From Candidatus Methanoperedens nitratireducens (GTDB taxonomy: Archaea; Halobacteriota; Methanosarcinia; Methanosarcinales; Methanoperedenaceae), in the NCBI RefSeq assembly GCF_000685155.1, contig NZ_JMIY01000003.1:105575-169574 (forward strand): a stretch of 64,000 bases of DNA. Direction: 5' to 3'. The position numbers were made by a program, and so were the translations under genes. The stretch's first letter is position 1; every line of letters begins with the position of its first letter. Below, piece by piece: positions 1 to 64,000 of the stretch. The notes under the pieces were generated by a model. The model had not been told where the DNA came from, ran no database searches, and was given only the letters and a program-made list of their open reading frames with translations.

Positions 1-305
1 ATCCGCATGTGAACAGGTATCGATTCAGAGAGGAATGGTGGGCTTAACCGATGACGTATGAAGACGATCTCTATTCGTTTTTCATTCTCAATAACTCGAT
101 AAGCAATCCGATATTCCGCATTTCCATAGTTGAAGTGGTATGATCTGATACCTTTCAAAGGCCCCTTTAGCTCCTCATACCTATAAGGATCTTCTGATAG
201 TTTCTTTGCCTCCTCTTTAACCTTACGTTGCAAATGCGTATCGAACTTTTTATATCTCCTATGCGCAGATGGAGCCATTAAAATCTGGTATCGTTCACCA
301 CTCAT
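1..305 (-). CDS. RelE/ParE-type toxin, 3' end cut by window edge
   Basis: The reading frame opens at an ATG at 303-305 that overlaps the stop of the upstream antitoxin-like gene by 11 bases, the usual coupled layout of a toxin-antitoxin pair. The protein has the RelE-like order of a basic N-terminal helix (HRRYKKFDTHLQRKV), a loop ending in LKGPLKGIRSYHF, and a strand with YRIAYRVIENEKRIEIVFIRHR. Family members act as ribosome-dependent mRNA nucleases or, for ParE, gyrase poisons. The frame continues past the usual HR end (LSPPFLSESI) and leaves the window open, so the true C-terminus is not visible. Assignment to the RelE fold is by pattern only. Confidence 0.7.
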   Translation of the reverse strand, partial: MSGERYQILMAPSAHRRYKKFDTHLQRKVKEEAKKLSEDPYRYEELKGPLKGIRSYHFNYGNAEYRIAYRVIENEKRIEIVFIRHRLSPPFLSESIPVHMR

Positions 306-489
306 CAATGGGTATACCTTTCCTTTCCTCCAGTTCCATCAGGGACTTCTTTATATCCTCACAAGCCTCTTCATCCAGGAGGAGTTCCAAGGTCTCAAGC
401 TCTGTTGCACTTAGCCCCTTCAATATATGCGCAAGCCTTTCAAGATTAATCAGTTCAATCCTATTCATCTCTTTTAATGAAATAGACAT
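295..489 (-). CDS. Small antitoxin-like protein paired with RelE
   Basis: A 64-residue acidic protein, rich in Leu and Glu (GLSATELETLELLLDEE), ending in IPIDEW and overlapping the toxin start by 11 bases. It has the size, acidity and helical character of the antitoxins that precede RelE toxins, with a plausible ribosome binding site GAAGGTGAT just upstream of the ATG. Such antitoxins neutralise the toxin by direct binding and usually repress their own promoter. No DNA-binding motif is clear, so the repressor part is an inference from the family. Confidence 0.65.
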   Translation of the reverse strand: MSISLKEMNRIELINLERLAHILKGLSATELETLELLLDEEACEDIKKSLMELEERKGIPIDEW

Positions 490-505
490 CTAATCACCTT
501 CTTGT

Positions 506-631
506 TCAAATTGCTGAAATTCTTATTATTTCCCCATACCCTCTCTTGGCAGGTTCATGATGCATATCTTTTCTGTTTGATAGTGCAAGCCAAGCCCATG
601 CATCCACAAAAATAAACTTATCCATAGACAT
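506..631 (-). pseudogene. Truncated PIN-domain (VapC-like) toxin fragment
   Basis: A 41-residue frame starts MSMDKFIFVDAWAWLALSN and goes on to KDMHHEPAKRGYGEI before a stop. The FVDxxAWLAL start with its early Asp is the first active-site strand of PIN-domain ribonucleases, and KDxxHE is the usual following helix. Intact PIN toxins have about 120-140 residues with three or four acidic catalytic residues, so about two thirds of this one is missing. It starts two bases after the stop of the 49-residue antitoxin-like gene, as a VapBC pair would. It is probably inactive. Confidence 0.6.
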
Positions 632-633
632 AT

Positions 634-783
634 TTATTGTGCTTCTCCGCCAGATGGACCTTCGCAAATCCCGATTGTTTTGGATAATGGGTCTTCCTTC
701 AATTCAATGAAATCCACAATCTCTTCGAGACTATCTTCTGGCAAAGAATTTATTCTTTTCACGATATATTCTCTTTGTAACAT
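634..783 (-). CDS. Short VapB-like antitoxin remnant or small antitoxin
   Basis: A 49-residue frame from ATG at 783 (MLQREYIVKRINSLPEDS, then LEEIVDFIELKE) to TAA at 634. The segment IVKRINSLPEDSLEEIVDFIE is typical of the short antitoxins found upstream of PIN-domain toxins, and the next gene downstream is a truncated PIN toxin two bases away. These antitoxins hold the PIN toxin inactive. With the toxin broken, this gene may persist only as an orphan antitoxin. Confidence 0.5.
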   Translation of the reverse strand: MLQREYIVKRINSLPEDSLEEIVDFIELKEDPLSKTIGICEGPSGGEAQ

Positions 784-788
784 TTATA

Positions 789-1031
789 TCATTCATAATT
801 TGTCTGATGTTTAAATAAACTTTCTATATCCTCGTCAATAAGTTTCTGCATCGCCTCTGCTTCGTCGTGTGTCAATGTTCCAGCTATCTCACGCAGGCCT
901 TTTTTGACAGGACGCGGGGAAAGTATCGCCACCATCCTCTCATGTTCCTTAAGACCTTCTATGGGCTCAAGAGGTTTTAAAACGTTATCTTCGTATACAA
1001 CTTCTATAGCTTTTGTCATACTATCATTCAT
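789..1031 (-). CDS. DUF104/AF2212-type antitoxin
   Basis: An 80-residue protein with the DUF104 start pattern MTKAIEVVYEDNVLKPLEPI followed by a short beta-barrel-like region and an acidic C-terminal helix (HDEAEAMQKLIDEDIE). DUF104 proteins are antitoxins found mostly in archaea and cyanobacteria, usually upstream of PIN-domain toxins. The gene lies 5 bases upstream of the 49-residue antitoxin-like gene on the same strand, so two antitoxins precede one broken toxin. The start could also be the internal ATG at 1019 (MTKAIEV), which matches the family start better. Confidence 0.7.
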   Translation of the reverse strand: MNDSMTKAIEVVYEDNVLKPLEPIEGLKEHERMVAILSPRPVKKGLREIAGTLTHDEAEAMQKLIDEDIESLFKHQTNYE

Positions 1032-1071
1032 TAATAATGAATGATTTCACATTAATCTATTGGTCTAAGAA

Positions 1072-1197
1072 TCACTCATCCAGACATCTGAGCTTCTGAA
1101 GCCCCGCATCCCTCACGGCCAGCATCTCATACACAAGCAGGATCTCAGGCTTTGATGAACCATGGTTCTCTGTCCCCCCAAACAGCGCACCATACAT
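1072..1197 (-). pseudogene. Short orphan frame, possible tail of a decayed gene
   Basis: A 41-codon frame (MYGALFGGTENHGSSKPEI onward, ending LQKLRCLDE) with protein-like composition sits between the truncated acylphosphatase and the antitoxin cluster. I do not recognise the family. Because its neighbours on both sides are shortened genes, it may be the 3' remnant of a longer gene rather than a functional small protein. Confidence 0.25.
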
Positions 1198-1207
1198 ATG
1201 CCAAATA

Positions 1208-1249
1208 CCGCTCAAGAGCGGCGCTTCCCCGGGTCTGGGCGAAGCCCAG
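1208..1249 (-). terminator. Two tandem GC-rich hairpins after the acylphosphatase-like gene
   Basis: Two perfect 6-bp stems lie side by side: CCGCTC-AA-GAGCGG at 1208-1221 and CTGGGC-GAA-GCCCAG at 1235-1249. They begin 16 bases past the stop of the minus-strand gene at 1265 and could end its transcript or protect its 3' end. A CCAGCGCTGG palindrome overlaps the second stem, and the same AGCGCTGGAAA string recurs near 13.79 kb. Confidence 0.35.
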
Positions 1250-1264
1250 CGCTGGAAAATAATG

Positions 1265-1456
1265 CTATTTAACCAGTATCCTCATATATCTGCACCTGCT
1301 TGTTTTATCTCCCTCACATATGATCCTCACATCATACGGCCTGACATTTTCAACAAAACCTGTGAGCTTCATTCTTCGCGCTGCACGCTCAACAACATCC
1401 CTGTAGCCTACCCTCTGTACTTCGCCTCTTGCTATTATGACCGCCCTTTTCTGCAT
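1265..1456 (-). CDS. Acylphosphatase-like protein, shortened
   Basis: The 63-residue product carries the acylphosphatase signature GEVQRVGYRDVVERAARR, with the catalytic Arg of VGYR and the catalytic Asn in GFVENV. Acylphosphatases hydrolyse the carboxyl-phosphate bond of acylphosphates. Family members have about 90 residues; this one stops after CEGDK with an aberrant tail (TSRCRYMRILVK), so the last beta strand and helix are absent. Either a frameshift near 1300 removed the C-terminus or this is a minimal form. Activity is doubtful. Confidence 0.6.
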   Translation of the reverse strand: MQKRAVIIARGEVQRVGYRDVVERAARRMKLTGFVENVRPYDVRIICEGDKTSRCRYMRILVK

Positions 1457-1538
1457 AGCTTTTGTTTATTGCTTTAACCGATAAAAAACTTTTTCTACTA
1501 AATTTGAGAGAACCAATATAATCGTTAATGCTGTTATT

Positions 1539-2471
1539 TCACTTACGTAAAATACGTCTGAAGTATTTTATCGTTTCTTCTAATCCATACTCCAGCGAAA
1601 CCACTGGTTCCCAGCCAAGAAGCTTACGTGCTTTTGTGATATCAGGCCTTCTCTGCTTCGGATCATCAACAGGCAGTTCTTTAAAAGTGATTTTTGAGTT
1701 ACTCCCCGTAACTTTAAGTATGATCTTGGCAAACTCAAGTATGGTGTGCTCCTCAGGGTTCCCGATATTCACAGGTAGAGTATAATCCGACATCATCAGG
1801 CGGTAGATACCCTCAACTTCATCGCTCACATAGCAGAAACTTCGTGTCTGGGAGCCGTCCCCGTACACGGTGAGATCCTCGCCCCGCAGTGCCTGCCCTA
1901 TGAAGTTTGGCACAACCCTGCCATCATCCAGGCGCATCCTGGATCCGTATGTATTAAAAATCCTCACTATCCTTGTATCTAATTTATGGTTCCTGTGATA
2001 TGCCATTGTAATGGCTTCGGCAAACCTCTTTGCCTCGTCGTACACACCCCGTGGGCCTACTGAGTTCACATTGCCCCAGTATTCCTCGCTCTGGGGATTT
2101 ACAAGCGGGTCGCCGTAGATTTCGGAGGTTGATGCCAGCAAAAATCGCGCCCCTTTCTCCTTTGCAAGCCCGAGCATGTTATGGGTTCCAAGAGCCCCCA
2201 CTTTTAATGTCTGTATGGGCAGATCCAGGTAATCTATTGGACTTGCCGGGCTGGCAAGATGGAAGAGGAAATCTATCTCTTCTTCTAAATATAGCGGTTT
2301 TGTCACATTATGATTAATATATGAGAACCTATCTGCTTTTATGTGGGCGATGTTCTGCATATTTCCTGTGATGAGGTTGTCCACACAGATCACTTCGTAA
2401 TCTTTTGACAATAGCAGGTCGCATAGATGAGAACCGAGAAATCCAGCGCCGCCTGTTACTAATGCCTTCAT
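1539..2471 (-). CDS. NAD-dependent epimerase, UDP-glucuronate decarboxylase-like
   Basis: An extended short-chain dehydrogenase of 310 residues. The N-terminal Rossmann motif [15 protein letters not shown] binds NAD, and the catalytic set is present as STSEIYGDP and YDEAKR (Tyr and Lys). [20 protein letters not shown] and the segment around [16 protein letters not shown] are typical of UDP-glucuronate decarboxylases, which make UDP-xylose from UDP-glucuronate. The upstream operon partner is UDP-glucose dehydrogenase, which makes that substrate, and this supports the reading. It is the last gene of the minus-strand operon, 7 bases after the nucleotidyltransferase gene. Other UDP-sugar epimerases cannot be excluded. 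Confidence 0.85.
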
Positions 2472-2478
2472 ATTTGTC

Positions 2479-3483
2479 TTAGAACTCTATAGATGATGAG
2501 TCCCCTATATTAAGGGAATTATGTTTCCCGTGCACACTGGCATCATCTCCTACTATGGATCTCTGGAGGTTAACCTTTGATATGTGTGAGCGTGAACCTA
2601 TCACACTATCAGAGATGATACTGCTCTCAATATACGAGTCCCCTGCAATAGATGCATGCGGCCCGACCACTGAATTTATAATTGTAACGTTATTCCCGAT
2701 AGTAACAGGCTGAATGATCACCGAGTCCTTTATCTGGCATACCGGGTCTATATCCTCCTTCTCATCCAGAAGCACACGGTTTGTTTCAAGCAGCGACTCA
2801 TGATGCCCGCAGTCATACCAGCTTGAAACAGGGAACGGTTTAAGATGGTAGCCCCTGTTCACCATCTCCTGCAGTGCGTCTGTGAGCTGGTATTCTCCAC
2901 GTGTACGCATGTTGCTCCCAAGCATCTCCTCAAGTATCGACAGAAGAGAAGGTATCTCCCTTATGAAATATACGCCTGCTATCCCGAGATTGGATTTTGG
3001 ATTAGCGGGCTTCTCTTCCAGGTTTTTTATATATTTTCCATCAAGTTCGACAATACCGTATTTTTTCGGATCATCCACTTCACGCACACCGATTGACCCT
3101 GAGCAATCACCATTATTTAAGTGATGCATGTAGAACTCAAGATAACCTGCTTTGAATATCATATCTCCAAGCGCTATCATTATATCAGAGTCACCAATCT
3201 CATCCCTTGCAGTATAAATAGAATGGCCAAGACCGAGCTGCTCCCTCTGATCAACATATCGTATATTGAAAATATTAGAGTAATTCTTATCCACATACGA
3301 CATGATCTGTTCTTTCTTATAACCAACGACCAGTATTATCTCCTCAGGCTTTATATCTCTCATTCTATCCAGTATATGACCTATTATGGGCTTGCCTGCG
3401 ATATATACCATGGGCTTGGGCTTTGTGAAGGTATGAGGAAAAAGACGTTTACCTGCACCTGCTGCTGGAATAACTATCTTCAT
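2479..3483 (-). CDS. Sugar-1-phosphate nucleotidyltransferase
   Basis: A 334-residue protein with the nucleotidyltransferase start [17 protein letters not shown] and FTKPKPM, the Mg-binding LGDMIF motif and EEKPANP, followed by a C-terminal left-handed beta-helix region (repeats such as [18 protein letters not shown] and [19 protein letters not shown]). These enzymes join a sugar-1-phosphate to UTP or dTTP; glucose-1-phosphate uridylyl- or thymidylyltransferase is most likely, giving the UDP-glucose used by the dehydrogenase in the same operon. I chose the ATG at 3483; a GTG at 3492 overlaps the manC stop but leaves no room for a ribosome binding site, while GGAAGGGTG fits the ATG. Confidence 0.87.
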
Positions 3484-3488
3484 GCTGT

Positions 3489-4886
3489 TCACACCCTTCC
3501 GTACTCATCATCAAACCTGATGATATCATCCTCATCTACATTATCACCAAGCTGTACCTCTATGATCTCCAGTTGTAGCTTCCCTGGATTGGATAGCCTG
3601 TGTTTTATACCAGATCTTATAAAGGTACTTTCACCCGGTCTCAAAAAGAACTCCTTACCATCCACATGCACGCATGCCATACCCTTTACAACAACCCAGT
3701 GTTCACTTCTATGGTGGTGAAGTTGAAGGCTAAGTCTCTTGTCTGGCATAACAGTGATGTTCTTTATCTTATGCCTCTGTGAGTTCTCAAGAATAGTATA
3801 TGAGCCCCATGGCCTGTAGACCGTTGTGTGAAGATACGCCCTCTCATCATCCTTGTTTTTAAGTGCTGCCACGATATCCTTTACTTTCTGACTGCTGCTT
3901 CTCGGGCATACGAGCAATGCATCCGGGGTATCAACTACAACCATCTCATTGACATCAATAAATGAAACAAGCTTGTTGGGTTTTGAGTATACCAGATTAC
4001 CGGCAGAACCAATAAGAACGTTATCACAACCATACACAACATTTCCATACCCGTCTTTTTCAAACTCATCGTACATCGCATCGAAGTTGCCAAGGTCGCT
4101 CCATTTCTCATCAAGCCTTACGACAGCCACACGATTTGATTTCTCCATGATTCCATAATCTATGGAAACTGCAGGCACATTATTATAAACCTCATCAATA
4201 TCATCCGATGCTTGAAATGCCCCAAAGACAGAAGGCTCATGAGCCTGAAGTTCTGCAAAGAATATATCTGTATCGAACATGAACATACCGCTGTTCCAGA
4301 GGCATCCCTCCTTCACGTATTTCTTAGCATTATCAAGTGCAGGCTTTTCTATGAACTCAGATACCCTGTATCCGGGTCCAAGTGCTTGTGCGGGCTTTAT
4401 ATATCCATAACCTGTATGCGGGGATCTGGGTACTATTCCAAAGGTTACAAGATTATCGCAGACCAGCGCCTCTGCACCTGCGATTGTTTCCATGGCGCTT
4501 CTATCAAGTATATGGTCGGATGAGAATACACCTACGGTGGACTTACCATATCTTTTTTCGATCTCTTGCATCCCAAAACAGATTGCTGGCAGTGTGTTAT
4601 TCCCTTTTGGTTCGATCAGCAGGTTCTCCCTGGGAATATCGTATCCCAGTTCCTTTATCTGTCCTGATACGAAGAATTTTTGAGATCCATTTGTCACCAC
4701 GAATACATCCCGGATGTCCGATATCTCAAGACATCTTTTAAATGTATTCTGGAATAGTGAGGTTTTACCAAGCTTCAAAAACTGTTTTGGATAATGCTCA
4801 CGGCTCAGCGGCCAGAGACGTGTGCCTGAGCCACCTGCAAGTATTATTGATTTTATGTTTCCATCTCCTCGATTTTCTACCAGCAC
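3489..4886 (-). CDS. manC: Mannose-1-phosphate guanylyltransferase / mannose-6-phosphate isomerase
   Basis: The bifunctional ManC layout is complete. The N-terminal guanylyltransferase has GGSGTRLWPLSREHYPKQF and the lysine-bearing FIEKPALDNAKKYV; the C-terminal cupin isomerase has the metal-binding LQLHHHRSEHWVVVKG. It makes GDP-mannose from fructose-6-phosphate via mannose-6- and mannose-1-phosphate. The gene overlaps the end of ugd. No ATG fits the family start (KSIILAGGSG): the choices are the GTG at 4886, which adds ten unconserved residues, or an ATA at 4856 exactly where the family start falls, preceded by GAGGAG at good spacing. I give the longer frame but think the ATA start is possible. 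Confidence 0.93.
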   Translation of the reverse strand: MLVENRGDGNIKSIILAGGSGTRLWPLSREHYPKQFLKLGKTSLFQNTFKRCLEISDIRDVFVVTNGSQKFFVSGQIKELGYDIPRENLLIEPKGNNTLPAICFGMQEIEKRYGKSTVGVFSSDHILDRSAMETIAGAEALVCDNLVTFGIVPRSPHTGYGYIKPAQALGPGYRVSEFIEKPALDNAKKYVKEGCLWNSGMFMFDTDIFFAELQAHEPSVFGAFQASDDIDEVYNNVPAVSIDYGIMEKSNRVAVVRLDEKWSDLGNFDAMYDEFEKDGYGNVVYGCDNVLIGSAGNLVYSKPNKLVSFIDVNEMVVVDTPDALLVCPRSSSQKVKDIVAALKNKDDERAYLHTTVYRPWGSYTILENSQRHKIKNITVMPDKRLSLQLHHHRSEHWVVVKGMACVHVDGKEFFLRPGESTFIRSGIKHRLSNPGKLQLEIIEVQLGDNVDEDDIIRFDDEYGRV

Positions 4887-6160
4887 AGGCCTATATATTC
4901 AACATCCTTTCCCGGGGTGAGCATATGTCGTCCATCTATTATAAGCCTGCGCTTCATAACATCAAATTCTTTACCAAGCGATTTGAACTCATCCCATTCG
5001 GTCATTATCATGCAGGCATCTGCACCGCGCAGTGCGTCTGCTGCTGAGCTGTGGTATTCGATATCGCTAAAGAGCATCTTCATATTCTCATTTGCCATTG
5101 GATCATAAGCCGAAACTCTGGCTCCATTATCGAGCAGCTCTTTGATCACAGGTGTTGATCTTGATTCCCTGATATCATCGGTATCGTTCTTGAAAGCAAG
5201 CCCAAGAACCGCGATCTTTTTTTCTCTCAGGCTGCCGAGTCTATTTTTTAGTAACTGTACCATCCTGGTCGGCTGTGTCTCATTTAATTCAATTACCGAT
5301 CTGAGCAGAACAGGCTCATACCCGATTTCTGAAGCCTTGCCGATAAGAGCCCTCACATCCTTTGGAAAACATGAGCCTCCAAAGCCTGCTCCAGAATTTA
5401 GAAAGTAAGGCCCTATCCTGAAATCACGGCCTACGGCTCTCATGACCTCGTATGTATCTATTCCAAGTCCTTTGCAGATGTTCCCTATCTCATTTGCAAA
5501 TGATATCTTTGTTGCAAGACATGCATTATTTGCATATTTTATCATCTCAGCAGTGCGCGGGTTTGTCCTCGTTACCTCGCATTCAAGACCACTGTAAAGA
5601 GAGGCAACAATATCGCCTGATTTTTTATCAATAGAGCCAACTACGATTTTATCAGGATGCATGAAATCATAAACCGCCTTGCCTTCGCGCAGGAACTCAG
5701 GGTTCATGGCTATCCCGAAATCCTCAGCGAGTTTGTCAGAGTGTTTCTCTATTATGGGCAGTACTACCTTTTCCGTTGTACCGGGCACAACCGTACTTTT
5801 TACTACGATAACATGGTAGCCTTCTTTCTTTTTAAGCGAGTCCCCGAGGCTTGCACCTGCAGCTTTGACAATACCCAGATCAATGTTGCCATGAGAATCC
5901 GAAGGAGTCCCTACGCAAATAAAGGATATATCCGAGTTCATTACTGCAAAATCATAATCAGAGGTCGCATTCAATCTTCTGCCTGCATACTTTTCCAGAA
6001 GTTCAGAAAGCCCCTCCTCATAGATTGGCGGTATTCCAGCATTTATTCTGTCGATTTTTGATTGGTCAACATCGACACATATCACTTCATGGCCAAGCTC
6101 TGCAAAACATGCAGCGCTAACAGCACCTACATACCCTGTCCCTATTATGGAGATTTTCAT
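4877..6160 (-). CDS. ugd: UDP-glucose/GDP-mannose dehydrogenase family (UDP-glucose 6-dehydrogenase)
   Basis: A 427-residue nucleotide-sugar dehydrogenase. It has the Rossmann motif GTGYVGAVSAACFAELGHEV, the EFLREGKAVYDFMHPDKIV segment, the catalytic cysteine in GAGFGGSCFPKDV, and a C-terminal UDP-binding domain (GLAFKNDTDDIRESRS). It oxidises C6 of the sugar in two NAD-dependent steps, giving UDP-glucuronate, the substrate of the decarboxylase three genes downstream. The ATG at 6160 follows GAGAGGAG at good spacing; an upstream TTG at 6178 is less likely. First gene of the four-gene nucleotide-sugar operon. Confidence 0.92.
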   Translation of the reverse strand: MKISIIGTGYVGAVSAACFAELGHEVICVDVDQSKIDRINAGIPPIYEEGLSELLEKYAGRRLNATSDYDFAVMNSDISFICVGTPSDSHGNIDLGIVKAAGASLGDSLKKKEGYHVIVVKSTVVPGTTEKVVLPIIEKHSDKLAEDFGIAMNPEFLREGKAVYDFMHPDKIVVGSIDKKSGDIVASLYSGLECEVTRTNPRTAEMIKYANNACLATKISFANEIGNICKGLGIDTYEVMRAVGRDFRIGPYFLNSGAGFGGSCFPKDVRALIGKASEIGYEPVLLRSVIELNETQPTRMVQLLKNRLGSLREKKIAVLGLAFKNDTDDIRESRSTPVIKELLDNGARVSAYDPMANENMKMLFSDIEYHSSAADALRGADACMIMTEWDEFKSLGKEFDVMKRRLIIDGRHMLTPGKDVEYIGLCW

Positions 6161-6197
6161 AAGTTTTTCTCCTCTCAAGCTTTTAACCTCGCTGAGG

Positions 6198-6208
6198 ATA
6201 TAAATTTT
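6198..6208 (-). promoter_or_regulatory. TATA-like promoter of the nucleotide-sugar operon
   Basis: On the minus strand an AAATTTATAT box lies about 40 bases upstream of the ugd ATG, placing a transcript start close to 6175 and leaving a short leader with the GAGAGGAG ribosome binding site. It is the only TATA-like box in the gap before ugd. Confidence 0.4.
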
Positions 6209-6253
6209 TTTGTTTGATTGATTAATTTGTATAGTCCTTAAAATTAATGGTTC

Positions 6254-7444
6254 TTATAGTTCTCTTTTATCATCCATTAATAACCGCATCAGGTTGTATC
6301 CTTCCACAAACCCGAAGATGCCTTCTTTTGCCGCAAACTCATCAAACCTGTCCACACCATCCGCTTTTTTAGCAGAAGAATAGATAGCAAAAGGAACAGG
6401 CTCTGCTGTATGCGTTCTCACGGAGATAGGCGTGTAGTGATCTGGCAGAACCAGTACCCTGTAATCCCCATACTCTCCGAGCTCATCCAGCATCCTTCCT
6501 ACCACTTTCTTATCAAAATCCTCTATCGCCTTGATCTTGGCCTCTATACTTCCCATGTGAGCCGCCTCATCAGGTGCCTCTACATGGACAAGGACAAAAT
6601 CCCGCATCTTAAGGGAATCAAGCGCATATGCTGCCTTTCCTGAGAAATTGGTATCCAGATACCCGGTTGCACCGGGAACATCTATTATATCCAGGCCTGC
6701 GTACTTTCCAATACCTTTCAGTAGATCCACTGCCGATATAACCGAGCCTGAAACAGAGTATAATTCTTTAAAAGATGGCATTGAAGGCGCTTTTCCCTGT
6801 CCCCAGGGCCATATAAGGTTTGCCGTGTTCTTTCCATCCTGTCTCCGTCTCTTATTTATACCATGGTTCTCAAGAACAGCCTTTGAGGCAATTATGAGAT
6901 CTATAAGGGTATTCGAGCCATCACCATGCGGCATGACATCATTCACAGGCTGCCCGACCACATCGTGTGGTGGTGTACATACAGCTCTTTCTCCCTGCTT
7001 CATTACCAGTAGATGCCTGTAACTCACACCGGCATGGAATTTACAGTTAGCTCCAAGTTTACTATCCACGGCATCGATCAAACTGCGGGATTCCTCGCTT
7101 GAGATATGTCCTGCGCTGTAATCCACGATCAATCCATCCCTCTGTGTGATAAGGTTGCACCTGAAAGCAATATCATCCTTATCAAGAGCAACACCAATGC
7201 TTGCTGCCTCAAGGGGACCACGTCCTGAATAATACTGCGCAGGGTCGTAACCCAGAATAGAGAGATTTGCTACATCACTTCCAGGAGGCATGAAATCAGG
7301 CACCGTTTTAGCAAGGCCGCATCTGCCGTGCTCTGCAATAAAATCCATATTAGGGGTATCTGCGACCTGAAGAGGTGTCAGGTCCCCAAGTTCAGGAACG
7401 GAATAATCTGCCATCCCATCTCCAACAAGTACAATCGATTTCAT
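6254..7444 (-). CDS. apgM: 2,3-bisphosphoglycerate-independent phosphoglycerate mutase, archaeal type
   Basis: A 396-residue alkaline-phosphatase-superfamily enzyme that interconverts 3- and 2-phosphoglycerate in glycolysis and gluconeogenesis. Metal-binding and catalytic motifs are visible: VGDGMADY near the start, the nucleophile serine in [40 protein letters not shown], and [20 protein letters not shown]. Length matches the archaeal ApgM group rather than the longer bacterial iPGM. I chose the ATG at 7444 over the GTG at 7450. It appears to be a single-gene unit. Confidence 0.93.
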
Positions 7445-7499
7445 ACACACACTAAAGAAATACTAATACAATAAAATATCGGTCAAATAGAGTAGATAA

Positions 7500-7901
7500 T
7501 TATGACCTGATAAATAATGCCAGTAATAAGATCAGGATAACTGCAAACTGCGGCATTATATACCACTTTACCGTCGCCTGGATCCCATCTACACGGTTAT
7601 TCAACTCACATAGCTCCTCTACGAGCTTCTTCACAGGCTCATTATCCACAGGTTCATCAACCTCAGGCAAAGGAATAGATCTCTCAGGCTCGATCATGTC
7701 AGGTTTAAGGACAACCTTCACTGCCTGCGCGGTCTGCGGCTTTGCCTGCTGCTGGCCTGGCTTAGCAACATGGTTGGCAGAGCATGTTTTTTTTGGTTTG
7801 GATATTACTGGTCTCGCCTTTTCTATCGGCTTAAAATTCGGATCTCTTCCTCTCCCTAACGTCTGGAATATTTGGTCTTCTGTTACATCAAGAATCGACA
7901 T
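7500..7901 (-). CDS. Hypothetical tail-anchored membrane protein
   Basis: A 133-residue protein not recognised. It has a polar N-terminus (MSILDVTEDQIFQTLGRG), a basic, Pro- and Gln-rich middle (AKPGQQQAKPQTAQ), an acidic coiled segment (EPVKKLVEELCELNNRVDG) and one C-terminal hydrophobic helix (FAVILILLLALFI) followed by RS. This predicts a cytoplasmic protein held by a C-terminal anchor. It lies alone between ApgM and the candidate RNA at 8.1 kb. Confidence 0.55.
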   Translation of the reverse strand: MSILDVTEDQIFQTLGRGRDPNFKPIEKARPVISKPKKTCSANHVAKPGQQQAKPQTAQAVKVVLKPDMIEPERSIPLPEVDEPVDNEPVKKLVEELCELNNRVDGIQATVKWYIMPQFAVILILLLALFIRS

Positions 7902-8040
7902 AATGTACCCTCGACAATACGAATATTGTTTTACTCTTATATAATTCTTTTTACATAAAATATCTGATTAATAATGATAATTTCCATACTTTACGCTCTG
8001 GGAAGGTTTTGTAAGTATTTGGGTATTGTTTGGGAAAAAC

Positions 8041-8050
8041 AATTTAAATA
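8041..8050 (+). promoter_or_regulatory. TATA box upstream of a candidate structured RNA
   Basis: AATTTAAATA preceded by the purine-rich run GGGAAAAAC (a BRE-like element) lies 20-25 bases upstream of the first base of a long stem at 8066. That is the standard distance between an archaeal TATA box and its transcript start. No plus-strand protein-coding frame follows, which points to an RNA product. Confidence 0.45.
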
Positions 8051-8063
8051 GTTAAAATAATGT

Positions 8064-8168
8064 AACCCTTGCAGAAAAAAAGAAAAGAGAGGGTCCTAGG
8101 TGGATTAGGGATGGTGGTGGTTTCTTCTCTTCTGCTGGGGACGGTGGAGGTTTTTTCCTGCAAGGGCT
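8064..8168 (+). ncRNA. Candidate structured small RNA with a closed terminal stem
   Basis: About 105 bases with matching ends: CCCTTGCAG (8066-8074) pairs perfectly with CTGCAAGGG (8158-8166), and the stem continues with six A-T pairs after one bulged C, about 15 bp in all. Inside, AGAAAAGAGA can pair imperfectly with TCTTCTCTTCT, leaving a G-rich loop (GGATTAGGGATGGTGGTGG). The TATA box 20-25 bases upstream suggests it is transcribed from the plus strand. It could instead be a 3' structure of the minus-strand regulator gene ending at 8183. I match it to no known RNA family. Confidence 0.45.
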
Positions 8169-8182
8169 AAATCTATTTGAGA

Positions 8183-9862
8183 TTAATGATATAAAAGCTT
8201 TTTGGATATTATCTCCTTGCTGTTTAATTCTTGATTGAACTCATTTAAGTTCGCTTCTATAGTCTTTGAAGGAAAATATACTGTGGTGTATCCATTGCTC
8301 TTCTCTTTTGTGATTATTCCATTTTTTACTAAAACATCCAGATGATGTCTGACGGTCTTATAATCCATATTCAGGGCATCTGCTAATTGATTTGCATTAT
8401 GAGGTTTGTCGATAAGATGTTTCAGGATCAATGCACGGGTATTTCCTCCGCGCGTTCCTACGATCAGATACCACAGGAGCTTCAGTTGTTTATTGGATTC
8501 CTTTAATTCCTGTTTCAATCTCTTATTCTCAGTTACATCCCTCCCTGTGCCGTGGATTCCTGTTATCCTGTCGCCTTCTTTGATAAGCCGTATGGTATAC
8601 TCAACCCATTTGCGCTCTCCATTTATACAGATCATTTCAATCATTGTTGGTTTTGTTATGACCTCACCTGATAATGATCTTGTTAGAATTTCCTGACATT
8701 TTTTATGGCTATCTGGAGCGATCCATTTGGAGAAATGAGATCCTGTTACTTCATCCATTGTACAGCCAATTATCTTAAGGCCGGCATTGTTCATTGTCAG
8801 TATGCGCCCTTCAAGATCCTGGGTAAATATAGCATCAATGGCGTTCTCAAAAAGTTCTCTGTATCTTGCCTCGGATTCTTTTAGACTTATCTCAAGTTTC
8901 TTTTTTTCCGATATATCCAGAATACTGGCTATAACTTTCTTCTTTCCTCTGATCTCTGTCAGTGAGGTAGATACATGTAGACATCTTATTTCACCAGATC
9001 CAGTCTTTATTTTAACCTCATGAAGTCCTCCAGGATCATTTAGATTTTGAATACTTTGCCAGTGTCCCAGTATTAATTCCTTCGTATCTTCAGGGATTAC
9101 TTTCATGAAATACTGGCCAATTAGTTCATCTCTTGTCCAGCCGATAATATTAAAAAAGGAATCGTTCCCAAACTCAAATATGCCCTGGTCATTCACAACA
9201 GCTATACCATCGAGGGATGAATCGATTACCGCCCTGAGATACCTCTCAGAATCAAATAATTCCGTATGTGCCTCATGTATTTTCTCCTCAAGATGTTCTT
9301 TATATTCTTTAAGTTCCTGAATATTATTCTTTAGTCTGCAGCATATCCTGGCGTTCTGAACCACTGAGGTTGCCTGGGATGCGGCAATAGTTACAAAATC
9401 AATTTCTTCGTCTGGGAATTCATGTGTGTCCGTCCAATAAATATTTAACAGTCCAATGACCTTAAGTCCTCTTTTCATGGGGGTGAATATAATGGATGAG
9501 AATCCAAGTTCCTTTGATAGATGCAACCAGATCTTACCTTTGGGCTCTTTATAAACATCCTGTACAATGTAATATTTACCTGTCTTTAAGACTGTGCCTG
9601 AGGGACTTGATGTTAGTGGTACGCCCGCTTTTTTTGCTGCTTCATGTACTCTTTCAGCATAGTCCTGTCCCAGTCTGTATGATGCTACTATCCTGAGGTC
9701 ATTACTGCTCTCATCAGCCAGCATAATGGTTCCATAATTTGCATTCATTGTTTCACATGTGATCTCCAGGATATTTTGTAGTATTTTATCAAATTCAAGA
9801 GTAATATCTATCGATGCGATATCCGATAATGCCCTGAGTTTTGATCTTTCACTCTTATGCAT
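8183..9862 (-). CDS. GAF-PAS-PAS-winged-helix one-component regulator
   Basis: A 559-residue soluble protein. Order: GAF domain (about residues 10-175, GTIMLADESSNDLRIVAS to GLLNIYW), a coiled linker, two PAS domains (about 205-325 and 330-455, each ending in a DISE/DVTE-type linker) and a C-terminal winged helix (about 465-535: LILKHLIDKPHNANQLADAL, DYKTVRHHLDVLVKNGIIT). There is no histidine kinase or ATPase domain, so signals sensed by GAF and PAS appear to act directly on DNA binding. Cytoplasmic, no membrane segment. Ligand and targets are unknown; a cofactor such as haem or flavin cannot be read from the sequence. Confidence 0.82.
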   Translation of the reverse strand: MHKSERSKLRALSDIASIDITLEFDKILQNILEITCETMNANYGTIMLADESSNDLRIVASYRLGQDYAERVHEAAKKAGVPLTSSPSGTVLKTGKYYIVQDVYKEPKGKIWLHLSKELGFSSIIFTPMKRGLKVIGLLNIYWTDTHEFPDEEIDFVTIAASQATSVVQNARICCRLKNNIQELKEYKEHLEEKIHEAHTELFDSERYLRAVIDSSLDGIAVVNDQGIFEFGNDSFFNIIGWTRDELIGQYFMKVIPEDTKELILGHWQSIQNLNDPGGLHEVKIKTGSGEIRCLHVSTSLTEIRGKKKVIASILDISEKKKLEISLKESEARYRELFENAIDAIFTQDLEGRILTMNNAGLKIIGCTMDEVTGSHFSKWIAPDSHKKCQEILTRSLSGEVITKPTMIEMICINGERKWVEYTIRLIKEGDRITGIHGTGRDVTENKRLKQELKESNKQLKLLWYLIVGTRGGNTRALILKHLIDKPHNANQLADALNMDYKTVRHHLDVLVKNGIITKEKSNGYTTVYFPSKTIEANLNEFNQELNSKEIISKKLLYH

Positions 9863-9984
9863 CTTAAACCCCTACCTTAAAATACTGAATAATAGACATT
9901 TTTCAAAGCGAAAACTCGCTATCCTAATATAAAACCATTCATTTTACAATCTCTCTTTATGTAAGCAGCCTGAAAGGAATGCTT

Positions 9985-9994
9985 AAATTATATT
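9985..9994 (+). promoter_or_regulatory. TATA box of the YkgJ-type gene (leaderless)
   Basis: AAATTATATT centred about 23 bases before the ATG at 10012. With no Shine-Dalgarno sequence before the start, the transcript is probably leaderless. Confidence 0.45.
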
Positions 9995-10011
9995 AAAACC
10001 AATTACTGTGT

Positions 10012-10485
10012 ATGATTCATATCCTGGAAGATATCGATAGGTGGACGTGTGAATATAAAGAGTGCAAAGCAAAATGCTGCACTCCTGGTATACCGCTTAC
10101 AATCGCTGATATAAAAAGGATAACAGCGCTTGGATATTCACTGGATGATTTCTTAGAATTGGATGAAATAAATAAGGCATTCAGGATAAAAGGAAGAGAA
10201 GGTAGATGTTTTTTCCTGGGTAATGAGCTTGAATGTACGATACGTGAAAACGAGCCTCTTGTCTGCCGTCTATTGCCTTTTAAGATTGCAGATGTCTCAT
10301 ATTCAGATGAGCCCATACTGAGGCTAAAACCTGTAGTGAACTGCCCCGGTGAAGGCCGAGGGAAAAAAATCGATAATAGAAGGATTGAAACCGATGCAAT
10401 CTCATTCCTTCATGAAAATCAAAAACTTATCAGAGATATCAAGAAAAAAGGCACAAAGGGCCTGCTTGAGGAGTTCTCAGGTTAA
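10012..10485 (+). CDS. YkgJ-family cysteine-cluster protein
   Basis: A 157-residue protein with the YkgJ/UPF0153 cysteine cluster: WTCEYKECKAKCCTPGIPLT near the N-terminus, then CTIRENEPLVCRLLPF and CPGEGRG. The cysteines are thought to bind zinc or an Fe-S cluster; the family is broad and its role is not established. The gene converges with polX, whose stop overlaps its 3' end by 4 bases. Confidence 0.8.
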   Translation: MIHILEDIDRWTCEYKECKAKCCTPGIPLTIADIKRITALGYSLDDFLELDEINKAFRIKGREGRCFFLGNELECTIRENEPLVCRLLPFKIADVSYSDEPILRLKPVVNCPGEGRGKKIDNRRIETDAISFLHENQKLIRDIKKKGTKGLLEEFSG

Positions 10486-12191
10486 TCCTTAAACCTCACA
10501 TCCTTTACAGCCCTTGTATTCACCAGATCCTCTTTCTCAATCCAGGCGCGCCTTGCCACATTAATCCCGAACTCCATAAATCCAAGCTGCTCTGTGCTGT
10601 GGGAATCTGTGTCTATCGTTAACCTTACTCCTCTACTTTTTGCCTTCCTTGCGTTAACATCGCTCAGATCCAGCCTGCTTGGATAAGCGTTGATCTCAAG
10701 AACTGTATCTGTATTAGCTGCTGTGGTTAGCAGTGCATCCATGTCCACGTCATAGCCCTCTCGCTCCCCGATTATTCTTCCTGTGGGATGTGCTATTATA
10801 TCAACATGCTCGTTCTCCATGGCAGCTATCAGTCTTCCCGTGATCTCTCTTCGTGTCTGCCTCTGTCCAACATGCAGCGCTGCTACAACAACATCACACT
10901 GCCTGAGAATACTGTCTGGAAAATCAATGCTTGCATCAGCTTTTATATCCACTTCAGTGCCAGAAAAGATATGAAAGTCCTCAAGCTTACCATTTAATCT
11001 TTCTATCTCCTCCATTTGCTTGCGCAATCTCTCCTCGTTCAGGCCATGGGCAACACCCAGGGATTTGGAGTGATCTGTTATTGCAATATACTCATACCCC
11101 ATATATTTTGCAGCCAGGGCCATATCCTCAAGCGTATTTGTGCCTTCGCTCCAGTTTGTGTGGGTGTGAAAATCACCTTTTATTTCCCCGAGTTCAACCA
11201 GCTCTGGAAGCTTTCCCTGAAGTGCAGCCTCTATCTCGCCTGTATCCTCTCTTATCTCAGCAGGAATCGGAGGAAGTCCAAGCTTGATATAGACCTCATC
11301 ATCACTGCTACAGTATATCTTCTTACCCGTCAGGACATCTTCCAGATTATACTCTGAGAGCTTAAGTCCCTTCTGCCTTGCAAGATCTCGCAGTTTTATA
11401 TTATGTTCTTTTGAGCCCGTGAAGTACTGAAGGGATGTCCCGAAGGATCTATCCTCCACTATTCTCAGGTCGATCTGTATAGCATCTCTTGTAACAATAG
11501 TGGCCTTTGTTGAGCCCTTTCCGAGTATAGTTTTCACTACAGGTAAGTGCACAAAGGCCTCTATAGCAGTCAGAGGGTCCTTTGAAGTTGCCTGCAGATC
11601 GATATCACCCACGGTCTCCTTTTTCCTGCGCAGGCTTCCTGCAGGTTCTATCCTGTCTGTAACCCCGTATTTTTTCAATGTCTCTATTATCCCCCTGGCA
11701 AGGGGAAGTGCTGTACCTAAAGGAATCCTGGTACTCCTCTGCCTGTATCTCTCAATCGCCCTTATTATATTCTCTTCCTTTTTTGCTCCGAATCCTTCAA
11801 GTCTTCTCACCCTGTGCTGCCTTGCAGCCTTTTCAAGTTCATCTATGCTTTTTACCCCGAGTTTTTTATAAAGTACCTGTGCAGTTTTAGGCCCTATGCC
11901 AGGGATTCTCATCAGATCATGAAGTTGCGCTGGTACCTGCTTCAATAAGTCCCCATAAAGCTCGATTTTGCCAGTGATCAGGTACTCCTCGATCTTTTCT
12001 GCAATGGATGCTCCTACTCCAGGGATCTCCCTCAGTCTTTTCTGGGCTGCCATCTCTTCGATATCCTCGGTCATGCCTTCAATGGCCCTTGCAGCCTTTA
12101 CATATGCCCTTACTTTAAATGGATTCTCCCCTTTAAGTTCAAGAAGCTCACTGATGCTGTACAAAAGTGCAGCTATCTCAGAATTTCTCAT
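10482..12191 (-). CDS. polX: DNA polymerase X family protein with PHP domain
   Basis: A 569-residue PolX. Order: N-terminal helix-hairpin-helix region (LREIPGVGASIAEKIEEYL and MRIPGIGPKTAQVLYKKLG), the nucleotidyltransferase core with GS and the DxD metal ligands (AGSLRRKKETVGDIDLQA), and a C-terminal PHP domain (GDFHTHTNWSEGTNTLEDM, AITDHSKSLGVAHGL, IIAHPTGR, EINAYPSRLDLSD). PolX enzymes fill short gaps in base-excision repair, and the PHP domain supplies 3'-5' exonuclease or AP-site processing. All motifs are intact. I chose the ATG at 12191 over the TTG at 12194. Confidence 0.93.
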   Translation of the reverse strand: MRNSEIAALLYSISELLELKGENPFKVRAYVKAARAIEGMTEDIEEMAAQKRLREIPGVGASIAEKIEEYLITGKIELYGDLLKQVPAQLHDLMRIPGIGPKTAQVLYKKLGVKSIDELEKAARQHRVRRLEGFGAKKEENIIRAIERYRQRSTRIPLGTALPLARGIIETLKKYGVTDRIEPAGSLRRKKETVGDIDLQATSKDPLTAIEAFVHLPVVKTILGKGSTKATIVTRDAIQIDLRIVEDRSFGTSLQYFTGSKEHNIKLRDLARQKGLKLSEYNLEDVLTGKKIYCSSDDEVYIKLGLPPIPAEIREDTGEIEAALQGKLPELVELGEIKGDFHTHTNWSEGTNTLEDMALAAKYMGYEYIAITDHSKSLGVAHGLNEERLRKQMEEIERLNGKLEDFHIFSGTEVDIKADASIDFPDSILRQCDVVVAALHVGQRQTRREITGRLIAAMENEHVDIIAHPTGRIIGEREGYDVDMDALLTTAANTDTVLEINAYPSRLDLSDVNARKAKSRGVRLTIDTDSHSTEQLGFMEFGINVARRAWIEKEDLVNTRAVKDVRFKD

Positions 12192-12243
12192 CAATTTATA
12201 ATTGGGGCAGGGAATTAAAAGACTTTGCAGCTTATATGGATAT

Positions 12244-12332
12244 CCGTCACGGTAATTATCTGCACGATACCGTAACGGTAATTTAGCCCAATAATACCGT
12301 TACGGTAAGTTAGTATTCAGATACCGTAACGG
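12244..12332 (+). repeat. Four CCGTNACGG palindromes at 26-27 bp spacing
   Basis: CCGTCACGG (12244), CCGTAACGG (12270), CCGTTACGG (12297) and CCGTAACGG (12324) start 26, 27 and 27 bases apart. Similarity extends beyond the palindrome: the first three copies continue GTAATT or GTAAGT, and copies 2-4 are preceded by ATA. It lies between polX and the 3' end of the recombinase gene. The layout resembles iterons or a multi-site operator. A second cluster with the same core lies at 13.83-13.91 kb. Confidence 0.75.
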
Positions 12333-12383
12333 AAATACTATACCCGGCCCTAAAATATGTATTCTCTAGCATAATGATTTAAT

Positions 12384-13214
12384 TTACAGCGTATCCAGCG
12401 GGCTCTTTATCTTCTTTATCTCCTCAGAGGAGACCTGTGTATATATCTGGGTGGTCTGCAGATTAGAATGCCCAAGAAGCTTCTGTATTTTTCTTATATC
12501 CACGCCATTTTCAAGCAGATGCGTGGCGAAAGAATGCCTCAGTGTATGCACATGCACGTCTTTCTCTATGCCTGCGCGCTCTGCTGAGATTTTTATAGCG
12601 TGCTGGATGCCGCGTGTGGACATTCTCCTGCCATTCACTGAGAATATATTTTCTTTTCCATTGCAGTTGTTCTTTTCTTTGTATTCCAGTAGATCCTTTT
12701 TAAACATCTCCGAAATAATAAAAATCCTGTCCTTAGAACCCTTCCCCATCCGCACCCAGCCTATGCCTTCGTTTAGGTCAAGATCTGAGTATTTTAGATT
12801 AATGCATTCAGAAAGCCGCAAGCCCGTAGAATAAAGAAGTTCAATAATGAGCTTATGTTTGATGTTTTCTGTTTTATCTAATAGGCTCTTTATCTCGTTA
12901 CGAGTAAGGATGATAGGAAGCTTTTTTGATTTTCTTGGGGTTTTTATTTGTGATATATTTTTTCCAAGTATCTCAGTATAAAAGAACTTCAGAGCAGCTT
13001 TTATAAGTGCTATTGAAGCATTTGAGAGTGATTTATCTGAGAATTTATAAGCTAGAAAATCCTTTATATCATCTTCAGTAATATCTTCTGGTTTCTTTTT
13101 TGTATAATCGAGCAATTTCTGATTGTAAAACAAATACATTTTTGCAGTATGGGGTGAGAAGCCTCTTAATTTTATCTCGGTGGAAAGTTTTTTGAGATGC
13201 TCATTAATTATCAT
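12384..13214 (-). CDS. xerA: XerA-type tyrosine recombinase
   Basis: A 276-residue site-specific recombinase. The N-terminal SAM-like core-binding domain spans about residues 1-85. The catalytic domain carries the full set: Arg in STGLRLSE, Lys in GKGSKDR, HTLRHSFATHLLENG (His and Arg), GHSNLQTT (His) and the nucleophile Tyr in IYTQVS. Archaeal XerA proteins resolve chromosome dimers at dif sites; similar enzymes move integrated elements. The gene is flanked on both sides by CCGTNACGG palindrome clusters, which are not dif-like but may be its accessory sites or the operators of another protein. Confidence 0.92.
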   Translation of the reverse strand: MIINEHLKKLSTEIKLRGFSPHTAKMYLFYNQKLLDYTKKKPEDITEDDIKDFLAYKFSDKSLSNASIALIKAALKFFYTEILGKNISQIKTPRKSKKLPIILTRNEIKSLLDKTENIKHKLIIELLYSTGLRLSECINLKYSDLDLNEGIGWVRMGKGSKDRIFIISEMFKKDLLEYKEKNNCNGKENIFSVNGRRMSTRGIQHAIKISAERAGIEKDVHVHTLRHSFATHLLENGVDIRKIQKLLGHSNLQTTQIYTQVSSEEIKKIKSPLDTL

Positions 13215-13834
13215 AAAATCAACTTGTATTCACTATTTTTATTAAAAGCATATAAAACTACTTATAATTATAACCTGCAAAGAAATAATAAATATTTTAG
13301 TTAATATATTAAACTTGTGTTTATTATGTCCACTGTATTGTATTAGGCATGATTAAGCCTTCTTCTTCCACATCGACTGCACGTTATGTAATTCTTTCTT
13401 ATGTATTTTTTATTGTTCATGTTTGTTAAAATAGAGATTGAATAGTATATAGATTATGATATAATGTGATACAAAACTGCGTATAACAAATATTATACGC
13501 AGTTTTTTCGCTTGTTTTAACACGTTGTAATGTTGCTTGCAGGATAGAAGACCAGGGGAAGGTATTGAAGTCGTCTCATAAATTAAAATAAGAGTTTCAA
13601 ATAAAAATAATCCTGCTTTATTCATAATCAGCACTGAACTGGTATGATTTAGTACTATAGCATGATTCCTGAATTCCATAATATACGACCGCAGATGGTT
13701 GTTATATTCGCTGTTAGTCCGTTGTTAATTCCTCCTGCACTTCGCTGACACATAAAGTAATATCGCAGCGCGCCGGGTTTGCAGAAAGCGCTGGAAATTA
13801 ATTTAGTAAAATTTATAAATAAGTTCAGTTAATT
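13215..13834. other. AT-rich stretch without a supported gene
   Basis: About 620 bases between the recombinase start and the second palindrome cluster. It holds a strong hairpin at 13475-13508. A minus-strand frame over 13410-13679 has no ribosome binding site and low-complexity composition, and I do not consider it a gene. The stretch may include decayed sequence. Confidence 0.5.
13475..13508 (+). terminator. Perfect 12-bp hairpin followed by a T run
   Basis: AACTGCGTATAA and TTATACGCAGTT form a perfect 12-bp stem around a six-base CAAATA loop, and the plus strand continues in T residues. This is the form of an intrinsic terminator, although no plus-strand gene precedes it; it may be a leftover of a mobile element end. 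Confidence 0.45.
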
Positions 13835-13907
13835 CCGTTACGGATTTAATTATTTAAAATTCCGTCACGGGATTGGTTGCTATAAATTTGCTATAATCCC
13901 GTAACGC
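13835..13907 (+). repeat. Second CCGTNACGG cluster (three copies)
   Basis: CCGTTACGG at 13835, CCGTCACGG at 13862 and CCGTAACGC at 13899; spacings are 27 and 37 bases, the second one helical turn longer. The core is the same as in the four-copy cluster at 12.24-12.33 kb, so the recombinase gene lies between the two clusters. The third copy has one mismatch in the right arm. Confidence 0.65.
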
Positions 13908-14032
13908 AAATTGGCATTGCTCTCAGTACTCTAAAAAATCCCCTCAGATGCAGTCATCCGCTGCTGAAAAACTGTAATCGTCCCTTTATTACCGATATTT
14001 TCATATCCAACCTCTGCTTTTATTACTCAAAA

Positions 14033-14521
14033 ATGACAGCACGTTCGATTGATATTGCACTCACGCAGGCCGAGGCTGGTGATGGCATAGAGGTGGTTTA
14101 TGATAATATGTGTACATTATCAACAGAACCTGAGCTGTGTTTTAATTATGCGACAACGGCTGATCTGAAGAGATGGGGCTTCTCTGAAGGATGTTTTAGC
14201 TGTTTTTTGCAGGATAAAAGAGATGTAATAATACAGGCAATTACAACATACGAGAACAGAGAAGGTGCATATCGTGCATACCATGCAGATATTGACTATC
14301 TAAAAAAGAACGGTTACGGAAGACCAATAGAAGCAAAAAATTTAGGCGAGTCATCTATTCTATTTAAGAAAAAACAGAGTGATGGGATTACCTATAATCT
14401 GCTATTTCTAAAATGCACTGTTTTTGCTACAATTAGCGCCAAATACAAAAAAGATAGACCCGACAATGTACATCATATTATTGGACTTGCCGAAAAAATA
14501 GAGAAGAAGATCACGAGATAG
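14033..14521 (+). CDS. Hypothetical protein, possibly truncated extracytoplasmic domain
   Basis: A 162-residue protein with no confident family. The pattern of an opening IDIALTQAE segment, a middle stretch (TTYENREGAYRAYHADIDYL), then FLKCTVFATISAKY and a closing helix (HHIIGLAEKIEKKI) recalls small secreted or lipoprotein domains of about this size in methane archaea. No signal peptide follows the ATG at 14033. The same frame stays open upstream to about 13.9 kb but lacks a start, so an N-terminal secretion signal may have been lost. It lies just after the second palindrome cluster. Confidence 0.55.
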   Translation: MTARSIDIALTQAEAGDGIEVVYDNMCTLSTEPELCFNYATTADLKRWGFSEGCFSCFLQDKRDVIIQAITTYENREGAYRAYHADIDYLKKNGYGRPIEAKNLGESSILFKKKQSDGITYNLLFLKCTVFATISAKYKKDRPDNVHHIIGLAEKIEKKITR

Positions 14522-14569
14522 CTTAGTCTGGCTTATAAAAGAAGCAGATCTGGCATATGGTGCGTCCTT

Positions 14570-14788
14570 CTACTCGGATAATTCAACGTAGTCAATTGCA
14601 TGCTTTAACACTACTACAGGTTTATGGGATACAGTGATCACCAATTCGTATGTTGATACTGATTCCAACCTGCCTGTAAGCTTAGTCCCGTTCCTGAGTG
14701 AAAGATTTACCTCCTTACCCAAAAAAGCACTCAGCATATCCTTTGTACCTTTAAATTCGGGATTTTGTTCCGGTTTATATGATTTCAT
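14570..14788 (-). CDS. Hfq-like Sm-fold RNA-binding protein
   Basis: A 72-residue protein that fits the Sm fold as Hfq rather than archaeal Lsm: the Sm1 stretch VNLSLRNGTKLTGRLESV and, decisively, VVLKHAIDYVE, which matches the Hfq Sm2 signature Y-KHAI. Hfq rings bind A- and U-rich RNA and pair small RNAs with mRNAs. The start is the ATG at 14788 after a strong AGGAGGTG; the GTG at 14794 lies within that site. Hfq is rare in archaea. It is encoded alone, in the accessory island next to a toxin-antitoxin pair. Confidence 0.7.
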   Translation of the reverse strand: MKSYKPEQNPEFKGTKDMLSAFLGKEVNLSLRNGTKLTGRLESVSTYELVITVSHKPVVVLKHAIDYVELSE

Positions 14789-14846
14789 AAGCACCTCCTT
14801 TTTTAATTAATAAGGAAAGCCAATGAAATTAATTTATCTATTCTCT

Positions 14847-14937
14847 TCGACCCGCGCCGGGCATCGGGTAAGGGGCAGGCGGCAGGAGCGCGCTGAGAGC
14901 GAGAGGGGCGCAGGATTAGAGTACGAAGGCAGCCGGG
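14847..14937 (+). repeat. GC-rich repeat, copy 1
   Basis: About 90 bases opening TCGACCCGCGCCGGGCATCG and closing GGCAGCCGG. The first 45 bases match copy 2 at 15579-15660 with about five differences, and both copies end in GGCAGCCG. It stands out from the AT-rich surroundings. No coding frame explains it. The two copies bracket a RelBE-like pair. Confidence 0.65.
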
Positions 14938-15062
14938 ATTTTAAGATCTCTCCATCTCTCGGAATTGATGAGACTGTAGAATTTCTTGTTGGTATTTTTC
15001 ACGAGAAGCAGCCCAGTAAAAGATATAATTTTATATTTGATAGAGTTAGTATAAACAATATT

Positions 15063-15248
15063 ATGAATTCAACCGTCTGCATACCTCAAAGTGAATATAA
15101 TGAATTATTACAAAAAGCAAGCCTTCTGGATAGTATCATAGATTCGGAGAGCCTGACAACCGAGGAGCTTGAAAGACTAAAAAAAGCACGGATGGGTCCC
15201 AGTATAACCGAACAAGAGTTTTTAAACAGGCATCCAGAGCTTAAATAA
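15063..15248 (+). CDS. RelB-like antitoxin
   Basis: A 61-residue protein from ATG 15063: MNSTVCIPQSEYNELLQKAS opens it, followed by an acidic helix (DSESLTTEELERLKKARMG) and EFLNRHPELK. The frame is open further upstream into the GC-rich repeat, but this start fits the family. The CIPQSEYNEL opening followed by acidic helices is common in antitoxins of RelE toxins. A TATA-like stretch (ATTTTATATTTG) lies about 35 bases upstream. It precedes the toxin gene by 9 bases and is presumably its antidote and repressor. Confidence 0.7.
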   Translation: MNSTVCIPQSEYNELLQKASLLDSIIDSESLTTEELERLKKARMGPSITEQEFLNRHPELK

Positions 15249-15257
15249 TAGACATAA

Positions 15258-15512
15258 ATGTACGAACTTATAATAAAAGAACAGTTCGACAAATCTTTCT
15301 CTGAAATAAAGGATGTTAAAACCAAAAGACAGGTCTGGAACAAGATACTTGAACTCAAAACAAGGGCACCGATAGATAAAAAATTAGTAGGAAATCCTTA
15401 CTGGTCGATTCATATTGGAAAATTTAGAGTGATTTATGTTTTTCACAAGCATATCCAGGAGATTGAAATTGTCGATATATTGAACCGAAAGCATGGTTAC
15501 AGGGAGATTTAA
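15258..15512 (+). CDS. RelE-family mRNA interferase toxin
   Basis: An 84-residue basic protein: YELIIKEQFDKSFSEIKD, then LVGNPYWSIHIGKFRVIYVF, EIVDILNRKHGYREI. The order of an N-terminal helix, the GxFRVIY strand and the C-terminal RKHGYRE motif is that of complete RelE/ParE-superfamily toxins, which cut mRNA on the ribosome. It follows the antitoxin by 9 bases. The length is normal, so this pair may be active, unlike the broken modules at the left end of the window. Confidence 0.85.
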   Translation: MYELIIKEQFDKSFSEIKDVKTKRQVWNKILELKTRAPIDKKLVGNPYWSIHIGKFRVIYVFHKHIQEIEIVDILNRKHGYREI

Positions 15513-15578
15513 TCGGAATTTCGGCTGATTTGGGGAAGGTATCTTAGGGATGACACAAATCTCATTTACTTGATCTGC

Positions 15579-15660
15579 TCGACCAGCGCCGGGCATCGGG
15601 TGATGGGCAGGCGGCGGGAGCGCGGGGAAGGGGCATGGGGTTGGCGGAGGGAGGCAGCCG
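15579..15660 (+). repeat. GC-rich repeat, copy 2
   Basis: About 80 bases, TCGACCAGCGCCGGGCATCG to GGCAGCCG, 67 bases past the toxin stop. It matches copy 1 in direct orientation with a shorter middle. Together the copies frame the toxin-antitoxin pair as a unit of about 800 bases. Confidence 0.65.
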
Positions 15661-16212
15661 AGGTTTAGTTTATCGGAGATTGATAAATCGGAAACTATGG
15701 ATTGGTGGAGTTGGTTGAAATTGTATTTAATAGAACCTAAGCTCCCATAGTTTTAGGCACTTAAATTCACTTTACAAAAATTCCTTTTGGACTTAGTTTC
15801 TTCTTTTCACTATCGGTAGTAACGTTTATATTGCCTAATTCTCATATAGTAGATCCACTTAGGTTAGGGATTAGCTGTGCCTATTTAGGCACATAGAAAT
15901 TTAACATATTAGGACAATATAACTATTGGTTACGAAAAGTAAGAACTGTGAATTAACCAACAGAATCAAGTTGCACCGACACTAATTCAACAATCAATCT
16001 ATGATTACGGAAAGACTTCCTACAGAACAATTCTAAATCTAATGGGATACATGTGCCTATAAGAATGGGAGGTCAGGATAGAACACTCCACTATAGTTTT
16101 ATTCATTCTTATTATTGTATTAAGCTTAATTTTAATTTATATTAGAAAGTTCATATGGTGAGTAGGAGATAACCACTATTTGTATTTTTAATATTATATA
16201 ATGATTATAATA
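15661..16212. other. AT-rich gap without a supported gene
   Basis: About 550 bases. It contains a perfect palindrome TGTGCCTA-TT-TAGGCACA at 15876-15893. On the plus strand from about 15967 to 16161 a frame with protein-like composition is broken by an in-frame TAA and lacks a start; its end would encode a hydrophobic helix. It may be a decayed small membrane protein gene. Nothing else is supported. Confidence 0.5.
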
Positions 16213-17397
16213 TTAACGTGGCCTTTGCCTTAAAACAAACTGTACTAAGATAACAACTATTGCACCTATAATTCCACTTGCAAGCGCTTGGTACGACGTT
16301 ATCCATTTATATATACTTGAAAACAAACTAAAATAATACATAGCTAAAAGCATCAATGTAAAAAAAATTGTACCTAATACATATTTGTTAGTTAACCACT
16401 CAACTTTTTCAATCCTACTTCCACGCCTTTTACCAAATAGTTCATTATCAAACGATCGAAAAACCGTATTCATTTCTTCAAAATTATCTAATTTAACTTC
16501 TTTTATGTTTTTACAAACATTGGAAAGGCAATACCTAAGTAATATATTTTTTTTAATTGTTTCATCATTAATAAGCAATCGATCAAAATATTTCTGAAAA
16601 AATCCAAAAGTTAGCGTAGCGTTTTCAACATTGATATGTGTGAAAAGATAATATCTTACGAGTTTATTGTACATTGGTGGTTCGATAGGCTCAAAATCAT
16701 AGGATGAAAAAATTATTGATTTATGCTTCTCAGATTTTTCTCTATCATAAAAATTTAAGTTGAAAAATTGATTTAACATATGTAATATATATTCATACAT
16801 TACATTATTTTTTATATCAGCATCCAACTTAAATGTAATAGTATTTTCTTCACTAAACTTGATGGTATTAAATCTAGAAAAAAGATACCCAATCATTTTA
16901 TCCGCTACACTATTAAAAACAACGAAAACCAGTAAGTTATAAAAGAGATAAAAAAATACCAATACGAATAAGGACGTTATTGCATTCACATTTAAACTAA
17001 ACAAACCTTTCTGAAAGATCATACTAGAAATCATAACGAAAGTGGGAGAAAAAAGAGAAAAAATTATATGCTCTTTTCTATAACTGGTAAACTCAGAATT
17101 TATAAAAAGAACAAATCCTAAACCGAAACTATTAAATAAAGTTAGGAACCCAAAAGAAATTGATTTTTCAAGAGGTGAATCACCTACCAGTAATGTAAAA
17201 ATGAGAAATTCGATTATAGTGATTATAACTAAAGCTGGTCTCAGATTTGCCATAATACCAGCAGAAATTTTCTTTTTACCACCAATTTTATTTCCAATTT
17301 TTTTATAATCATCTATTGAAATTTTATCAAACTCTTGGTTGGTTATGTATTGACCAATTTTGGATAGGGTGTCTTTATCGAGTTCGTTATCGATCAT
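16213..17397 (-). CDS. Orphan multi-pass membrane protein
   Basis: A 394-residue protein of unknown family. A polar 45-residue N-terminus is followed by four hydrophobic helices (about residues 50-70, 80-100, 110-130, 140-165), a large polar domain (about 170-335, rich in Asn, Phe and Lys) and two C-terminal helices (about 342-362 and 370-388) ending RQRPR. Codon use is strongly AT-biased compared with the topoisomerase genes next door, which suggests recent gain. It lies alone at the edge of the accessory island; no partner gene hints at a role. Confidence 0.7.
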   Translation of the reverse strand: MIDNELDKDTLSKIGQYITNQEFDKISIDDYKKIGNKIGGKKKISAGIMANLRPALVIITIIEFLIFTLLVGDSPLEKSISFGFLTLFNSFGLGFVLFINSEFTSYRKEHIIFSLFSPTFVMISSMIFQKGLFSLNVNAITSLFVLVFFYLFYNLLVFVVFNSVADKMIGYLFSRFNTIKFSEENTITFKLDADIKNNVMYEYILHMLNQFFNLNFYDREKSEKHKSIIFSSYDFEPIEPPMYNKLVRYYLFTHINVENATLTFGFFQKYFDRLLINDETIKKNILLRYCLSNVCKNIKEVKLDNFEEMNTVFRSFDNELFGKRRGSRIEKVEWLTNKYVLGTIFFTLMLLAMYYFSLFSSIYKWITSYQALASGIIGAIVVILVQFVLRQRPR

Positions 17398-17568
17398 CTA
17401 AGCTTACATTATGAACATTAATATTAAAATATTTTGGTTAATAATAACATTCATTCTCCACACTACATACCTACACATATCGATTGGTTTTCAATTTTTG
17501 GAAAAAAAATCAATTTGCGCTAAAGGGGTATGCAAAATGTGGATAACATATCATTTTGGCTAAATATG

Positions 17569-18672
17569 TTAACCCACCCCCATCTCCCCCAGCCTCTGCG
17601 GCAAATACGTATCCGTCACAAAATCCAGCCCCTTCCCCGCAAACGCCTGCTGCTCTGACTTCTTCCCCATCTTCAGCATCAGGTTTATCTGGTCCTTCCA
17701 GTACTCTGTATCAAACCTGGGATCAGTAAGTTCGCTATGCAGCGCCTTGATATCCTGATCATTGAGCTTATCAGTAGAGAGCTGGTACTCAATGATATCC
17801 GATGACTGAACACCAATGAACTTTGCAGCAGGTGTGGCCATGAACTCCGAGAGATGCGCGCTCTTGATCGCGCCGTAGGCCACGCTTGCGAATATACGGA
17901 AGCTCCAGGGGTCGCCGTCCGTGAACACCACCACAGGGAGCTTGAGTTCATCGTTCATGCGCTTGATGATGCGGCGCGTGCTGCGTGCGGGCTGGCCTTT
18001 CAGGTGCACCAGGATGGCACCAAAATCCTCATCAAACCCGTTCTCGATTAACCGATCATACATACCGCCTGTCTCTACTGCTATAATGAACTTCGCATCG
18101 TGCTCCAGGAACTTTACCGTCTCCACGTTATAGGGTATCTGGTATCCTGCCTCGCCAACATCCTCCTGGCAGTGCATCGTGCGCTCTCCGCGCTTGGTGG
18201 TCTCCTTGATCCTGATAGGCCCGAAAAGCGTGGCGCCGTTCTCCTCAGGGCGCACATGGAAATCCTCGCGCTGCAGTCCTGTAATGATCTCAAGGTCTTC
18301 AACTAGCCTGTCGCTCTCGGACTGCTCATGGAACCTGGCTATATCCCAGTTCTCGCTGATGTAATACAGTTCTCTTAAGGTCGAGCTCTTGTCCTGGTCA
18401 AGATGGCCTTTGATCAAAAGCTCAACAACATATGCTGTCTTAAGGAGCTGGGTTGCGCCTTTTACAGTTTTTGCACTTCGAAGGCTCTCGCTGTCGCCAT
18501 ATACCCATACATCGCTATCTTCCTTGAGCTCGATGTTTTTCTTGGTGCGTGAAGGCAGCACGATATGCGGGATGGTCTCGCTCTCGAACTGCTCATAAAA
18601 ATCCTGTATGAGTTTCTTAAGAGTTGTCTTTGCCTGTGAATCATGAATCTCTTTATTGCTCCCCTCAATCAT
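17569..18672 (-). CDS. top6A: DNA topoisomerase VI subunit A
   Basis: A 367-residue Spo11-like subunit that makes the double-strand break in type IIB topoisomerase. Visible are the winged-helix active site with the nucleophile tyrosine ([13 protein letters not shown]) and the Toprim metal-binding residues: Glu in [14 protein letters not shown] and DGD in [21 protein letters not shown]. The start overlaps the top6B stop by 4 bases (ATGA), so the subunits are translationally coupled. The A2B2 enzyme relaxes and decatenates DNA using ATP. Confidence 0.97.
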
Positions 18673-20519
18673 ACATTCACAACCTTTGCCCCTGTAATAA
18701 GCTCTTCATCAATGCCTTCCACCACCAGTTGCGGAAGTTTTGAGGCTTCCTCAGGTTCGATATCCAGCCTGTAGATAATTGCCTTCTGCTCACCAGGCTT
18801 CAGGGAGATCCTCCAGAGGTAATCGCTCTGCTTCCCGAGCGGGATCTTTCTGGGTTCAGGACTTGGCGATTTAATATCATAGGGTATTGTCTCATGAAGA
18901 GAGAAATGATGCACTGAATCACCGTGGTTTTTGAGCTGTATCTCCACATCGCATCCTTCTCCGTTCTGCTTTACCACCCTGTGGACAAAGACATTGCCCA
19001 TGATCCTGGCAACAATAGGGGTGATATCAGGCGTCGGTCTCTCAAGTATCTCACCCACTTTCTTTGCAATACGCGGGAGTATCTTCTGTATTATCTCTTC
19101 CTTCTCCCTTCTTCGCAAAAGGTTATTCTTCCTGGATAGATAGAGGTTGAGCCTGCGTCCCACATCTTTTAGCGCAAGCCCTATCTCTTCAACTATTTCA
19201 GGAACATCTGCTATTGCCTCTTTTGATTCGGATGTGAAGGGGATATGCGTTGATGCCACATGAACCAGAATGATAGCAGGACCTGTGGGGACTCCTCCGC
19301 CTGGCTGATCGAGCGAATAATTTCTCCATTTAATATTCTCGATAGCATGTGTTATAGCACATGCGCCCTGCTGGTAGAGAAGTGGTACCCTGTTCGCAAA
19401 CCGCAGTATCTCCACCTTATCTTCCTTCGGGAGATTCCCCCCGTAGGCTATACCAGCTTCCACCTGGAAAGGATGCCCGTTATGTACCGATGGCGGGCGA
19501 GTGGTGGTCTCAATAAAATCAATGGTATGCTCTTTCTCAAGCCCTTTGCGGATAAGCTCCTCGGTTATAGGGGAGAGGCAATCCGTAGGCGGGGACGATA
19601 TCTTTACCTTTCCAAATGCCTCGTGCAGCCTCCTTGCTTCATCCAGCGTCAGCGCCTTCGGGTCTTTCTCAGGATCAGCACCTGCTCTTTTGCATATTTC
19701 CCCGGCAATCTGAGGACCTATCCGTGAGAATGAGTGGCGTAAAAAAGAGGCAAGTTTATTCTCCTCAGAATACCTCAGCATCTTCATCAGGGTACCGAGC
19801 TCAATGCCTGCAGGATGAGGCAGTATCTCAGATGGCTGTACAGGCAGTTTATCTGTCGCCCTTTCGAATATGACCTGGTTATTATCAGGTTCAACCAGGG
19901 TTATACGCGCATGTGGATTTACGATTGCAGTATCCTTCATGTATTCGTACACCGACTGTCTCCTGCCCTTGATATACGATGCTTCCATCTCAAGTTCGAT
20001 ACGCGTTCCCCGCAGTCTGTCCCAGTCGATCACCCTGTCCACAAGGATCTCAGGTTCGTTGTTCTGGGTATTAATAAGCAGCTCAAAATAATGTGCAGGA
20101 GCGTTCTTATCTATTTTAGATATGATCTTCGCCGGGGAGCCTGATGTGAGCTGTGAATACAGGACGGCTGCTGAGATCCCGATACCCTGCTGGCCCCTGC
20201 TTTGCTTCATTGAATGAAAGCGTGAGCCATACAGAAGTTTTGCAAAGACCTTCGGGATTTGCTCTTTTACGATACCCGGCCCGTTGTCCTCTGCAATAAG
20301 AGTGAGGTTATTTTTAGATCTTGTTTCGATCTTAATAAATAGATCAGGCAATATACCTGCTTCCTCACATGCATCCAGAGAATTATCTACTGCCTCTTTT
20401 ACAGAAGTTAAGAGGCTGCGGGGGATTGAATCAAAACCCAGTATTTGCCTGTTCTTCTCAAAAAATTCAGCGATACTGATTGCTTTTTGCTTTTTCGCAA
20501 GCTCTTCGGCGATTGCCAT
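18669..20519 (-). CDS. top6B: DNA topoisomerase VI subunit B
   Basis: A 616-residue GHKL ATPase subunit. The Bergerat-fold motifs are intact: [12 protein letters not shown] (N box), EDNGPGI (G1) and [21 protein letters not shown] (G2); a helix-two-turns-helix region and transducer domain follow, with the C-terminal Ig-like part around [17 protein letters not shown] binding dimerises B subunits and gates strand passage through the A subunit encoded next. The ATG at 20519 is well placed. The Lrp-like gene lies 25 bases upstream on the same strand. Confidence 0.97.
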
Positions 20520-20544
20520 TGGATCCGGTATCCTTTTAATCCTC

Positions 20545-20775
20545 TTAAAGCTCAGCTCCCACTATTGTCTGTGTAGATGTAACATATTCGCTCTCTCGAA
20601 TTGTATCCACAAGCTTATTCAGGGCGCTTAAGCCCTCAACATTACTTATCACTACAAAATCAAATTCTCCAAAAACATGGTATACATCTTTAATTCCTTT
20701 TACATTAAGAAGCTCATTATATGCTGCTTTTTCCTGTCCTGGCACTACATTCACAAGTGTAACTCCGATTACCAA
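20545..20775 (-). CDS. Stand-alone Lrp/AsnC ligand-binding (RAM) domain protein
   Basis: A 76-residue protein made only of the Lrp/AsnC effector domain: [20 protein letters not shown], a central [16 protein letters not shown] strand pair, and a closing TSTQTIVG strand. The helix-turn-helix half of normal Lrp proteins is absent. Such single-domain proteins form rings and bind amino acids or modulate full-length Lrp regulators. It probably starts at a TTG (20775) after GGTGAT. It is transcribed towards top6B at 25 bases distance, possibly as the first gene of that operon. Confidence 0.87.
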
Positions 20776-20900
20776 GGTTAAATCACCAGCCTTATATCTG
20801 TTATGTCCATACTTGACCCATCATAGGTCTTAGGTAACGATATACTTTAATACTAATAAACTTCGCCTTTTTGGACTGCACCCCCAAAAGTGGACAGGTA

Positions 20901-20919
20901 GTTAAGAAACATTCTTAAC
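20901..20919. repeat. Inverted repeat next to an IS-end-like sequence
   Basis: GTTAAGAA-ACA-TTCTTAAC is a perfect 8-bp inverted repeat. It directly follows a stretch at 20872-20897 (TGGACTGCACCCCCAAAAG then TGGACAG) that resembles the ends of IS3-family elements. No transposase gene is nearby, so this may be a solitary IS end, a small non-autonomous element, or an operator between divergent genes. Confidence 0.3.
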
Positions 20920-20958
20920 AAGGCGCAAAGGTAAATTTTTAAATTATGGTAACAGGAT

Positions 20959-21504
20959 ATGTTTATGGTTAATATGAGCGCTCTTAAGGTTATAGTGGTT
21001 TTGATTTCTCTGATTTTTACAGCATTTTTTTTATTGATCATCCTGTTTAGAGGTGAAATTAACGAAACTGCTACCGCAACTACTGAAAGGTATGGTCTTG
21101 TGGCTATATTTTTGGGAGTTTTTTTGCTTGAATTAGTTCCTCAATACATCTCTCCGCATCTGCTGGTTATAAACGCGATAATTTTGGGTTTCCAGATAGT
21201 TCCAATTATTTTGATATCTATTTTAGGCCACATTTTTGCCTCATTGCTGGGTTTTCATCTTGGAAAAGTTTATGGATTCAAATTAGTCAAAAAACTTTAT
21301 AGTGATAAGACTGTTTCAAAAATAAGTTCCGGAATGGACAGATACGGGCGTTGGGTTGTTCTTTTGTCGGCTTTTCTTCCTTTCCCATATATCCCTATTA
21401 TCTTTGGTTCACTTGACCTTACCTGGAAAAATTTCTGGATTTTTGGAATCATCCCAAGAGCGATTAGTTTTGCCTTGTTGGGATTCGGGCTTTCTTTTTT
21501 CTAA
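20959..21504 (+). CDS. DedA/VTT-domain membrane protein
   Basis: A 181-residue integral membrane protein with a DedA/SNARE-associated (VTT) pattern: VFLLELVPQYISPHLLVINA, then ISILGHIFASLLGFHLGKVYG, MDRYGRWVVLLSAFLPFPYI and a final hydrophobic helix. About five membrane segments. VTT proteins are linked to phospholipid scrambling and membrane homeostasis. It is followed, 275 bases on, by the tetraether lipid synthase gene, which makes a lipid-related role attractive but unproven. Start codons at 20959, 20965 and 20974 are all possible. Confidence 0.75.
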   Translation: MFMVNMSALKVIVVLISLIFTAFFLLIILFRGEINETATATTERYGLVAIFLGVFLLELVPQYISPHLLVINAIILGFQIVPIILISILGHIFASLLGFHLGKVYGFKLVKKLYSDKTVSKISSGMDRYGRWVVLLSAFLPFPYIPIIFGSLDLTWKNFWIFGIIPRAISFALLGFGLSFF

Positions 21505-21608
21505 ACTCCCAAATGCTCGAGTGTATTGAGCACCTCTTCTTCGTTCCCAAAAACAACTCTTTTTTCAATACTAACAATCTCATTAAAAAAATAATGATGT
21601 AATTTTTG
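21501..21608 (-). pseudogene. C-terminal remnant of a decayed gene
   Basis: A minus-strand frame without a start codon reads NEIVSIEKRVVFGNEEEVLN, TLEHLGV and then stop; this looks like the tail of a real protein. A stop codon closes it upstream after 35 codons. The stop overlaps that of the VTT gene. I cannot name the parent family. Confidence 0.3.
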
Positions 21609-21736
21609 TTAAAGCTTTGAAGCAAATAGTTTTATACTAAAAAAGCTTTGTTAACATGGTGGGAGATTGAGATTTCAATAGAATCCGATAGAGCGTCAAA
21701 ATGAAAGTATTCTTAGCAAGCTTAAGGAAAATCTCA

Positions 21737-21747
21737 TATATAATAAA
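21737..21747 (+). promoter_or_regulatory. TATA box of the tetraether lipid synthase gene
   Basis: CATATATAATA about 40 bases upstream of the coding start, in a gap where both genes run in the same direction. It implies a transcript start near 21765-21770 and a short leader without a clear Shine-Dalgarno sequence. Confidence 0.4.
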
Positions 21748-21779
21748 TGCATTGTTCGTTAAAAAAATAATAATGGGTT

Positions 21780-23285
21780 ATGGTTATGGTTATGAAGTCA
21801 ACGAAATCGTTGTGCCCTGAATGTCTCGCTGTAATAGATGCCTCTATATTTGAGGAGAACGGGAGAATCATGATCGAAAAGACATGCAGCGAGCATGGGT
21901 CTTTCAAGGATATCTACTGGTCGAGCGCAGAGCAGTTTAAGCGGTTTGATCACTACTGGCATGATGGAGATGGAGTAACTAATCCCAATGTACAGGCTGC
22001 TGGAGACTGCCCTAACCTGTGCGGATTATGCCCATCCCATAGAACAACTACCATTCTGGCGAATATCGATGTGACAAATAGATGTAACCAGGCGTGTCCG
22101 GTGTGCTTTGCGAATGCATCATCTACTGGCTACCTCTACGAGCCATCAATAGAGCAGATCAGGGCAATGATGAAGATGCTCAGAGATGAGAAGCCTGTAC
22201 CCTGCCCTGCTATTCAGTTCGCTGGCGGTGAACCCACGATGCGCGAGGATATAGTCCAGATTGTTAAAATGGCCAGTGAGTTTGAATTCACCCAGGTTCA
22301 GATGGCAACCAATGGTATTAAACTTGCTAAAAGTTTGAAGCTCTGCAAGGATCTTGTTGATGCTGGCCTCCATACTGTTTATTTGCAGTTTGACGGGGTA
22401 ATAGAGGAACCCTACAAGACTACAAGAGGATACAATGCCCTCAAGTTAAAACTCCAGGCCATAGAGAACTGCAGAACAACAGGCTTAAGGAGTGTTTCTC
22501 TTGTACCCACGCTTGCAAAAGGCGTAAACGACAGCCAGGTAGGGGACATAATAAGGTTTGCAGTTAATAATATTGATACAGTCAAAGGCATTAATTTTCA
22601 GCCTGTTTCTTTTACAGGGAGGATAAATAAAGAAGAGAGGATGGAAAAGAGAGTAACTATTCCCTATCTATTTGATTTGATCCAGGAACAGACAGGCGGG
22701 GCTATTACAGCAGAGGACTTCTATCCCGTACCTTTTGTCGTGCCCATTTCCCATTTTGTTAATGCAGAAGAGGGAATTCCTAATGTCGAATTCACAGTTC
22801 ACCCGCACTGCGGTACAGGGACGTATATCTATGTAGAGAACGGCAAGATGATACCAATAACCCGGTTTATCGATGTAGAGGGACTCCTTGAGCATATCAA
22901 CGAACTGGCGTCTGAGGATAATAAATGGATCGGCAAATCCCTGGGTAAAATAAAAAGAATCGGCAGTCTTATTTCTGCTCTGCCCCAGTATATCGATACA
23001 GCAAAAGCGCCAAAATCTGTAGATGTGAAAAAACTTTTCATTGATGTCCTGAAGGACGGGACAGGGGAGGCTATTAAAGAATTCCACCGTCACACACTTT
23101 TCGTAGGGGCAATGCATTTTATGGATCTTTATAATATAGATCTTAATAGAATACAGCGATGCGGAGTCCACTATGCTACCCCTGATGGCAGGATTATACC
23201 TTTCTGCACGTATAACACGATACACAGGGCTGAGATAGAAAGAAAGTTCGCAACACCTCTGATAAAGGCGAAGGTACAGATCTGA
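21780..23285 (+). CDS. tes: Tetraether lipid synthase (Tes), radical SAM
   Basis: A 501-residue radical SAM protein of the MJ0619/Tes group. An N-terminal cysteine region (SLCPEC, CSEHGSFKD, CPNLCGLCPSH) precedes the radical SAM cluster motif CNQACPVCF, then QFAGGEPTMREDIV and a long C-terminal half with further cysteines (HPHCGTGTYIY, RIQRCGVHYATPDGRIIPFC). Tes joins the phytanyl tails of two archaeol-type lipids by C-C coupling to give membrane-spanning tetraethers. Several ATGs occur at the start (21780, 21786, 21792); the last gives the family-like MKSTKSLCPEC. Upstream is a VTT membrane protein; a second radical SAM gene follows after about 70 bases. Confidence 0.85.
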   Translation: MVMVMKSTKSLCPECLAVIDASIFEENGRIMIEKTCSEHGSFKDIYWSSAEQFKRFDHYWHDGDGVTNPNVQAAGDCPNLCGLCPSHRTTTILANIDVTNRCNQACPVCFANASSTGYLYEPSIEQIRAMMKMLRDEKPVPCPAIQFAGGEPTMREDIVQIVKMASEFEFTQVQMATNGIKLAKSLKLCKDLVDAGLHTVYLQFDGVIEEPYKTTRGYNALKLKLQAIENCRTTGLRSVSLVPTLAKGVNDSQVGDIIRFAVNNIDTVKGINFQPVSFTGRINKEERMEKRVTIPYLFDLIQEQTGGAITAEDFYPVPFVVPISHFVNAEEGIPNVEFTVHPHCGTGTYIYVENGKMIPITRFIDVEGLLEHINELASEDNKWIGKSLGKIKRIGSLISALPQYIDTAKAPKSVDVKKLFIDVLKDGTGEAIKEFHRHTLFVGAMHFMDLYNIDLNRIQRCGVHYATPDGRIIPFCTYNTIHRAEIERKFATPLIKAKVQI

Positions 23286-23352
23286 AATAATTTTAATAGA
23301 TATGTTTTTCTAGTATCAGTCTGAATTTAATAGAGGAGTGTTTAAACAGAAC

Positions 23353-24393
23353 ATGCATATTCAATCCAGAGAACCGGTTTATCTCTCAAGATATCTTGAT
23401 GTAACCAGGGATAAACTTCCTTCGCAATTTTTGATATCTCAGTCGGTGAACGTTGAATTTAGCAATGATTCATCCATAGATGAACTCTGGGATTTACACG
23501 ATAGAGCGATGAAGTCTTACCGAGAGAAACTGGATAGAGTAAAATCGATAGAAGAACTACCCCGACGTGCAGGGTCTTCTCTTCTTGACCTGAAAGCCAC
23601 AATTGCTGATAGAATACTCGAAGCATGCCATTTCTGTGAGAGGCGATGCGGAGCAAACCGCAGAAGAAGAGAGACAGGCTACTGCAGATGCGATGCGGTC
23701 TCACACTATTCTGCCGAGTTCCTTCATTACGGCGAAGAGCCTGAGCTTGTGCCATCGCATACGGTATTCTTTACAGGGTGTAATTTCTCCTGCGTGTACT
23801 GCCAGAACTGGGAGATCTCCACGGCCCCACAGAGGGGTACCTCCATACTGCCGCAAGAATTTGCAAGGATAATCGCACTGCGCCGCGCATACGGCTCCAG
23901 AAATGTGAATTTTGTGACGCCAACCCCGCATACCCATATCATCCTGAAGATCCTGAATGCGCTGAAGATGAATATACCGGTCGTGTGGAACTCGAATATG
24001 TATTATTCACATGAGATTGCAAGATTGCTTGAGGGAGTTGTTGATGTGTATCTCGGGGATTTCAGGTATGGAAATGATGAGTGCGCAAAGAAATATTCAA
24101 ACGTGCGTAATTACTGGTCGGTTGTGACCAGGAATTTCATGTTAGCCTACACAGGTGGGGAAATTCTCCTGCGGCATCTCGTTCTTCCGGGGCATCTTGA
24201 GTGCTGCACAAAGCCGATAGTACAGTGGACAAAGGAGAATATCCCAAAGGTAAGGTTTAACCTGATGTTCCAGTACAATCCTGCCTACAGGGCTTATGAG
24301 TATCCGGATATAAACCGTACCCTTACGCCGGAGGAAATTCAGAGGGCGCTTCAGATTGTAAAAGAGGCCGGGCTTGAGGATGTACTGGTCTAA
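23353..24393 (+). CDS. Radical SAM protein of the PflX/COG1313 group
   Basis: A 346-residue radical SAM protein. An N-terminal cysteine cluster (CHFCERRCGANRRRRETGYC) precedes the radical SAM motif CNFSCVYCQNWEIS, followed by VNFVTPTPHTHIILK and VYLGDFRYGNDECAKKYS. The family resembles pyruvate-formate-lyase activases, but its substrate is unknown. The ATG at 23353 has GGAG upstream; a GTG at 23338 is also possible. It directly follows tes on the same strand and could be co-transcribed with it. It overlaps the stop of a convergent gene by 4 bases. Confidence 0.8.
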   Translation: MHIQSREPVYLSRYLDVTRDKLPSQFLISQSVNVEFSNDSSIDELWDLHDRAMKSYREKLDRVKSIEELPRRAGSSLLDLKATIADRILEACHFCERRCGANRRRRETGYCRCDAVSHYSAEFLHYGEEPELVPSHTVFFTGCNFSCVYCQNWEISTAPQRGTSILPQEFARIIALRRAYGSRNVNFVTPTPHTHIILKILNALKMNIPVVWNSNMYYSHEIARLLEGVVDVYLGDFRYGNDECAKKYSNVRNYWSVVTRNFMLAYTGGEILLRHLVLPGHLECCTKPIVQWTKENIPKVRFNLMFQYNPAYRAYEYPDINRTLTPEEIQRALQIVKEAGLEDVLV

Positions 24394-24797
24394 AGCTTAT
24401 GCTTTGCAAGATTGAATAGAACCATGCTCAGAATAATGCATATAGAGAGTGCATAGACCCATGTATCTGAACTCAGGAGCTGGAAGCCATTATTCGAGAT
24501 GAAGCGCATTCCGCCAATAGCTGCCGTGATTATAAATGAGAAAATAGCTGATGCTATCGCGCCGCCCAAAAGTGACCATGGGTAGATCGCACCTCTTTCT
24601 TTTTCAAAGAACACCGAGAATAGAACGAACCCGATAGAGAATATAAAAAGGATGTAGTATGGCTCAATCGGAAATATAATAGAATCATCTTCAAACATGT
24701 AAGTGATCCCGTATGCAACCGAGACCATTATGAAAGCCATTCCTGCAACTATTGCCAGTACTTTTACAAAGTCATTGGATTTAAGTTTAATACCCAT
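24390..24797 (-). CDS. Small four-helix membrane protein
   Basis: A 135-residue protein starting MGIKLKSNDFVKVLAIVAGM with four hydrophobic segments (about residues 11-30, 44-65, 78-100 and 112-130) and a KHKL end. I recognise no family. The ATG at 24797 is preferred to upstream starts because an AAATTTAAATAC box lies 25-35 bases before it. It converges with the radical SAM gene. Confidence 0.6.
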   Translation of the reverse strand: MGIKLKSNDFVKVLAIVAGMAFIMVSVAYGITYMFEDDSIIFPIEPYYILFIFSIGFVLFSVFFEKERGAIYPWSLLGGAIASAIFSFIITAAIGGMRFISNNGFQLLSSDTWVYALSICIILSMVLFNLAKHKL

Positions 24798-24929
24798 GTC
24801 TCTCTGATCAAAATACAAGTAAAAGTATTTAAATTTTTGCAATATATACTTGTGAGTTTCTGAGGGTTGCACACAAAAACCAGAAGATAATAAAAAGTTT
24901 CTGATTTGATGCACAGGGTTCTATTTTTC

Positions 24930-25856
24930 TTATTGAGTATGCTGTTCCAGGAACTTAACGATCTCCGATCTGATCATTTCATGTTGTCCCATGAGTATAT
25001 GACCACCACTTTCCAGCGTGATTACTTTTGCATCAGGAATGTTCCGGGCAGCGTACTGACTGTGAGATGGATTAACCAGGGTATCATCTCTGGCATGGAC
25101 TACCAGTGTCGGCACAGTAATTTGATCTAAAGGGTAATCAAGGGATGCGGAGTTAGTCCTATCGTTAACCATACCTGGTTGCCGCTGGCTAATTGGATGC
25201 ATCGCCGGAATAATGGTATTAGAAATCCAGTATTTCTCCTCTGGAGTTAGTTTTGCCTGTACTTCTGGAGTCACGCCCAAAAATGAAATCAGGTCAGACT
25301 CAAAATACTTTGTAATTAACCAGAAGATGAAATCCGAATTAAATATCACATAATGGACTATTTTATCCATGAAATTCATCGGTTCTTCCCTGTGGACAAC
25401 CGCTGAGACCAAAACCATGGATGAAATCCGATCAGGATAGCGCAGGGCAAACTCAAGAGAGGAAGGCCCTCCAGCAGAGATTCCCACGACAGCTACCTCA
25501 CTAACATTCAGATCATTCAGCAGATCTGCGAACGCATCGGCCTGAGCAGCAGGTGAAGCATTGGCTGGCAGTGGAGTGCGCAAAAAACCAAACCGTGAGG
25601 GAGCTATCACGCGGAAATCATCATTCAAGAATATTTCAGATAGAATAAGACCCTGATCATAACCACCTCCGGCTCCATGTATCACCAGCACGGGATAACC
25701 ATCCCCGATGTCGGCATATTCGATCGGGCCAGATGCAGTCTCGATGACCTGGCTGCCGATTAATAACCGCTCTCGTGTAGATTGCATTTCATGTTGAAAG
25801 CGCATGTATGTCTGTGTTGTGAGTACTACAGCTATGATAAATTTCAATATAACCAT
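24930..25856 (-). CDS. Alpha/beta hydrolase with N-terminal membrane anchor
   Basis: A 308-residue alpha/beta hydrolase. The nucleophile elbow is VVGISAGGPSS, the oxyanion region VIHGAGGGYDQG, the acid ARDDTLVNPSHS and the catalytic histidine LESGGHILMGQHE. The first 18 residues (VILKFIIAVVLTTQTY) form a hydrophobic helix that may anchor or export the protein. The substrate is unknown; lipase, esterase or haloperoxidase-like activity is typical. It stands alone between divergent genes. Confidence 0.85.
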   Translation of the reverse strand: MVILKFIIAVVLTTQTYMRFQHEMQSTRERLLIGSQVIETASGPIEYADIGDGYPVLVIHGAGGGYDQGLILSEIFLNDDFRVIAPSRFGFLRTPLPANASPAAQADAFADLLNDLNVSEVAVVGISAGGPSSLEFALRYPDRISSMVLVSAVVHREEPMNFMDKIVHYVIFNSDFIFWLITKYFESDLISFLGVTPEVQAKLTPEEKYWISNTIIPAMHPISQRQPGMVNDRTNSASLDYPLDQITVPTLVVHARDDTLVNPSHSQYAARNIPDAKVITLESGGHILMGQHEMIRSEIVKFLEQHTQ

Positions 25857-25942
25857 TTATTATATTCGAGCACATCGGCGGCAATGCGCGAACTTGATAT
25901 ACTTATATACTTTCTATGAATATTGAAGCATGAGATGTTCCT

Positions 25943-27250
25943 ATGCAAAAAACAAAGATACTTTTAGATGAAAATGATATCCCGAAGAGATGGTACAACA
26001 TACTTCCTGATATGCCTACGCCTCTTTCTCCTCCTTTGAACCCTCAAACCAGAGAACCTGTGGAGCCCAAAGACCTCTCACCCATTTTCCCCATAGAATT
26101 GATAAAGCAGGAAGTCAGCCAGGAAAAATTTATACCAATACCTGATGAAGTTCGGGATATCTACGCATTATGGCGCCCCTCTCCCCTATACAGGGCGCAT
26201 CGTCTAGAAGCCGAGTTGAAAACACCTGCAAGGATTTATTATAAGTACGAAGGTGTAAGCCCTGCAGGCAGTCATAAACCCAATACAGCCATTGCTCAGG
26301 CGTATTATAATATGAAAGAGGGTATGGAGCGGCTGACCACAGAGACCGGTGCCGGACAGTGGGGAAGCGCTCTGTCACTTGCAACCAGCTATTTCGATCT
26401 CAAGTGCACGGTATATATGGTAAAGATAAGCTACCAGCAAAAGCCATACCGCAAATCACTGATGCAATTGTGGGGAGCGGATGTCATCCCTTCTCCGAGT
26501 AACACGACAAACGCAGGAAAGAAGATATTATCCAGTAACCCTGATTCGCCTGGCAGTCTTGGAATTGCGATAAGCGAGGCAATCGAAGATGCAGCAACCC
26601 ATGATAACGCGCACTATTCTCTCGGGAGCGTGCTGAATCATGTAATGCTTCACCAGACCGTGATAGGTCAGGAGGCGAAGGAGCAGCTTGCCCAGGACGA
26701 TGAATACCCTGACTATATTATCGGCTGCGTTGGAGGAGGGAGCAATTTCTCAGGAATAAGCTTCCCTTTCATTATGGACAAGCTAACTGGCTCAAAGGAT
26801 GTGAATGTGATTGCTGTTGAACCAACAGCATGTCTCAGCCTGACCAGAGGCGAGTTCAGGTATGATTTTGGCGATACCATTGGATTAACGCCTCTTTTGA
26901 AGATGTACACCATGGGGCATGAATATATCCCGCCTGCAATCCACGCAGGAGGACTTCGATATCATGGCGATTCACCTATCGTAAGCCAGTTGTATGCTGA
27001 TAAAGTGATAGATGCGGTCGCTTATAACCAGACTGAGGTATTTAAAGCCGGAGTGACATTCGCAAGAACAGAAGGGATAGTTCCTGCGCCAGAATCTGCG
27101 CATGCCATAAAATGTGCGATTGATAAAGCGCTTGAATGCAGGAAGAGCGATGAGAAGAAGACAATTCTCTTTAACCTGAGCGGACACGGGCACTTTGACA
27201 TGAGCGCATACGACAGTTATTTTAGCGGAAACATGACGGATATTAAATGA
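25943..27250 (+). CDS. trpB2: Tryptophan synthase beta chain, TrpB2 type
   Basis: A 435-residue PLP enzyme. The lysine that binds PLP is in [31 protein letters not shown] follows, and the phosphate-binding glycine loop is VGGGSNFSG. The long N-terminal extension ([16 protein letters not shown]) marks the TrpB2 group, which lacks the usual TrpA contact region and turns serine (or O-phosphoserine) and indole into tryptophan. No trp genes are adjacent, as is common for TrpB2. A TATA-like ACTTATATAC lies about 40 bases upstream. Confidence 0.92.
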
Positions 27251-27444
27251 GCCTGATTGGCTAACTCTTTGTCCTGCCATACCACCCTCAAACCTTCCAT
27301 TTCTAACTGTTGATAGAAATCTTAAAAAATGAGGGAATAGAAAAGGATATAATAGAAGTCATAAATAATGAGGTAAAAAACGAAAATTACGATTATATGA
27401 ACCTTGAGTATCTCGGAGCGTTCAGGTTCTTTGGACCTCCAAAC

Positions 27445-27472
27445 GCCCTCCCGACTTTTGTATTGGGAGGGC
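27445..27472. repeat. Inverted repeat downstream of trpB2
   Basis: GCCCTCCC and GGGAGGGC form a perfect 8-bp stem with a 12-base loop. It lies inside a plus-strand stretch (27310-27480) that reads like the tail of a decayed protein (NLEYLGAFRFFGPP) without a start codon. It may end the trpB2 transcript or mark an excision scar. Confidence 0.4.
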
Positions 27473-27530
27473 ACTTCTAATCACAAGAACTGCTGAATAT
27501 GTATGAATTAAGTGTATAAAATAGGTTAAA

Positions 27531-27902
27531 ATGAAAACACTATGGATTACTAACGTCGGTTCCCACGCATGGTTAATGAACAGACCTGATAGTGACATCG
27601 ATATTTTTACAGCGTTCATAGTTCCATCAAGAGATATATTGAGTGGAAGAAATCATGGTGGAGTTTCTCATTGTTCAGGTAACACTATCAACAGAGTACT
27701 TCTATTCGGAATAAATCTTTTAAATGGAAATGGTTATGAATTTAAACCTGTAACGAATCAGACTCCTGATGATGTTAAGGCTTTGTTAGAAGAATTCGAT
27801 AAATCCACAGCAACGAGTAAATTACCAGAAAAAACCAATCCAGAACCATTCAGAGAATATTTGTTAGACCTAAGAATGAGAGAACTCAATGAGACTTTAT
27901 GA
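27531..27902 (+). CDS. Shortened nucleotidyltransferase-like protein
   Basis: A 123-residue protein. The start (VGSHAWLMNRPDSDIDIFTA) has the GSxAW...SDIDI motif of predicted nucleotidyltransferases of the polymerase-beta superfamily (COG3541-like). The C-terminal part (PEPFREYLLDLRMREL) resembles the end of such proteins, but the usual 230-plus residues are cut to 123 and the middle is missing. Most likely an internally deleted, inactive copy. Confidence 0.55.
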   Translation: MKTLWITNVGSHAWLMNRPDSDIDIFTAFIVPSRDILSGRNHGGVSHCSGNTINRVLLFGINLLNGNGYEFKPVTNQTPDDVKALLEEFDKSTATSKLPEKTNPEPFREYLLDLRMRELNETL

Positions 27903-27954
27903 CGACTTGTAAGAGATGTTAAAGCCTCTTTTTATATGTGATTCGATGAGACAT

Positions 27955-28299
27955 ATGATAAATACCAAAATAAAACCTGTACAGGGTTATCAGATTTGCC
28001 CTTTTTGCGGTGGAGGTGTAGAATACTCCGGCATCAGCAGCGGTCATATATTCCCCGCTATACACACAGGACAGATGTACGTATGCAGGGAATGCGGTTA
28101 TCAGGGGAGTTTCATAATCGAAGTTGATGATCCTGATGAAGTAGATAAGATAAAGGAGGCTTTAAACACATACGATGAAAATATTAAAGCTCCTGCATTC
28201 AATTTTCCTGATAAGTGGCGGTGGTTCTGGAGGATAATGCTGGTTCTGATAGTAGCTGGATTGGTGTTTGAGGTTATTGGAATGATCTCAGGCTACTGA
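27955..28299 (+). CDS. Zinc-ribbon membrane protein
   Basis: A small protein with a rubredoxin-like zinc ribbon, CPFCGGGVEYSG and CRECGYQGSFIIE, an acidic linker, and one C-terminal membrane helix (IMLVLIVAGLVFEVIGMI). It probably faces the cytoplasm with its ribbon. Starts at 27916, 27946 and 27955 are in frame; the TTTATATG box at 27931 favours the last two. The function is unknown. Confidence 0.6.
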   Translation: MINTKIKPVQGYQICPFCGGGVEYSGISSGHIFPAIHTGQMYVCRECGYQGSFIIEVDDPDEVDKIKEALNTYDENIKAPAFNFPDKWRWFWRIMLVLIVAGLVFEVIGMISGY

Positions 28300-28383
28300 G
28301 CCCTTTTCAATTCTCTTCTTTATCATGTACATCTGCACTTTCTTGGCTTTCGCCAGGTTCAAAACCCTTTCAAGTTTCATCAT
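28288..28383 (-). CDS. Possible 31-residue basic peptide coupled to the MBL-fold gene
   Basis: The frame starts at an ATG overlapping the stop of the metallo-beta-lactamase-fold gene (AAATGATG) and reads MMKLERVLNLAKAKKVQ, then MYMIKKRIEKG before a TGA. It is highly basic and helical. The overlapping start suggests translational coupling, but it is short and may be a chance frame or remnant. It overlaps the end of the convergent zinc-ribbon gene by 12 bases. Confidence 0.25.
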   Translation of the reverse strand: MMKLERVLNLAKAKKVQMYMIKKRIEKGSVA

Positions 28384-29168
28384 TTTCTCATCTGAGCCAG
28401 TATCTGCTCCAGTGCCGCCTGGTCAGGAGCAACAAATGGTTCGGATGCAGGGACGGCCGCAAGCAGCTTCAGGAACTGTTCCATCTTGCTTCGAGCTGGC
28501 GGCAGGTGTGTTGATAATATACTCCTCGGGGCCATTTGACGAATTCTGTCAAGCTCCTGGTTAAACTTGCTCGGTTCCACCGTATGAACCCACGGGGAAT
28601 CCACGCTGGCCCAGCCGATCATGCCCTGAGCCAGATCTACCTCTTGGACTTCATCGGCATCCTGCACCGGGGATGATATGATAGCACCAAAGCAATCGGA
28701 AGAGAAGAAGGTTTCAGATTTCTCGTCGTAGATGCCGATCGTGGTTGGATTATCGAACAATGGCGGCCTGACGGCGGTCAGCTTACGGTCACCCACGCTG
28801 ATGCTATCGCCAGAATTTAGCCAGCAGGCCCTATCCATGGGCACCTGCCATGTCGTGCTCATCCTCAGCATCGCCAGGGCGTTCACTGCAAGACGAGCCG
28901 TCGGTGCTGCCTCCAGAACCTTCCGAATACTGCCAGTATGGTCTGCGTCATCATGGGTGAGCCACACCCACTTCAAATCCTGAGGGTCGATGACCGACTC
29001 GAGCGCCTTCATGAACTCCTCACTGTCCATTCCCATTCCTGTATCAACGAGGACCGGCTCTGCGGCCTTAATAACGAAGGCATTGACCGGAAGAAATCCC
29101 ATGTCAAGGATCGGAAAGTGTGCAGGAAGGACGTCAATGTCCGGCGCCACCTGATGAGGCTTATCCAT
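28380..29168 (-). CDS. Metallo-beta-lactamase-fold protein
   Basis: A 262-residue MBL-fold protein. Metal-ligand motifs are present as WLTHDDADHTG, FFSSDCFGAI and ILSTHLPPAR. The first has Asp where hydrolases have the second His (HxDxDH), close to the HxExDH of flavodiiron-type oxygen-binding diiron proteins; GFLPVNAFVIKAAEPVLVDT is also typical of that group. No flavodoxin or rubredoxin domain is attached. The ATG at 29168 follows AAGGAGGTG at good spacing and overlaps the end of a small upstream reading frame by 8 bases. Substrate unknown; a redox role is an inference. Confidence 0.8.
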   Translation of the reverse strand: MDKPHQVAPDIDVLPAHFPILDMGFLPVNAFVIKAAEPVLVDTGMGMDSEEFMKALESVIDPQDLKWVWLTHDDADHTGSIRKVLEAAPTARLAVNALAMLRMSTTWQVPMDRACWLNSGDSISVGDRKLTAVRPPLFDNPTTIGIYDEKSETFFSSDCFGAIISSPVQDADEVQEVDLAQGMIGWASVDSPWVHTVEPSKFNQELDRIRQMAPRSILSTHLPPARSKMEQFLKLLAAVPASEPFVAPDQAALEQILAQMRK

Positions 29169-29295
29169 TGAAAGCACCTCCTTTTTCAAACACAATTTGC
29201 GGTGGTTCCTGTGCTATCGCAGGTTTCTTAGTCTGCTCGAAAAAAATAATTATCACGGCTATGATGGAGACTAACAACATCGATTTTATATACAT
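29161..29295 (-). CDS. Small signal-anchor protein coupled to the MBL-fold gene
   Basis: A 44-residue frame: MYIKSMLLVSIIAVIIIFFE followed by a short polar tail (QTKKPAIAQEPPQIVFEKGG). It has one N-terminal hydrophobic helix. Its last codons contain the AAGGAGGTG ribosome binding site of the MBL-fold gene, and it ends 8 bases inside that gene. It could be a leader peptide, a membrane partner, or the remnant of a longer secreted protein. Confidence 0.45.
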   Translation of the reverse strand: MYIKSMLLVSIIAVIIIFFEQTKKPAIAQEPPQIVFEKGGAFNG

Positions 29296-29341
29296 ATAGT
29301 AACCCCATTTTATAGTGGTTGAACATAACACATAAAGCTAC

Positions 29342-30487
29342 CTATTCAAAACGTGCGGCTTTAGCCAGCTCCATCACTACACTCTTTATCTCCTCCATCC
29401 CTGCATCAGTTTTGAAAGATACCCCTGAGAAATGCGTGCGTGAAGCCTGAAAGCCCCTCTCTCTCAAAGCTAAAACAAGCTCATCCGTCGGCATTGCAGT
29501 AATGCCAAGGGATTTGCAGATTTTATGGTAATCGTAATGCATTGGGATATCAAGTTCATCCCTGCATGCTGTAACAAGCTTCTCGCCCTCCCTGAACCCG
29601 CGTTCCCTGCTCTCAAGTATTACTCCATCACAGAAATTCCGGTCGTGCAGCCTGCCGAGCCAGAGCGGCCCTGCAAGTGATGTGGTGTGCCCGCACAGGG
29701 GGCATTTCTCTTCAATATGGACTGCCAGCCCGTATCTCCATTCCCTTGCACCGCAATTAAAGCAGTGCGACAGGAAGCCCATGTTCTTTAAGCAATCATC
29801 CGCTGCTTCAACACTCTTTTTCACGGCTGCAAATACCCTGAAATAATGCTGTGATGCATAGGAGAGCAAAGGAAACATGGCTTTATCGTATTTTGCAAGC
29901 GTCCTGGCAATCGCGCCTATGAGAACCCTGACCCCCATCTCAGGGTAATATTCGGTCTTTAAGGGCACGGCTGCATATCTCCTGATGCCCGCTTTTTTAT
30001 GCGCGCCGCACAGCGGTGCTGTGTCAGTTGCAGTGATGCACAGAAGTCGCTTTGTTGATAAAGATGCGGCATCAAGAAAAGGCGCCGGGCTTCCGAAAGG
30101 GTCAAGATCAATTATATCAAAGCTGCTATCCAGCATCGCAACATTGGCGTTCCTTTTTATCGCTGTGCAGTTTGAGAGATTATTGAGCGCTATATTTTTC
30201 TTTATCAGAGTAAAAGCGGTCTCGTCCCAGTCGCTCATTGTGGTGCTGAGGCCGACCTCTTTTGCGATTCTTAGACCACGTATTCCTGATGCTGATAGTG
30301 CATCAAGGTACGTGTAATCAGGATTGGCTTTTGCAAAACATGCGATTACCGCCACGGAAACATCCCTGTTAATTCGCATGGCAGGATTATAGAAGACTGC
30401 TGCCGCTGATGGAGGAAAAGTTGAGCGTTCATCCAGGACAGGTACTTCCACCCGTGTCGTTCCTTCGGTGATGATCTGTGTAAGCAT
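29342..30487 (-). CDS. trm1: tRNA (guanine26-N2)-dimethyltransferase
   Basis: A 381-residue SAM-dependent enzyme that makes N2,N2-dimethylguanosine at position 26 of tRNA. Motifs: EVPVLDERSTFPPSAAAVFY, FYNPAMRINRDVSVAV, LDALSASGIRGLRIA (SAM site), IDLDPFGSPAPFLDAA (catalytic), and a C-terminal zinc-binding set (CFNCG and CPLCGH). Length fits archaeal Trm1. The ATG at 30487 is chosen; a GTG at 30496 overlaps the stop of the NTPase gene upstream, with which it forms an operon. Confidence 0.95.
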   Translation of the reverse strand: MLTQIITEGTTRVEVPVLDERSTFPPSAAAVFYNPAMRINRDVSVAVIACFAKANPDYTYLDALSASGIRGLRIAKEVGLSTTMSDWDETAFTLIKKNIALNNLSNCTAIKRNANVAMLDSSFDIIDLDPFGSPAPFLDAASLSTKRLLCITATDTAPLCGAHKKAGIRRYAAVPLKTEYYPEMGVRVLIGAIARTLAKYDKAMFPLLSYASQHYFRVFAAVKKSVEAADDCLKNMGFLSHCFNCGAREWRYGLAVHIEEKCPLCGHTTSLAGPLWLGRLHDRNFCDGVILESRERGFREGEKLVTACRDELDIPMHYDYHKICKSLGITAMPTDELVLALRERGFQASRTHFSGVSFKTDAGMEEIKSVVMELAKAARFE

Positions 30488-30495
30488 CGAGTGCA

Positions 30496-31023
30496 CTATT
30501 TAACTGTAATAGTTTTTAATGTATCTGTTTTACCCGCTATCTCATAGACCAGCCTCTCCCTGTTCTCCCGCGTCGCAGTATAAACCCGAAACTCCCTCCG
30601 TATCCTCTCTGCAAGTGGATGGCTGGACTTCTGGTGCAGCACAACAAGCATATTCTTATCTGAATCAAGCGCCTCTTCAACCGCTCTAATAAATTCTGGT
30701 GATTTGAACTCCATCGGCGCTATCTCATCGATGACCACCAGCTCAGAGTTCAGCGCATTTCTGATAGCAGCCACCCCGATATTGTTCAGGTCAGCAAGAT
30801 TGACATGATAACTGCCCACGCGCGGTCCTGTGCCCTCCTTATGGGCAAGTATCCCCTGCCTTCCTGTGGCGATATCCCTTATCTCAAACCCCACACGCTC
30901 TCCTTTTACCCTGATATCTGCGCTCACCATTCCACCGTAAGTGCAGGTTAACTGTTTTAGAACATTGCGGCAGACGGTGGATTTGCCCACGCCCGGACTG
31001 CCTGTTATTGCTATCCTTAACAT
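30496..31023 (-). CDS. THEP1-type nucleoside-triphosphatase
   Basis: A 175-residue P-loop NTPase of the archaeal THEP1 family. Walker A is GSPGVGKSTVC, Walker B LVVIDEIAPMEF; VGSYHVNLADL and VVLHQKSSHPL are family-typical. These enzymes hydrolyse ATP and GTP in vitro; their cell role is unclear. It lies upstream of trm1 with overlapping ends, and divergent from polB with a 58-base gap. Confidence 0.9.
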   Translation of the reverse strand: MLRIAITGSPGVGKSTVCRNVLKQLTCTYGGMVSADIRVKGERVGFEIRDIATGRQGILAHKEGTGPRVGSYHVNLADLNNIGVAAIRNALNSELVVIDEIAPMEFKSPEFIRAVEEALDSDKNMLVVLHQKSSHPLAERIRREFRVYTATRENRERLVYEIAGKTDTLKTITVK

Positions 31024-31081
31024 GATGAAAAATAATCATGCAAAGACTTAAAGCTATATGGGATTAAATCGATTTTAAAGC

Positions 31082-33664
31082 ATGAACTTCCAGATTCTTG
31101 ACGCAGATTACACATACAGCAGCGATAGGCCGGTGGTAAGGCTCTATGGGAGAGATGAATCTGGGAACAGTATCTGCTGCCTGGTACCCGGTTTTGAGCC
31201 GTATTTTTATGTAAAGGCAGGGCCCGAGAGCAAGGAGACCTTAAAGAAAGAGTTCAGGGAGCATATAAAAGATATCGAGGTAGTTTCGCGGTTTGAACCT
31301 ATCGGGTATTTTAAAAACCCGATCCCCATGCTTAAGATCATTCTTTATGACCCCAAAGGTGTACCTGTTATCCGTGATGATGTCAGGGAGATGGTGGATG
31401 AGATATACGAGTCGGATATACTGTTTCGGAACAGGTACCTCATAGATAACGGGCTTGGGGGAATGGGCTGGGCCAGGGCAGAGCCGGTCCAGGACTCAAT
31501 TGAGACACATGTTACAAGCGATATCAGAATAACAGCACGAAAAGTAGAGCCCCTTGATATCCTGCTAAATGCGCCTCTTCGGCATCTTGCATTTGATATA
31601 GAGTGCCTTCCCTTAAACGGCGCCATGCCTGTGCCCGATACATCGCCCATTATTCTTATAAGTCTTGCTTTTGCTCCTGATTTTAAAGATAAAAAGACAC
31701 TCGTCCTTGTAGGTAAACATACGGATATGGACGGGAACATCGAGAGCTGCGGCAGCGAAGAGGCAATGCTCAGGCGGTTTTTTGAGATCATAAGGGAGTA
31801 CGATCCAGATATTCTGGTGGGCTATAACTCAAACAGTTTTGATATCCCTTATATCGTGGACAGGATAAAGGCCCTTAATAAGAAAGGGGCCAGGATAGAC
31901 CCGGTTATGGGCAGGGATGGGAAACCTGTTTATTACAGGAAAATGGGCAATGTAACGCGAATAAGCGCGGTCGGGCGTGTCGTTGCTGATGCGCTCCCTC
32001 TGGTGCGCAGAGGATTCAGCCTGAAACAGTACACGCTTAAAAACGCAGCTAAGGAACTGCTTGGTGTAGAGAAGCTTGATATCCCATTCCTTGAGATGGA
32101 AACATACTGGAGGGATGATGGGGAAAAACTTACAAAATTCATAGAGTATGCAAGGCGAGATGCGGAGCTGGCGCTGGGATTCGTTCTGAAACTCAGGCTT
32201 ATTGATAAATATATCGCTCTTGCCAGGACAAGCGGTACCCTGCTTCAGGATATCCTTGACGGCGGCCAGACCCAGATGGTAGAGAACCTCCTTCTTCGTG
32301 AGTACAGAAGACACGAGCGGGTGATGCCTGCAAAGCCCTCAGAAGAGACGTCTGATGAGCGGTTTGATGAAGGTGAGGAACTCGCAGGTGGCGAGGTGCT
32401 TGAGCCTAAAAAGGGGCTTCTTGAGAATATCGTGATACTCGATTACAAATCACTCTACCCTACTATCATGATGGCCCATAACCTGTGCTATACAACGGTT
32501 GTAGTAAAGGACAGGCCTGATGATGTAATAAAAACCCCCTCAGGCGGTGTTTTTGCCTCTCATAAGATTGTAAAAGGCACAGTGCCCTCTATACTTGAGG
32601 AACTCCTTGACCGCAGGCAGGCAACACGAGAAAAAATGAAGACTGCGGATGACGAAGAATACAGGGTGCTTGATGCTACGCAGCTTGCGCTCAAAATTCT
32701 CCTCAATAGCTTTTATGGCTATTCAGGATATGCAAGAGCGCGGCTCTACAGCTTAACCCTTGCCAGCGCTGTCACAAGTTTCGGACGCCAGAATATCCTG
32801 CGTACAAAGACCCTTATCGAGGATGAGATAAAGGAAATAATACTAAAGGACGGGGAGGCATTCACAAAAGATGAGGCAAAAGAGGGAAGGATCATTGGTC
32901 TATCAGTGGTATACGGGGATACTGACAGCGTTTTTGTGAATCTCATTGGTGAGGGGATCACTCATAATGATGCTGAACTTATCGGGCGCAAGATAGCTAA
33001 AACAGTAACTTCCTCACTTGAGAAGCCGATGGAGCTTGTTTTTGACTCATTTGCCAGACGCGCCATATTCATAGCTAAAAAGCGGTACGCAGTCCTGCTG
33101 TGGGAAAAATCCCCCGAAGGGATAAAACAGAAGATCAAGGTCAAGGGTATGGAGACCGTTCGACGCGACTGGTGCGAGCTTACCACGAAGACTGTAGAGC
33201 GGGTTCTTGAACTTGTGCTGAAAGAGGGGAAGGTAGATGATGCGATCGAGCTTGTAGAGAATACCATAGACAGCATCAGGGAAGTAGATGCCAGGAAAAA
33301 CCCCGAATTATTTGATGAGCTGATCTTAACAAGGCAATATACAAAAAAAGTAGAGAACTACAAGAGCAGGCAGCCGCATATAACGGTCGTGGAGAAATTA
33401 AAAAGCCGGGGGATAGTCCCTAACGTTGGGGATAGAATACCTTTTATCATCCTTGCAGGGAACGGTCTGTTCGTGGAGCGGGCAGAGGACCCTGAGTATG
33501 CAAGGGAGAAAAATCTACCTCTGGATGTTGATTATTATGTCAATAAACAGATACTTCCACCTGTTGAGCGCATCCTGGCAGATCTGGGGGAGCATGGGGA
33601 AAAGTTAAGAATGATGAGGGAAAAAAAGACTCAAAAAGGGCAGCGCTCATTATTTGATTTTTAG
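31082..33664 (+). CDS. polB: Family B DNA polymerase
   Basis: An 860-residue replicative-type polymerase with proofreading. The exonuclease motifs are HLAFDIECLP (Exo I), LVGYNSNSFDIPY (Exo II) and FIEYARRDAEL (Exo III). The polymerase motifs are DYKSLYPTIM (A), KILLNSFYGYSG (B) and VYGDTDSVFV (C), and the C-terminus ends QRSLFDF, a PCNA-interacting PIP box. All catalytic aspartates are present, so it should be active. It is divergent from THEP1/trm1 and is followed by a DUF89 gene whose frame overlaps or abuts its stop. Confidence 0.96.
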   Translation: MNFQILDADYTYSSDRPVVRLYGRDESGNSICCLVPGFEPYFYVKAGPESKETLKKEFREHIKDIEVVSRFEPIGYFKNPIPMLKIILYDPKGVPVIRDDVREMVDEIYESDILFRNRYLIDNGLGGMGWARAEPVQDSIETHVTSDIRITARKVEPLDILLNAPLRHLAFDIECLPLNGAMPVPDTSPIILISLAFAPDFKDKKTLVLVGKHTDMDGNIESCGSEEAMLRRFFEIIREYDPDILVGYNSNSFDIPYIVDRIKALNKKGARIDPVMGRDGKPVYYRKMGNVTRISAVGRVVADALPLVRRGFSLKQYTLKNAAKELLGVEKLDIPFLEMETYWRDDGEKLTKFIEYARRDAELALGFVLKLRLIDKYIALARTSGTLLQDILDGGQTQMVENLLLREYRRHERVMPAKPSEETSDERFDEGEELAGGEVLEPKKGLLENIVILDYKSLYPTIMMAHNLCYTTVVVKDRPDDVIKTPSGGVFASHKIVKGTVPSILEELLDRRQATREKMKTADDEEYRVLDATQLALKILLNSFYGYSGYARARLYSLTLASAVTSFGRQNILRTKTLIEDEIKEIILKDGEAFTKDEAKEGRIIGLSVVYGDTDSVFVNLIGEGITHNDAELIGRKIAKTVTSSLEKPMELVFDSFARRAIFIAKKRYAVLLWEKSPEGIKQKIKVKGMETVRRDWCELTTKTVERVLELVLKEGKVDDAIELVENTIDSIREVDARKNPELFDELILTRQYTKKVENYKSRQPHITVVEKLKSRGIVPNVGDRIPFIILAGNGLFVERAEDPEYAREKNLPLDVDYYVNKQILPPVERILADLGEHGEKLRMMREKKTQKGQRSLFDF

Positions 33665-33683
33665 AAAAAAAGGAGAGAGAAGA

Positions 33684-34544
33684 TTGAAGATACATCCAAG
33701 ATGTGCACCGTGTTTATTATCAAGAGTCCAGTTTGAGGCAGAGCTATCAACAAAAGACCTATCTTTACAAAATAAAGCTGTGCTTGCAGGGATTGAGGTG
33801 CTCAGGAAATACCTGGTTGATGGTACGCCTGCGACGCATCTTTCCACGAAGATCCACAGGGAAGCGTACAGGGTACTGGGCGATATCGACCCATATAGAG
33901 TGAAAAAACAGCAGAGCAACGAGGCTGCGAAAAAGCTCCTGCCCATTGCAAGGGATTTTGTATCCGAGAAGGATTCATTCAGGCGCGCTGTGCTTGTATC
34001 GATCGCGGGCAATTCATTTGATTTCGGGGTACTGGGATTTGATGCAGATAAAGAAATAGCAAAAGAAACGATAATTAGACAATTCCAGCATGGGCTTGAT
34101 GTGGATGATTCAGACAGGATGAAGGCGATGCTTGAGAACGTGGTGTACCTTGCTGATAACTGCGGTGAGATCATATTTGATACACTGCTGTTTGAGGAGA
34201 TACGAAAGTCTGGAGGTAGAATCACCCTGGTAGTAAGGGGCGCGCCCATACTCAACGATGTCACCATGAAAGAGGTAAAAGAGCTTGGTCTTGATAAAAA
34301 GGTGGACAGGGTGCTCACGACAGGCTCAAACGCCATAGGGTTATGCCTTAAGGAAGCTCCTCCTGAGCTTGTTGAGGCGCTCGGGAGCGCATCGCTAATA
34401 ATCAGCAAGGGCATGGCGAACTACGAGACCATGTCTGAATATAATTTCAGGCCCATAGCATATCTTCTGAAGACCAAATGCGAATCTGTGGCAGAGGCGA
34501 TGGGTCTTCAGAAGAACATGAATGTGGCAAGGATAGAGGAATAA
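33684..34544 (+). CDS. DUF89 damage-control phosphatase-like protein
   Basis: A DUF89 protein of 286 residues from the TTG at 33684, which follows AAAGGAGAG at good spacing. The archaeal subgroup signature is complete: CAPCLLSR near the start, FDFGVLGFD, the metal-site motif YLADNCGEIIFDTLL, LVVRGAPILNDVT and TTGSNAIGL. DUF89 proteins are metal-dependent phosphatases proposed to remove damaged or excess phosphometabolites. The gene lies 19 bases after polB and is probably co-transcribed; a start at 33654 overlapping polB is possible. Confidence 0.88.
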   Translation: MKIHPRCAPCLLSRVQFEAELSTKDLSLQNKAVLAGIEVLRKYLVDGTPATHLSTKIHREAYRVLGDIDPYRVKKQQSNEAAKKLLPIARDFVSEKDSFRRAVLVSIAGNSFDFGVLGFDADKEIAKETIIRQFQHGLDVDDSDRMKAMLENVVYLADNCGEIIFDTLLFEEIRKSGGRITLVVRGAPILNDVTMKEVKELGLDKKVDRVLTTGSNAIGLCLKEAPPELVEALGSASLIISKGMANYETMSEYNFRPIAYLLKTKCESVAEAMGLQKNMNVARIEE

Positions 34545-34573
34545 GGTCAGCCCGAGGGCTGATCTGCTTTAGA

Positions 34574-34658
34574 TGCGAGGGATGGGATTTGAACCCACGA
34601 ACTCCTGCGAGAATAGGCCCTGAACCTATCGCCTTTGACCGAACTTGGCAACCCTCGC
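34574..34658 (-). tRNA. tRNA-Leu (anticodon CAG)
   Basis: An 85-base cloverleaf on the minus strand. The acceptor stem GCGAGGG pairs with CCCTCGC followed by A73; the anticodon stem ATAGG/CCTAT encloses the loop TTCAGGG with anticodon CAG; the long variable arm (TCTCGCAGGAG) marks a class II tRNA; the T arm is TGGGTTCAAATCCCA. CAG reads the leucine codon CTG. No intron and no encoded CCA are seen. Confidence 0.95.
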
Positions 34659-34945
34659 AAAATATATGCTGAATTTACAGACTTATTTCTGTGCCTTTTT
34701 CATATTCTGATATTATAAATCTTGTGCTGTGCTTCGATATAACTCAGAAGTTATCGCCTATTTATGTTACAACACTATAAGGCTTATGCCACACTGCTAT
34801 GAATTAGTATGATGGACAGGTTGGGAGGGGGGAGTTAAGCTATTTAAAAAAGAATGGCCTGCCCATCGGTTCGGAGTTAACATAACCATTGTATTTAAAA
34901 TTAACGAAATTTTTCCACTCCCATTTCGATTCCTCTCGATCCCTC

Positions 34946-36304
34946 TCAATCAAGCTCAAACTCTTCAAGATATCTTCCTAAGAATCGCTCTCCTCTGTAT
35001 CCACTTCTCTTTGCGAGCTTCTCAAGTGCCGAATAGATCCCGCTGCTGTACTGTGCCGCTCTTTTTTCTTTCAAGACAAGCTCATCAGGAAGGAGCTTCC
35101 CGGCAGATAATCTGAGTATGTATTTCCTCTGATTATTATGTATTTTAAGCTCCGGGGCAATAGCAAGGGCCAGTTCCACAACTTCCCTGTCAAGGTACGG
35201 CACCCGAAGCTCAACTGCATTTACCATAGTAGCAGCATCATCCCTTTCAAGGTTATTCTCTGCTATTTTATCAAGATCGCACCTTAGCGCATCTTCAAGT
35301 TCATCATGGCTCATTGATTCATATCGTTTATATCCGGCAAACAGCTCATCCGCACCCTGGCCTGAGAGCATGACACGAATGCCGTTATCGTGTGCATCTT
35401 TTGATGCTAAGAACAGCGGCATGGCAATACTTACTTTTAATGGATCTGCCGACTCAACCGCTCTTATTACATAAGGGATCGCAGACTCTACCTCTTCTAT
35501 CGTGAGTTCATGCAGGTGCAGTTTATCCTCAGAGCCAAGGAGCTGTGCTGCTTTTTTTGCCTGTCGTATATCGTGCGAGCCTGCCACTCCCACTGAATAC
35601 AATTCTGCCTCAGGACACAGCGCAGCAATCAGAGAGCTATCAAGGCCGCCTGAGAATGCGATCGCTGATGGTGTGTAGCTGCGCTTTTTCACCGCCCGCT
35701 CTATTGTATGGAATAGCTTTTCTGATGCTATGTTCTCATCGGTAATCCTCTCACCCTGTACGAATCCGGTCACTTTTTCCTTTACGAGCTTGCCGCTGCT
35801 GTAAGAGAGCATGTGTCCTGGCCTGAGTGTATGAATCTCTCTCATTCCGATTGCAGATAATGCTTTTTTCTCTGAGGCAAAGGCAAATAATGCACCAGTG
35901 CTGCTATAATAAAGCGGCTTCACACCCGCAGGGTCGCGCGCAAGCTGTAGTCTCTCATCAGATACACAGGCGAATGCGTAGTCACCATCCAGTTCTTTGA
36001 TTGCAGCCTCAACACCAATCGATTCGATTAAGTTAAAAAGCGCCTCAGTATCTGAGTCTGTTATCATGCGAAGCTTTTCTGCTATCTCTGTGAAATTATA
36101 GATCTCCCCGTTATATGTGAGCGCGCCCTTGTTGTGGATTGGCTGGCCTCTGCTACCTGTAATTTTGAGCAGGACGTTGCCGAGTGTTATATCATCAAAA
36201 GAATATGTACCGCAGCCATCTGGTCCCCTGTGCTTTATTGCTTCTAGCATTTTACTGGTCAATACTCCTGAGTCATCTCCTGCCGAACCTGCTATGCCGC
36301 ACAT
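34946..36304 (-). CDS. asnB: Asparagine synthetase (glutamine-hydrolysing)
   Basis: A 452-residue class II glutamine amidotransferase. It must start at the ATG at 36304, since Cys2 (MCGIAG) becomes the N-terminal nucleophile. The glutaminase half has IKHRGPDGCGTY and LTYNGEIYNF; the synthetase half has the ATP-loop AFSGGLDSSLIAAL and LSGQGADELFAGYKRY. It amidates aspartate, though the short form may act on another carboxylate. The start lies 8 bases after the stop of an upstream lipoprotein gene. Confidence 0.9.
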   Translation of the reverse strand: MCGIAGSAGDDSGVLTSKMLEAIKHRGPDGCGTYSFDDITLGNVLLKITGSRGQPIHNKGALTYNGEIYNFTEIAEKLRMITDSDTEALFNLIESIGVEAAIKELDGDYAFACVSDERLQLARDPAGVKPLYYSSTGALFAFASEKKALSAIGMREIHTLRPGHMLSYSSGKLVKEKVTGFVQGERITDENIASEKLFHTIERAVKKRSYTPSAIAFSGGLDSSLIAALCPEAELYSVGVAGSHDIRQAKKAAQLLGSEDKLHLHELTIEEVESAIPYVIRAVESADPLKVSIAMPLFLASKDAHDNGIRVMLSGQGADELFAGYKRYESMSHDELEDALRCDLDKIAENNLERDDAATMVNAVELRVPYLDREVVELALAIAPELKIHNNQRKYILRLSAGKLLPDELVLKEKRAAQYSSGIYSALEKLAKRSGYRGERFLGRYLEEFELD

Positions 36305-36311
36305 GGTGGCT

Positions 36312-37223
36312 CTAATTTTCACTGGCACTAACACTGACTGTGAGCACGCTGGGTACTGTCCTTAAACTGGGCCTTGTCAGAGCTAAACGGTAATTACCTG
36401 TTGTAGTGAAAGTATAGTTTGCTCTAGAAGTTAGGGTAATATTGCCTATTTTATTATCTAATTCAACAAGAGTGTATATTTCGTCCTCTCGATTGAGCCA
36501 GACGATCTCATCACCTGCGTTTATTTGTACCTGATTAACACCGAATTTATCGGGAGAAACTATTCTAACATCTACATATACCCCGGTTGGAGTGGCTACT
36601 ACAACTGGTTCAGGTGTGGGAGTAGGAGCCGGTGTGTGGGTTACAATTGGAGTTATGGTTAGTGCAGGTGTTAGAGCAGGAGTCGGGGTGGGTGTGAATT
36701 CCCTGGGCTCACCTGAGTGAAGTGTTAACTTAAGTGCCTTTGCATCTACCTTCTGGTCATTGACTGATAAGATGATAGTGATCTCATATGTGCCTGCAAG
36801 TCCTCTTCCCTGCATCTCCTTCTGTGTCCGGAAGACAGCACTTATTGGTTTAGCGGTGCCAGGCTGGATCTCCTCATTGAAGTCCATTGTAAAAGTCCTT
36901 GTTTTCTCTTCATCACTCATGATCTTCAGGTAAAGATTTGTAAGGAAACTCTCCAGTGATTTTACTTTAGCTTTTATCTCAATAGTCTCGCTATTAATTA
37001 CTTCTGTACCTGTATTTACTATAATAAGTTCTGCAGTGATTGTTTCACCTGCTATCATATAATCCCTGTCAAATTTCACATCAGCGATCCGTCCATCAAG
37101 GTCGGGATTCGCACGTTCGAATTTTTGTACTTCCATCAGAGCGTTATCGGTCGAGGAATCAGAGCCTATACAGCCGGATAGGGCTGTAATTAGGATTAAT
37201 AAGATAAGAGGAGTTTTATACAT
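36312..37223 (-). CDS. Surface lipoprotein with Pro/Thr linker and cupredoxin-like domain
   Basis: A 303-residue lipoprotein from the ATG at 37223 (AGGTGA ahead of it). The lipobox is LITALSGC, followed by a beta-rich domain (about residues 40-180), a Pro/Thr linker (PTPTPALTPALTITP and more) and a C-terminal beta domain resembling cupredoxins (INAGDEIVWLNREDEIYTL, FTTTGNYRLALT). The usual Cys/His/Met copper ligands are not present, so copper binding is unlikely. It sits on the outer face of the membrane. It precedes asnB closely, an unexpected pairing. Confidence 0.75.
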   Translation of the reverse strand: MYKTPLILLILITALSGCIGSDSSTDNALMEVQKFERANPDLDGRIADVKFDRDYMIAGETITAELIIVNTGTEVINSETIEIKAKVKSLESFLTNLYLKIMSDEEKTRTFTMDFNEEIQPGTAKPISAVFRTQKEMQGRGLAGTYEITIILSVNDQKVDAKALKLTLHSGEPREFTPTPTPALTPALTITPIVTHTPAPTPTPEPVVVATPTGVYVDVRIVSPDKFGVNQVQINAGDEIVWLNREDEIYTLVELDNKIGNITLTSRANYTFTTTGNYRLALTRPSLRTVPSVLTVSVSASEN

Positions 37224-37387
37224 CAGGTCACCTGTACTATGTACGGTAATCATTGCTTAAAATACTTATTGTCTTATAGTAATAATTATTATGATATAGT
37301 TATAGAAATAAGAATTATATACTTAAACAGTTAATATGCTGTAGGGCTGAATGTGCGTTTTCCAAAAATAAATTACTGTTTGGAAGA

Positions 37388-37398
37388 CTTTATAAATG
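37388..37398 (+). promoter_or_regulatory. TATA box of hisS
   Basis: CTTTATAAATG about 45 bases upstream of the hisS ATG, giving a transcript start near 37414 and a short leader holding GAAAGGAAG as ribosome binding site. Confidence 0.5.
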
Positions 37399-37435
37399 AA
37401 TAAGCCCTAACACGGGGGCGAAAGGAAGTATATTG

Positions 37436-38662
37436 ATGGAATTCCACAGACCCAGAGGTACGCGTGATTTCCTGCCTGATGAGATGGCAAAGCGAAAGTA
37501 TGTTGAGAACAGGTTACGTGAGGTTGCCATACGATGGGGATACGGGGAGATAAAGACACCTACCTTTGAGCATATAGAGCTTTTTACAATAAAATCGGGT
37601 GAGGGAATCCTGGGTGAGATCTATAACTTTAAAGATAAGGGAGGCCGTGAGATCACGCTGCGCCCTGAACTCACAGCACCGGTCGTAAGGATGTATATTG
37701 AGGAGCTCCAGAGGTCTCCAAAACCCCTGAAATTCTATTATTTTGATAATTGTTTCAGGTACGAGCGCCCCCAGAAAGGGCGCTTTCGGGAATTTTTCCA
37801 GTTCGGCATAGAGATCATAGGAAGCGCCCGCCCTGAATCAGATGCCGAGGTTATCGCACTGTCGGTTGAAATGCTAAACAGCGTTGGTGTCAGGGGGGAT
37901 CTGCATGTGGGGCATCTCGGGATCGTGCGCGCCCTGCTGAAGGATATCCCGCCAGGGCATCAGAGCAAGATCATGCGGCTGGTTGATAAAAAGGATGATA
38001 AAGGGCTTGAGGATTTTCTTGATGAAATCAGAGCGCCTGATGAGATCAAGGGTAAGCTGTTCCGCCTGATCGGGCTCAGGGGCATCAATGCAATGCCAGA
38101 GGCGCGGGAGCTGGTGGGGAATATTGAGGTAATCTCACAATTCGAGACCCTGCTTTCGCTTCTGGATGTTTACGGGCTTGAGTACCAGGTGGATCTTGGG
38201 ATCGCAAGGGGTCTTGATTATTATACCGGCATGGTGTTTGAGATATACTGTGAGGGCCTTGGAGCGCAGAACCAGGTATGCGGCGGAGGCTCATACCGAC
38301 TTGCCCAGTTGTTCGGAGGAGAGGATACGCCCTCAACAGGTTATGCTATCGGGTTTGACAGGATCATGGAGATATGCGAGGTAAAACCCGCAGAGGCAAA
38401 ACGCATTGTGGTAGTCTCTTTTGAGGACACGCGCAAAGAGGCGATTGTCATCGCAAAAAGGCTCAGGGAGCATGTGGCGACGTATGTTGATGTTATGGGG
38501 CGGAAGTTCAAAGACCAGATGTCGTATGCCAATACAATAGGTGCCAGCCATGTTGTGATCGTGGGAAGGAATGAGCTTGAAGCTGGAAAGGTTGCACTTA
38601 AGGATATGAAGACCGGGGAGCAGGTGCTGCTTACTGTAGAGGAAGTGGCAGGAAAAATGTGA
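37436..38662 (+). CDS. hisS: Histidyl-tRNA synthetase
   Basis: A 408-residue class II synthetase that charges tRNA-His. Motif 1 region [15 protein letters not shown], motif 2 [18 protein letters not shown], the histidine-A signature [14 protein letters not shown], motif 3 [13 protein letters not shown], and a C-terminal anticodon-binding domain. I chose the ATG at 37436 over the TTG at 37433. The Thg1-family gene at 56.9 kb may supply G-1 of the same tRNA. Confidence 0.96.
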
Positions 38663-38721
38663 AAACTACAGACACTGTACCCCCCCAATTTAAGTTAAAT
38701 AATCTAAATAAAAAAGATATT

Positions 38722-39141
38722 ATGGAGATTATGGTGGTCACAAAAGAGAATATGGCACATATAGTTAAAATTGCACTGGGGTTAAAATGGGATAAAAATT
38801 TTGAAAAGAAATACCTGGACAAATTACTATTAACCGGGGTTGTTAAAACTATTTACGATGACAATAAGTTTATGGGCTATCTCTGGTTCGATGAGAGAGA
38901 AGATAAAAATGACATCTTCATCAATTCAATGCAGTTGAAAAAAGAATATCAGGGTAAAGGAATAGGGACGCAAGTTTTGAAATGGTTAGAGAGTTTTGCC
39001 CTGAAACGTAACAAACAATATCTAAGTCTGTTGGTCCAAGTAAATAATCATAGAGCCATTAGTATCTATAAACGATTCGGATTCTGTGAGATAACAAGAG
39101 AGCAAGGATCAATATATATGGTAAAAAATCTAATTATATAA
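38722..39141 (+). CDS. GNAT-family N-acetyltransferase
   Basis: A protein of about 139 residues with a GNAT fold. The acetyl-CoA loop is MQLKKEYQGKGIGTQVLKWL, and the closing part NNHRAISIYKRFGFCEI is typical. The substrate is unknown, as is usual for this family. The frame is open upstream into the hisS stop (38659), but a TATA-like stretch (AAGTTAAATAATC) about 30 bases before the ATG at 38722 suggests a leaderless transcript from there. Confidence 0.8.
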   Translation: MEIMVVTKENMAHIVKIALGLKWDKNFEKKYLDKLLLTGVVKTIYDDNKFMGYLWFDEREDKNDIFINSMQLKKEYQGKGIGTQVLKWLESFALKRNKQYLSLLVQVNNHRAISIYKRFGFCEITREQGSIYMVKNLII

Positions 39142-39238
39142 AAACCTGGCTATATGATTGAGGATTGGAGAGAAATAGCAACAGCTGTTGCTATTTCTCC
39201 CCGATAATGTCCCACTCCTTTGGTTAAATAGGATTTTA

Positions 39239-39418
39239 CTAATTCTCAGAGATCAACGATACAACCCTTTCCTCATTGACCTTGTATGCCCAGCCACTGA
39301 AACTGTTTATATATAATATATTTTCATCATGTCTCTCCTCGACAATTTGGACTTCCCCTTCCTGTATCTCATCCGATCCAACTTTGAATCTTACAATGTC
39401 TCCTATGGAGTATGTCAT
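39239..39418 (-). CDS. Hypothetical 59-residue beta-rich protein
   Basis: A small acidic protein (MTYSIGDIVRFKVGSDEIQE onward, with FSGWAYKVNEERVVSLISEN at its end). Alternating hydrophobic residues and the SxGDIVRFKV opening suggest an SH3-like barrel. GGTGAG precedes the ATG at 39418. It lies 270 bases downstream of a winged-helix regulator on the same strand, and a palindrome lies between the two genes. I know no family for it. Confidence 0.6.
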   Translation of the reverse strand: MTYSIGDIVRFKVGSDEIQEGEVQIVEERHDENILYINSFSGWAYKVNEERVVSLISEN

Positions 39419-39471
39419 ACACTCACCGCCTTTCTCTTTACTATAGATCTTCTACCTTGTGTAGAAAAACC

Positions 39472-39487
39472 TGTCTATTTTTAGACA
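39472..39487. promoter_or_regulatory. Operator-like palindrome TGTCTA-TTTT-TAGACA
   Basis: A perfect 6-bp inverted repeat with a four-base spacer, about 55 bases upstream of the 59-residue gene and next to a TATA-like stretch on the minus strand. The adjacent winged-helix regulator is a natural candidate to bind it. Confidence 0.4.
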
Positions 39488-39687
39488 AGTTTTATTACTA
39501 TAATTATTAATACTTAAACCTTTCTATAATTAGAGAAACTGATAAAAAATAAAATAGGGTTTACGGTTATAGAACAATAGTTAGAAAATTTAGACAGCAT
39601 AGAAAACCGACAGGCTCAATAGGGTAACCATGCGAACTACTTGCGCTTTTCGGGCTGGAGCTTCCTGCTTAATCATATAATGTCAGG

Positions 39688-39990
39688 CTACTTCTCATCC
39701 TGCAGTGCACTCAGATTATTATAAAATTCTATAATTAGCTTCGCCACAGGGTTTTCTTCGTTTATGGTAAATGTCCTGATCTGTTTACCCATTCTCTTTT
39801 CAATTACAAGATCACTTTCAACAAGTGGCTCTATTACTCTTGCTACACTTGAGTGAGAGAGCCCTGTCTCCCTGGCAATCCCTGATAAATAGGTGAACTC
39901 ACCTTTTTTATTTATGAGATTCTCAAGTACAAGCGTCTGGGCACTTCTTCCAAATATTTTTTCAAGATAGCTCATTTCCTTATTATTCAT
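39688..39990 (-). CDS. Winged-helix transcriptional regulator
   Basis: A 100-residue winged-helix protein. LEKIFGRSAQTLVLENLINK leads into the helix-turn-helix FTYLSGIARETGLSHSSVAR and the wing VIEKRMGKQIRTFTINEEN, ending with a helix likely to dimerise. It resembles ArsR/MarR-like archaeal regulators without metal-binding cysteines. It may control itself and the 59-residue gene downstream. Confidence 0.78.
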   Translation of the reverse strand: MNNKEMSYLEKIFGRSAQTLVLENLINKKGEFTYLSGIARETGLSHSSVARVIEPLVESDLVIEKRMGKQIRTFTINEENPVAKLIIEFYNNLSALQDEK

Positions 39991-40147
39991 ATCATTGTAA
40001 TATTATTATTATTCTTCTTAATTATGTATAACCTTTTCTTTTTTTATACGAGTTTCACTAAAAATTAACTGTGTTATATATAGATAACTTTAACCCCGGC
40101 GCAAATCAATAGTAAATGCTAAGTAGAAGTTAGTTTAAACTGGAAAT

Positions 40148-40684
40148 GTGGCAATGCAAGGTTTAGATGTGGTAAGGCAAAGTTTAATTGATAATCAGAT
40201 ACTTGAACTTATTAAACAGAGGCCAGATATCACTGATACTGAGATTGCATCGCAACTCGGTTTAAAGATAGACGAGGTAATCGACAGGATAGAAAGTTTA
40301 TCAGATACGCGGGTCAAAATATTGATTGTTGATGATGAGAAAGATGTAGTTGTCCCGCTTAAGATGTCCCTTGAAGCAGATAACTACAGTGTAATCGAAG
40401 CTTATGCTGGCTACGGGGCAATAGAAAAAGCACGCTCTGAGATTCCAGATTTAATCATATTAGATCTCATGCTTCCAGATATGGATGGCTATGAGGTATG
40501 TAACAGGCTGAGAGAAGATCCACTGACCGAATTGATCCCGATTATTATGCTGACAGGGAAGGACGATATAAGCAATAAAATAGAAGGTCTGGAGAGGGGA
40601 GCAGATGACTATATTACAAAGCCATTTAACCTCAGTGAGCTCAAGGCAAGGATTCGTACTGTCCTGAGGCGCTCCAGGGTTTAA
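40148..40684 (+). CDS. Response regulator with N-terminal helix-turn-helix
   Basis: A 178-residue protein. An Lrp-like helix-turn-helix (IKQRPDITDTEIASQLGL) occupies about the first 50 residues, followed by a complete receiver domain: acidic pair in IVDDEKDVV, phospho-Asp in IILDLMLPDMDGYE, Thr in IIMLTGKDD, Lys in YITKPFNL. The order is the reverse of the usual receiver-then-DNA-binding layout. It ends 13 bases before the hybrid kinase gene, its likely partner. Start GTG 40148 or ATG 40154. Confidence 0.85.
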   Translation: MAMQGLDVVRQSLIDNQILELIKQRPDITDTEIASQLGLKIDEVIDRIESLSDTRVKILIVDDEKDVVVPLKMSLEADNYSVIEAYAGYGAIEKARSEIPDLIILDLMLPDMDGYEVCNRLREDPLTELIPIIMLTGKDDISNKIEGLERGADDYITKPFNLSELKARIRTVLRRSRV

Positions 40685-40699
40685 TCAGGTGACATAGTG

Positions 40700-42712
40700 A
40701 TGGAAATAGCCAGGACATATGGAGAACTTCTGCTTGAAATCCAGAAACTTCGCTCCCGGCTTCTTGAGGCAGAAGAAACGTTGCACGCAATCGGAAGTGG
40801 CGAAGTAGATGCACTGGTGATCTCAGGTAACCAGGGAGAGCAGGTTTTTACGCTCAAAGGTGCTGATCAGACCTACCGTATCCTTATTGAGGAAATGAAG
40901 GAGGGAGCTGTTACGCTGGCAGCAGATGATACAGTACTCTATTGCAATCGTGGCTTTGCCAGGATGCTTGGAATGCCGCTTGAGAGAGTGATGGGTACAA
41001 GGATTCAGAAACTCATCCTGCCAGATGATCAGGCTATGTTCGATGAGATGCTTCGGCAGGGCCGGGCCGGGTGCAGCAGGGGAGAGAGCACTTTTCTGAC
41101 AGGGGATGGGGCACACGTGCCTGCATATCTCTCCATAAACACATTGCAGATGGATGAAGTATCGGCTCTCTATATAGTTGTTATGGATCTGACCGAGCGC
41201 AAGCGGGCTGAGGAACAGATACGAGAACAAGCTGCCCTTCTGGACAGAGCACATGATGCTATCGGAGCCCGGGATTTAGAACACAGAATCACATACTGGA
41301 ATAAAGGAGCAGAGCACCTGTATGGCTGGACAGCAGAAGAGGCTACAGGCAAAAAAGCTGATGAGCTTCTTTATACAGAAGAATCACCATATCTCACTGA
41401 AGCAAAGCAGGAAGTTATCAAGGAGGGTGAGTGGGCAGGTGAGCTGCAGCAGGTAACAAAAGATGGAAGGGAAATCACAGTAGAGAGCCGCTGGACCCTG
41501 GTACGCGATAGTGAAGGGAATCCAAAATCTATACTGGTCATCAATACTGATATCACTGAGAAAAAGAGGCTTGAGGTTCAGTTCCTTCGGGCTCAGCGAA
41601 TGGAAAGTATAGGCACGCTCGCGGGAGGTATAGCGCACGATCTCAATAATATGCTGACGCCAATAATGATGTCAGTGCAAATATTGCGGGAAAAATTCAA
41701 GGATGAAGAGAGCCAGAGGCTGCTTAATATACTTGAGAGAAGTACAATGCGCGGAGCTAATTTAATAAACCAGGTCCTATCATTTGCGCGAGGGATTGAA
41801 GGTGAACGAAAACCTATCCAGGTAGCATATATCATATCTGAAATTAAGAAGATCGCAGAGGAGACATTCCCAAGATCTATCTATGTTAGGGCTAATACAC
41901 CAAAAGACCTCTGGACCATATCTGGAGATGCAACACAACTGCATCAGGTCATGATGAACCTGTGCGTGAATGCCAGGGATGCAATGCCATCCGGCGGTAC
42001 CCTGAGCATCCGTGCTGAGAATATTCTCATTGATGAAAACTACGTTCGTATGAATATCGAGGCCAGAGTTGGCCCTTATGTAATGATTTCGGTCTCTGAT
42101 ACAGGAGTGGGCATTCCACCCGAGATAATGGGCAGGATCTTTGAGCCATTTTTCACTACAAAAGAGCACGGCAAAGGCACAGGTCTTGGTCTTTCGACAT
42201 CACTTACAGTCATCAGAAGTCACGGTGGATTCACAAATGTGTACAGTAAGGCTGGGAAAGGGACAACATTTGAATTCTATATACCTGCTGTTATAACAAA
42301 CGAAACGCAAAAAGCAGAGGATCAGCCTCTATCGCCCAGGGGGCAGGGGGAAGTAATTCTAGTTGTCGATGATGAGGCCCCAATCCGTGAGATTACCAGT
42401 GCCACACTGGAAACAAATGGGTACAGAGTGCTAACAGCCAGTAACGGGGCTGAAGCAGTAGTATTATACGCGCAAAAAAAAGATGATATAAAAGTCGTTC
42501 TTATGGATATGATGATGCCAGTTATGGAAGGCCCGGAGTGTATCCGAACGCTGCGTAAGGTTAATCCTGGTGTCAGGGTCATCGCTATCAGTGGATTAAC
42601 TGATAGGAATGATCTTGAGGTGTTCGCAGATAATGTATGTGCTTTTTTGCCAAAGCCTTACACTGCACAGAGATTGCTCCTGACCGTATATGAGGTCATA
42701 AGCGCAAAATAG
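40700..42712 (+). CDS. Hybrid sensor histidine kinase (PAS-PAS-HisKA-HATPase-receiver)
   Basis: A 670-residue soluble hybrid kinase. Two PAS domains (about 55-170 and 180-295), a phosphoacceptor helix with the histidine in LAGGIAHDLNNMLTPIM, an ATPase domain (NLCVNARDAMPSGG, SVSDTGVGIPPEI, GTGLGLSTSLTVI) and a C-terminal receiver (VVDDEAPIREI, VVLMDMMMPVMEGPEC, FLPKPYTAQRLL). No membrane segments. The HDLNN box and domain order are of bacterial hybrid-kinase type, suggesting ancient transfer. A shorter relative is encoded 1.1 kb downstream. ATG 40700 follows AGGTGA. Confidence 0.93.
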   Translation: MEIARTYGELLLEIQKLRSRLLEAEETLHAIGSGEVDALVISGNQGEQVFTLKGADQTYRILIEEMKEGAVTLAADDTVLYCNRGFARMLGMPLERVMGTRIQKLILPDDQAMFDEMLRQGRAGCSRGESTFLTGDGAHVPAYLSINTLQMDEVSALYIVVMDLTERKRAEEQIREQAALLDRAHDAIGARDLEHRITYWNKGAEHLYGWTAEEATGKKADELLYTEESPYLTEAKQEVIKEGEWAGELQQVTKDGREITVESRWTLVRDSEGNPKSILVINTDITEKKRLEVQFLRAQRMESIGTLAGGIAHDLNNMLTPIMMSVQILREKFKDEESQRLLNILERSTMRGANLINQVLSFARGIEGERKPIQVAYIISEIKKIAEETFPRSIYVRANTPKDLWTISGDATQLHQVMMNLCVNARDAMPSGGTLSIRAENILIDENYVRMNIEARVGPYVMISVSDTGVGIPPEIMGRIFEPFFTTKEHGKGTGLGLSTSLTVIRSHGGFTNVYSKAGKGTTFEFYIPAVITNETQKAEDQPLSPRGQGEVILVVDDEAPIREITSATLETNGYRVLTASNGAEAVVLYAQKKDDIKVVLMDMMMPVMEGPECIRTLRKVNPGVRVIAISGLTDRNDLEVFADNVCAFLPKPYTAQRLLLTVYEVISAK

Positions 42713-42718
42713 AGCGGT

Positions 42719-43516
42719 TCATATTTCGTATCTCTTTGCCTTTCCTCTGTAGTACTCAAATAATTCATAGCCCCAGCGAACTGACATATCATCAGTACCG
42801 ATCAGGTCATACGTTGTATCGTATACCCCGCTGGTTGTAAATAGCCCGAGTGAAATATGAGTATCGGTTACTGTAAGGGCAACTTTTAATTTTTCATCGG
42901 TGATCAATACCTCCAGGCGGTGGTTAGAGATTGCATTTTTAATATCTTCCAGGCCTATAATATTTTTCAGTTTATTAAATATATCCATATTTAATATAAG
43001 ACAGGTATCAATGCTATTCTCAACCAGCACTTTGAATATAACCGTATAGTCCGGGGAATACACAGGAGAGACTCTTTTGATCCACTTTGCTGTTTTAATA
43101 TAACCTGTATAAACATCACGCATTTTAATAATATCCAGTGGATCTATCTGTACCACATTTGAATCTTTCAACCATCCGATCTTTTCCATAAGATGCTCTG
43201 GAATCCCGCTCAGGTCGTGCCCGAGCCAGAATTTTTCGTGCTTTTTCAAAGCTTCTGCCGCATTGTTAAAATCTATTAGTTTCAGGGTTATAATCCTGCC
43301 AGTATTTGTAAGCATATAGTTTCTAAACCTATCCTGAAAAATAAGGTGGTTCCTCTCAAGCTCTCTTAATGCATGTATGATTGTTGAAGAGCTTGTTTTT
43401 AGATTATCTCTCAGATTGCCTGTAGATTTTTTTCCATCGATCAGGCTTATGAGTATATTTTTTCGCAAATTAGAGCAGATGGCCAGGTTGAGAACGTTTT
43501 TATTATCTGTGTTCAT
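42719..43516 (-). CDS. DUF1724-type archaeal transcriptional regulator
   Basis: A 265-residue regulator with an N-terminal winged helix (SNLRKNILISLIDGKKSTGN, SSSTIIHALRELERNHLIFQ) and a C-terminal DUF1724 domain (YTVIFKVLVENSIDTCLILN, ALTVTDTHISLGLFTTSGVYD). This architecture is characteristic of Methanosarcina Msr-type regulators, some of which control methyltransferase genes. It converges with the hybrid kinase gene, 6 bases between stops. Effector and targets are unknown. Confidence 0.85.
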   Translation of the reverse strand: MNTDNKNVLNLAICSNLRKNILISLIDGKKSTGNLRDNLKTSSSTIIHALRELERNHLIFQDRFRNYMLTNTGRIITLKLIDFNNAAEALKKHEKFWLGHDLSGIPEHLMEKIGWLKDSNVVQIDPLDIIKMRDVYTGYIKTAKWIKRVSPVYSPDYTVIFKVLVENSIDTCLILNMDIFNKLKNIIGLEDIKNAISNHRLEVLITDEKLKVALTVTDTHISLGLFTTSGVYDTTYDLIGTDDMSVRWGYELFEYYRGKAKRYEI

Positions 43517-43804
43517 CTATGTTACATCCCTTCTTTCTTGCCTATATGTCTCATTATAATTATAATAACTTTACATATATGGTTTCAAGCTCTTTATATT
43601 GCTAAATTCAGGCAACTTTGCTTATATATGGGAAAACTTGATATATCTTCAAATCTTAACACAGAGTAGTAGGTCGAGCACAATTATTGCCTGCCAGTAT
43701 GGAACAGGTGATGTTTTGTGCAGTATAAAGAGGGATTCAAGTCCGAACCTGCACTATGGCAGGGATTATAATTATGCAAACTGCTATTAAAAGAGGTGGA
43801 TAGA

Positions 43805-44881
43805 ATGAAAAACAGGAATACGGCTAGAGAACAACAAGCGGATAGATTAGCAGAGCCACACCAGAGAGCTGCTGAACTGGAGACATGCTATCGAAGTGTT
43901 GTTGAAAGCGCTCGGGATATTATTTTTACGATCTCCAGGGACAATATTGTTACATTCCTGAACCCGGCATTTGAGAGGATCACCGGCTGGCCGCGCATGC
44001 AGTGGCTTGACAAGAACTATGAGTCCCTCATTCATCCTGATGATCTGTCCTTTTTGATGGAGATGTATCAGTGCGTCCTGAATGGAGAACTACCTCCAGG
44101 CTTTGAATCGCGCATTCTTTCAAGATCAGGTGAATACGTAACTATGGAACTCTTAATAACACCGCAGCTTCACCATGGAGAAGTTATCGGAATCCTGAAC
44201 ATTGGCCGCAACATCACAGAGCGCAGGCAGGTTCTGGAGAAGACAATAGAGAGTGCAGGCACTGGAGGAACAGCACATGAACTCAACAATATACTGACGC
44301 CAATAATCCTATCTGTGCAAATATTAAAAGAGAAGTTCAAAGATGAAGAGAGCCAGAGACTGCTTGGTATACTTGAGAGAAACGCCAACCGAGGAGCAGA
44401 TCTGGTAAAACAGATTAGATCATTTGCACGTGGACGTGCAGATAAAGTCTATCTATCATCTATTGCAATAACAGAAATGCAAAAATCAGAAGGACATTTT
44501 GAGCCTCCTGAAGGTCGTGGAGAATCGATTCTCATTGTTGACGATGAGACACCGATCCGTGAGATTACCAGTGCTACACTGAAGACAAGCGGGTACAGAG
44601 TGCTAACAGCCAGTGACGGGGCAGAGGCCTCAACACTGTATGCACAGAACAGAGAAGATATCATGGTTGTTCTTATGGATATGGCGATGCCTGTTATGGA
44701 AGGCCCGGAATGCATCCGGATATTGCATAAGGTTAATCCTGCTGTTAAGATCATCGCAGTCAGTGGATCAACTGATACGAGTGAGCTTGAAGACATAGCA
44801 GACTATGTACATGCCTTTCTGCCAAAGCCTTACACTGCACAGAGATTGCTGCACACCATACATGAGGTCATAAACCGATAA
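43805..44881 (+). CDS. PAS-phosphoacceptor-receiver protein lacking the ATPase domain
   Basis: A 358-residue relative of the hybrid kinase upstream. It has one PAS domain (about 30-145), the phosphoacceptor helix with the histidine kept (GGTAHELNNILTPIILSVQ), then a direct join after IRSFARGR to a receiver (LIVDDETPIREITSATLKTS, VVLMDMAMPVMEGPEC, FLPKPYTAQRLL). The whole HATPase domain is missing. It cannot phosphorylate itself, but both His and Asp remain, so it may be a phosphorelay protein fed by another kinase. ATG 43805 follows GAGGTG. Confidence 0.85.
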   Translation: MKNRNTAREQQADRLAEPHQRAAELETCYRSVVESARDIIFTISRDNIVTFLNPAFERITGWPRMQWLDKNYESLIHPDDLSFLMEMYQCVLNGELPPGFESRILSRSGEYVTMELLITPQLHHGEVIGILNIGRNITERRQVLEKTIESAGTGGTAHELNNILTPIILSVQILKEKFKDEESQRLLGILERNANRGADLVKQIRSFARGRADKVYLSSIAITEMQKSEGHFEPPEGRGESILIVDDETPIREITSATLKTSGYRVLTASDGAEASTLYAQNREDIMVVLMDMAMPVMEGPECIRILHKVNPAVKIIAVSGSTDTSELEDIADYVHAFLPKPYTAQRLLHTIHEVINR

Positions 44882-44886
44882 TCCAT

Positions 44887-44899
44887 AGATTTATTAAAC
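44887..44899 (+). promoter_or_regulatory. TATA-like box of mmp10
   Basis: AGATTTATTAAAC about 28 bases before the mmp10 ATG, consistent with a leaderless transcript since no Shine-Dalgarno sequence is present. Confidence 0.4.
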
Positions 44900-44920
44900 T
44901 CTCCCACGTTTCGTACAGGC

Positions 44921-46153
44921 ATGGAAATACTCGCAGATATAGGAGGAAGACCAGGGCTTGATTGCCGTGGTTTTTGCAGGTACTGTTATTTTAGAGGTGT
45001 AAAAGAAAAAGAAGTCCCTGCTTTTGGGTGCAAGTACTGTCTTCCGTTTCAGAGGGGCTGTAGTTACTGCACGAAGAATGTCAGGGAGGGCTATTCTGGT
45101 TTTAAGCCAGTCTCTGTTGTAGCACAGGAGATAAACCAGGCGCTTATTTTTAACAGGAACGTATCAAAATTTAATATAAGCGGGGGGGGTGATGTGAGCT
45201 GCTATCCTGAGCTTAGATCCCTTGTGAAATTCCTCTCCGGGTACAAAAGGCCGATACATATAGGTTATACAAGCGGGAAAGGTCTGAATAGAGAGGATGC
45301 ACTGTTTTTCATCAACCACGGTGTGAGCGAGGTAACATTCACAGTTTTTGCTACAGATCCGGAACTGCGGCAAAGGTACATGAATGATAAGACACCGCAG
45401 GATTCATTAGAGGCGCTTCGCACCCTGGCAGGAGAGTGCGATGTATATGCTGCCACCGTACTTATTCCCGGTATTAATGATGGCGATGTACTTTTAAAAA
45501 CATGCTCGGATCTTGAAGAGATGGGTATAAGAGGATTGATACTGATGCGTTTTGCTAATGCATCTGATCAGGGTCTGATCCTCGGGAATGCACCTATAAT
45601 TGAAGGCGTTGTACCTCACACGCTCTCTGAATTCAAATCTATAGTTGATAATATAAACGAGAGATTCGAATTCCGTGTTTCTGGAACACCGTTATATGAC
45701 CCGGAGACAGGCTCACCGTTTGCAATTCGAAACGAAAGCGAGGCACTCTCAAAACTGCCTGAGATCACAAAAGAAGCTACGATAATCACAGGTGAGGCTG
45801 CATCTTCGCCCCTGAGAGAGATCTTTGATAGACTCGGGGGGCTGGTGAACATCGTGTCTGTAAAAAAGGATATAGGCTGCCTGATCACCATTGAGGATAT
45901 AAAGGCACTGTACCTGAGCCAGGTAAAAGAGACGGTCTTCTTTCCGGGCAGATCATTTGTTCATGATCCTGAGGTCAAGAAGATACTGTCAGGCGATGGG
46001 ATAGACAGGCTGGTTCGCAGAGGGCCTGATATGCTGACTGTTGATGGAGAGATGAGCATTTCGATGACCAGGGATGAGGTTCTGGCTAAAGAAGTGGAGG
46101 CCTTCACTGAATTCATACAGATGATAAATTTACTTGGAACAAGGCCGATCTGA
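44921..46153 (+). CDS. mmp10: Methyl-coenzyme M reductase arginine methyltransferase Mmp10
   Basis: A 410-residue radical SAM protein of the methanogenesis-marker-10 family. The N-terminus [20 protein letters not shown] carries the cluster motif [10 protein letters not shown], followed by [17 protein letters not shown] and [15 protein letters not shown]. Mmp10 uses SAM and a cobalamin to methylate the C5 of an active-site arginine in McrA. Its presence indicates that the organism has methyl-coenzyme M reductase. The frame is intact and of usual length. Confidence 0.93.
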
Positions 46154-46201
46154 CGATATATTTATATGATTTAAGATAACGTCTATTGATTGGTAATATC
46201 T

Positions 46202-46399
46202 ATGGAAAATGCCAATATTGATCTTATTTTAAGAGAGATTAAGAAAATCAGGGAGGATCTAGATTACCTGAAACAGATTGTAGAAGCTGGTGCAGAAGAT
46301 ATAACTTTAACGGAAGATGAGGAAAAATTAATAAAAGATACTTTATCTCAGAAGAAAAGAGGAGAGCTTTTGACTTTAGAAGAAGTTTTCGGTGAATAG
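46202..46399 (+). CDS. Small coiled-coil antitoxin-like protein
   Basis: A 65-residue acidic protein (MENANIDLILREIKKIREDL, then DYLKQIVEAGAEDITLTEDE) with the N-terminal coiled coil and acidic tail common in archaeal antitoxins preceding RelE toxins. An ATG directly abuts its stop and reads MAYSIFF, a plausible RelE start, but that frame runs at once into the convergent AhpD-like gene, so any toxin is lost. A TATA-like ATATATTTATATG lies about 40 bases upstream. Confidence 0.55.
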   Translation: MENANIDLILREIKKIREDLDYLKQIVEAGAEDITLTEDEEKLIKDTLSQKKRGELLTLEEVFGE

Positions 46400-46420
46400 A
46401 TGGCTTATTCCATCTTTTTT
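46399..46420 (+). terminator. Hairpin and T run after the antitoxin-like gene
   Basis: GATGG and CCATC pair around a six-base loop and are followed by six T residues, starting on the last base of the stop codon. It is placed to end this transcript between convergent genes. Confidence 0.5.
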
Positions 46421-46426
46421 ATAGTT

Positions 46427-46867
46427 TCACCCTTCTTCTCTCTCCTCAGGAATCCCGCATACCTCGCATTCATCTTTAAGCTTCTCAGAATCGATAGCCC
46501 TTGTACCTTCAGCAAGGACTGCTGCATTGGACAGAGAGCCTGCAATCAGTATGGCATCAAAGATCTCTTCCTTCGTTACGCCCAGCCGCCGGGCAACACG
46601 GATATGCATCTTCAGGCAGTGCTCACATCTCAGTGCAGCAGATACCCCGATTGATATCAATTCTATGGTTTTGAGGTCTAACCGTTTAAATTCCCGGAAT
46701 ATTGCATTATCATAAAGAATCTTGGTAACAAGTAATTCAGGCGATTGTTTCATAAAGTCAAGGATATACGGTATTTCACCGTAAGCTTTCTCTACTTCCT
46801 TCAATAGCTCTTCAGCAGCTTCATCAGGCTCTTTTTTTAAAATCTTTTCAATCCTCTGTAGATCCAT
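46427..46867 (-). CDS. AhpD-like carboxymuconolactone decarboxylase family protein
   Basis: A 146-residue protein with the AhpD/CMD core: IGVSAALRCEHCLKMHIRVA, including the CxxC and downstream His of the peroxidase-type active site, and DAILIAGSLSNAAV. Proteins of this fold act as thiol peroxidase partners or alkylhydroperoxidases. A C-terminal CEVC pair is also present. A TATA-like AAATATTTATTAG lies upstream. Its precise substrate is unknown. Confidence 0.85.
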   Translation of the reverse strand: MDLQRIEKILKKEPDEAAEELLKEVEKAYGEIPYILDFMKQSPELLVTKILYDNAIFREFKRLDLKTIELISIGVSAALRCEHCLKMHIRVARRLGVTKEEIFDAILIAGSLSNAAVLAEGTRAIDSEKLKDECEVCGIPEEREEG

Positions 46868-46928
46868 GTTAATGGATTCTTCAATCCTATACTAATAAAT
46901 ATTTGTATTTTGCTTAAGATTCAAGATT

Positions 46929-47690
46929 TTACTCGATCCTCTCCCCGAAAGCAAAATGGGGTTTAACATCGCGGATCCTGATATTAAGCCTCTCTCCTTT
47001 TTTTGCATCTTTAACGAATATGACAAAATCGTTGATCCTGGCAATCCCGTCCCCGCTTGCCCCTATATCCTCTATGGTAACAGTGTACTCCTGATTTATT
47101 TTTATAAGACCTGGCAACAATCGCTTTCCAATAACATATATCTCAGCACTTTGCTTTCGAGTAGCCTGTGGAGAAAAAGCCTGGACTTTTACGAAATGAT
47201 CACGCACTTTGTTCAGGAAATCAGGGAACATATCTCCCTGGAAAACCTTTACCACAAATCTTCCATCTGGTTTCAGTAGCTTCCTTGCGCACTCAAGAGC
47301 GGATTCGGCAAGATCTATAGAGCGGGCATGGTCATAACTCCAGCTCCCTGAAAGACTGGGCGCAGCATCGCAGATGACCACATCAGCACCTTCTTTTATC
47401 TTCTTTTTGATCTTCTCTACAGTGCTGTCAAGCCGGATATCACCTTTTATCGTCTCCACGCCCTCTATTTCCTCTATCGGCAGTATATCCACGCCAACTA
47501 CCTTGGCACCAGAGAGTTCATGAGCTACCTGCAGCCATCCACCAGGTGCTGCGCCAAGATCAACAACAGTATCTCCTTTTCTAATGATGTTAAACCTCTC
47601 ATTGATCTGCTTGAGCTTAAAAGCTGCACGGGAGCGGTACCCCTTCTCTTTAGCCTTCCTGTAATAATAATCTCTGCGGTCGCGTGGCAT
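46929..47690 (-). CDS. rlmE: rRNA 2'-O-methyltransferase RlmE (FtsJ) with TRAM domain
   Basis: A 253-residue protein. The FtsJ domain (about 1-185) has SRAAFKLKQI (catalytic Lys), VVDLGAAPGGWLQVA (SAM), VICDAAPSLSGSW (Asp), VVKVFQGDMF (Lys) and SAEIYVIG (Glu), the full K-D-K-E set. The C-terminal TRAM domain (YTVTIEDIGASGDGIARIND and on) binds RNA. It methylates a ribose in 23S rRNA. It follows the methyltransferase gene by 20 bases. Confidence 0.94.
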   Translation of the reverse strand: MPRDRRDYYYRKAKEKGYRSRAAFKLKQINERFNIIRKGDTVVDLGAAPGGWLQVAHELSGAKVVGVDILPIEEIEGVETIKGDIRLDSTVEKIKKKIKEGADVVICDAAPSLSGSWSYDHARSIDLAESALECARKLLKPDGRFVVKVFQGDMFPDFLNKVRDHFVKVQAFSPQATRKQSAEIYVIGKRLLPGLIKINQEYTVTIEDIGASGDGIARINDFVIFVKDAKKGERLNIRIRDVKPHFAFGERIE

Positions 47691-47710
47691 GGTAATACTG
47701 GTAATGTTAA

Positions 47711-48649
47711 CTAATTTGACGATTTACTCCCCACATATACCCACTGATCATATATGCCTTTTCCATCTGTATTATCTATTATACTCCCTGTTATCCTGTT
47801 CATCTCAAGAGCGCACTTAAGTACCTCGATCTCTTCTCTTTTGTTCACTGTTAACAATATCATCCCGCCTGGTTTTAATACTTTTACTGCTTCGCTCATC
47901 ATTCCCTCCCATATGCCTCTGTTAAAGGGATAGATCGTACCGAGCATAAAACCAGACACTGTATCGAATGTATTCTCATGGAAGAACTGAGAGAGGCTGG
48001 TGGCATCAAGAACAATCGTCCTCTCAGGCTCAAGCACACTGTGCTCAAGCCCCTGGCATACCTGGCACTTATCAAAGTCGATTGCTACAGGAGCGTATCC
48101 CATCTCATGGAGCGGCAGGGTGGACATGCCGTTTCCGCAGCATATCTCAAGCATATCTCCCCTGAGCTTATATCTATCCAGCAGTTCCTTAAGCCTGGAT
48201 CTTCTACTCTCGATATAGATCATATCGTATGGCTCTTTTGATATATGGCAGTTCTCGCATAATTGCCTGTTTACCAGCGCCAGGGAGTAATACTCAATCA
48301 CTGCGCGATTAAACTCCTTACAGGTAGTTCTGTGCAACCTGCTCAATCTCAAATTCCCTGCAATGTTAGAGAACCTCCTGCTGCTCTCATTTGGTGCGGG
48401 TTTTGATGACACGATATCTGTAAAGATAGACCAGAATCCAGGTGTATCCTCTGTCTCTGGATTGTAAATAACAAGCCCGATTACGCTCCCATTCTCATCC
48501 TCGATCCCGTAAATCTCATCTGGCGGGTCTTTGCTTATATTCTCTAAATAGTGTAATGATAGCGTATTATTCTTTAAGGATGCATAGCTATCCTCAACAA
48601 AATATATATTCTCCCTGTTCCCAAGACCCAGGATACCGTGAATAAGCAT
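47711..48649 (-). CDS. Class I SAM-dependent methyltransferase
   Basis: A 312-residue protein. The N-terminal 130 residues are not recognised; LCENCHISKEPYDMIYIESR leads into a Rossmann methyltransferase with the SAM loop MLEICCGNGMSTLPL, an acidic AIDFDKC and VKVLKPGGMILLTVN. The substrate is unknown. It lies in a tight minus-strand run, 6 bases after the DUF2150 gene and 20 before rlmE, and may modify rRNA, a cofactor or a protein. Confidence 0.78.
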   Translation of the reverse strand: MLIHGILGLGNRENIYFVEDSYASLKNNTLSLHYLENISKDPPDEIYGIEDENGSVIGLVIYNPETEDTPGFWSIFTDIVSSKPAPNESSRRFSNIAGNLRLSRLHRTTCKEFNRAVIEYYSLALVNRQLCENCHISKEPYDMIYIESRRSRLKELLDRYKLRGDMLEICCGNGMSTLPLHEMGYAPVAIDFDKCQVCQGLEHSVLEPERTIVLDATSLSQFFHENTFDTVSGFMLGTIYPFNRGIWEGMMSEAVKVLKPGGMILLTVNKREEIEVLKCALEMNRITGSIIDNTDGKGIYDQWVYVGSKSSN

Positions 48650-48655
48650 TATTCT

Positions 48656-49255
48656 CTAATCGCCTTCATCAGGTTCATCCTCACGGTAGCTTGTGTCACC
48701 GATCATGGCAGCACTGATTGAATCAATGCCATCAAGCCACTCAGCTACAAGCCCTTCAGGAACATCATCAAGAGCTTTTTCACTGATCTTCCCACCAGCA
48801 AGGATATTTGCACCGATCTCTGCTATATAACCAAGGGCAGCCCCCATATTATCCTCCTCTTCTGCCTTCACAGCGCTCTTTATCAGTTTATCAAGGGATT
48901 TCTTTTTCTCAAATGCCCCTTCTACATAGCATTCGCATGATGCAAAAACACCAATCAGTGATAACTGCACGGATTCTATCATCATGTCAATATCCTCGTT
49001 TATAGGATCAACCTTTTTTAGGACTATTTCCTTTACTTCGTTGAGGTATTTCAGTGCATCTTCACTGGAGAGCAGTTTATTATCATATTTTGCTATTATC
49101 TTCAGGCATGCCAGAACCACATCATCTTCCATATATACAAAAATCGCCCCTTTGTCCTGATCATCAAGCTTAAATCCGCTCTCTTTTACTTTATTTATCC
49201 AGTTCTGCCATCGTTCTTCAGTATAGAACGGGATTGTATACTTTGATTCCTGCAT
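48656..49255 (-). CDS. DUF2150 family protein
   Basis: A 199-residue acidic, mostly helical protein (FYTEERWQNWINKVKESGFK opening, DVVLACLKIIAKYDNKLL, GVFASCECYVEGAFEKKKSL) that fits DUF2150, a family confined to methanogens and relatives with no known function. It lies 13 bases after the response regulator gene and 6 before the methyltransferase gene, so it may belong to the signalling operon or link it to the downstream genes. Confidence 0.78.
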   Translation of the reverse strand: MQESKYTIPFYTEERWQNWINKVKESGFKLDDQDKGAIFVYMEDDVVLACLKIIAKYDNKLLSSEDALKYLNEVKEIVLKKVDPINEDIDMMIESVQLSLIGVFASCECYVEGAFEKKKSLDKLIKSAVKAEEEDNMGAALGYIAEIGANILAGGKISEKALDDVPEGLVAEWLDGIDSISAAMIGDTSYREDEPDEGD

Positions 49256-49268
49256 TGTCTCTCCATCT

Positions 49269-49685
49269 CTAATTTGTGTTTTGATTTTCGATCGTTTTAA
49301 ACTCTGTTAGACCTGTTAATTTTCTCACTCTGTCTATTAATTCGTTCTTACCAAATGGTTTTGTTATGTAGTCATCCGCCTTCAATACATGTAACCCAAG
49401 CAGTTTATCTATATTCTGTGTTTTCGCAGTTAGAATAGCAACAGGGATGTCTGGATATTTATCTTTGATTCTCCTGAAGATCTCCCATCCATCCATATCA
49501 GGCATCATGATATCAAGAAGCACAAGATCGGGCTTTGAAGCTTCGATCATAACCAGTGCTTCTGTTCCACTTGTAGCCAGTAATGCTTTAAAGCCTCCGT
49601 TCTCAAGAACTAACTTAACAAGCTCAAGCGTGTCAGGCTCGTCATCCACTATAAGCACTTCTTTGGCAGGTATATCCTTATCCAT
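49269..49685 (-). CDS. Single-domain response regulator
   Basis: A 138-residue receiver with all functional residues: acidic pair in VLIVDDEPDTLE, phospho-Asp in LVLLDIMMPDMDGWE, Thr in VAILTAKTQN and Lys in YITKPFGKNE. No output domain is attached. It overlaps the end of the upstream histidine kinase gene by 8 bases and is its likely partner. Confidence 0.92.
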   Translation of the reverse strand: MDKDIPAKEVLIVDDEPDTLELVKLVLENGGFKALLATSGTEALVMIEASKPDLVLLDIMMPDMDGWEIFRRIKDKYPDIPVAILTAKTQNIDKLLGLHVLKADDYITKPFGKNELIDRVRKLTGLTEFKTIENQNTN

Positions 49686-50784
49686 TGTATCCCCTTTTAG
49701 GTAATAAAATATGAAAGGTGCTTCCTATATTTTTACTTTCCGCCCAGATTTTGCCCGAATGGGCTTCCACTATGTTTTTTGAGATCCAGAGACCCAATCC
49801 TGTTCCTCCATGGTTTGGTACATATGCTGATATTGAATCAAGCTGATAGAATCTGTCAAAGATCATATCAAGCTTATCCCGAGGGATGCCGATACCTGTG
49901 TCGTCTATTCTTATATGTATCCATTTATCCTCTTCTTCTGCTGTTATCTTTATTCTTCCTTTTATTGTATATTTGATTGCGTTATCCACTATACTTGAGA
50001 ACACCTGTATCAACCTGTCCCTATCACCCTCAACTGCCAGATGCTGAGGAATATCGATATCTATGGGTATATCCTTGATTAATGCCATTGTTTTTATATC
50101 CTCTGGAACCTGGGTTATCAGGTCATAGATCGATAATGTCTGTATATCCAGTTGAAAGTCACTGGACTCGATGAGCGATGTATCGAGAAGTCCTCTTATT
50201 AATCTCGATAGGCGTTTTGAGTTTCTCAGGATTATCTCAAGCTTATGCTTCTGATCTGAGGTTATATCTTCCTCAAGCAAAAGCTCTGTAAATCCTATAA
50301 TGGATGTAAGTGGTGTTCTGAGTTCATGCGACATATTTGAGAGAAAACTATCTTTTATCTTATAAAGCTCTTTGAGCTTTGAATAGGTTAACCTGAGTTC
50401 CTCATAGGAATCTTTAAGTTCTTCTTCAAGCCTTCTCTGATCTGATACGTCTCTCATTACTGTAATGATCTTCTCAACGTTCCCGTTTTTATCCTTGATT
50501 GGAATCCTGGATGTACTGGTATAGATTATGTCCCCGTTGTACTCTGTTTTATCCTCACTCTGGATGGTCTCTCCTGTGTTAATGATATACTCATATTCTT
50601 TGTCGATATGTTTTTCCCTGAGTTGCGGAAATACCTCAAAAAGATCTCTGTTCAGCATATCCTCCTCTTTGAGCCTTCCCCTGTTAAGATTAAGTAATTC
50701 CTTATTAACAGCAAGTATTTTCATATCTCTATCCACTACATGGATTGCAAGATTGATATTGTTGAGTATCTCTTCTTCAAGCAT
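49678..50784 (-). CDS. PAS sensor histidine kinase
   Basis: A 368-residue kinase: one PAS domain (about 1-120), a coiled linker, the phosphoacceptor helix (FLSNMSHELRTPLTSIIGF) and an ATPase domain (IVDNAIKYT, DDTGIGIPRDK, GTGLGLWISKNIVEAHSG). No membrane segment. The frame stays open about 90 bases upstream without a normal start and reads SLRDITLQK, the usual end of another PAS domain, so an N-terminal PAS may have been lost. It follows two small membrane protein genes that could supply its membrane attachment. Confidence 0.9.
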   Translation of the reverse strand: MLEEEILNNINLAIHVVDRDMKILAVNKELLNLNRGRLKEEDMLNRDLFEVFPQLREKHIDKEYEYIINTGETIQSEDKTEYNGDIIYTSTSRIPIKDKNGNVEKIITVMRDVSDQRRLEEELKDSYEELRLTYSKLKELYKIKDSFLSNMSHELRTPLTSIIGFTELLLEEDITSDQKHKLEIILRNSKRLSRLIRGLLDTSLIESSDFQLDIQTLSIYDLITQVPEDIKTMALIKDIPIDIDIPQHLAVEGDRDRLIQVFSSIVDNAIKYTIKGRIKITAEEEDKWIHIRIDDTGIGIPRDKLDMIFDRFYQLDSISAYVPNHGGTGLGLWISKNIVEAHSGKIWAESKNIGSTFHILLPKRGYNG

Positions 50785-50876
50785 CTTTTGCAGCGTTATA
50801 TCTCTTAGACTAATATTATATTTGTCCCTTGTCCTGATCTGGTTCTTTTCCTCATTTCTCTGATAGGATCACATAA

Positions 50877-51173
50877 TCATTTATATTCTCTGATTAGCCA
50901 TCCCCAGTATTTTACTGTTGCAATAAGGCTGAGAGTAAGTCCTGCTGCAAATAGCGCATACCCCAGAAGATACGAATATTCAAACTCTGCCAGTGATAAT
51001 GCCCTTACAATGGAACCCGATAATACAAAGGAGATACCTGCATAATAAAGATAGTAATACCTCTTCATCCCCATAACTTCGCCCAATCGTCTGCTGAGAA
51101 TGCTTAGAATATAAAGAATCAATGCAAATAAAAGATATGATACTGAATCAAGCAATTCCATACCTGTGTTCAT
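50877..51173 (-). CDS. Small three-helix membrane protein, second of a pair
   Basis: A 98-residue protein with three hydrophobic helices (LLFALILYILSIL, YYLYYAGISFVLSGSIVR, LLGYALFAAGLTLSLIATV) and a conserved-looking RxxGEVMGMKRYYYLYY stretch. It overlaps the upstream small membrane protein gene by 4 bases (ATGA) and is similar in size and layout, so the two probably form a heteromeric membrane unit for the kinase encoded next. I recognise no family. Confidence 0.7.
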   Translation of the reverse strand: MNTGMELLDSVSYLLFALILYILSILSRRLGEVMGMKRYYYLYYAGISFVLSGSIVRALSLAEFEYSYLLGYALFAAGLTLSLIATVKYWGWLIREYK

Positions 51174-51454
51174 TTTTCACCTACCATTATTCTATACAGG
51201 TAATAACTTGCTGTAAAAGAAGCTACAGAGCCCAGAAATCCTATCAATTCAGAGAAAGATGTACGATAAGAGATTATATGTAATGCAGCAGCGAGAAGAA
51301 TGATTATAGGGATAGTATAGAAATAATAGAAGGTTCTTACACCGAATTTCTTCTGGTAGAATTCAGCTATTGAAGCTATAAAGATTACTATGAGAACAGC
51401 TACAATCCAGGCATATATTTCAATGATCCTCTGTATCAATATAGTGTCCCACAT
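51170..51454 (-). CDS. Small three-helix membrane protein, first of a pair
   Basis: A 94-residue protein: helices IVAVLIVIFIASIAEFY, TIPIIILLAAALHIIS and a third around GFLGSVASFTASYYLYRI, with a KKFGVRTFYYFYT loop that parallels the KRYYYLYY loop of its neighbour. It starts 5 bases after the KaiC-type gene and overlaps the next membrane gene. Likely the membrane part of the kinase-KaiC system. Confidence 0.7.
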   Translation of the reverse strand: MWDTILIQRIIEIYAWIVAVLIVIFIASIAEFYQKKFGVRTFYYFYTIPIIILLAAALHIISYRTSFSELIGFLGSVASFTASYYLYRIMVGEK

Positions 51455-51459
51455 ATTTA

Positions 51460-52902
51460 TTATTTTTTAAAAGCCTCTACGAAAGCCTCAGGGAGCGTCT
51501 TTACCGGGCTGCCTGATAATAATCCTGAATATTCGCTGAATGGTAGTTTTATTTCAACTCCCTCTTTATTGATAATAATTTCCCTTATCTCCTTGTCATG
51601 ATCGCTGCCTCTCATTTTAAGTACTGATATGGCTTTTCGCATCTCGCTTCTTATTTCCACGTATCTGAGTAATATTACAGTGTCCATAGTAGGGGAAATG
51701 CCTGTACCTGTAATCTGTGCTGTTCCTGTCAGGTTAGAAGCCTCGTTTGTATAGATGGCTGTAACATTTTTATTTTTCATATTGCTGATAATACCTGCCA
51801 TATACTCCGGGAACTGGATATATCCCGGCATCATCCGATAAAGCTTTCCTGTGCCATCAAACAGCATGCGTCTGGCATTTATTTTACCGATTATCTCATT
51901 AATCTGGATCGCAAGCTCGTTGGCATCAAACTCAAGAGGGGATATTATTTTGAGCAGATTCTTATCCTCATATCCTTTTAAATTCCAGCCGAACATTTTA
52001 TAATTCTCGCGTATCTGCATCGCATCCTCTTCAAATGAGACGATCACTCCAGGTTCGGCTCTTAATAGGCCGTTCATAATAAACTGTGTTCCGATTGTTG
52101 TTTTACCGGTTCCGCTTGAGCCTGAGATCAATATTGATGAGCCTCGAATGAAGCCTCCACCTGTCATCTGGTCAAATCCTTTTACTCCGGTGGATATACG
52201 CTCTTTTAAGATAGATGTCCTGTCTGTCAGAGGCAATCGCGGAAATATCGTGAATCCGTCTTTTGTAATTTTACATGAATGTTTTCCACTACAGAAATCC
52301 TGTCCCCTCATTTTGAGAATACTAACATGGCGTACGCTTCTCTCTAAAAAAGGCTCGTTGCTGATATAGATAATACCATCAACAAGATAACTAAGAGTGC
52401 TTTTAATAAGTGTGTCAGAAGTAAACTCACCTGTTAATAGAACAAGGGAATTCCATCCCTTCATAGCTGTAAAGAAATCATAGTAGAACTGACGCTGGGA
52501 TTCCTCATCCAGCCCAAAAACAAGCACATTTGCAGGATCAATGACGATCCGATCAGGCTTGACCAGCTCTATGTTCCTCTCCATCTCATTTATAACAGCT
52601 TTTGAGCCTTTGCGGATTATATTGATATCAATAGGCACATACTTGACATTACCTTTTCCAAGTAATGAAATATTATAAAAAGAGAACTTGGACATGAAAT
52701 TATTGATCATGGCTATAGGCTCAGAGAGCGCGGTGATATACATGCAAACCTCTTCATTCTTTGCTGCGTTAAAGAGAGATTGCATAACGAAAGTTGTTTT
52801 TCCAGTTCCCGCTGTGCCTGCTATCAATACTGCTGATGGTCTGAGAAAACCTCCGTCCAGCACATTATCAAGACCATTTACCCCTGTAGCAACCTGTTTC
52901 AT
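51460..52902 (-). CDS. Double KaiC-type RecA-fold ATPase
   Basis: A 480-residue protein with two KaiC domains. Domain 1 (about 1-225): GVNGLDNVLDGGFLRPSAVL, Walker A GTAGTGKTT, Walker B RIVIDPANVLVFG. Domain 2 (about 230-465): GVKGFDQMTGGGFIRGSSIL, Walker A GSSGTGKTT, Walker B ARRMLFDGTGK. Proteins of this group are RecA-fold ATPases used in archaeal signalling rather than circadian clocks. It lies between a roadblock gene (4 bases) and two membrane protein genes in the operon that ends with a kinase and receiver. Confidence 0.88.
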   Translation of the reverse strand: MKQVATGVNGLDNVLDGGFLRPSAVLIAGTAGTGKTTFVMQSLFNAAKNEEVCMYITALSEPIAMINNFMSKFSFYNISLLGKGNVKYVPIDINIIRKGSKAVINEMERNIELVKPDRIVIDPANVLVFGLDEESQRQFYYDFFTAMKGWNSLVLLTGEFTSDTLIKSTLSYLVDGIIYISNEPFLERSVRHVSILKMRGQDFCSGKHSCKITKDGFTIFPRLPLTDRTSILKERISTGVKGFDQMTGGGFIRGSSILISGSSGTGKTTIGTQFIMNGLLRAEPGVIVSFEEDAMQIRENYKMFGWNLKGYEDKNLLKIISPLEFDANELAIQINEIIGKINARRMLFDGTGKLYRMMPGYIQFPEYMAGIISNMKNKNVTAIYTNEASNLTGTAQITGTGISPTMDTVILLRYVEIRSEMRKAISVLKMRGSDHDKEIREIIINKEGVEIKLPFSEYSGLLSGSPVKTLPEAFVEAFKK

Positions 52903-52906
52903 ATTA

Positions 52907-53272
52907 TTACTCCAAAATCTCTTTTATCTTCTGGGATGCTTTGGCTACTTCAACCAGGATTAATCCAAGGCCTGCATTCGGTCTGGCCATAACCAGAAGC
53001 AATGCCTTTGATCCCGCTCCGGTTGCGATTAATTTTCCGTTTTTTGATTCCACTATAATCCTGTCTGGAACGCCTTTTCCAAGCTCTGCGGTTGCGGTTT
53101 CTGCCGCTCCCAGCATCGTAGCCGACATTGCTGCAAACGTCTCTGCCTGGAGTTTTCGGGATACATTTGAGCATATAAGTAAACCATCCCTGCTTGCCAC
53201 AGCCGAGGCTTCAATACCTCCGATATGTTTTAGGTCGTCCAGAATCTCCTCAAGCATCTCTATTGTCGTCAT
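52907..53272 (-). CDS. Roadblock/LC7-domain protein
   Basis: A 121-residue protein with the roadblock/LC7 fold: GIEASAVASRDGLLICSN, ETFAAMSATMLGAAETATAE, a central IIVESKNGKLIATGAG strand pair and a final helix. Roadblock proteins such as MglB act as partners or activators of Ras-like GTPases and NTPases. No GTPase is encoded nearby; the KaiC-type ATPase just downstream is the obvious partner. First gene of the signalling operon. Confidence 0.88.
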   Translation of the reverse strand: MTTIEMLEEILDDLKHIGGIEASAVASRDGLLICSNVSRKLQAETFAAMSATMLGAAETATAELGKGVPDRIIVESKNGKLIATGAGSKALLLVMARPNAGLGLILVEVAKASQKIKEILE

Positions 53273-53329
53273 GTTTATCTGTACTATATTGAATGTTTAC
53301 TATCATTATAAACATAATACTTACCATTT

Positions 53330-53347
53330 CTAAGACATTTGTCTTAG
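53330..53347. promoter_or_regulatory. Palindrome upstream of the roadblock-KaiC operon
   Basis: CTAAGACA-TT-TGTCTTAG is a perfect 8-bp palindrome about 58 bases before the roadblock start. A TATA-like GTTTATAATG lies between the two on the minus strand, so the palindrome is upstream of the promoter, where an activator would bind. Confidence 0.5.
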
Positions 53348-53455
53348 TCATTCCCCAGATATAAATATGTATAGGCTATTTAATGTTACCTTGATCCGGG
53401 ATAACCGGGAGGTCTGGATGATACTTCCCCGGTCAAAAACCTGTTAATTTATCCT

Positions 53456-56311
53456 TTACTCAATATATATTGCAGGCCTCATTGGAGATGCTAAACGGCT
53501 CTTTCCCTGTGGATCATATACAGGAGCATCTGCATTGTATATATCTATATCACATTCCACGGCACGGCTCAGGAATTCCCTGGCTTCGTTTAAAGCAGAG
53601 GTCTCATCAAAATCAACCTCGATCAGGGATCTCATCAATTCAGCATCCATTCCCTGTATATCAGTTATTATCTTTTGTGCAAATTTTGGGATCTCCCTGG
53701 CATGCACCCTCATAGCAGGATCAGCCATAGCTTCACTCATAATGGTTTTCATATCAAGGGCATCCTCTTTCTTCAGTAACAGGGCTTTTTTCAGGATCAT
53801 CTTCTTCCATGATGCTGCAGTATACAGGATTATCCGCCTGGGTTTTATTTTTATCAATCTGATTATTTCCTCTATATCCCGAAGTGTACTTCCTATTATT
53901 TCTTCTGCAAGTTCAGCGCCTCTATCTATAAGAGCCGGGTCTGCTCCTGGGTATTGAGCCAGAGAAACGAAATCCCTGCCCATTTCTTCCCAGATCTCTT
54001 CGCAGATATGCGGTATAAATGGAGCCATTAACCGAACCCATGTGTCCAGGATTCGCTCCCGTACCGCGCTTCCACCCCGCCGCTCATACCATCTCATATC
54101 GTTCATGAGAAGATAGAAGGCATTCTGAACCGCCCTTCTTGTCTGTATTCTATCAAGTGCATCAGTAGTCTCCTGTATCCTGTACTGAAGCCTGCTTAAT
54201 ATCCATTTATCAATTAATTTTAATTCGCCCGTATCATCTGACCTGATTATGTCATACGCCATTCTATAGAATCTCTCAACCTGTTTTCCTGTGGCTTCGG
54301 CATCTGCAGCTCGCCAATCTGCATCCTGGGTATGCTCAGCCGCGCTCAGGATGTAGAGACGGGTCACATCAGCCCCGTGCTCTGCTATGGCTGATTTTAA
54401 TGTGAGCAGAGGCCCTTTTGACTTGCTCATCTTCTCACCTTCCAGTGATACAAAGCCATTGATGGCTATAGCGCCGGGCCAGTATATCTGAGGGAATATT
54501 GCAACATGGTGGAAAAGGAAGAACAGGAGATGGTTGGGTATAAGATCCTTACCGGAGGAGCGAAGATCCACCGGGTACCAGTACGTAAAATCGCTGCGGA
54601 CTTCATTAATCATATCAGGAGCTATCCCGGTCCCGTCTACGGTGTTCTCAGTCGTGCCCTGCCCGAGCAGTACATGGTTGAAGAACTCTTCTTTTAATTG
54701 CTCAGGTTCAATTCCAGGAAGATATTTTGCAATAATATAATAACTCATGTATATTGTTGAATCTCCAAGTGATTCGATTATCCATTCAGGGTCCCAGGGA
54801 AGCTTTGTACCGAGTCCTTTTCGTCGTGCGCATGCTTTATCTTTCAGCCAGTCGACCTTATTCTCAAAATCAACCCTGAGTTCAGGCGGTATGATCTTCA
54901 TGTCGCCAAGGGATTTGTAGACCTGCTCTTTCCAGACAGGATCTGAGTAATTTAAGAACCACTGGTTCTCAACGATCTTTACAACGATGACAGAACCGCA
55001 TCTGCATATCACAGGCTGTTCACTGAACTCATAGAACACATCGGCAATCCCCTGGTTGATGAGGTCATGCGTCAGGATGTCCTTTATCCTTGAGACCGCC
55101 ATGCCTGCATATTTTCCTGTTGTCTCTGTCAGCACTCCGCTGTGGAATTCACGCCTGTACACAAGTTTTGTGGCCTCTTCTGCTTTTGGATCGCTCTGGT
55201 CCTTCACTTTCAGCTCATTGACCGCATCGACCGCGGGATGTTCTCCGTACCCCGGTACCCTGATCAAAGGAATAGGCGGTATAGAGGAAACATCCTCTGT
55301 TATGCCGTATCCTGTTAGATCAGCGCCCCTGAGATCACGAAGCGCAAGATAATCATAGGGCGCATGTGCGGGAACGCTCATCACTACACCACTACCGTTT
55401 CCAGGATCTACAAATGGTGCGGGCAATATCAATACATGAGAGCCTGTCAGGGGGTTTTCCACTTCTTTACCTATCAATTCCTCACCAGTGATCTCTCCCA
55501 GGAGTTCCAGTTTTTTATCTGTGAATATGAGTTTTTCATAGGCTTCTTCGCTCACGATCCATGTCTCGTCATTGACTTTAGTCCTTACATAATGTACCTT
55601 CGGGTTTACCCAGATGTTTGTAACACCGAACACTGTCTCAGGGCGCAGTGTGGCGCACGGCAGTATCTCGTTACCCAGTTTGAATTTGATCAGGGTGTAC
55701 TCTATTATAGTGGCATCCTCACCACGCAGGATATCGTGATCCTCAACAGGATTCTCATCATTCGGGCACCATCTCACAGGATGTGCGCCTTTTACTACCT
55801 TGCTTTTTTCATGGAGAAGGTTGTACTGCCAGGTAATGAACTTTTTATAATGCGGGTCTGTGGTAGTGAATTTTCTTCTCCAGTCGATCGAGTATCCTAT
55901 GCTCTTCATGGCAGCTTCAGCTTCTTTGCTAAAATACTCCACGATCTGCTCAGGAGTTTGAATAGAATACAGGATATCAAGCGGTACCCCGTGAAGCCTG
56001 TGGTAGACCCTTATTGTCTCAGGGTCCTTTTTCTGGATCAGTTCTGCCAGCCCGACTATCGGCGTTCCTGTGACATGGAAGCCCATGGGGAACAGCACAT
56101 TGTAGCCCAGCATCCGTTTATACCTCGCGACCACGTCCCCGATGGTGAACGTCCTGGTATGGCCTGCATGAAGGTTGCCGTTTAAGTATGGATACGGGAT
56201 CGTAATGAAGTATTTCTCTCGGTCATCCGGCTCAGCCTCGTATATCCTGGCCTCTGCCCATCTGCTCTGCCACTTTTCCTCTATTTCATGCGGGTTGTAC
56301 CTTTCTTTCAT
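53456..56311 (-). CDS. leuS: Leucyl-tRNA synthetase
   Basis: A class I synthetase of about 951 residues. The HIGH-type motif is PYLNGNLHAGHTRT and the KMSKS motif EGEKMSKSKGPLL; a large CP1 editing domain lies between (GVTNIWVNPKVHYVRT and following), and an archaeal C-terminal region follows. It charges tRNA-Leu and edits misactivated amino acids. I chose the ATG at 56311 (MKERYNPHEIEEKW), the common archaeal start; an upstream ATG at 56368 adds 19 unconserved residues. One leucine tRNA lies at 34.6 kb. Confidence 0.95.
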   Translation of the reverse strand: MKERYNPHEIEEKWQSRWAEARIYEAEPDDREKYFITIPYPYLNGNLHAGHTRTFTIGDVVARYKRMLGYNVLFPMGFHVTGTPIVGLAELIQKKDPETIRVYHRLHGVPLDILYSIQTPEQIVEYFSKEAEAAMKSIGYSIDWRRKFTTTDPHYKKFITWQYNLLHEKSKVVKGAHPVRWCPNDENPVEDHDILRGEDATIIEYTLIKFKLGNEILPCATLRPETVFGVTNIWVNPKVHYVRTKVNDETWIVSEEAYEKLIFTDKKLELLGEITGEELIGKEVENPLTGSHVLILPAPFVDPGNGSGVVMSVPAHAPYDYLALRDLRGADLTGYGITEDVSSIPPIPLIRVPGYGEHPAVDAVNELKVKDQSDPKAEEATKLVYRREFHSGVLTETTGKYAGMAVSRIKDILTHDLINQGIADVFYEFSEQPVICRCGSVIVVKIVENQWFLNYSDPVWKEQVYKSLGDMKIIPPELRVDFENKVDWLKDKACARRKGLGTKLPWDPEWIIESLGDSTIYMSYYIIAKYLPGIEPEQLKEEFFNHVLLGQGTTENTVDGTGIAPDMINEVRSDFTYWYPVDLRSSGKDLIPNHLLFFLFHHVAIFPQIYWPGAIAINGFVSLEGEKMSKSKGPLLTLKSAIAEHGADVTRLYILSAAEHTQDADWRAADAEATGKQVERFYRMAYDIIRSDDTGELKLIDKWILSRLQYRIQETTDALDRIQTRRAVQNAFYLLMNDMRWYERRGGSAVRERILDTWVRLMAPFIPHICEEIWEEMGRDFVSLAQYPGADPALIDRGAELAEEIIGSTLRDIEEIIRLIKIKPRRIILYTAASWKKMILKKALLLKKEDALDMKTIMSEAMADPAMRVHAREIPKFAQKIITDIQGMDAELMRSLIEVDFDETSALNEAREFLSRAVECDIDIYNADAPVYDPQGKSRLASPMRPAIYIE

Positions 56312-56375
56312 TCTCACGTTTGCACTACCTATTAGCCTCTTAACAGATTGTTCTACTACTAAGTTCATCTATAAT

Positions 56376-56522
56376 ATGGTTGACGATTGTATGGAATCCA
56401 CACCTAACAATAAATTCATTGATGATAAGTTTTACGAAACGTGGACAAAAAGCCTCCTGAGAGCAGTGGATGAAGGAAAAACCAGTCTATTTGCCAGATA
56501 CGCCTTATTCTCAAATCAATAA
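56376..56522 (+). CDS. Possible 48-residue small protein divergent from leuS
   Basis: A frame from ATG 56376 reads MVDDCMESTPNNKFIDDKFY and on to LLRAVDEGKTSLFARYALFS before a TAA. The composition is protein-like and it fills the gap between leuS and the PRC-barrel gene. No ribosome binding site is clear, and it may be leaderless. Function unknown. Confidence 0.4.
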   Translation: MVDDCMESTPNNKFIDDKFYETWTKSLLRAVDEGKTSLFARYALFSNQ

Positions 56523-56564
56523 AGTATATATTACTATCATTCATATTCTGACCAAGGTGATACT

Positions 56565-56852
56565 ATGCAGGCTGAGGTTTCAACATTATTTGGACTGAAC
56601 ATTTACACAGAAAGAGGAATATATATAGGAAAAGTAAATGATGTGGTGCTTGAAGTGAATGAGAGAAAAGTGACGGGTCTTGCGGTCACACGATTAAATC
56701 ATGATATGTTTGATACATCCAAATCAGGAGTTGTCATCCCGTACAGATGGGTTACTGCTGTCGCAGATATCGTTCTTATCAGGCATATCAAAGACCAGTT
56801 CAAGAAGCCTGAGGAAATCCCCGAGGATTATAATATATCCAATGAGGATTAA
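56565..56852 (+). CDS. PRC-barrel domain protein
   Basis: A 95-residue PRC-barrel protein: VSTLFGLNIYTERGIYIGKV, DVVLEVNERKVTGLAV, VVIPYRWVTAVADIVLI. Stand-alone archaeal PRC-barrel proteins are common near RNA-processing and cell-division genes; their role is not established. AAGGTGAT precedes the ATG, and a TATA-like AGTATATATTA lies about 40 bases upstream. The Thg1-family gene follows after 9 bases. Confidence 0.85.
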   Translation: MQAEVSTLFGLNIYTERGIYIGKVNDVVLEVNERKVTGLAVTRLNHDMFDTSKSGVVIPYRWVTAVADIVLIRHIKDQFKKPEEIPEDYNISNED

Positions 56853-56861
56853 CAGTACATC

Positions 56862-57614
56862 GTGAATAATGCTTTTCTAGAAAAAGAGATGAAGGACAGG
56901 GAGATCTATGCTGATCTCAGGGTATTCCCTCCCTTTGCTCTCAGGATCGATGGTAGAGGGTTCAGGCGTGTACTTGAACTACTTGGGTTTAAAAAACCAT
57001 ATGATGAGGTATTCGCACGGGCTATGGCGAATTCTACCGAATCTCTCTTTAAGGAGAGCGGCTTAAATCCTTTATTTGCCTTCACATTCTCAGATGAGAT
57101 CAGCTTTTTTTTCTATGAAATCCCTTATAATAGCAGGATTGAAAAAATCAATTCAATAATCCCAAGCTTCATTTCATCTGCATTTACAATCCAGTTGAAC
57201 CTGAAAGATCCTGTATCGTTTGATTCAAGGATCATTTTGCTTGGAAAGGAGGATATCTACAGGTATCTCGTATGGAGACAGGCAGAGACATGGAGGAACC
57301 ATGTAAGCTCTTATGGATACTATACACTGTTGAATACCGGTCTTTCTGAGAATGAAGCAGCTTCACGCCTGAAAAATATGAAGGCCAGCTCAATCCATGA
57401 ACTTGTATTCCAGCATGGCATCAATCTTTCACAGACACCTGCGTGGCAGAGACGCGGCATACTGATCTACAGAGAAACCTATGAGAAAAAGGGATATGAC
57501 CCCATTAATAAGATATATGTCAAAACGATAAGGAAAAAGATAATACAGGAATGGAACACCCCTGTATTTAAAACAGAGGAAGGAAGAGAACTTGTTAACC
57601 GTCTTATTGCCTGA
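56862..57614 (+). CDS. thg1: tRNA-His guanylyltransferase family protein (Thg1-like)
   Basis: A 250-residue Thg1-family enzyme. Metal and nucleotide motifs: FALRIDGRGFRRVLELLGF, FTFSDEISFFF, and the conserved VWRQAETWRNHVSSYGYYTL followed by GLSENEAASRL. These enzymes add nucleotides in the 3'-5' direction; classical Thg1 adds G-1 to tRNA-His, archaeal forms also repair tRNA 5' ends. It starts with GTG and follows the PRC-barrel gene by 9 bases. No in-frame amber codon is seen, unlike in some Methanosarcina homologues. Confidence 0.87.
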   Translation: MNNAFLEKEMKDREIYADLRVFPPFALRIDGRGFRRVLELLGFKKPYDEVFARAMANSTESLFKESGLNPLFAFTFSDEISFFFYEIPYNSRIEKINSIIPSFISSAFTIQLNLKDPVSFDSRIILLGKEDIYRYLVWRQAETWRNHVSSYGYYTLLNTGLSENEAASRLKNMKASSIHELVFQHGINLSQTPAWQRRGILIYRETYEKKGYDPINKIYVKTIRKKIIQEWNTPVFKTEEGRELVNRLIA

Positions 57615-57637
57615 TATGTTTGTGTCAATTTTTGCCT

Positions 57638-57659
57638 GTAACGTTACTTTATATATAAA
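57638..57659 (+). promoter_or_regulatory. TATA box with adjoining GTAACGTTAC palindrome before the PiT gene
   Basis: The perfect 10-bp palindrome GTAACGTTAC (57638-57647) directly abuts TTTATATATAAA, the TATA box, and so occupies the BRE position. The transcript start would fall about 8 bases before the ATG at 57685. A protein bound here would block TFB, suggesting repression of the transporter. Confidence 0.5.
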
Positions 57660-57684
57660 ATAAGCATGGTTTAAGCTATTTATT

Positions 57685-58653
57685 ATGGACATTATATTAA
57701 TAGTAGCATTTTTAGTAGCTATTTTCATGGGACTGAATATAGGCGGCAACAATGCTGCGGCTTCTATGGGTGCTGCTTATGGGGCAAAGGTCCGCACCAA
57801 ATATCAGGCTGTGCTGTTAATAGGTGTATTCTCCCTTCTTGGAGCAGTATTCAGCGGTGGAGAAGTGATAAAAACACTGGGGACGGGAATTCTCCCTGAA
57901 GGAACAATACTGCTCGAAGGAGCTACAGTAGCAGTCGGGGCAGCGGGTATAACTCTTTTTCTGGCAAATATACTGCGCATACCGGTATCCACAAGCCAGG
58001 CAGCAGTTGGGGCAGTTGTAGGAATCGGGTTTTTTTACGGGGCTTCGCAGGTAAATGTACCGCTTCTTGGCAAGATCGTGGTCTGGTGGATCGTGACTCC
58101 TGTTACTGCCTGGCTGCTTGCATACCTTATGGGTAAATACCTTTACACAGATATCCTTGTCTGGATTGCGGATCATCACGAATCAGAAGCCGCAATACGA
58201 AGATCCTTGAGTGTACTGCTTACCATTTCAGGTTGCTATGTAGCCTATTCTGCCGGAGCCAACAATGCAGGCAATGCAGTCGGGCCGCTCGTGGGGGCCG
58301 GTGCTATGCTCTCACTTGATGGCGCGATTTTAGGGGGTATTGCTATTGGTTTTGGTGCTCTTCTCATGGGTGGAAGGGTACTGGATACCGTGGGAAATGA
58401 GATCACTGAACTGTGCGTGATCCGGGCCACATTCGTGGAGTTCATATCAGCCATAATGGTTCACGCTGCCTCGATCTTCGGAGTTCCTGTTTCACTTGGT
58501 GAAATTGTTGCAGCCGGGGTCATTGGAATCGGGTGCGCAAACAGCGGAATGCATATCATAAGAGGTGAGGTTGTGAAGAAGATATTGATTGCCTGGGTTG
58601 TCTCACCACTCCTTGCTGGCACAGTGGCATATGTACTAATGAGATTAATTTAA
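57685..58653 (+). CDS. PiT-family inorganic phosphate (or sulfate) permease
   Basis: A 322-residue integral membrane transporter. The two inverted PiT signature repeats are NIGGNNAAASMGAAYGAKV at the N-terminus and SAGANNAGNAVGPLVGAG in the second half; about nine to ten hydrophobic segments. PiT proteins import phosphate driven by H+ or Na+; some archaeal members carry sulfate. No PhoU-like gene follows. The stop overlaps that of the convergent dehydrogenase gene by 4 bases. Confidence 0.9.
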   Translation: MDIILIVAFLVAIFMGLNIGGNNAAASMGAAYGAKVRTKYQAVLLIGVFSLLGAVFSGGEVIKTLGTGILPEGTILLEGATVAVGAAGITLFLANILRIPVSTSQAAVGAVVGIGFFYGASQVNVPLLGKIVVWWIVTPVTAWLLAYLMGKYLYTDILVWIADHHESEAAIRRSLSVLLTISGCYVAYSAGANNAGNAVGPLVGAGAMLSLDGAILGGIAIGFGALLMGGRVLDTVGNEITELCVIRATFVEFISAIMVHAASIFGVPVSLGEIVAAGVIGIGCANSGMHIIRGEVVKKILIAWVVSPLLAGTVAYVLMRLI

Positions 58654-59633
58654 ATCAGTTTTGCAATTGCAGCCGATACATCTGTGGTAGAATATGAGCC
58701 GCCAAGATCAGGAGTAGTGATCCTGTCGCAGAGAACGCTGTTCACCGCTTTCGTGATTGAGTTCGCTTCCTCTACCCATCCACCCCATTCAAGCATCATC
58801 TTAACGCTCAGAATAGCCGCTATCGGGTTGGCAATACCTTTTCCTGCAATATCAGGGGCGCTTCCGTGAATAGGTTCAAAAAGCGCATAGCGTTCACCAA
58901 TGTTTGCACTGGGACATAGACCAAGCCCGCCTGCTATGGCTGCAGCAACATCGCTCAGGATATCCCCGAAAAGGTTTGTGGTCACTATTACATCATACCT
59001 CTCTGGATGAAGGATCAGGTCATATGCCATGGCATCCATGAGCATCTCACGATGTGATATCCCGTTCCGCTGTGCACTACCTATGCAGACATCACGGAAA
59101 AAAGAGCATGATTTTAATACATTCGCTTTATGCACAATGGTTATATGCTTTTTTCTAGATTTCGCCAGTATGCATGCCCGCTCTGCAATCCTTTCACTGC
59201 CTGCCCTGGTTATAACCCTCGTGGTGTATGCCACATCCTCATGAAGTTCCTCCACTCCTGAGTACATGCCCTCGGTATTTTCCCTTACTATAACAAAATC
59301 GAATTCTTTTGTATCACAGGGCAATCTAATGCTCTTCAGGGGAACAAAAGGTCTGATGTTGGCGTATAGATCAAGCTCTTTCCGAAGACGCATAAGCACA
59401 CTCTTATAATTAGGATCAGGCGGAGTAGTGATCGCCCCGAACAGCACACAATCGCATTCACTGATTATGTCCATATCCTCATTCGTGATTGCGCTGCCGG
59501 TTCGCTCCCATTTCCCATAACCGATATCAAGAGGTATTTTCTCGATACCAAGACCAAAAGCATCAAGCACGGATAATGCAGCGGGAATAACTTCCCTGCC
59601 AATGCCATCACCGGGGATAACTGCGAGCTTCAT
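58650..59633 (-). CDS. leuB: 3-isopropylmalate / homoisocitrate dehydrogenase
   Basis: A 327-residue beta-decarboxylating dehydrogenase. IPGDGIGREVIPAALSVLD binds the coenzyme; the substrate loop is LMRLRKELDLYANIRPF; metal and catalytic residues are in VRENTEGMYSGVEE, IVHKANVLK and TTNLFGDILSDVAAA. LeuB works in leucine synthesis; the close paralogue AksF works in coenzyme B synthesis, and motifs alone do not separate them here. It overlaps the upstream uncharacterised gene by 4 bases. Confidence 0.85.
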   Translation of the reverse strand: MKLAVIPGDGIGREVIPAALSVLDAFGLGIEKIPLDIGYGKWERTGSAITNEDMDIISECDCVLFGAITTPPDPNYKSVLMRLRKELDLYANIRPFVPLKSIRLPCDTKEFDFVIVRENTEGMYSGVEELHEDVAYTTRVITRAGSERIAERACILAKSRKKHITIVHKANVLKSCSFFRDVCIGSAQRNGISHREMLMDAMAYDLILHPERYDVIVTTNLFGDILSDVAAAIAGGLGLCPSANIGERYALFEPIHGSAPDIAGKGIANPIAAILSVKMMLEWGGWVEEANSITKAVNSVLCDRITTPDLGGSYSTTDVSAAIAKLI

Positions 59634-60499
59634 CTCAAACTCGCTCTGTTGTTATTTTCTATATTCCCTCTCAAAACCCTGACAAGCATCCTTATCGCAT
59701 CAACGATATCATACTCGGATGCTCCCCAGTGTACCACAGCGCCATCTATCCCATTGATGTTGATCATACCTGATTTCTTGCTCTGGCAGCATCTTGTGAT
59801 AAAGGGTCTGGTTGGCGTATAAAGATGTGCCTTAATGGGACACATGTTGATATGCCTGTAAGAGAGGCTGGGAAAGCGCAGTTCAAATATCTGTTTTGAG
59901 ATATCGCATCCAACAAGCTCGGAATTATCCTCAATATCAATATCAGTATCGAGATATTTTCCTTTAAGTTCTGATGCATGGCAGGGGAAAACCACCTTCC
60001 CCCCCTCAAATGTACGAAGATCAATGAGCTTTGTTGTGAACCTTATGTCCAGCTCACCCAGTATACCGCTCCTGATAAGCCTCTGTATTGCAAAGGCAAG
60101 CCACGGCGGCTCAGGCGGTGATATATCAATTATCTCTATCTCCATAACCTCATCAAGACCTGGCTCATAGACAAAAGTGATATGCCGATCCATGCCTTCA
60201 AAAAGAACAGTATTTACACTCCCTTTGCATAATGGAATTGCGGATTCAATAAGCAGTGTCCTGTCATGAGAATCGAGTTTTTCTTCAAATTTCTTTACCT
60301 GTTCTCCTTTTGCTATCAGCTCAAGTGAAACAAGTTTTTTGAGCAATCCTTCACCTTCACTTTTTACCCTGTATATTGCATAACCATAAGGCAGATCAGC
60401 GATCAGGTATTCTGTTGTGAAATAAATGGGACAGCCTATTCGCCCTGTAGGGTCTGTTCTTGTCACGCCCACGCGTTTATATTCTGCTGGAAATATCAC
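59630..60499 (-). CDS. Uncharacterised archaeal protein inside the leu/aks operon
   Basis: A 289-residue protein of unknown function. The N-terminal half is beta-rich (GVTRTDPTGRIGCPIYFTTE). The second half has several cysteines and histidines: VVFPCHASELKGKYLD, LVGCDISKQ, HINMCPIKAHLY and TRCCQSKKSGM, a possible metal site; a C-terminal GIDGAVVHWGASEYDIVDAI segment follows. It overlaps both neighbours (1 base with leuD, 4 with leuB) and must be translated with them. A role in the same pathway is likely; coenzyme B synthesis would fit the methane-archaeal setting. Confidence 0.75.
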   Translation of the reverse strand: MIFPAEYKRVGVTRTDPTGRIGCPIYFTTEYLIADLPYGYAIYRVKSEGEGLLKKLVSLELIAKGEQVKKFEEKLDSHDRTLLIESAIPLCKGSVNTVLFEGMDRHITFVYEPGLDEVMEIEIIDISPPEPPWLAFAIQRLIRSGILGELDIRFTTKLIDLRTFEGGKVVFPCHASELKGKYLDTDIDIEDNSELVGCDISKQIFELRFPSLSYRHINMCPIKAHLYTPTRPFITRCCQSKKSGMININGIDGAVVHWGASEYDIVDAIRMLVRVLRGNIENNNRASLR

Positions 60500-60993
60500 T
60501 ACTGCACCTTCCTTTTTCTGTACTCAACAAGCCCTCCGTATGCCAGGATATCACGCAGAAAATCAGGAAGTTCCGTACCCTTAAAGCTTTTATCTTTATT
60601 TCTTACAAATCCATTTTCAAGGTCGATCTCAATAATATCGCCCTCTTCACAGTCTATTCTTGCTTCTATAATAGGCAGGCCGATATTGATGGCATTCCTG
60701 AAAAATATCCTGGCGAAGGACTCTGCCACTATACATGCTATGCCTGCATATTTTAAAGCAAGGGGTGCCTGTTCCCTTGATGAGCCGCACCCGAAGTTCT
60801 TGCCTGCCGCGATTATATCGCCGCTTATCACTTTCTGTGAGAACTGCGGCTCAATCCCCTCCATGACATGCGATGCGAACACACTCATATCAGTGGTGCG
60901 CAGGTATTTACCCGGAATAATAACATCTGTATCGACATTGTCGCCGAATTTCCATACCCTTCCTGATATTCTATCGATTTTTTTATTGCTCAT
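60499..60993 (-). CDS. leuD: Isopropylmalate/homoaconitate dehydratase small subunit
   Basis: A 164-residue aconitase-family swivel domain: [54 protein letters not shown]. The substrate-loop motif YLRTTD matches the M. jannaschii homoaconitase small subunit (AksE, MJ1271), where the Arg recognises longer tricarboxylates, so this protein may serve coenzyme B synthesis instead of or as well as leucine. The large subunit is not in the window. It is the first gene of a three-gene overlapping operon, with a hairpin directly before its start. Confidence 0.88.
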
Positions 60994-61023
60994 TGCTTGC
61001 CTGGGTATTGTTCACGGCAAGCA
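60994..61023 (-). promoter_or_regulatory. Hairpin abutting the leuD start codon
   Basis: On the minus strand TGCTTGCC and GGCAAGCA (8-bp perfect stem, 14-base loop) end on the base next to the ATG at 60993. No Shine-Dalgarno sequence lies in the loop or stem. The structure could control translation of the operon, or act as an operator in DNA form. Confidence 0.45.
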
Positions 61024-61068
61024 TAATCATTTTGGTGCTATCAAACAAAAAATTATGAATATGAGCTA

Positions 61069-64000
61069 TTATCTTCTCTTTCGCCCGATAAGGTAGATCG
61101 CGCAGAGTGTTATCACAGCCAGAGTCACTTCAAACCCTGGGGCCTTTTCTGTCGGTACTGCTGTCATGGTTGTGGTTTCTATCAGGGCGCCGTCGGTGGC
61201 AGCCCCAGCCTTCACTACTGACGCTGATATCGGCTCTTCTGCACTCCTCAGTATGGTTATAGCAAACGGGGAGAATTTCTCTGTTGATGCTACATAATAT
61301 TCAAATTCAGTATCCTCTCTTAATTTTTGAGTGGGTAATTTGATCCACTGGGAATCGTAGCGGTAGAGCGCAATTGAGCCCGGATCAACCGCATCAGTCC
61401 ATTGTTTCTCAACCCTGAAGGTTATATCAGCATTTTTAATATTCTTCGGTACTGCAAATCCTGATGTGCCGACCCATATATTTATATTTTTATAAGCAAT
61501 CCCGGGCGCCGGACCTTTTACAATGGAAGAAGGATTTCTCAACACTTCGACAGCCGCGCTGATCTCCCCTGCATTGACATTGCCTGTTATATTAACGAAC
61601 AGTACGGGGTTATTCTTGCTGGTAAATATATATGATGTTATCTTATCTTTAAAGATATATTTATCATATTTTTCTTTTACTTCGATATTAGAATAATCTT
61701 CAGCCGAAGCTACTCCACCACCGCCGCCGCCTCCACCACCGCTGCTTGAAGATGCTCCCCCTCCGGAGAGCGTCGTGAGACTCCCGGTGACGTTAGCAGT
61801 ATTGCCGCTATGATCTGTGCTAATGACAATATAATAGTAGGTCGTGCCCGCAGATAATCCTGCTAACTGCACGCTATGTGAGGTCACATTGGAAGTATCC
61901 TCTGTATTAGAGGTATAGCTTCCTTCAGTTGTGCCGTACTTCACAAGGCTCTGCGCAGGCTTGTCTGTGTCCCAGCTTATAATGGCAGAGCCTGTGGTGA
62001 CCGAAGTCAACGTTATATTTGAAATCACAGGTGGGGTAACATCAGCAAGAGGCGCGAATACTGAGAAATGGCTTGTGTATCCTGAGACTGTCCTGTTCAG
62101 GGTATCGACACTTGAATTCTCTGTGATCTCCCATCTGTTTGTCGTTGTATTGTAGAACCACAGCCTGAGTTTTGTTTCATCTTCAGTGAAAGAAGAGAAA
62201 TAAGAGAAATTATACTGCATCTCTATCCTGATGAGCTCATCAAAGGTCAGGTTAGATAGATTTAAAGCAACTCCAGCATGCTTTAGACCATCCAGGGCTG
62301 GAATATCTACAGGCGCTACCAGAAGCACGCCTGATAGGTCTGTGGATTCAGGGATGCTGATCGAGGCATTGAATATTGTCGAGTCGATTGTAAAATTAAA
62401 TCTCAAGGTTCCAGCGCTTGCATTGATCGTTTCTTTGATCCCGAGAAGAATGCTGGTCGAGGTATTGCTGTTGTCTCTGGCATCGGTCACATTTACAGGG
62501 AGCCTGATTAAAGTGCCGTTTATGCCAGTTTTATTAGTGGTTACATCAAATCGCCATATGCCGCTTGAATTTTCCATTTCCTGAGATGCATTCCCACCCA
62601 GATTAGTAAGATCCACAGTTACATTTTTAATACTGCTCACATCGGCAAAATCATGTGTGATGATCTCCAGAGTTGTACTATCTATTCCATCAGCCCTTAT
62701 CGAATCAGGGGTGGCTCTGGCTGATTCTATTACAGGCGGGGTTAGATCTGTTACACTCAGTAGTATAGTCCCATTCTCAATATTCCCTGCACCGTCTGTG
62801 GCATTCACTGAAAGTGAAAAGTTGCCGACCGCTGTGGTATTTACAGTTATCTGCCAGATATCGCCTCCTGTATTCTGCATTGGACTGCCTGGTGAGCCGC
62901 CAATTGCACTTAAGTTCACTGCTACCTGAGCAACTCCGCTCAGGTTGTCAGTGACGTTAACACTTAATATGGAACTCCCTGAACCAGCCTCGATTTTAGA
63001 GGGGGTTGCACTGGCGCTGCTAATAAGCGGGGGCGTATTATCTACTATTATGGATAACTGAATTAAATTGTTTATATAACCCATATTGTTATATGCTGTA
63101 ACATTGAGATCGTATATTCCATCTGAGGCATTTACTATTACATTATCATTTACCCAGAATCCTGAGATGCTGGATAATGAAACATTTGTTATAGATGCGT
63201 TTATAGATGAGACGTTTACGCTGGCGTTTTTTACTCCTGCGATTGCGTCTGTTATTGTGGCATTGAGGATTACTGCAGTGCCGTTCCTTGCTGCACTGCC
63301 TGCCTGATATCCTGTGGGATTTGCGATAACAGATGGAGCAATTGCCGCGAAGACATTAATTCGCCCCGCTCCGTATGTATCGTCTTTTCCGGCAGTACCC
63401 AGATCCACTGAAGTAGTTTCAAGAATGCTTTTTATCTGTGAAGGTGATAGAGTTAGATCGTTTTTCTTTGCAGCATGTAAAAGAAGAGCTACCATGCCTG
63501 AGACATGGGGGGTTGCCATTGAAGTGCCTGATAGAGCCACATAACCATTTGAAAGATTCAATGAAGTAACACCAACACCAGGCGCAACAACGCCGTGATC
63601 TATCATGGCTGCACCCCTGCCTGAGAAATATGCTATCGAATCACTACTATCAACAGCGCCTACAGCAATTGCATTTCGGATGCATCCCGGTGATGAGACA
63701 CCACTGGCATTGTTTCCTGCTGCTGCCACGACAACTATACCGGCGTTCACAGCATTATTAATTGCATATGCAATTGCAGGATTATCAATATCACAGTCTG
63801 GCGTCATCCAGGTCTGTTCGGTGCCCAAGCTCATGCTGATCACATCAGCTCTGTTGCTCACAGACCACTCTATCCCGCTTATCATATCACTTGCACTACC
63901 ACTGCCTTTATTATTAAGCACCTTTACTCCAAACAGGCTCACATTTGGCGCCACGCCCGTAGTTATTCCAAGGCTACCATTTCCTCCCACAGTTCCAGCG
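61069..64000 (-). CDS. Subtilase-family surface protease, 5' end cut by window edge
   Basis: More than 970 residues, open at the window edge. The first visible residues (AGTVGGNGSLG) are just after the catalytic HGTH of S8 peptidases, so Asp and His lie outside; the oxyanion AAAGNNASG and nucleophile LSGTSMATPHVSGM are present. Then come repeated Ig-like domains, a fibronectin III domain (SAIISWDTDKPAQSLVKYGT), a poly-Ser/Gly linker (SSSGGGGGGGGG), a PGF-pre-PGF domain (about the last 250 residues) and a C-terminal PGF-CTERM signal (APGFEVTLAVITLCAIYL then GRKRR). It is an exported protease anchored by archaeosortase. Confidence 0.9.
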   Translation of the reverse strand, partial: AGTVGGNGSLGITTGVAPNVSLFGVKVLNNKGSGSASDMISGIEWSVSNRADVISMSLGTEQTWMTPDCDIDNPAIAYAINNAVNAGIVVVAAAGNNASGVSSPGCIRNAIAVGAVDSSDSIAYFSGRGAAMIDHGVVAPGVGVTSLNLSNGYVALSGTSMATPHVSGMVALLLHAAKKNDLTLSPSQIKSILETTSVDLGTAGKDDTYGAGRINVFAAIAPSVIANPTGYQAGSAARNGTAVILNATITDAIAGVKNASVNVSSINASITNVSLSSISGFWVNDNVIVNASDGIYDLNVTAYNNMGYINNLIQLSIIVDNTPPLISSASATPSKIEAGSGSSILSVNVTDNLSGVAQVAVNLSAIGGSPGSPMQNTGGDIWQITVNTTAVGNFSLSVNATDGAGNIENGTILLSVTDLTPPVIESARATPDSIRADGIDSTTLEIITHDFADVSSIKNVTVDLTNLGGNASQEMENSSGIWRFDVTTNKTGINGTLIRLPVNVTDARDNSNTSTSILLGIKETINASAGTLRFNFTIDSTIFNASISIPESTDLSGVLLVAPVDIPALDGLKHAGVALNLSNLTFDELIRIEMQYNFSYFSSFTEDETKLRLWFYNTTTNRWEITENSSVDTLNRTVSGYTSHFSVFAPLADVTPPVISNITLTSVTTGSAIISWDTDKPAQSLVKYGTTEGSYTSNTEDTSNVTSHSVQLAGLSAGTTYYYIVISTDHSGNTANVTGSLTTLSGGGASSSSGGGGGGGGGVASAEDYSNIEVKEKYDKYIFKDKITSYIFTSKNNPVLFVNITGNVNAGEISAAVEVLRNPSSIVKGPAPGIAYKNINIWVGTSGFAVPKNIKNADITFRVEKQWTDAVDPGSIALYRYDSQWIKLPTQKLREDTEFEYYVASTEKFSPFAITILRSAEEPISASVVKAGAATDGALIETTTMTAVPTEKAPGFEVTLAVITLCAIYLIGRKRR

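Follow-up and report, generated by a model that had tools for sequence, protein, structure and literature searches.

Archaeal KaiC-family ATPases are numerous, and for most of them no partner is known. Roadblock proteins usually partner GTPases. KaiC-family ATPases have reportedly been proposed as signaling hubs in archaea (Makarova, Galperin and Koonin 2017, mBio 8:e01959-17). KaiC-REC fusions have been reported in Methanosarcinaceae (PMC5847659). In actinobacteria, conservons combine the CvnA kinase, the CvnB roadblock protein, CvnC, and the CvnD GTPase; their proteins are reported as a membrane-associated complex, and some conservon kinases lack sensors (PMC13343842, PMC4316618).

Here, we analyzed a 64,000-nucleotide stretch (the window) from the genome of a methane-oxidizing archaeon, Candidatus Methanoperedens nitratireducens, that carries a six-gene operon at 49269-53272 on the minus strand. 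The order is roadblock protein (ROBL), double KaiC, two small membrane proteins (TM1 and TM2), PAS histidine kinase (HK), and stand-alone receiver (REC). Like the proposed archaeal hubs, as these are described in citing papers, the locus links a KaiC-family ATPase to two-component parts, and the module is a variant within them. No description of the TM1-TM2 pair, of the tie between the pair and a KaiC tail, or of the roadblock link was found in the literature searched, in which the 2017 paper is represented by papers that cite it. With conservons the operon shares a histidine kinase, a roadblock protein, and an NTPase; it differs in having KaiC in place of the Ras-like GTPase and in adding two membrane proteins and a receiver. 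Neither CvnD nor CvnC is among the operon proteins, and none of the Ras or Arf matches of the genome is located near the operon. The MglA-MglB polarity switch likewise sets a roadblock protein next to an NTPase and has receiver proteins linked to it, but the operon lacks MglA and its nearest NTPase is KaiC.

All six open reading frames are present and intact, with spacings of, in order, 4 bp, 5 bp, a 4-bp overlap, 92 bp, and an 8-bp overlap; the six-gene operon is confirmed. Against the nearest relative, five of the six genes show clear purifying selection (dN/dS of 0.12-0.28), and the short TM1 gene gives an uncertain value of 0.87. The downstream DUF2150 protein is conserved in Methanoperedens, was seen in no other lineage, and is probably outside the module. 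A perfect palindrome upstream of the window roadblock gene was rejected as a shared element, being absent from the relatives checked.

Table 1. Features of the operon and its immediate neighbor (window positions).
Feature	Positions	Strand	Basis or remark
Roadblock/LC7 protein (ROBL), 121 aa	52907-53272	-	Pfam PF03259 (Robl_LC7), E 3.8e-15
Double-domain KaiC-family ATPase, 480 aa	51460-52902	-	PF06745 twice, E 1.2e-84
Catalytic Glu pair, second KaiC domain	52027..52032	-	SFEED, residues 291-292
KaiC Ser403	51694..51696	-	Alignment to solved KaiCs
KaiC C-terminal tail EAFVEAFKK	51463..51489	-	Type seen in KaiCs with TM1-TM2 neighbors
TM1, 94 aa, predicted to form three helices, with a conserved FYQKKF loop	51170-51454	-	AlphaFold2
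TM2, 98 aa, predicted to form three helices, with a conserved LSxRxGE loop and a conserved YWxWL..E C-terminus	50877-51173	-	AlphaFold2
Gap, occupied in most relatives by genes for a PhnD-type binding protein and the kinase's membrane sensor-HAMP part	50785..50876	-	Comparison with relatives
PAS-HisKA-HATPase kinase without membrane segment, 368 aa	49678-50784	-	H-box His153
Stand-alone receiver (REC), 138 aa, phospho-Asp58	49269-49685	-	PF00072, E 5.8e-30
DUF2150 protein	48656..49255	-	13 bp downstream of receiver gene

Among 80 named roadblock loci, a double KaiC follows ROBL in 33, and TM1-TM2 then follow in every one of the 31 whose contig continues. At 24 of the 80 loci the complete order ROBL-KaiC-TM1-TM2-HK-REC is conserved, and 6 further loci have ROBL-KaiC-TM1-TM2 without HK or REC after TM2; with the order kept this often, the association is not due to chance. 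Loci with the ROBL-KaiC-TM1-TM2 order come from Methanoperedens, ANME-2, and Methanosarcinaceae MAGs. The proposal that the six genes form a conserved unit therefore stands: relatives were searched for scattered genes and absent co-occurrence, and the order was found to recur.

The roadblock protein and the kinase, however, are not the core of this unit. At its deepest, the core consists of KaiC-TM1-TM2 and a single receiver family, rather than of roadblock protein, KaiC, and kinase. A TM2 profile run against 393 genomes of the phylum gave 13 strong matches, 12 of which adjoin KaiC. The source genome has a second, paralogous operon, KaiC-TM1-TM2-REC, without a roadblock gene, and a distant family (f14) has a single-domain KaiC-TM1-TM2, with REC directly after it in two of three cases. 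The module also occurs in places with a receiver and without an adjacent kinase, and many versions lack the roadblock gene, which is therefore not essential to the core. One possibility is that the operon is co-transcribed but mixed in function, its two-component system and its KaiC-membrane module sharing a promoter and having no direct contact. Such a mixture would suit one genome (G129) in which kinase and receiver are located away from the KaiC-TM genes, another (G003) in which receiver, KaiC, and TM pair each have a separate location, and the six loci in which HK and REC are missing after TM2. Yet co-transcription alone does not predict that the same receiver subfamily should recur after TM2 both in f14 and in the second operon, and on this count we regard a mixed operon as improbable.

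ROBL scores 55.8 bits against PF03259 (cut-off, 23), which places it in the Roadblock/LC7 family; it is 65-78% identical to its counterparts in orthologous operons, and its closest matches among solved sequences, CvnB5 being one, are roadblock proteins. Discussion of roadblock proteins usually centers on GTPases; in this one genome, two separate loci link them to KaiC-family ATPases, which bears out the link first drawn from this operon. At the second locus a paralogous ROBL adjoins K389, a fusion of a KaiC domain and a Ras-like GTPase, in a K233-K389-ROBL arrangement that recurs at 30 of the 80 named loci. The remark that the nearest NTPase is KaiC rather than a GTPase is accordingly true of the operon and needs qualifying for the paralogue. 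The ROBL of the operon might act on the GTPase domain of K389, encoded elsewhere, its operon position reflecting co-regulation rather than any contact with the double KaiC. In favor of this, a ROBL paralogue is the direct neighbor of the fusion in the source genome and in those 30 loci, and the genome yields just two Ras-family matches, of which the fusion is one. But K389 systems have their own roadblock protein, and in three lineages ROBL, under purifying selection, stays next to the double KaiC, so that we judge this pairing unlikely. The ROBL tree does not place the KaiC-TM type and the GTPase-fusion type in order of origin.

Walker A motifs at residues 29-36 and 261-268 assign the window ATPase to the KaiC family (PF06745); its best PDB match is KaiC 8zn5 (E 8.8e-78), and a double KaiC is conserved in all orthologous operons. 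The second domain retains the catalytic Glu pair, in place of which the first has TALSEP. Ser403 aligns with the Ser of the KaiC Ser-Thr phosphosite pair; the next residue is Pro, not Thr. Because the glutamates and one phosphosite serine are kept, the second domain may autophosphorylate, and the first, which lacks the Glu pair, may chiefly provide a platform for nucleotide binding.

The C-terminal tail of this KaiC is present in every checked KaiC that adjoins TM1-TM2 and is mostly absent from relatives without TM genes; no TM genes lie near the tail-less KaiCs. Tail and TM genes are not strictly tied, given two tail-bearing KaiCs without adjacent TM genes (L061 and L068), the first from a genome with a TM pair elsewhere. 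TM2 is homologous to TM1, and the models of the two have mean pLDDT values of 87 for TM1 and 85 for TM2. TM1 matched no Pfam, NCBIfam, or PDB family, and TM2 had no accepted family or fold match in these resources; against the PDB, fold searches with either protein returned nothing below E 0.5 and sequence searches no match of weight. A KaiC-fold ATPase acting at a membrane complex, as the window KaiC is presumed to do, is also seen in the archaellum motor protein ArlH, although ArlH is single-domain and has other membrane partners, and the window KaiC scores 57 bits against an ArlH cut-off of 215.

Kinase and receiver carry the sequence hallmarks of a two-component system, with H-box (H153), N and G boxes intact in the former and D58, acid pair, Thr, and Lys in the latter. 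Orthologous kinases are mostly 743-905 aa, versus 368 aa in the window, and most of them include a membrane sensor; a PhnD-type binding protein is likewise encoded in most relatives. The window lineage lost both. Of the membrane-associated relay first proposed, the membrane link survives in TM1-TM2, to which it is now confined, as the kinase lost its membrane sensor. The only close paralogue of the receiver in the genome directly follows TM2 of the second KaiC operon (C4; 61% identity, next best 41%), and the association with KaiC-TM1-TM2 is closer for the receiver than for the kinase. In G129, a receiver of this type lies next to a kinase and a PhnD-type binding protein. A 371-aa protein beside that receiver was rejected as a KaiC-REC fusion: Pfam found a receiver only, and hhalign against the KaiC alignment gave 0.4%.

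Because of this association, and because a domain search found no KaiB-like docking domain on the window kinase, kinase and receiver are likelier to set the state of KaiC than, as first suggested, roadblock protein and KaiC are to set that of the kinase. Close to that suggestion is a clock-like output, in which KaiC, with the roadblock protein, reads metabolic or nucleotide state and signals through kinase to receiver as in KaiC-SasA-RpaA. The locus resembles the KaiABC-SasA-RpaA clock in its double-domain KaiC with A-loop region and a serine aligned with the phosphosite Ser, and in its nearby HisKA kinase and receiver. Having KaiC, kinase, and receiver in one operon, and the Glu pair and Ser retained in the second domain, speaks for such an output, and another input is plausible for a kinase that lost its membrane sensor; accessory regulators are found in Streptomyces conservons whose kinase is devoid of a sensor domain (PMC13343842). 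However, KaiA and KaiB are absent from the operon proteins, the first-domain Glu pair is lost and the phosphosite Thr is Pro, and the protein scores 233 bits against the circadian KaiC equivalog TIGR02655 (cut-off, 546). The genome has four KaiB homologues, none near the operon; C5 carries three, of which one adjoins another KaiC. The lack of a KaiB-like domain on the kinase, of a DNA-binding output domain on the receiver (Pfam), and of an adjacent kinase in some modules, together with the membrane sensors of most orthologous kinases and the binding protein beside many, makes us doubt a clock-like output, which we consider unlikely.

We favor, at slightly less than an even chance, a membrane-anchored KaiC switch under two-component control, with the roadblock protein as NTPase regulator. 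The genes and their conservation, the modules of paralogues, the correlation of the tail with TM genes, and the truncation of the kinase are observed here, and all protein contacts, the direction of the signal, and the output are inferred. The kinase would phosphorylate the receiver, which would act on a KaiC ring tethered at the membrane by TM1-TM2, probably via the conserved tail and the A-loop region; the roadblock protein would be an added regulator of the KaiC NTPase, with KaiC taking the place of the usual GTPase partner. Most Methanoperedens relatives probably respond to an extracellular ligand, perceived through the PhnD-type binding protein together with a kinase that spans the membrane; for the window lineage, sensing would fall to the soluble PAS domain. 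The conserved gene order, recurrence of the receiver type beside TM2 (second operon and f14), the tail correlation, the receiver-kinase-binding protein set of G129, the published KaiC-REC fusions, and the second roadblock-KaiC locus support the switch, although the receiver could signal to another target. Taken as a whole, the earlier interpretation is partly supported. A more ambitious proposal, which we find rather doubtful, is that TM1-TM2 are undescribed membrane subunits docking the tail of the KaiC ring, that the dedicated receiver controls the switch, that roadblock proteins serve KaiC ATPases as they do GTPases elsewhere, and that the K389 fusion is an evolutionary bridge linking these two partner types. 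The module points to a particular receiver subfamily, to a membrane family of two genes that lacks a curated model, and to a short KaiC tail that goes with both, and with partners thus named, the question of archaeal KaiC partners becomes directly testable.

Just a lead toward the archaellum, since G129 and G003 represent one family and other genes intervene, is the position of the receiver near arl genes in both.

The six-gene operon lies on contig C3 of a 3.2-Mb archaeal genome (G000), flanked upstream by LeuRS and downstream by DUF2150, methyltransferase and FtsJ genes; these flanks are common to Methanoperedens genomes, with which its gene order also agrees, and not to other lineages that carry the operon. 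The first-pass annotation had joined a roadblock protein, a double KaiC, two small membrane proteins (TM1 and TM2), a kinase and a receiver into one operon, and on direct reading of the sequence all six ORFs are intact. Searches of Pfam and NCBIfam gave no accepted family for TM1 or TM2. A perfect 8-bp inverted repeat, CTAAGACA-TT-TGTCTTAG, lies 5′ of the roadblock gene at 53330-53347 and has no counterpart ahead of the gene in those relatives that were checked.

Genes of the window operon (minus strand) and related features elsewhere in G000
Feature	Location	Family assignment
Roadblock	52907-53272	Pfam-confirmed
Double KaiC	51460-52902	Pfam-confirmed
TM1	51170-51454	No accepted family
TM2	50877-51173	No accepted family
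Kinase	49678-50784	Pfam-confirmed
Receiver	49269-49685	Pfam-confirmed
Receiver of the C4 operon	L233 2724-3089	
Consecutive KaiC-like, KaiC-domain/Ras-like-GTPase fusion and roadblock genes	L103:6441-8681 (G000:C2, about 113.4-115.7 kb)	

Scanning the roadblock alignment against a public genome collection, we kept 80 named loci, of which 33 have a double KaiC directly after the roadblock. Two contigs (L113 and L117) end there; in all 31 remaining loci TM1-TM2 comes next (in L114, TM1 was dropped by the ORF filter and was read separately in the locus copy L055 9389-9670). Kinase and receiver follow TM2 in 24 of the 31, which keep the full six-gene order; other genes take their place in six Methanosarcinaceae loci, and one more contig ends. 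At L058/L162, a PIN-domain protein and a GfcR-like protein stand where kinase and receiver would be. The nearest named relative of the window roadblock (94% identical) is in L110, from a Candidatus Methanoperedens nitroreducens MAG; taken with the gene order and flanks, this makes the source organism probably a Candidatus Methanoperedens. Against L110, five operon genes give dN/dS of 0.12 to 0.28, while TM1, where synonymous changes are few, gives 0.87. Another named Methanoperedens MAG (L112) has a roadblock orthologue with other genes next to it and no adjoining double KaiC.

The core of the system is KaiC-TM1-TM2 plus the receiver. A TM2 profile gave 13 strong matches across 393 genomes of the phylum, with KaiC adjoining in 12; the lone exception, G003, has TM1-TM2 with no KaiC beside it. 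Orthologues of the window KaiC (55 to 76% identity) occur in 12 relatives among 150 genomes of the class, and TM1 adjoins them there. Contig C4 of G000 carries a second operon, KaiC-TM1-TM2-receiver, without a roadblock, and a distant family (f14, three genomes) has a single-domain KaiC and then TM1-TM2, with ABC-transporter-like genes immediately upstream and a receiver next in two of the three. Within G000 the window receiver is closest to that of C4 (61% identity; next best, 41%), and it shares 62 to 67% identity with those of f14; its subfamily is thus tied more closely to the KaiC-TM pair than the kinase is.

Window kinase and receiver have complete motif sets, and a simple hydropathy scan found no strong hydrophobic segment in the kinase. 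Elsewhere in the 24 loci, kinases are 743 to 905 aa long, except in L110 (374) and L132 (320); those scanned have HAMP and PAS domains, some with a Cache domain. In 14 of the 24, a gene for a PhnD-type substrate-binding protein separates TM2 from the kinase, and L132 retains an 80-aa remnant of that protein. In the window, tblastn matched only the C-terminal part of a long kinase, to about position 50805, and no PhnD-type protein; this lineage has lost both the binding protein and the sensor part of the kinase. In G129, another genome, this receiver type and a 620-aa kinase adjoin a binding protein of that kind (45% identical); the KaiC-TM genes are about 40 kb away.

The best-supported reading is that the kinase would pass a signal to the receiver, which would act on KaiC held at the membrane, with roadblock as a putative accessory regulator. 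Linkage of the genes supports it, as do the association of the receiver with KaiC-TM1-TM2 and the KaiC-REC fusions reported from Methanosarcinaceae (PMC5847659). Signaling from KaiC to kinase is possible, and more plausible in the window, where the kinase has no membrane sensor of its own; that kinase, however, has no KaiB-like domain. KaiB genes are present in G000, three of them on contig C5, none close to the operon.

The best candidate docking site would be the KaiC tail, because A-loops and the C-terminus control phosphorylation in KaiC of cyanobacteria and Rhodobacter (PMC11372060). All KaiCs examined beside TM1-TM2, including the single-domain KaiCs of f14, have at their C-terminus an A-loop-like segment followed by a short tail (EAFVEAFKK in the window) in which two phenylalanines are conserved. 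KaiCs without nearby TM genes lack the tail, except L061 (G003, with TM1-TM2 elsewhere in the genome) and L068 (genome G140, where the TM profiles match none of the small ORFs next to it); since these KaiCs are related, the correlation is not a tally of independent events. Walker A is present in both KaiC domains. Compared with solved KaiCs, the second domain also retains the Glu pair (SFEED) and, of the phosphosite pair, the serine, with Pro replacing the Thr; the first has, throughout orthologues, TALSEP or similar at the Glu-pair position.

TM1 and TM2 are homologous (hhalign 91%, E 1.1e-6) and predicted with good confidence to form three helices each, two strong segments in each being seen by simple hydropathy; their conserved basic loops probably face the cytoplasm. 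Searches of solved structures by sequence and by fold gave no match.

Roadblock proteins have been described as predicted regulators of NTPases generally (PMC4316618), and a partner of the KaiC family fits that description. G000 has four roadblock genes. On C2, one of them comes immediately after a KaiC-like gene and a second gene that fuses a KaiC-like domain to a Ras/Arf-like GTPase domain, an arrangement found in 30 of the 80 loci, Archaeoglobaceae included, and again in a wider roadblock search. In those fusion sequences that were read, the KaiC-like domain has no normal Walker A. Apart from this fusion, Ras-family searches of G000 returned a single ORF, of 1110 aa. Contig C5 carries a separate KaiB-KaiC signaling cluster within 20 kb (L104, G000:C5:101500-121000), in which a 569-aa KaiC is accompanied by KaiB homologues, a roadblock gene and several kinases and receivers. 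At L105:7713-9331 (C3), 11 bp separate a more distant roadblock gene from a gene of 412 aa whose product, by eye, looks like a proteasome-activating nucleotidase.

A literature survey that did not include the key archaeal KaiC-hub paper found no description of this gene combination. Conservons are the nearest functional analogue and similar in composition, but their GTPase and CvnC are both missing here, so the operon is not a conservon. In G129 (L243:8378-17418; arlF, arlG, arlH and arlI identified) and G003 (L244:738-9997; arlH identified), the operon's receiver type and a REC-fusion protein have archaellum genes nearby, a proximity that offers a lead, and only that, to the archaellum as output. 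Within the window, further two-component genes lie on the plus strand at 40148-44881; with domains assigned by eye, their products are a receiver protein, a hybrid of PAS kinase and receiver, and a protein with PAS and receiver domains.
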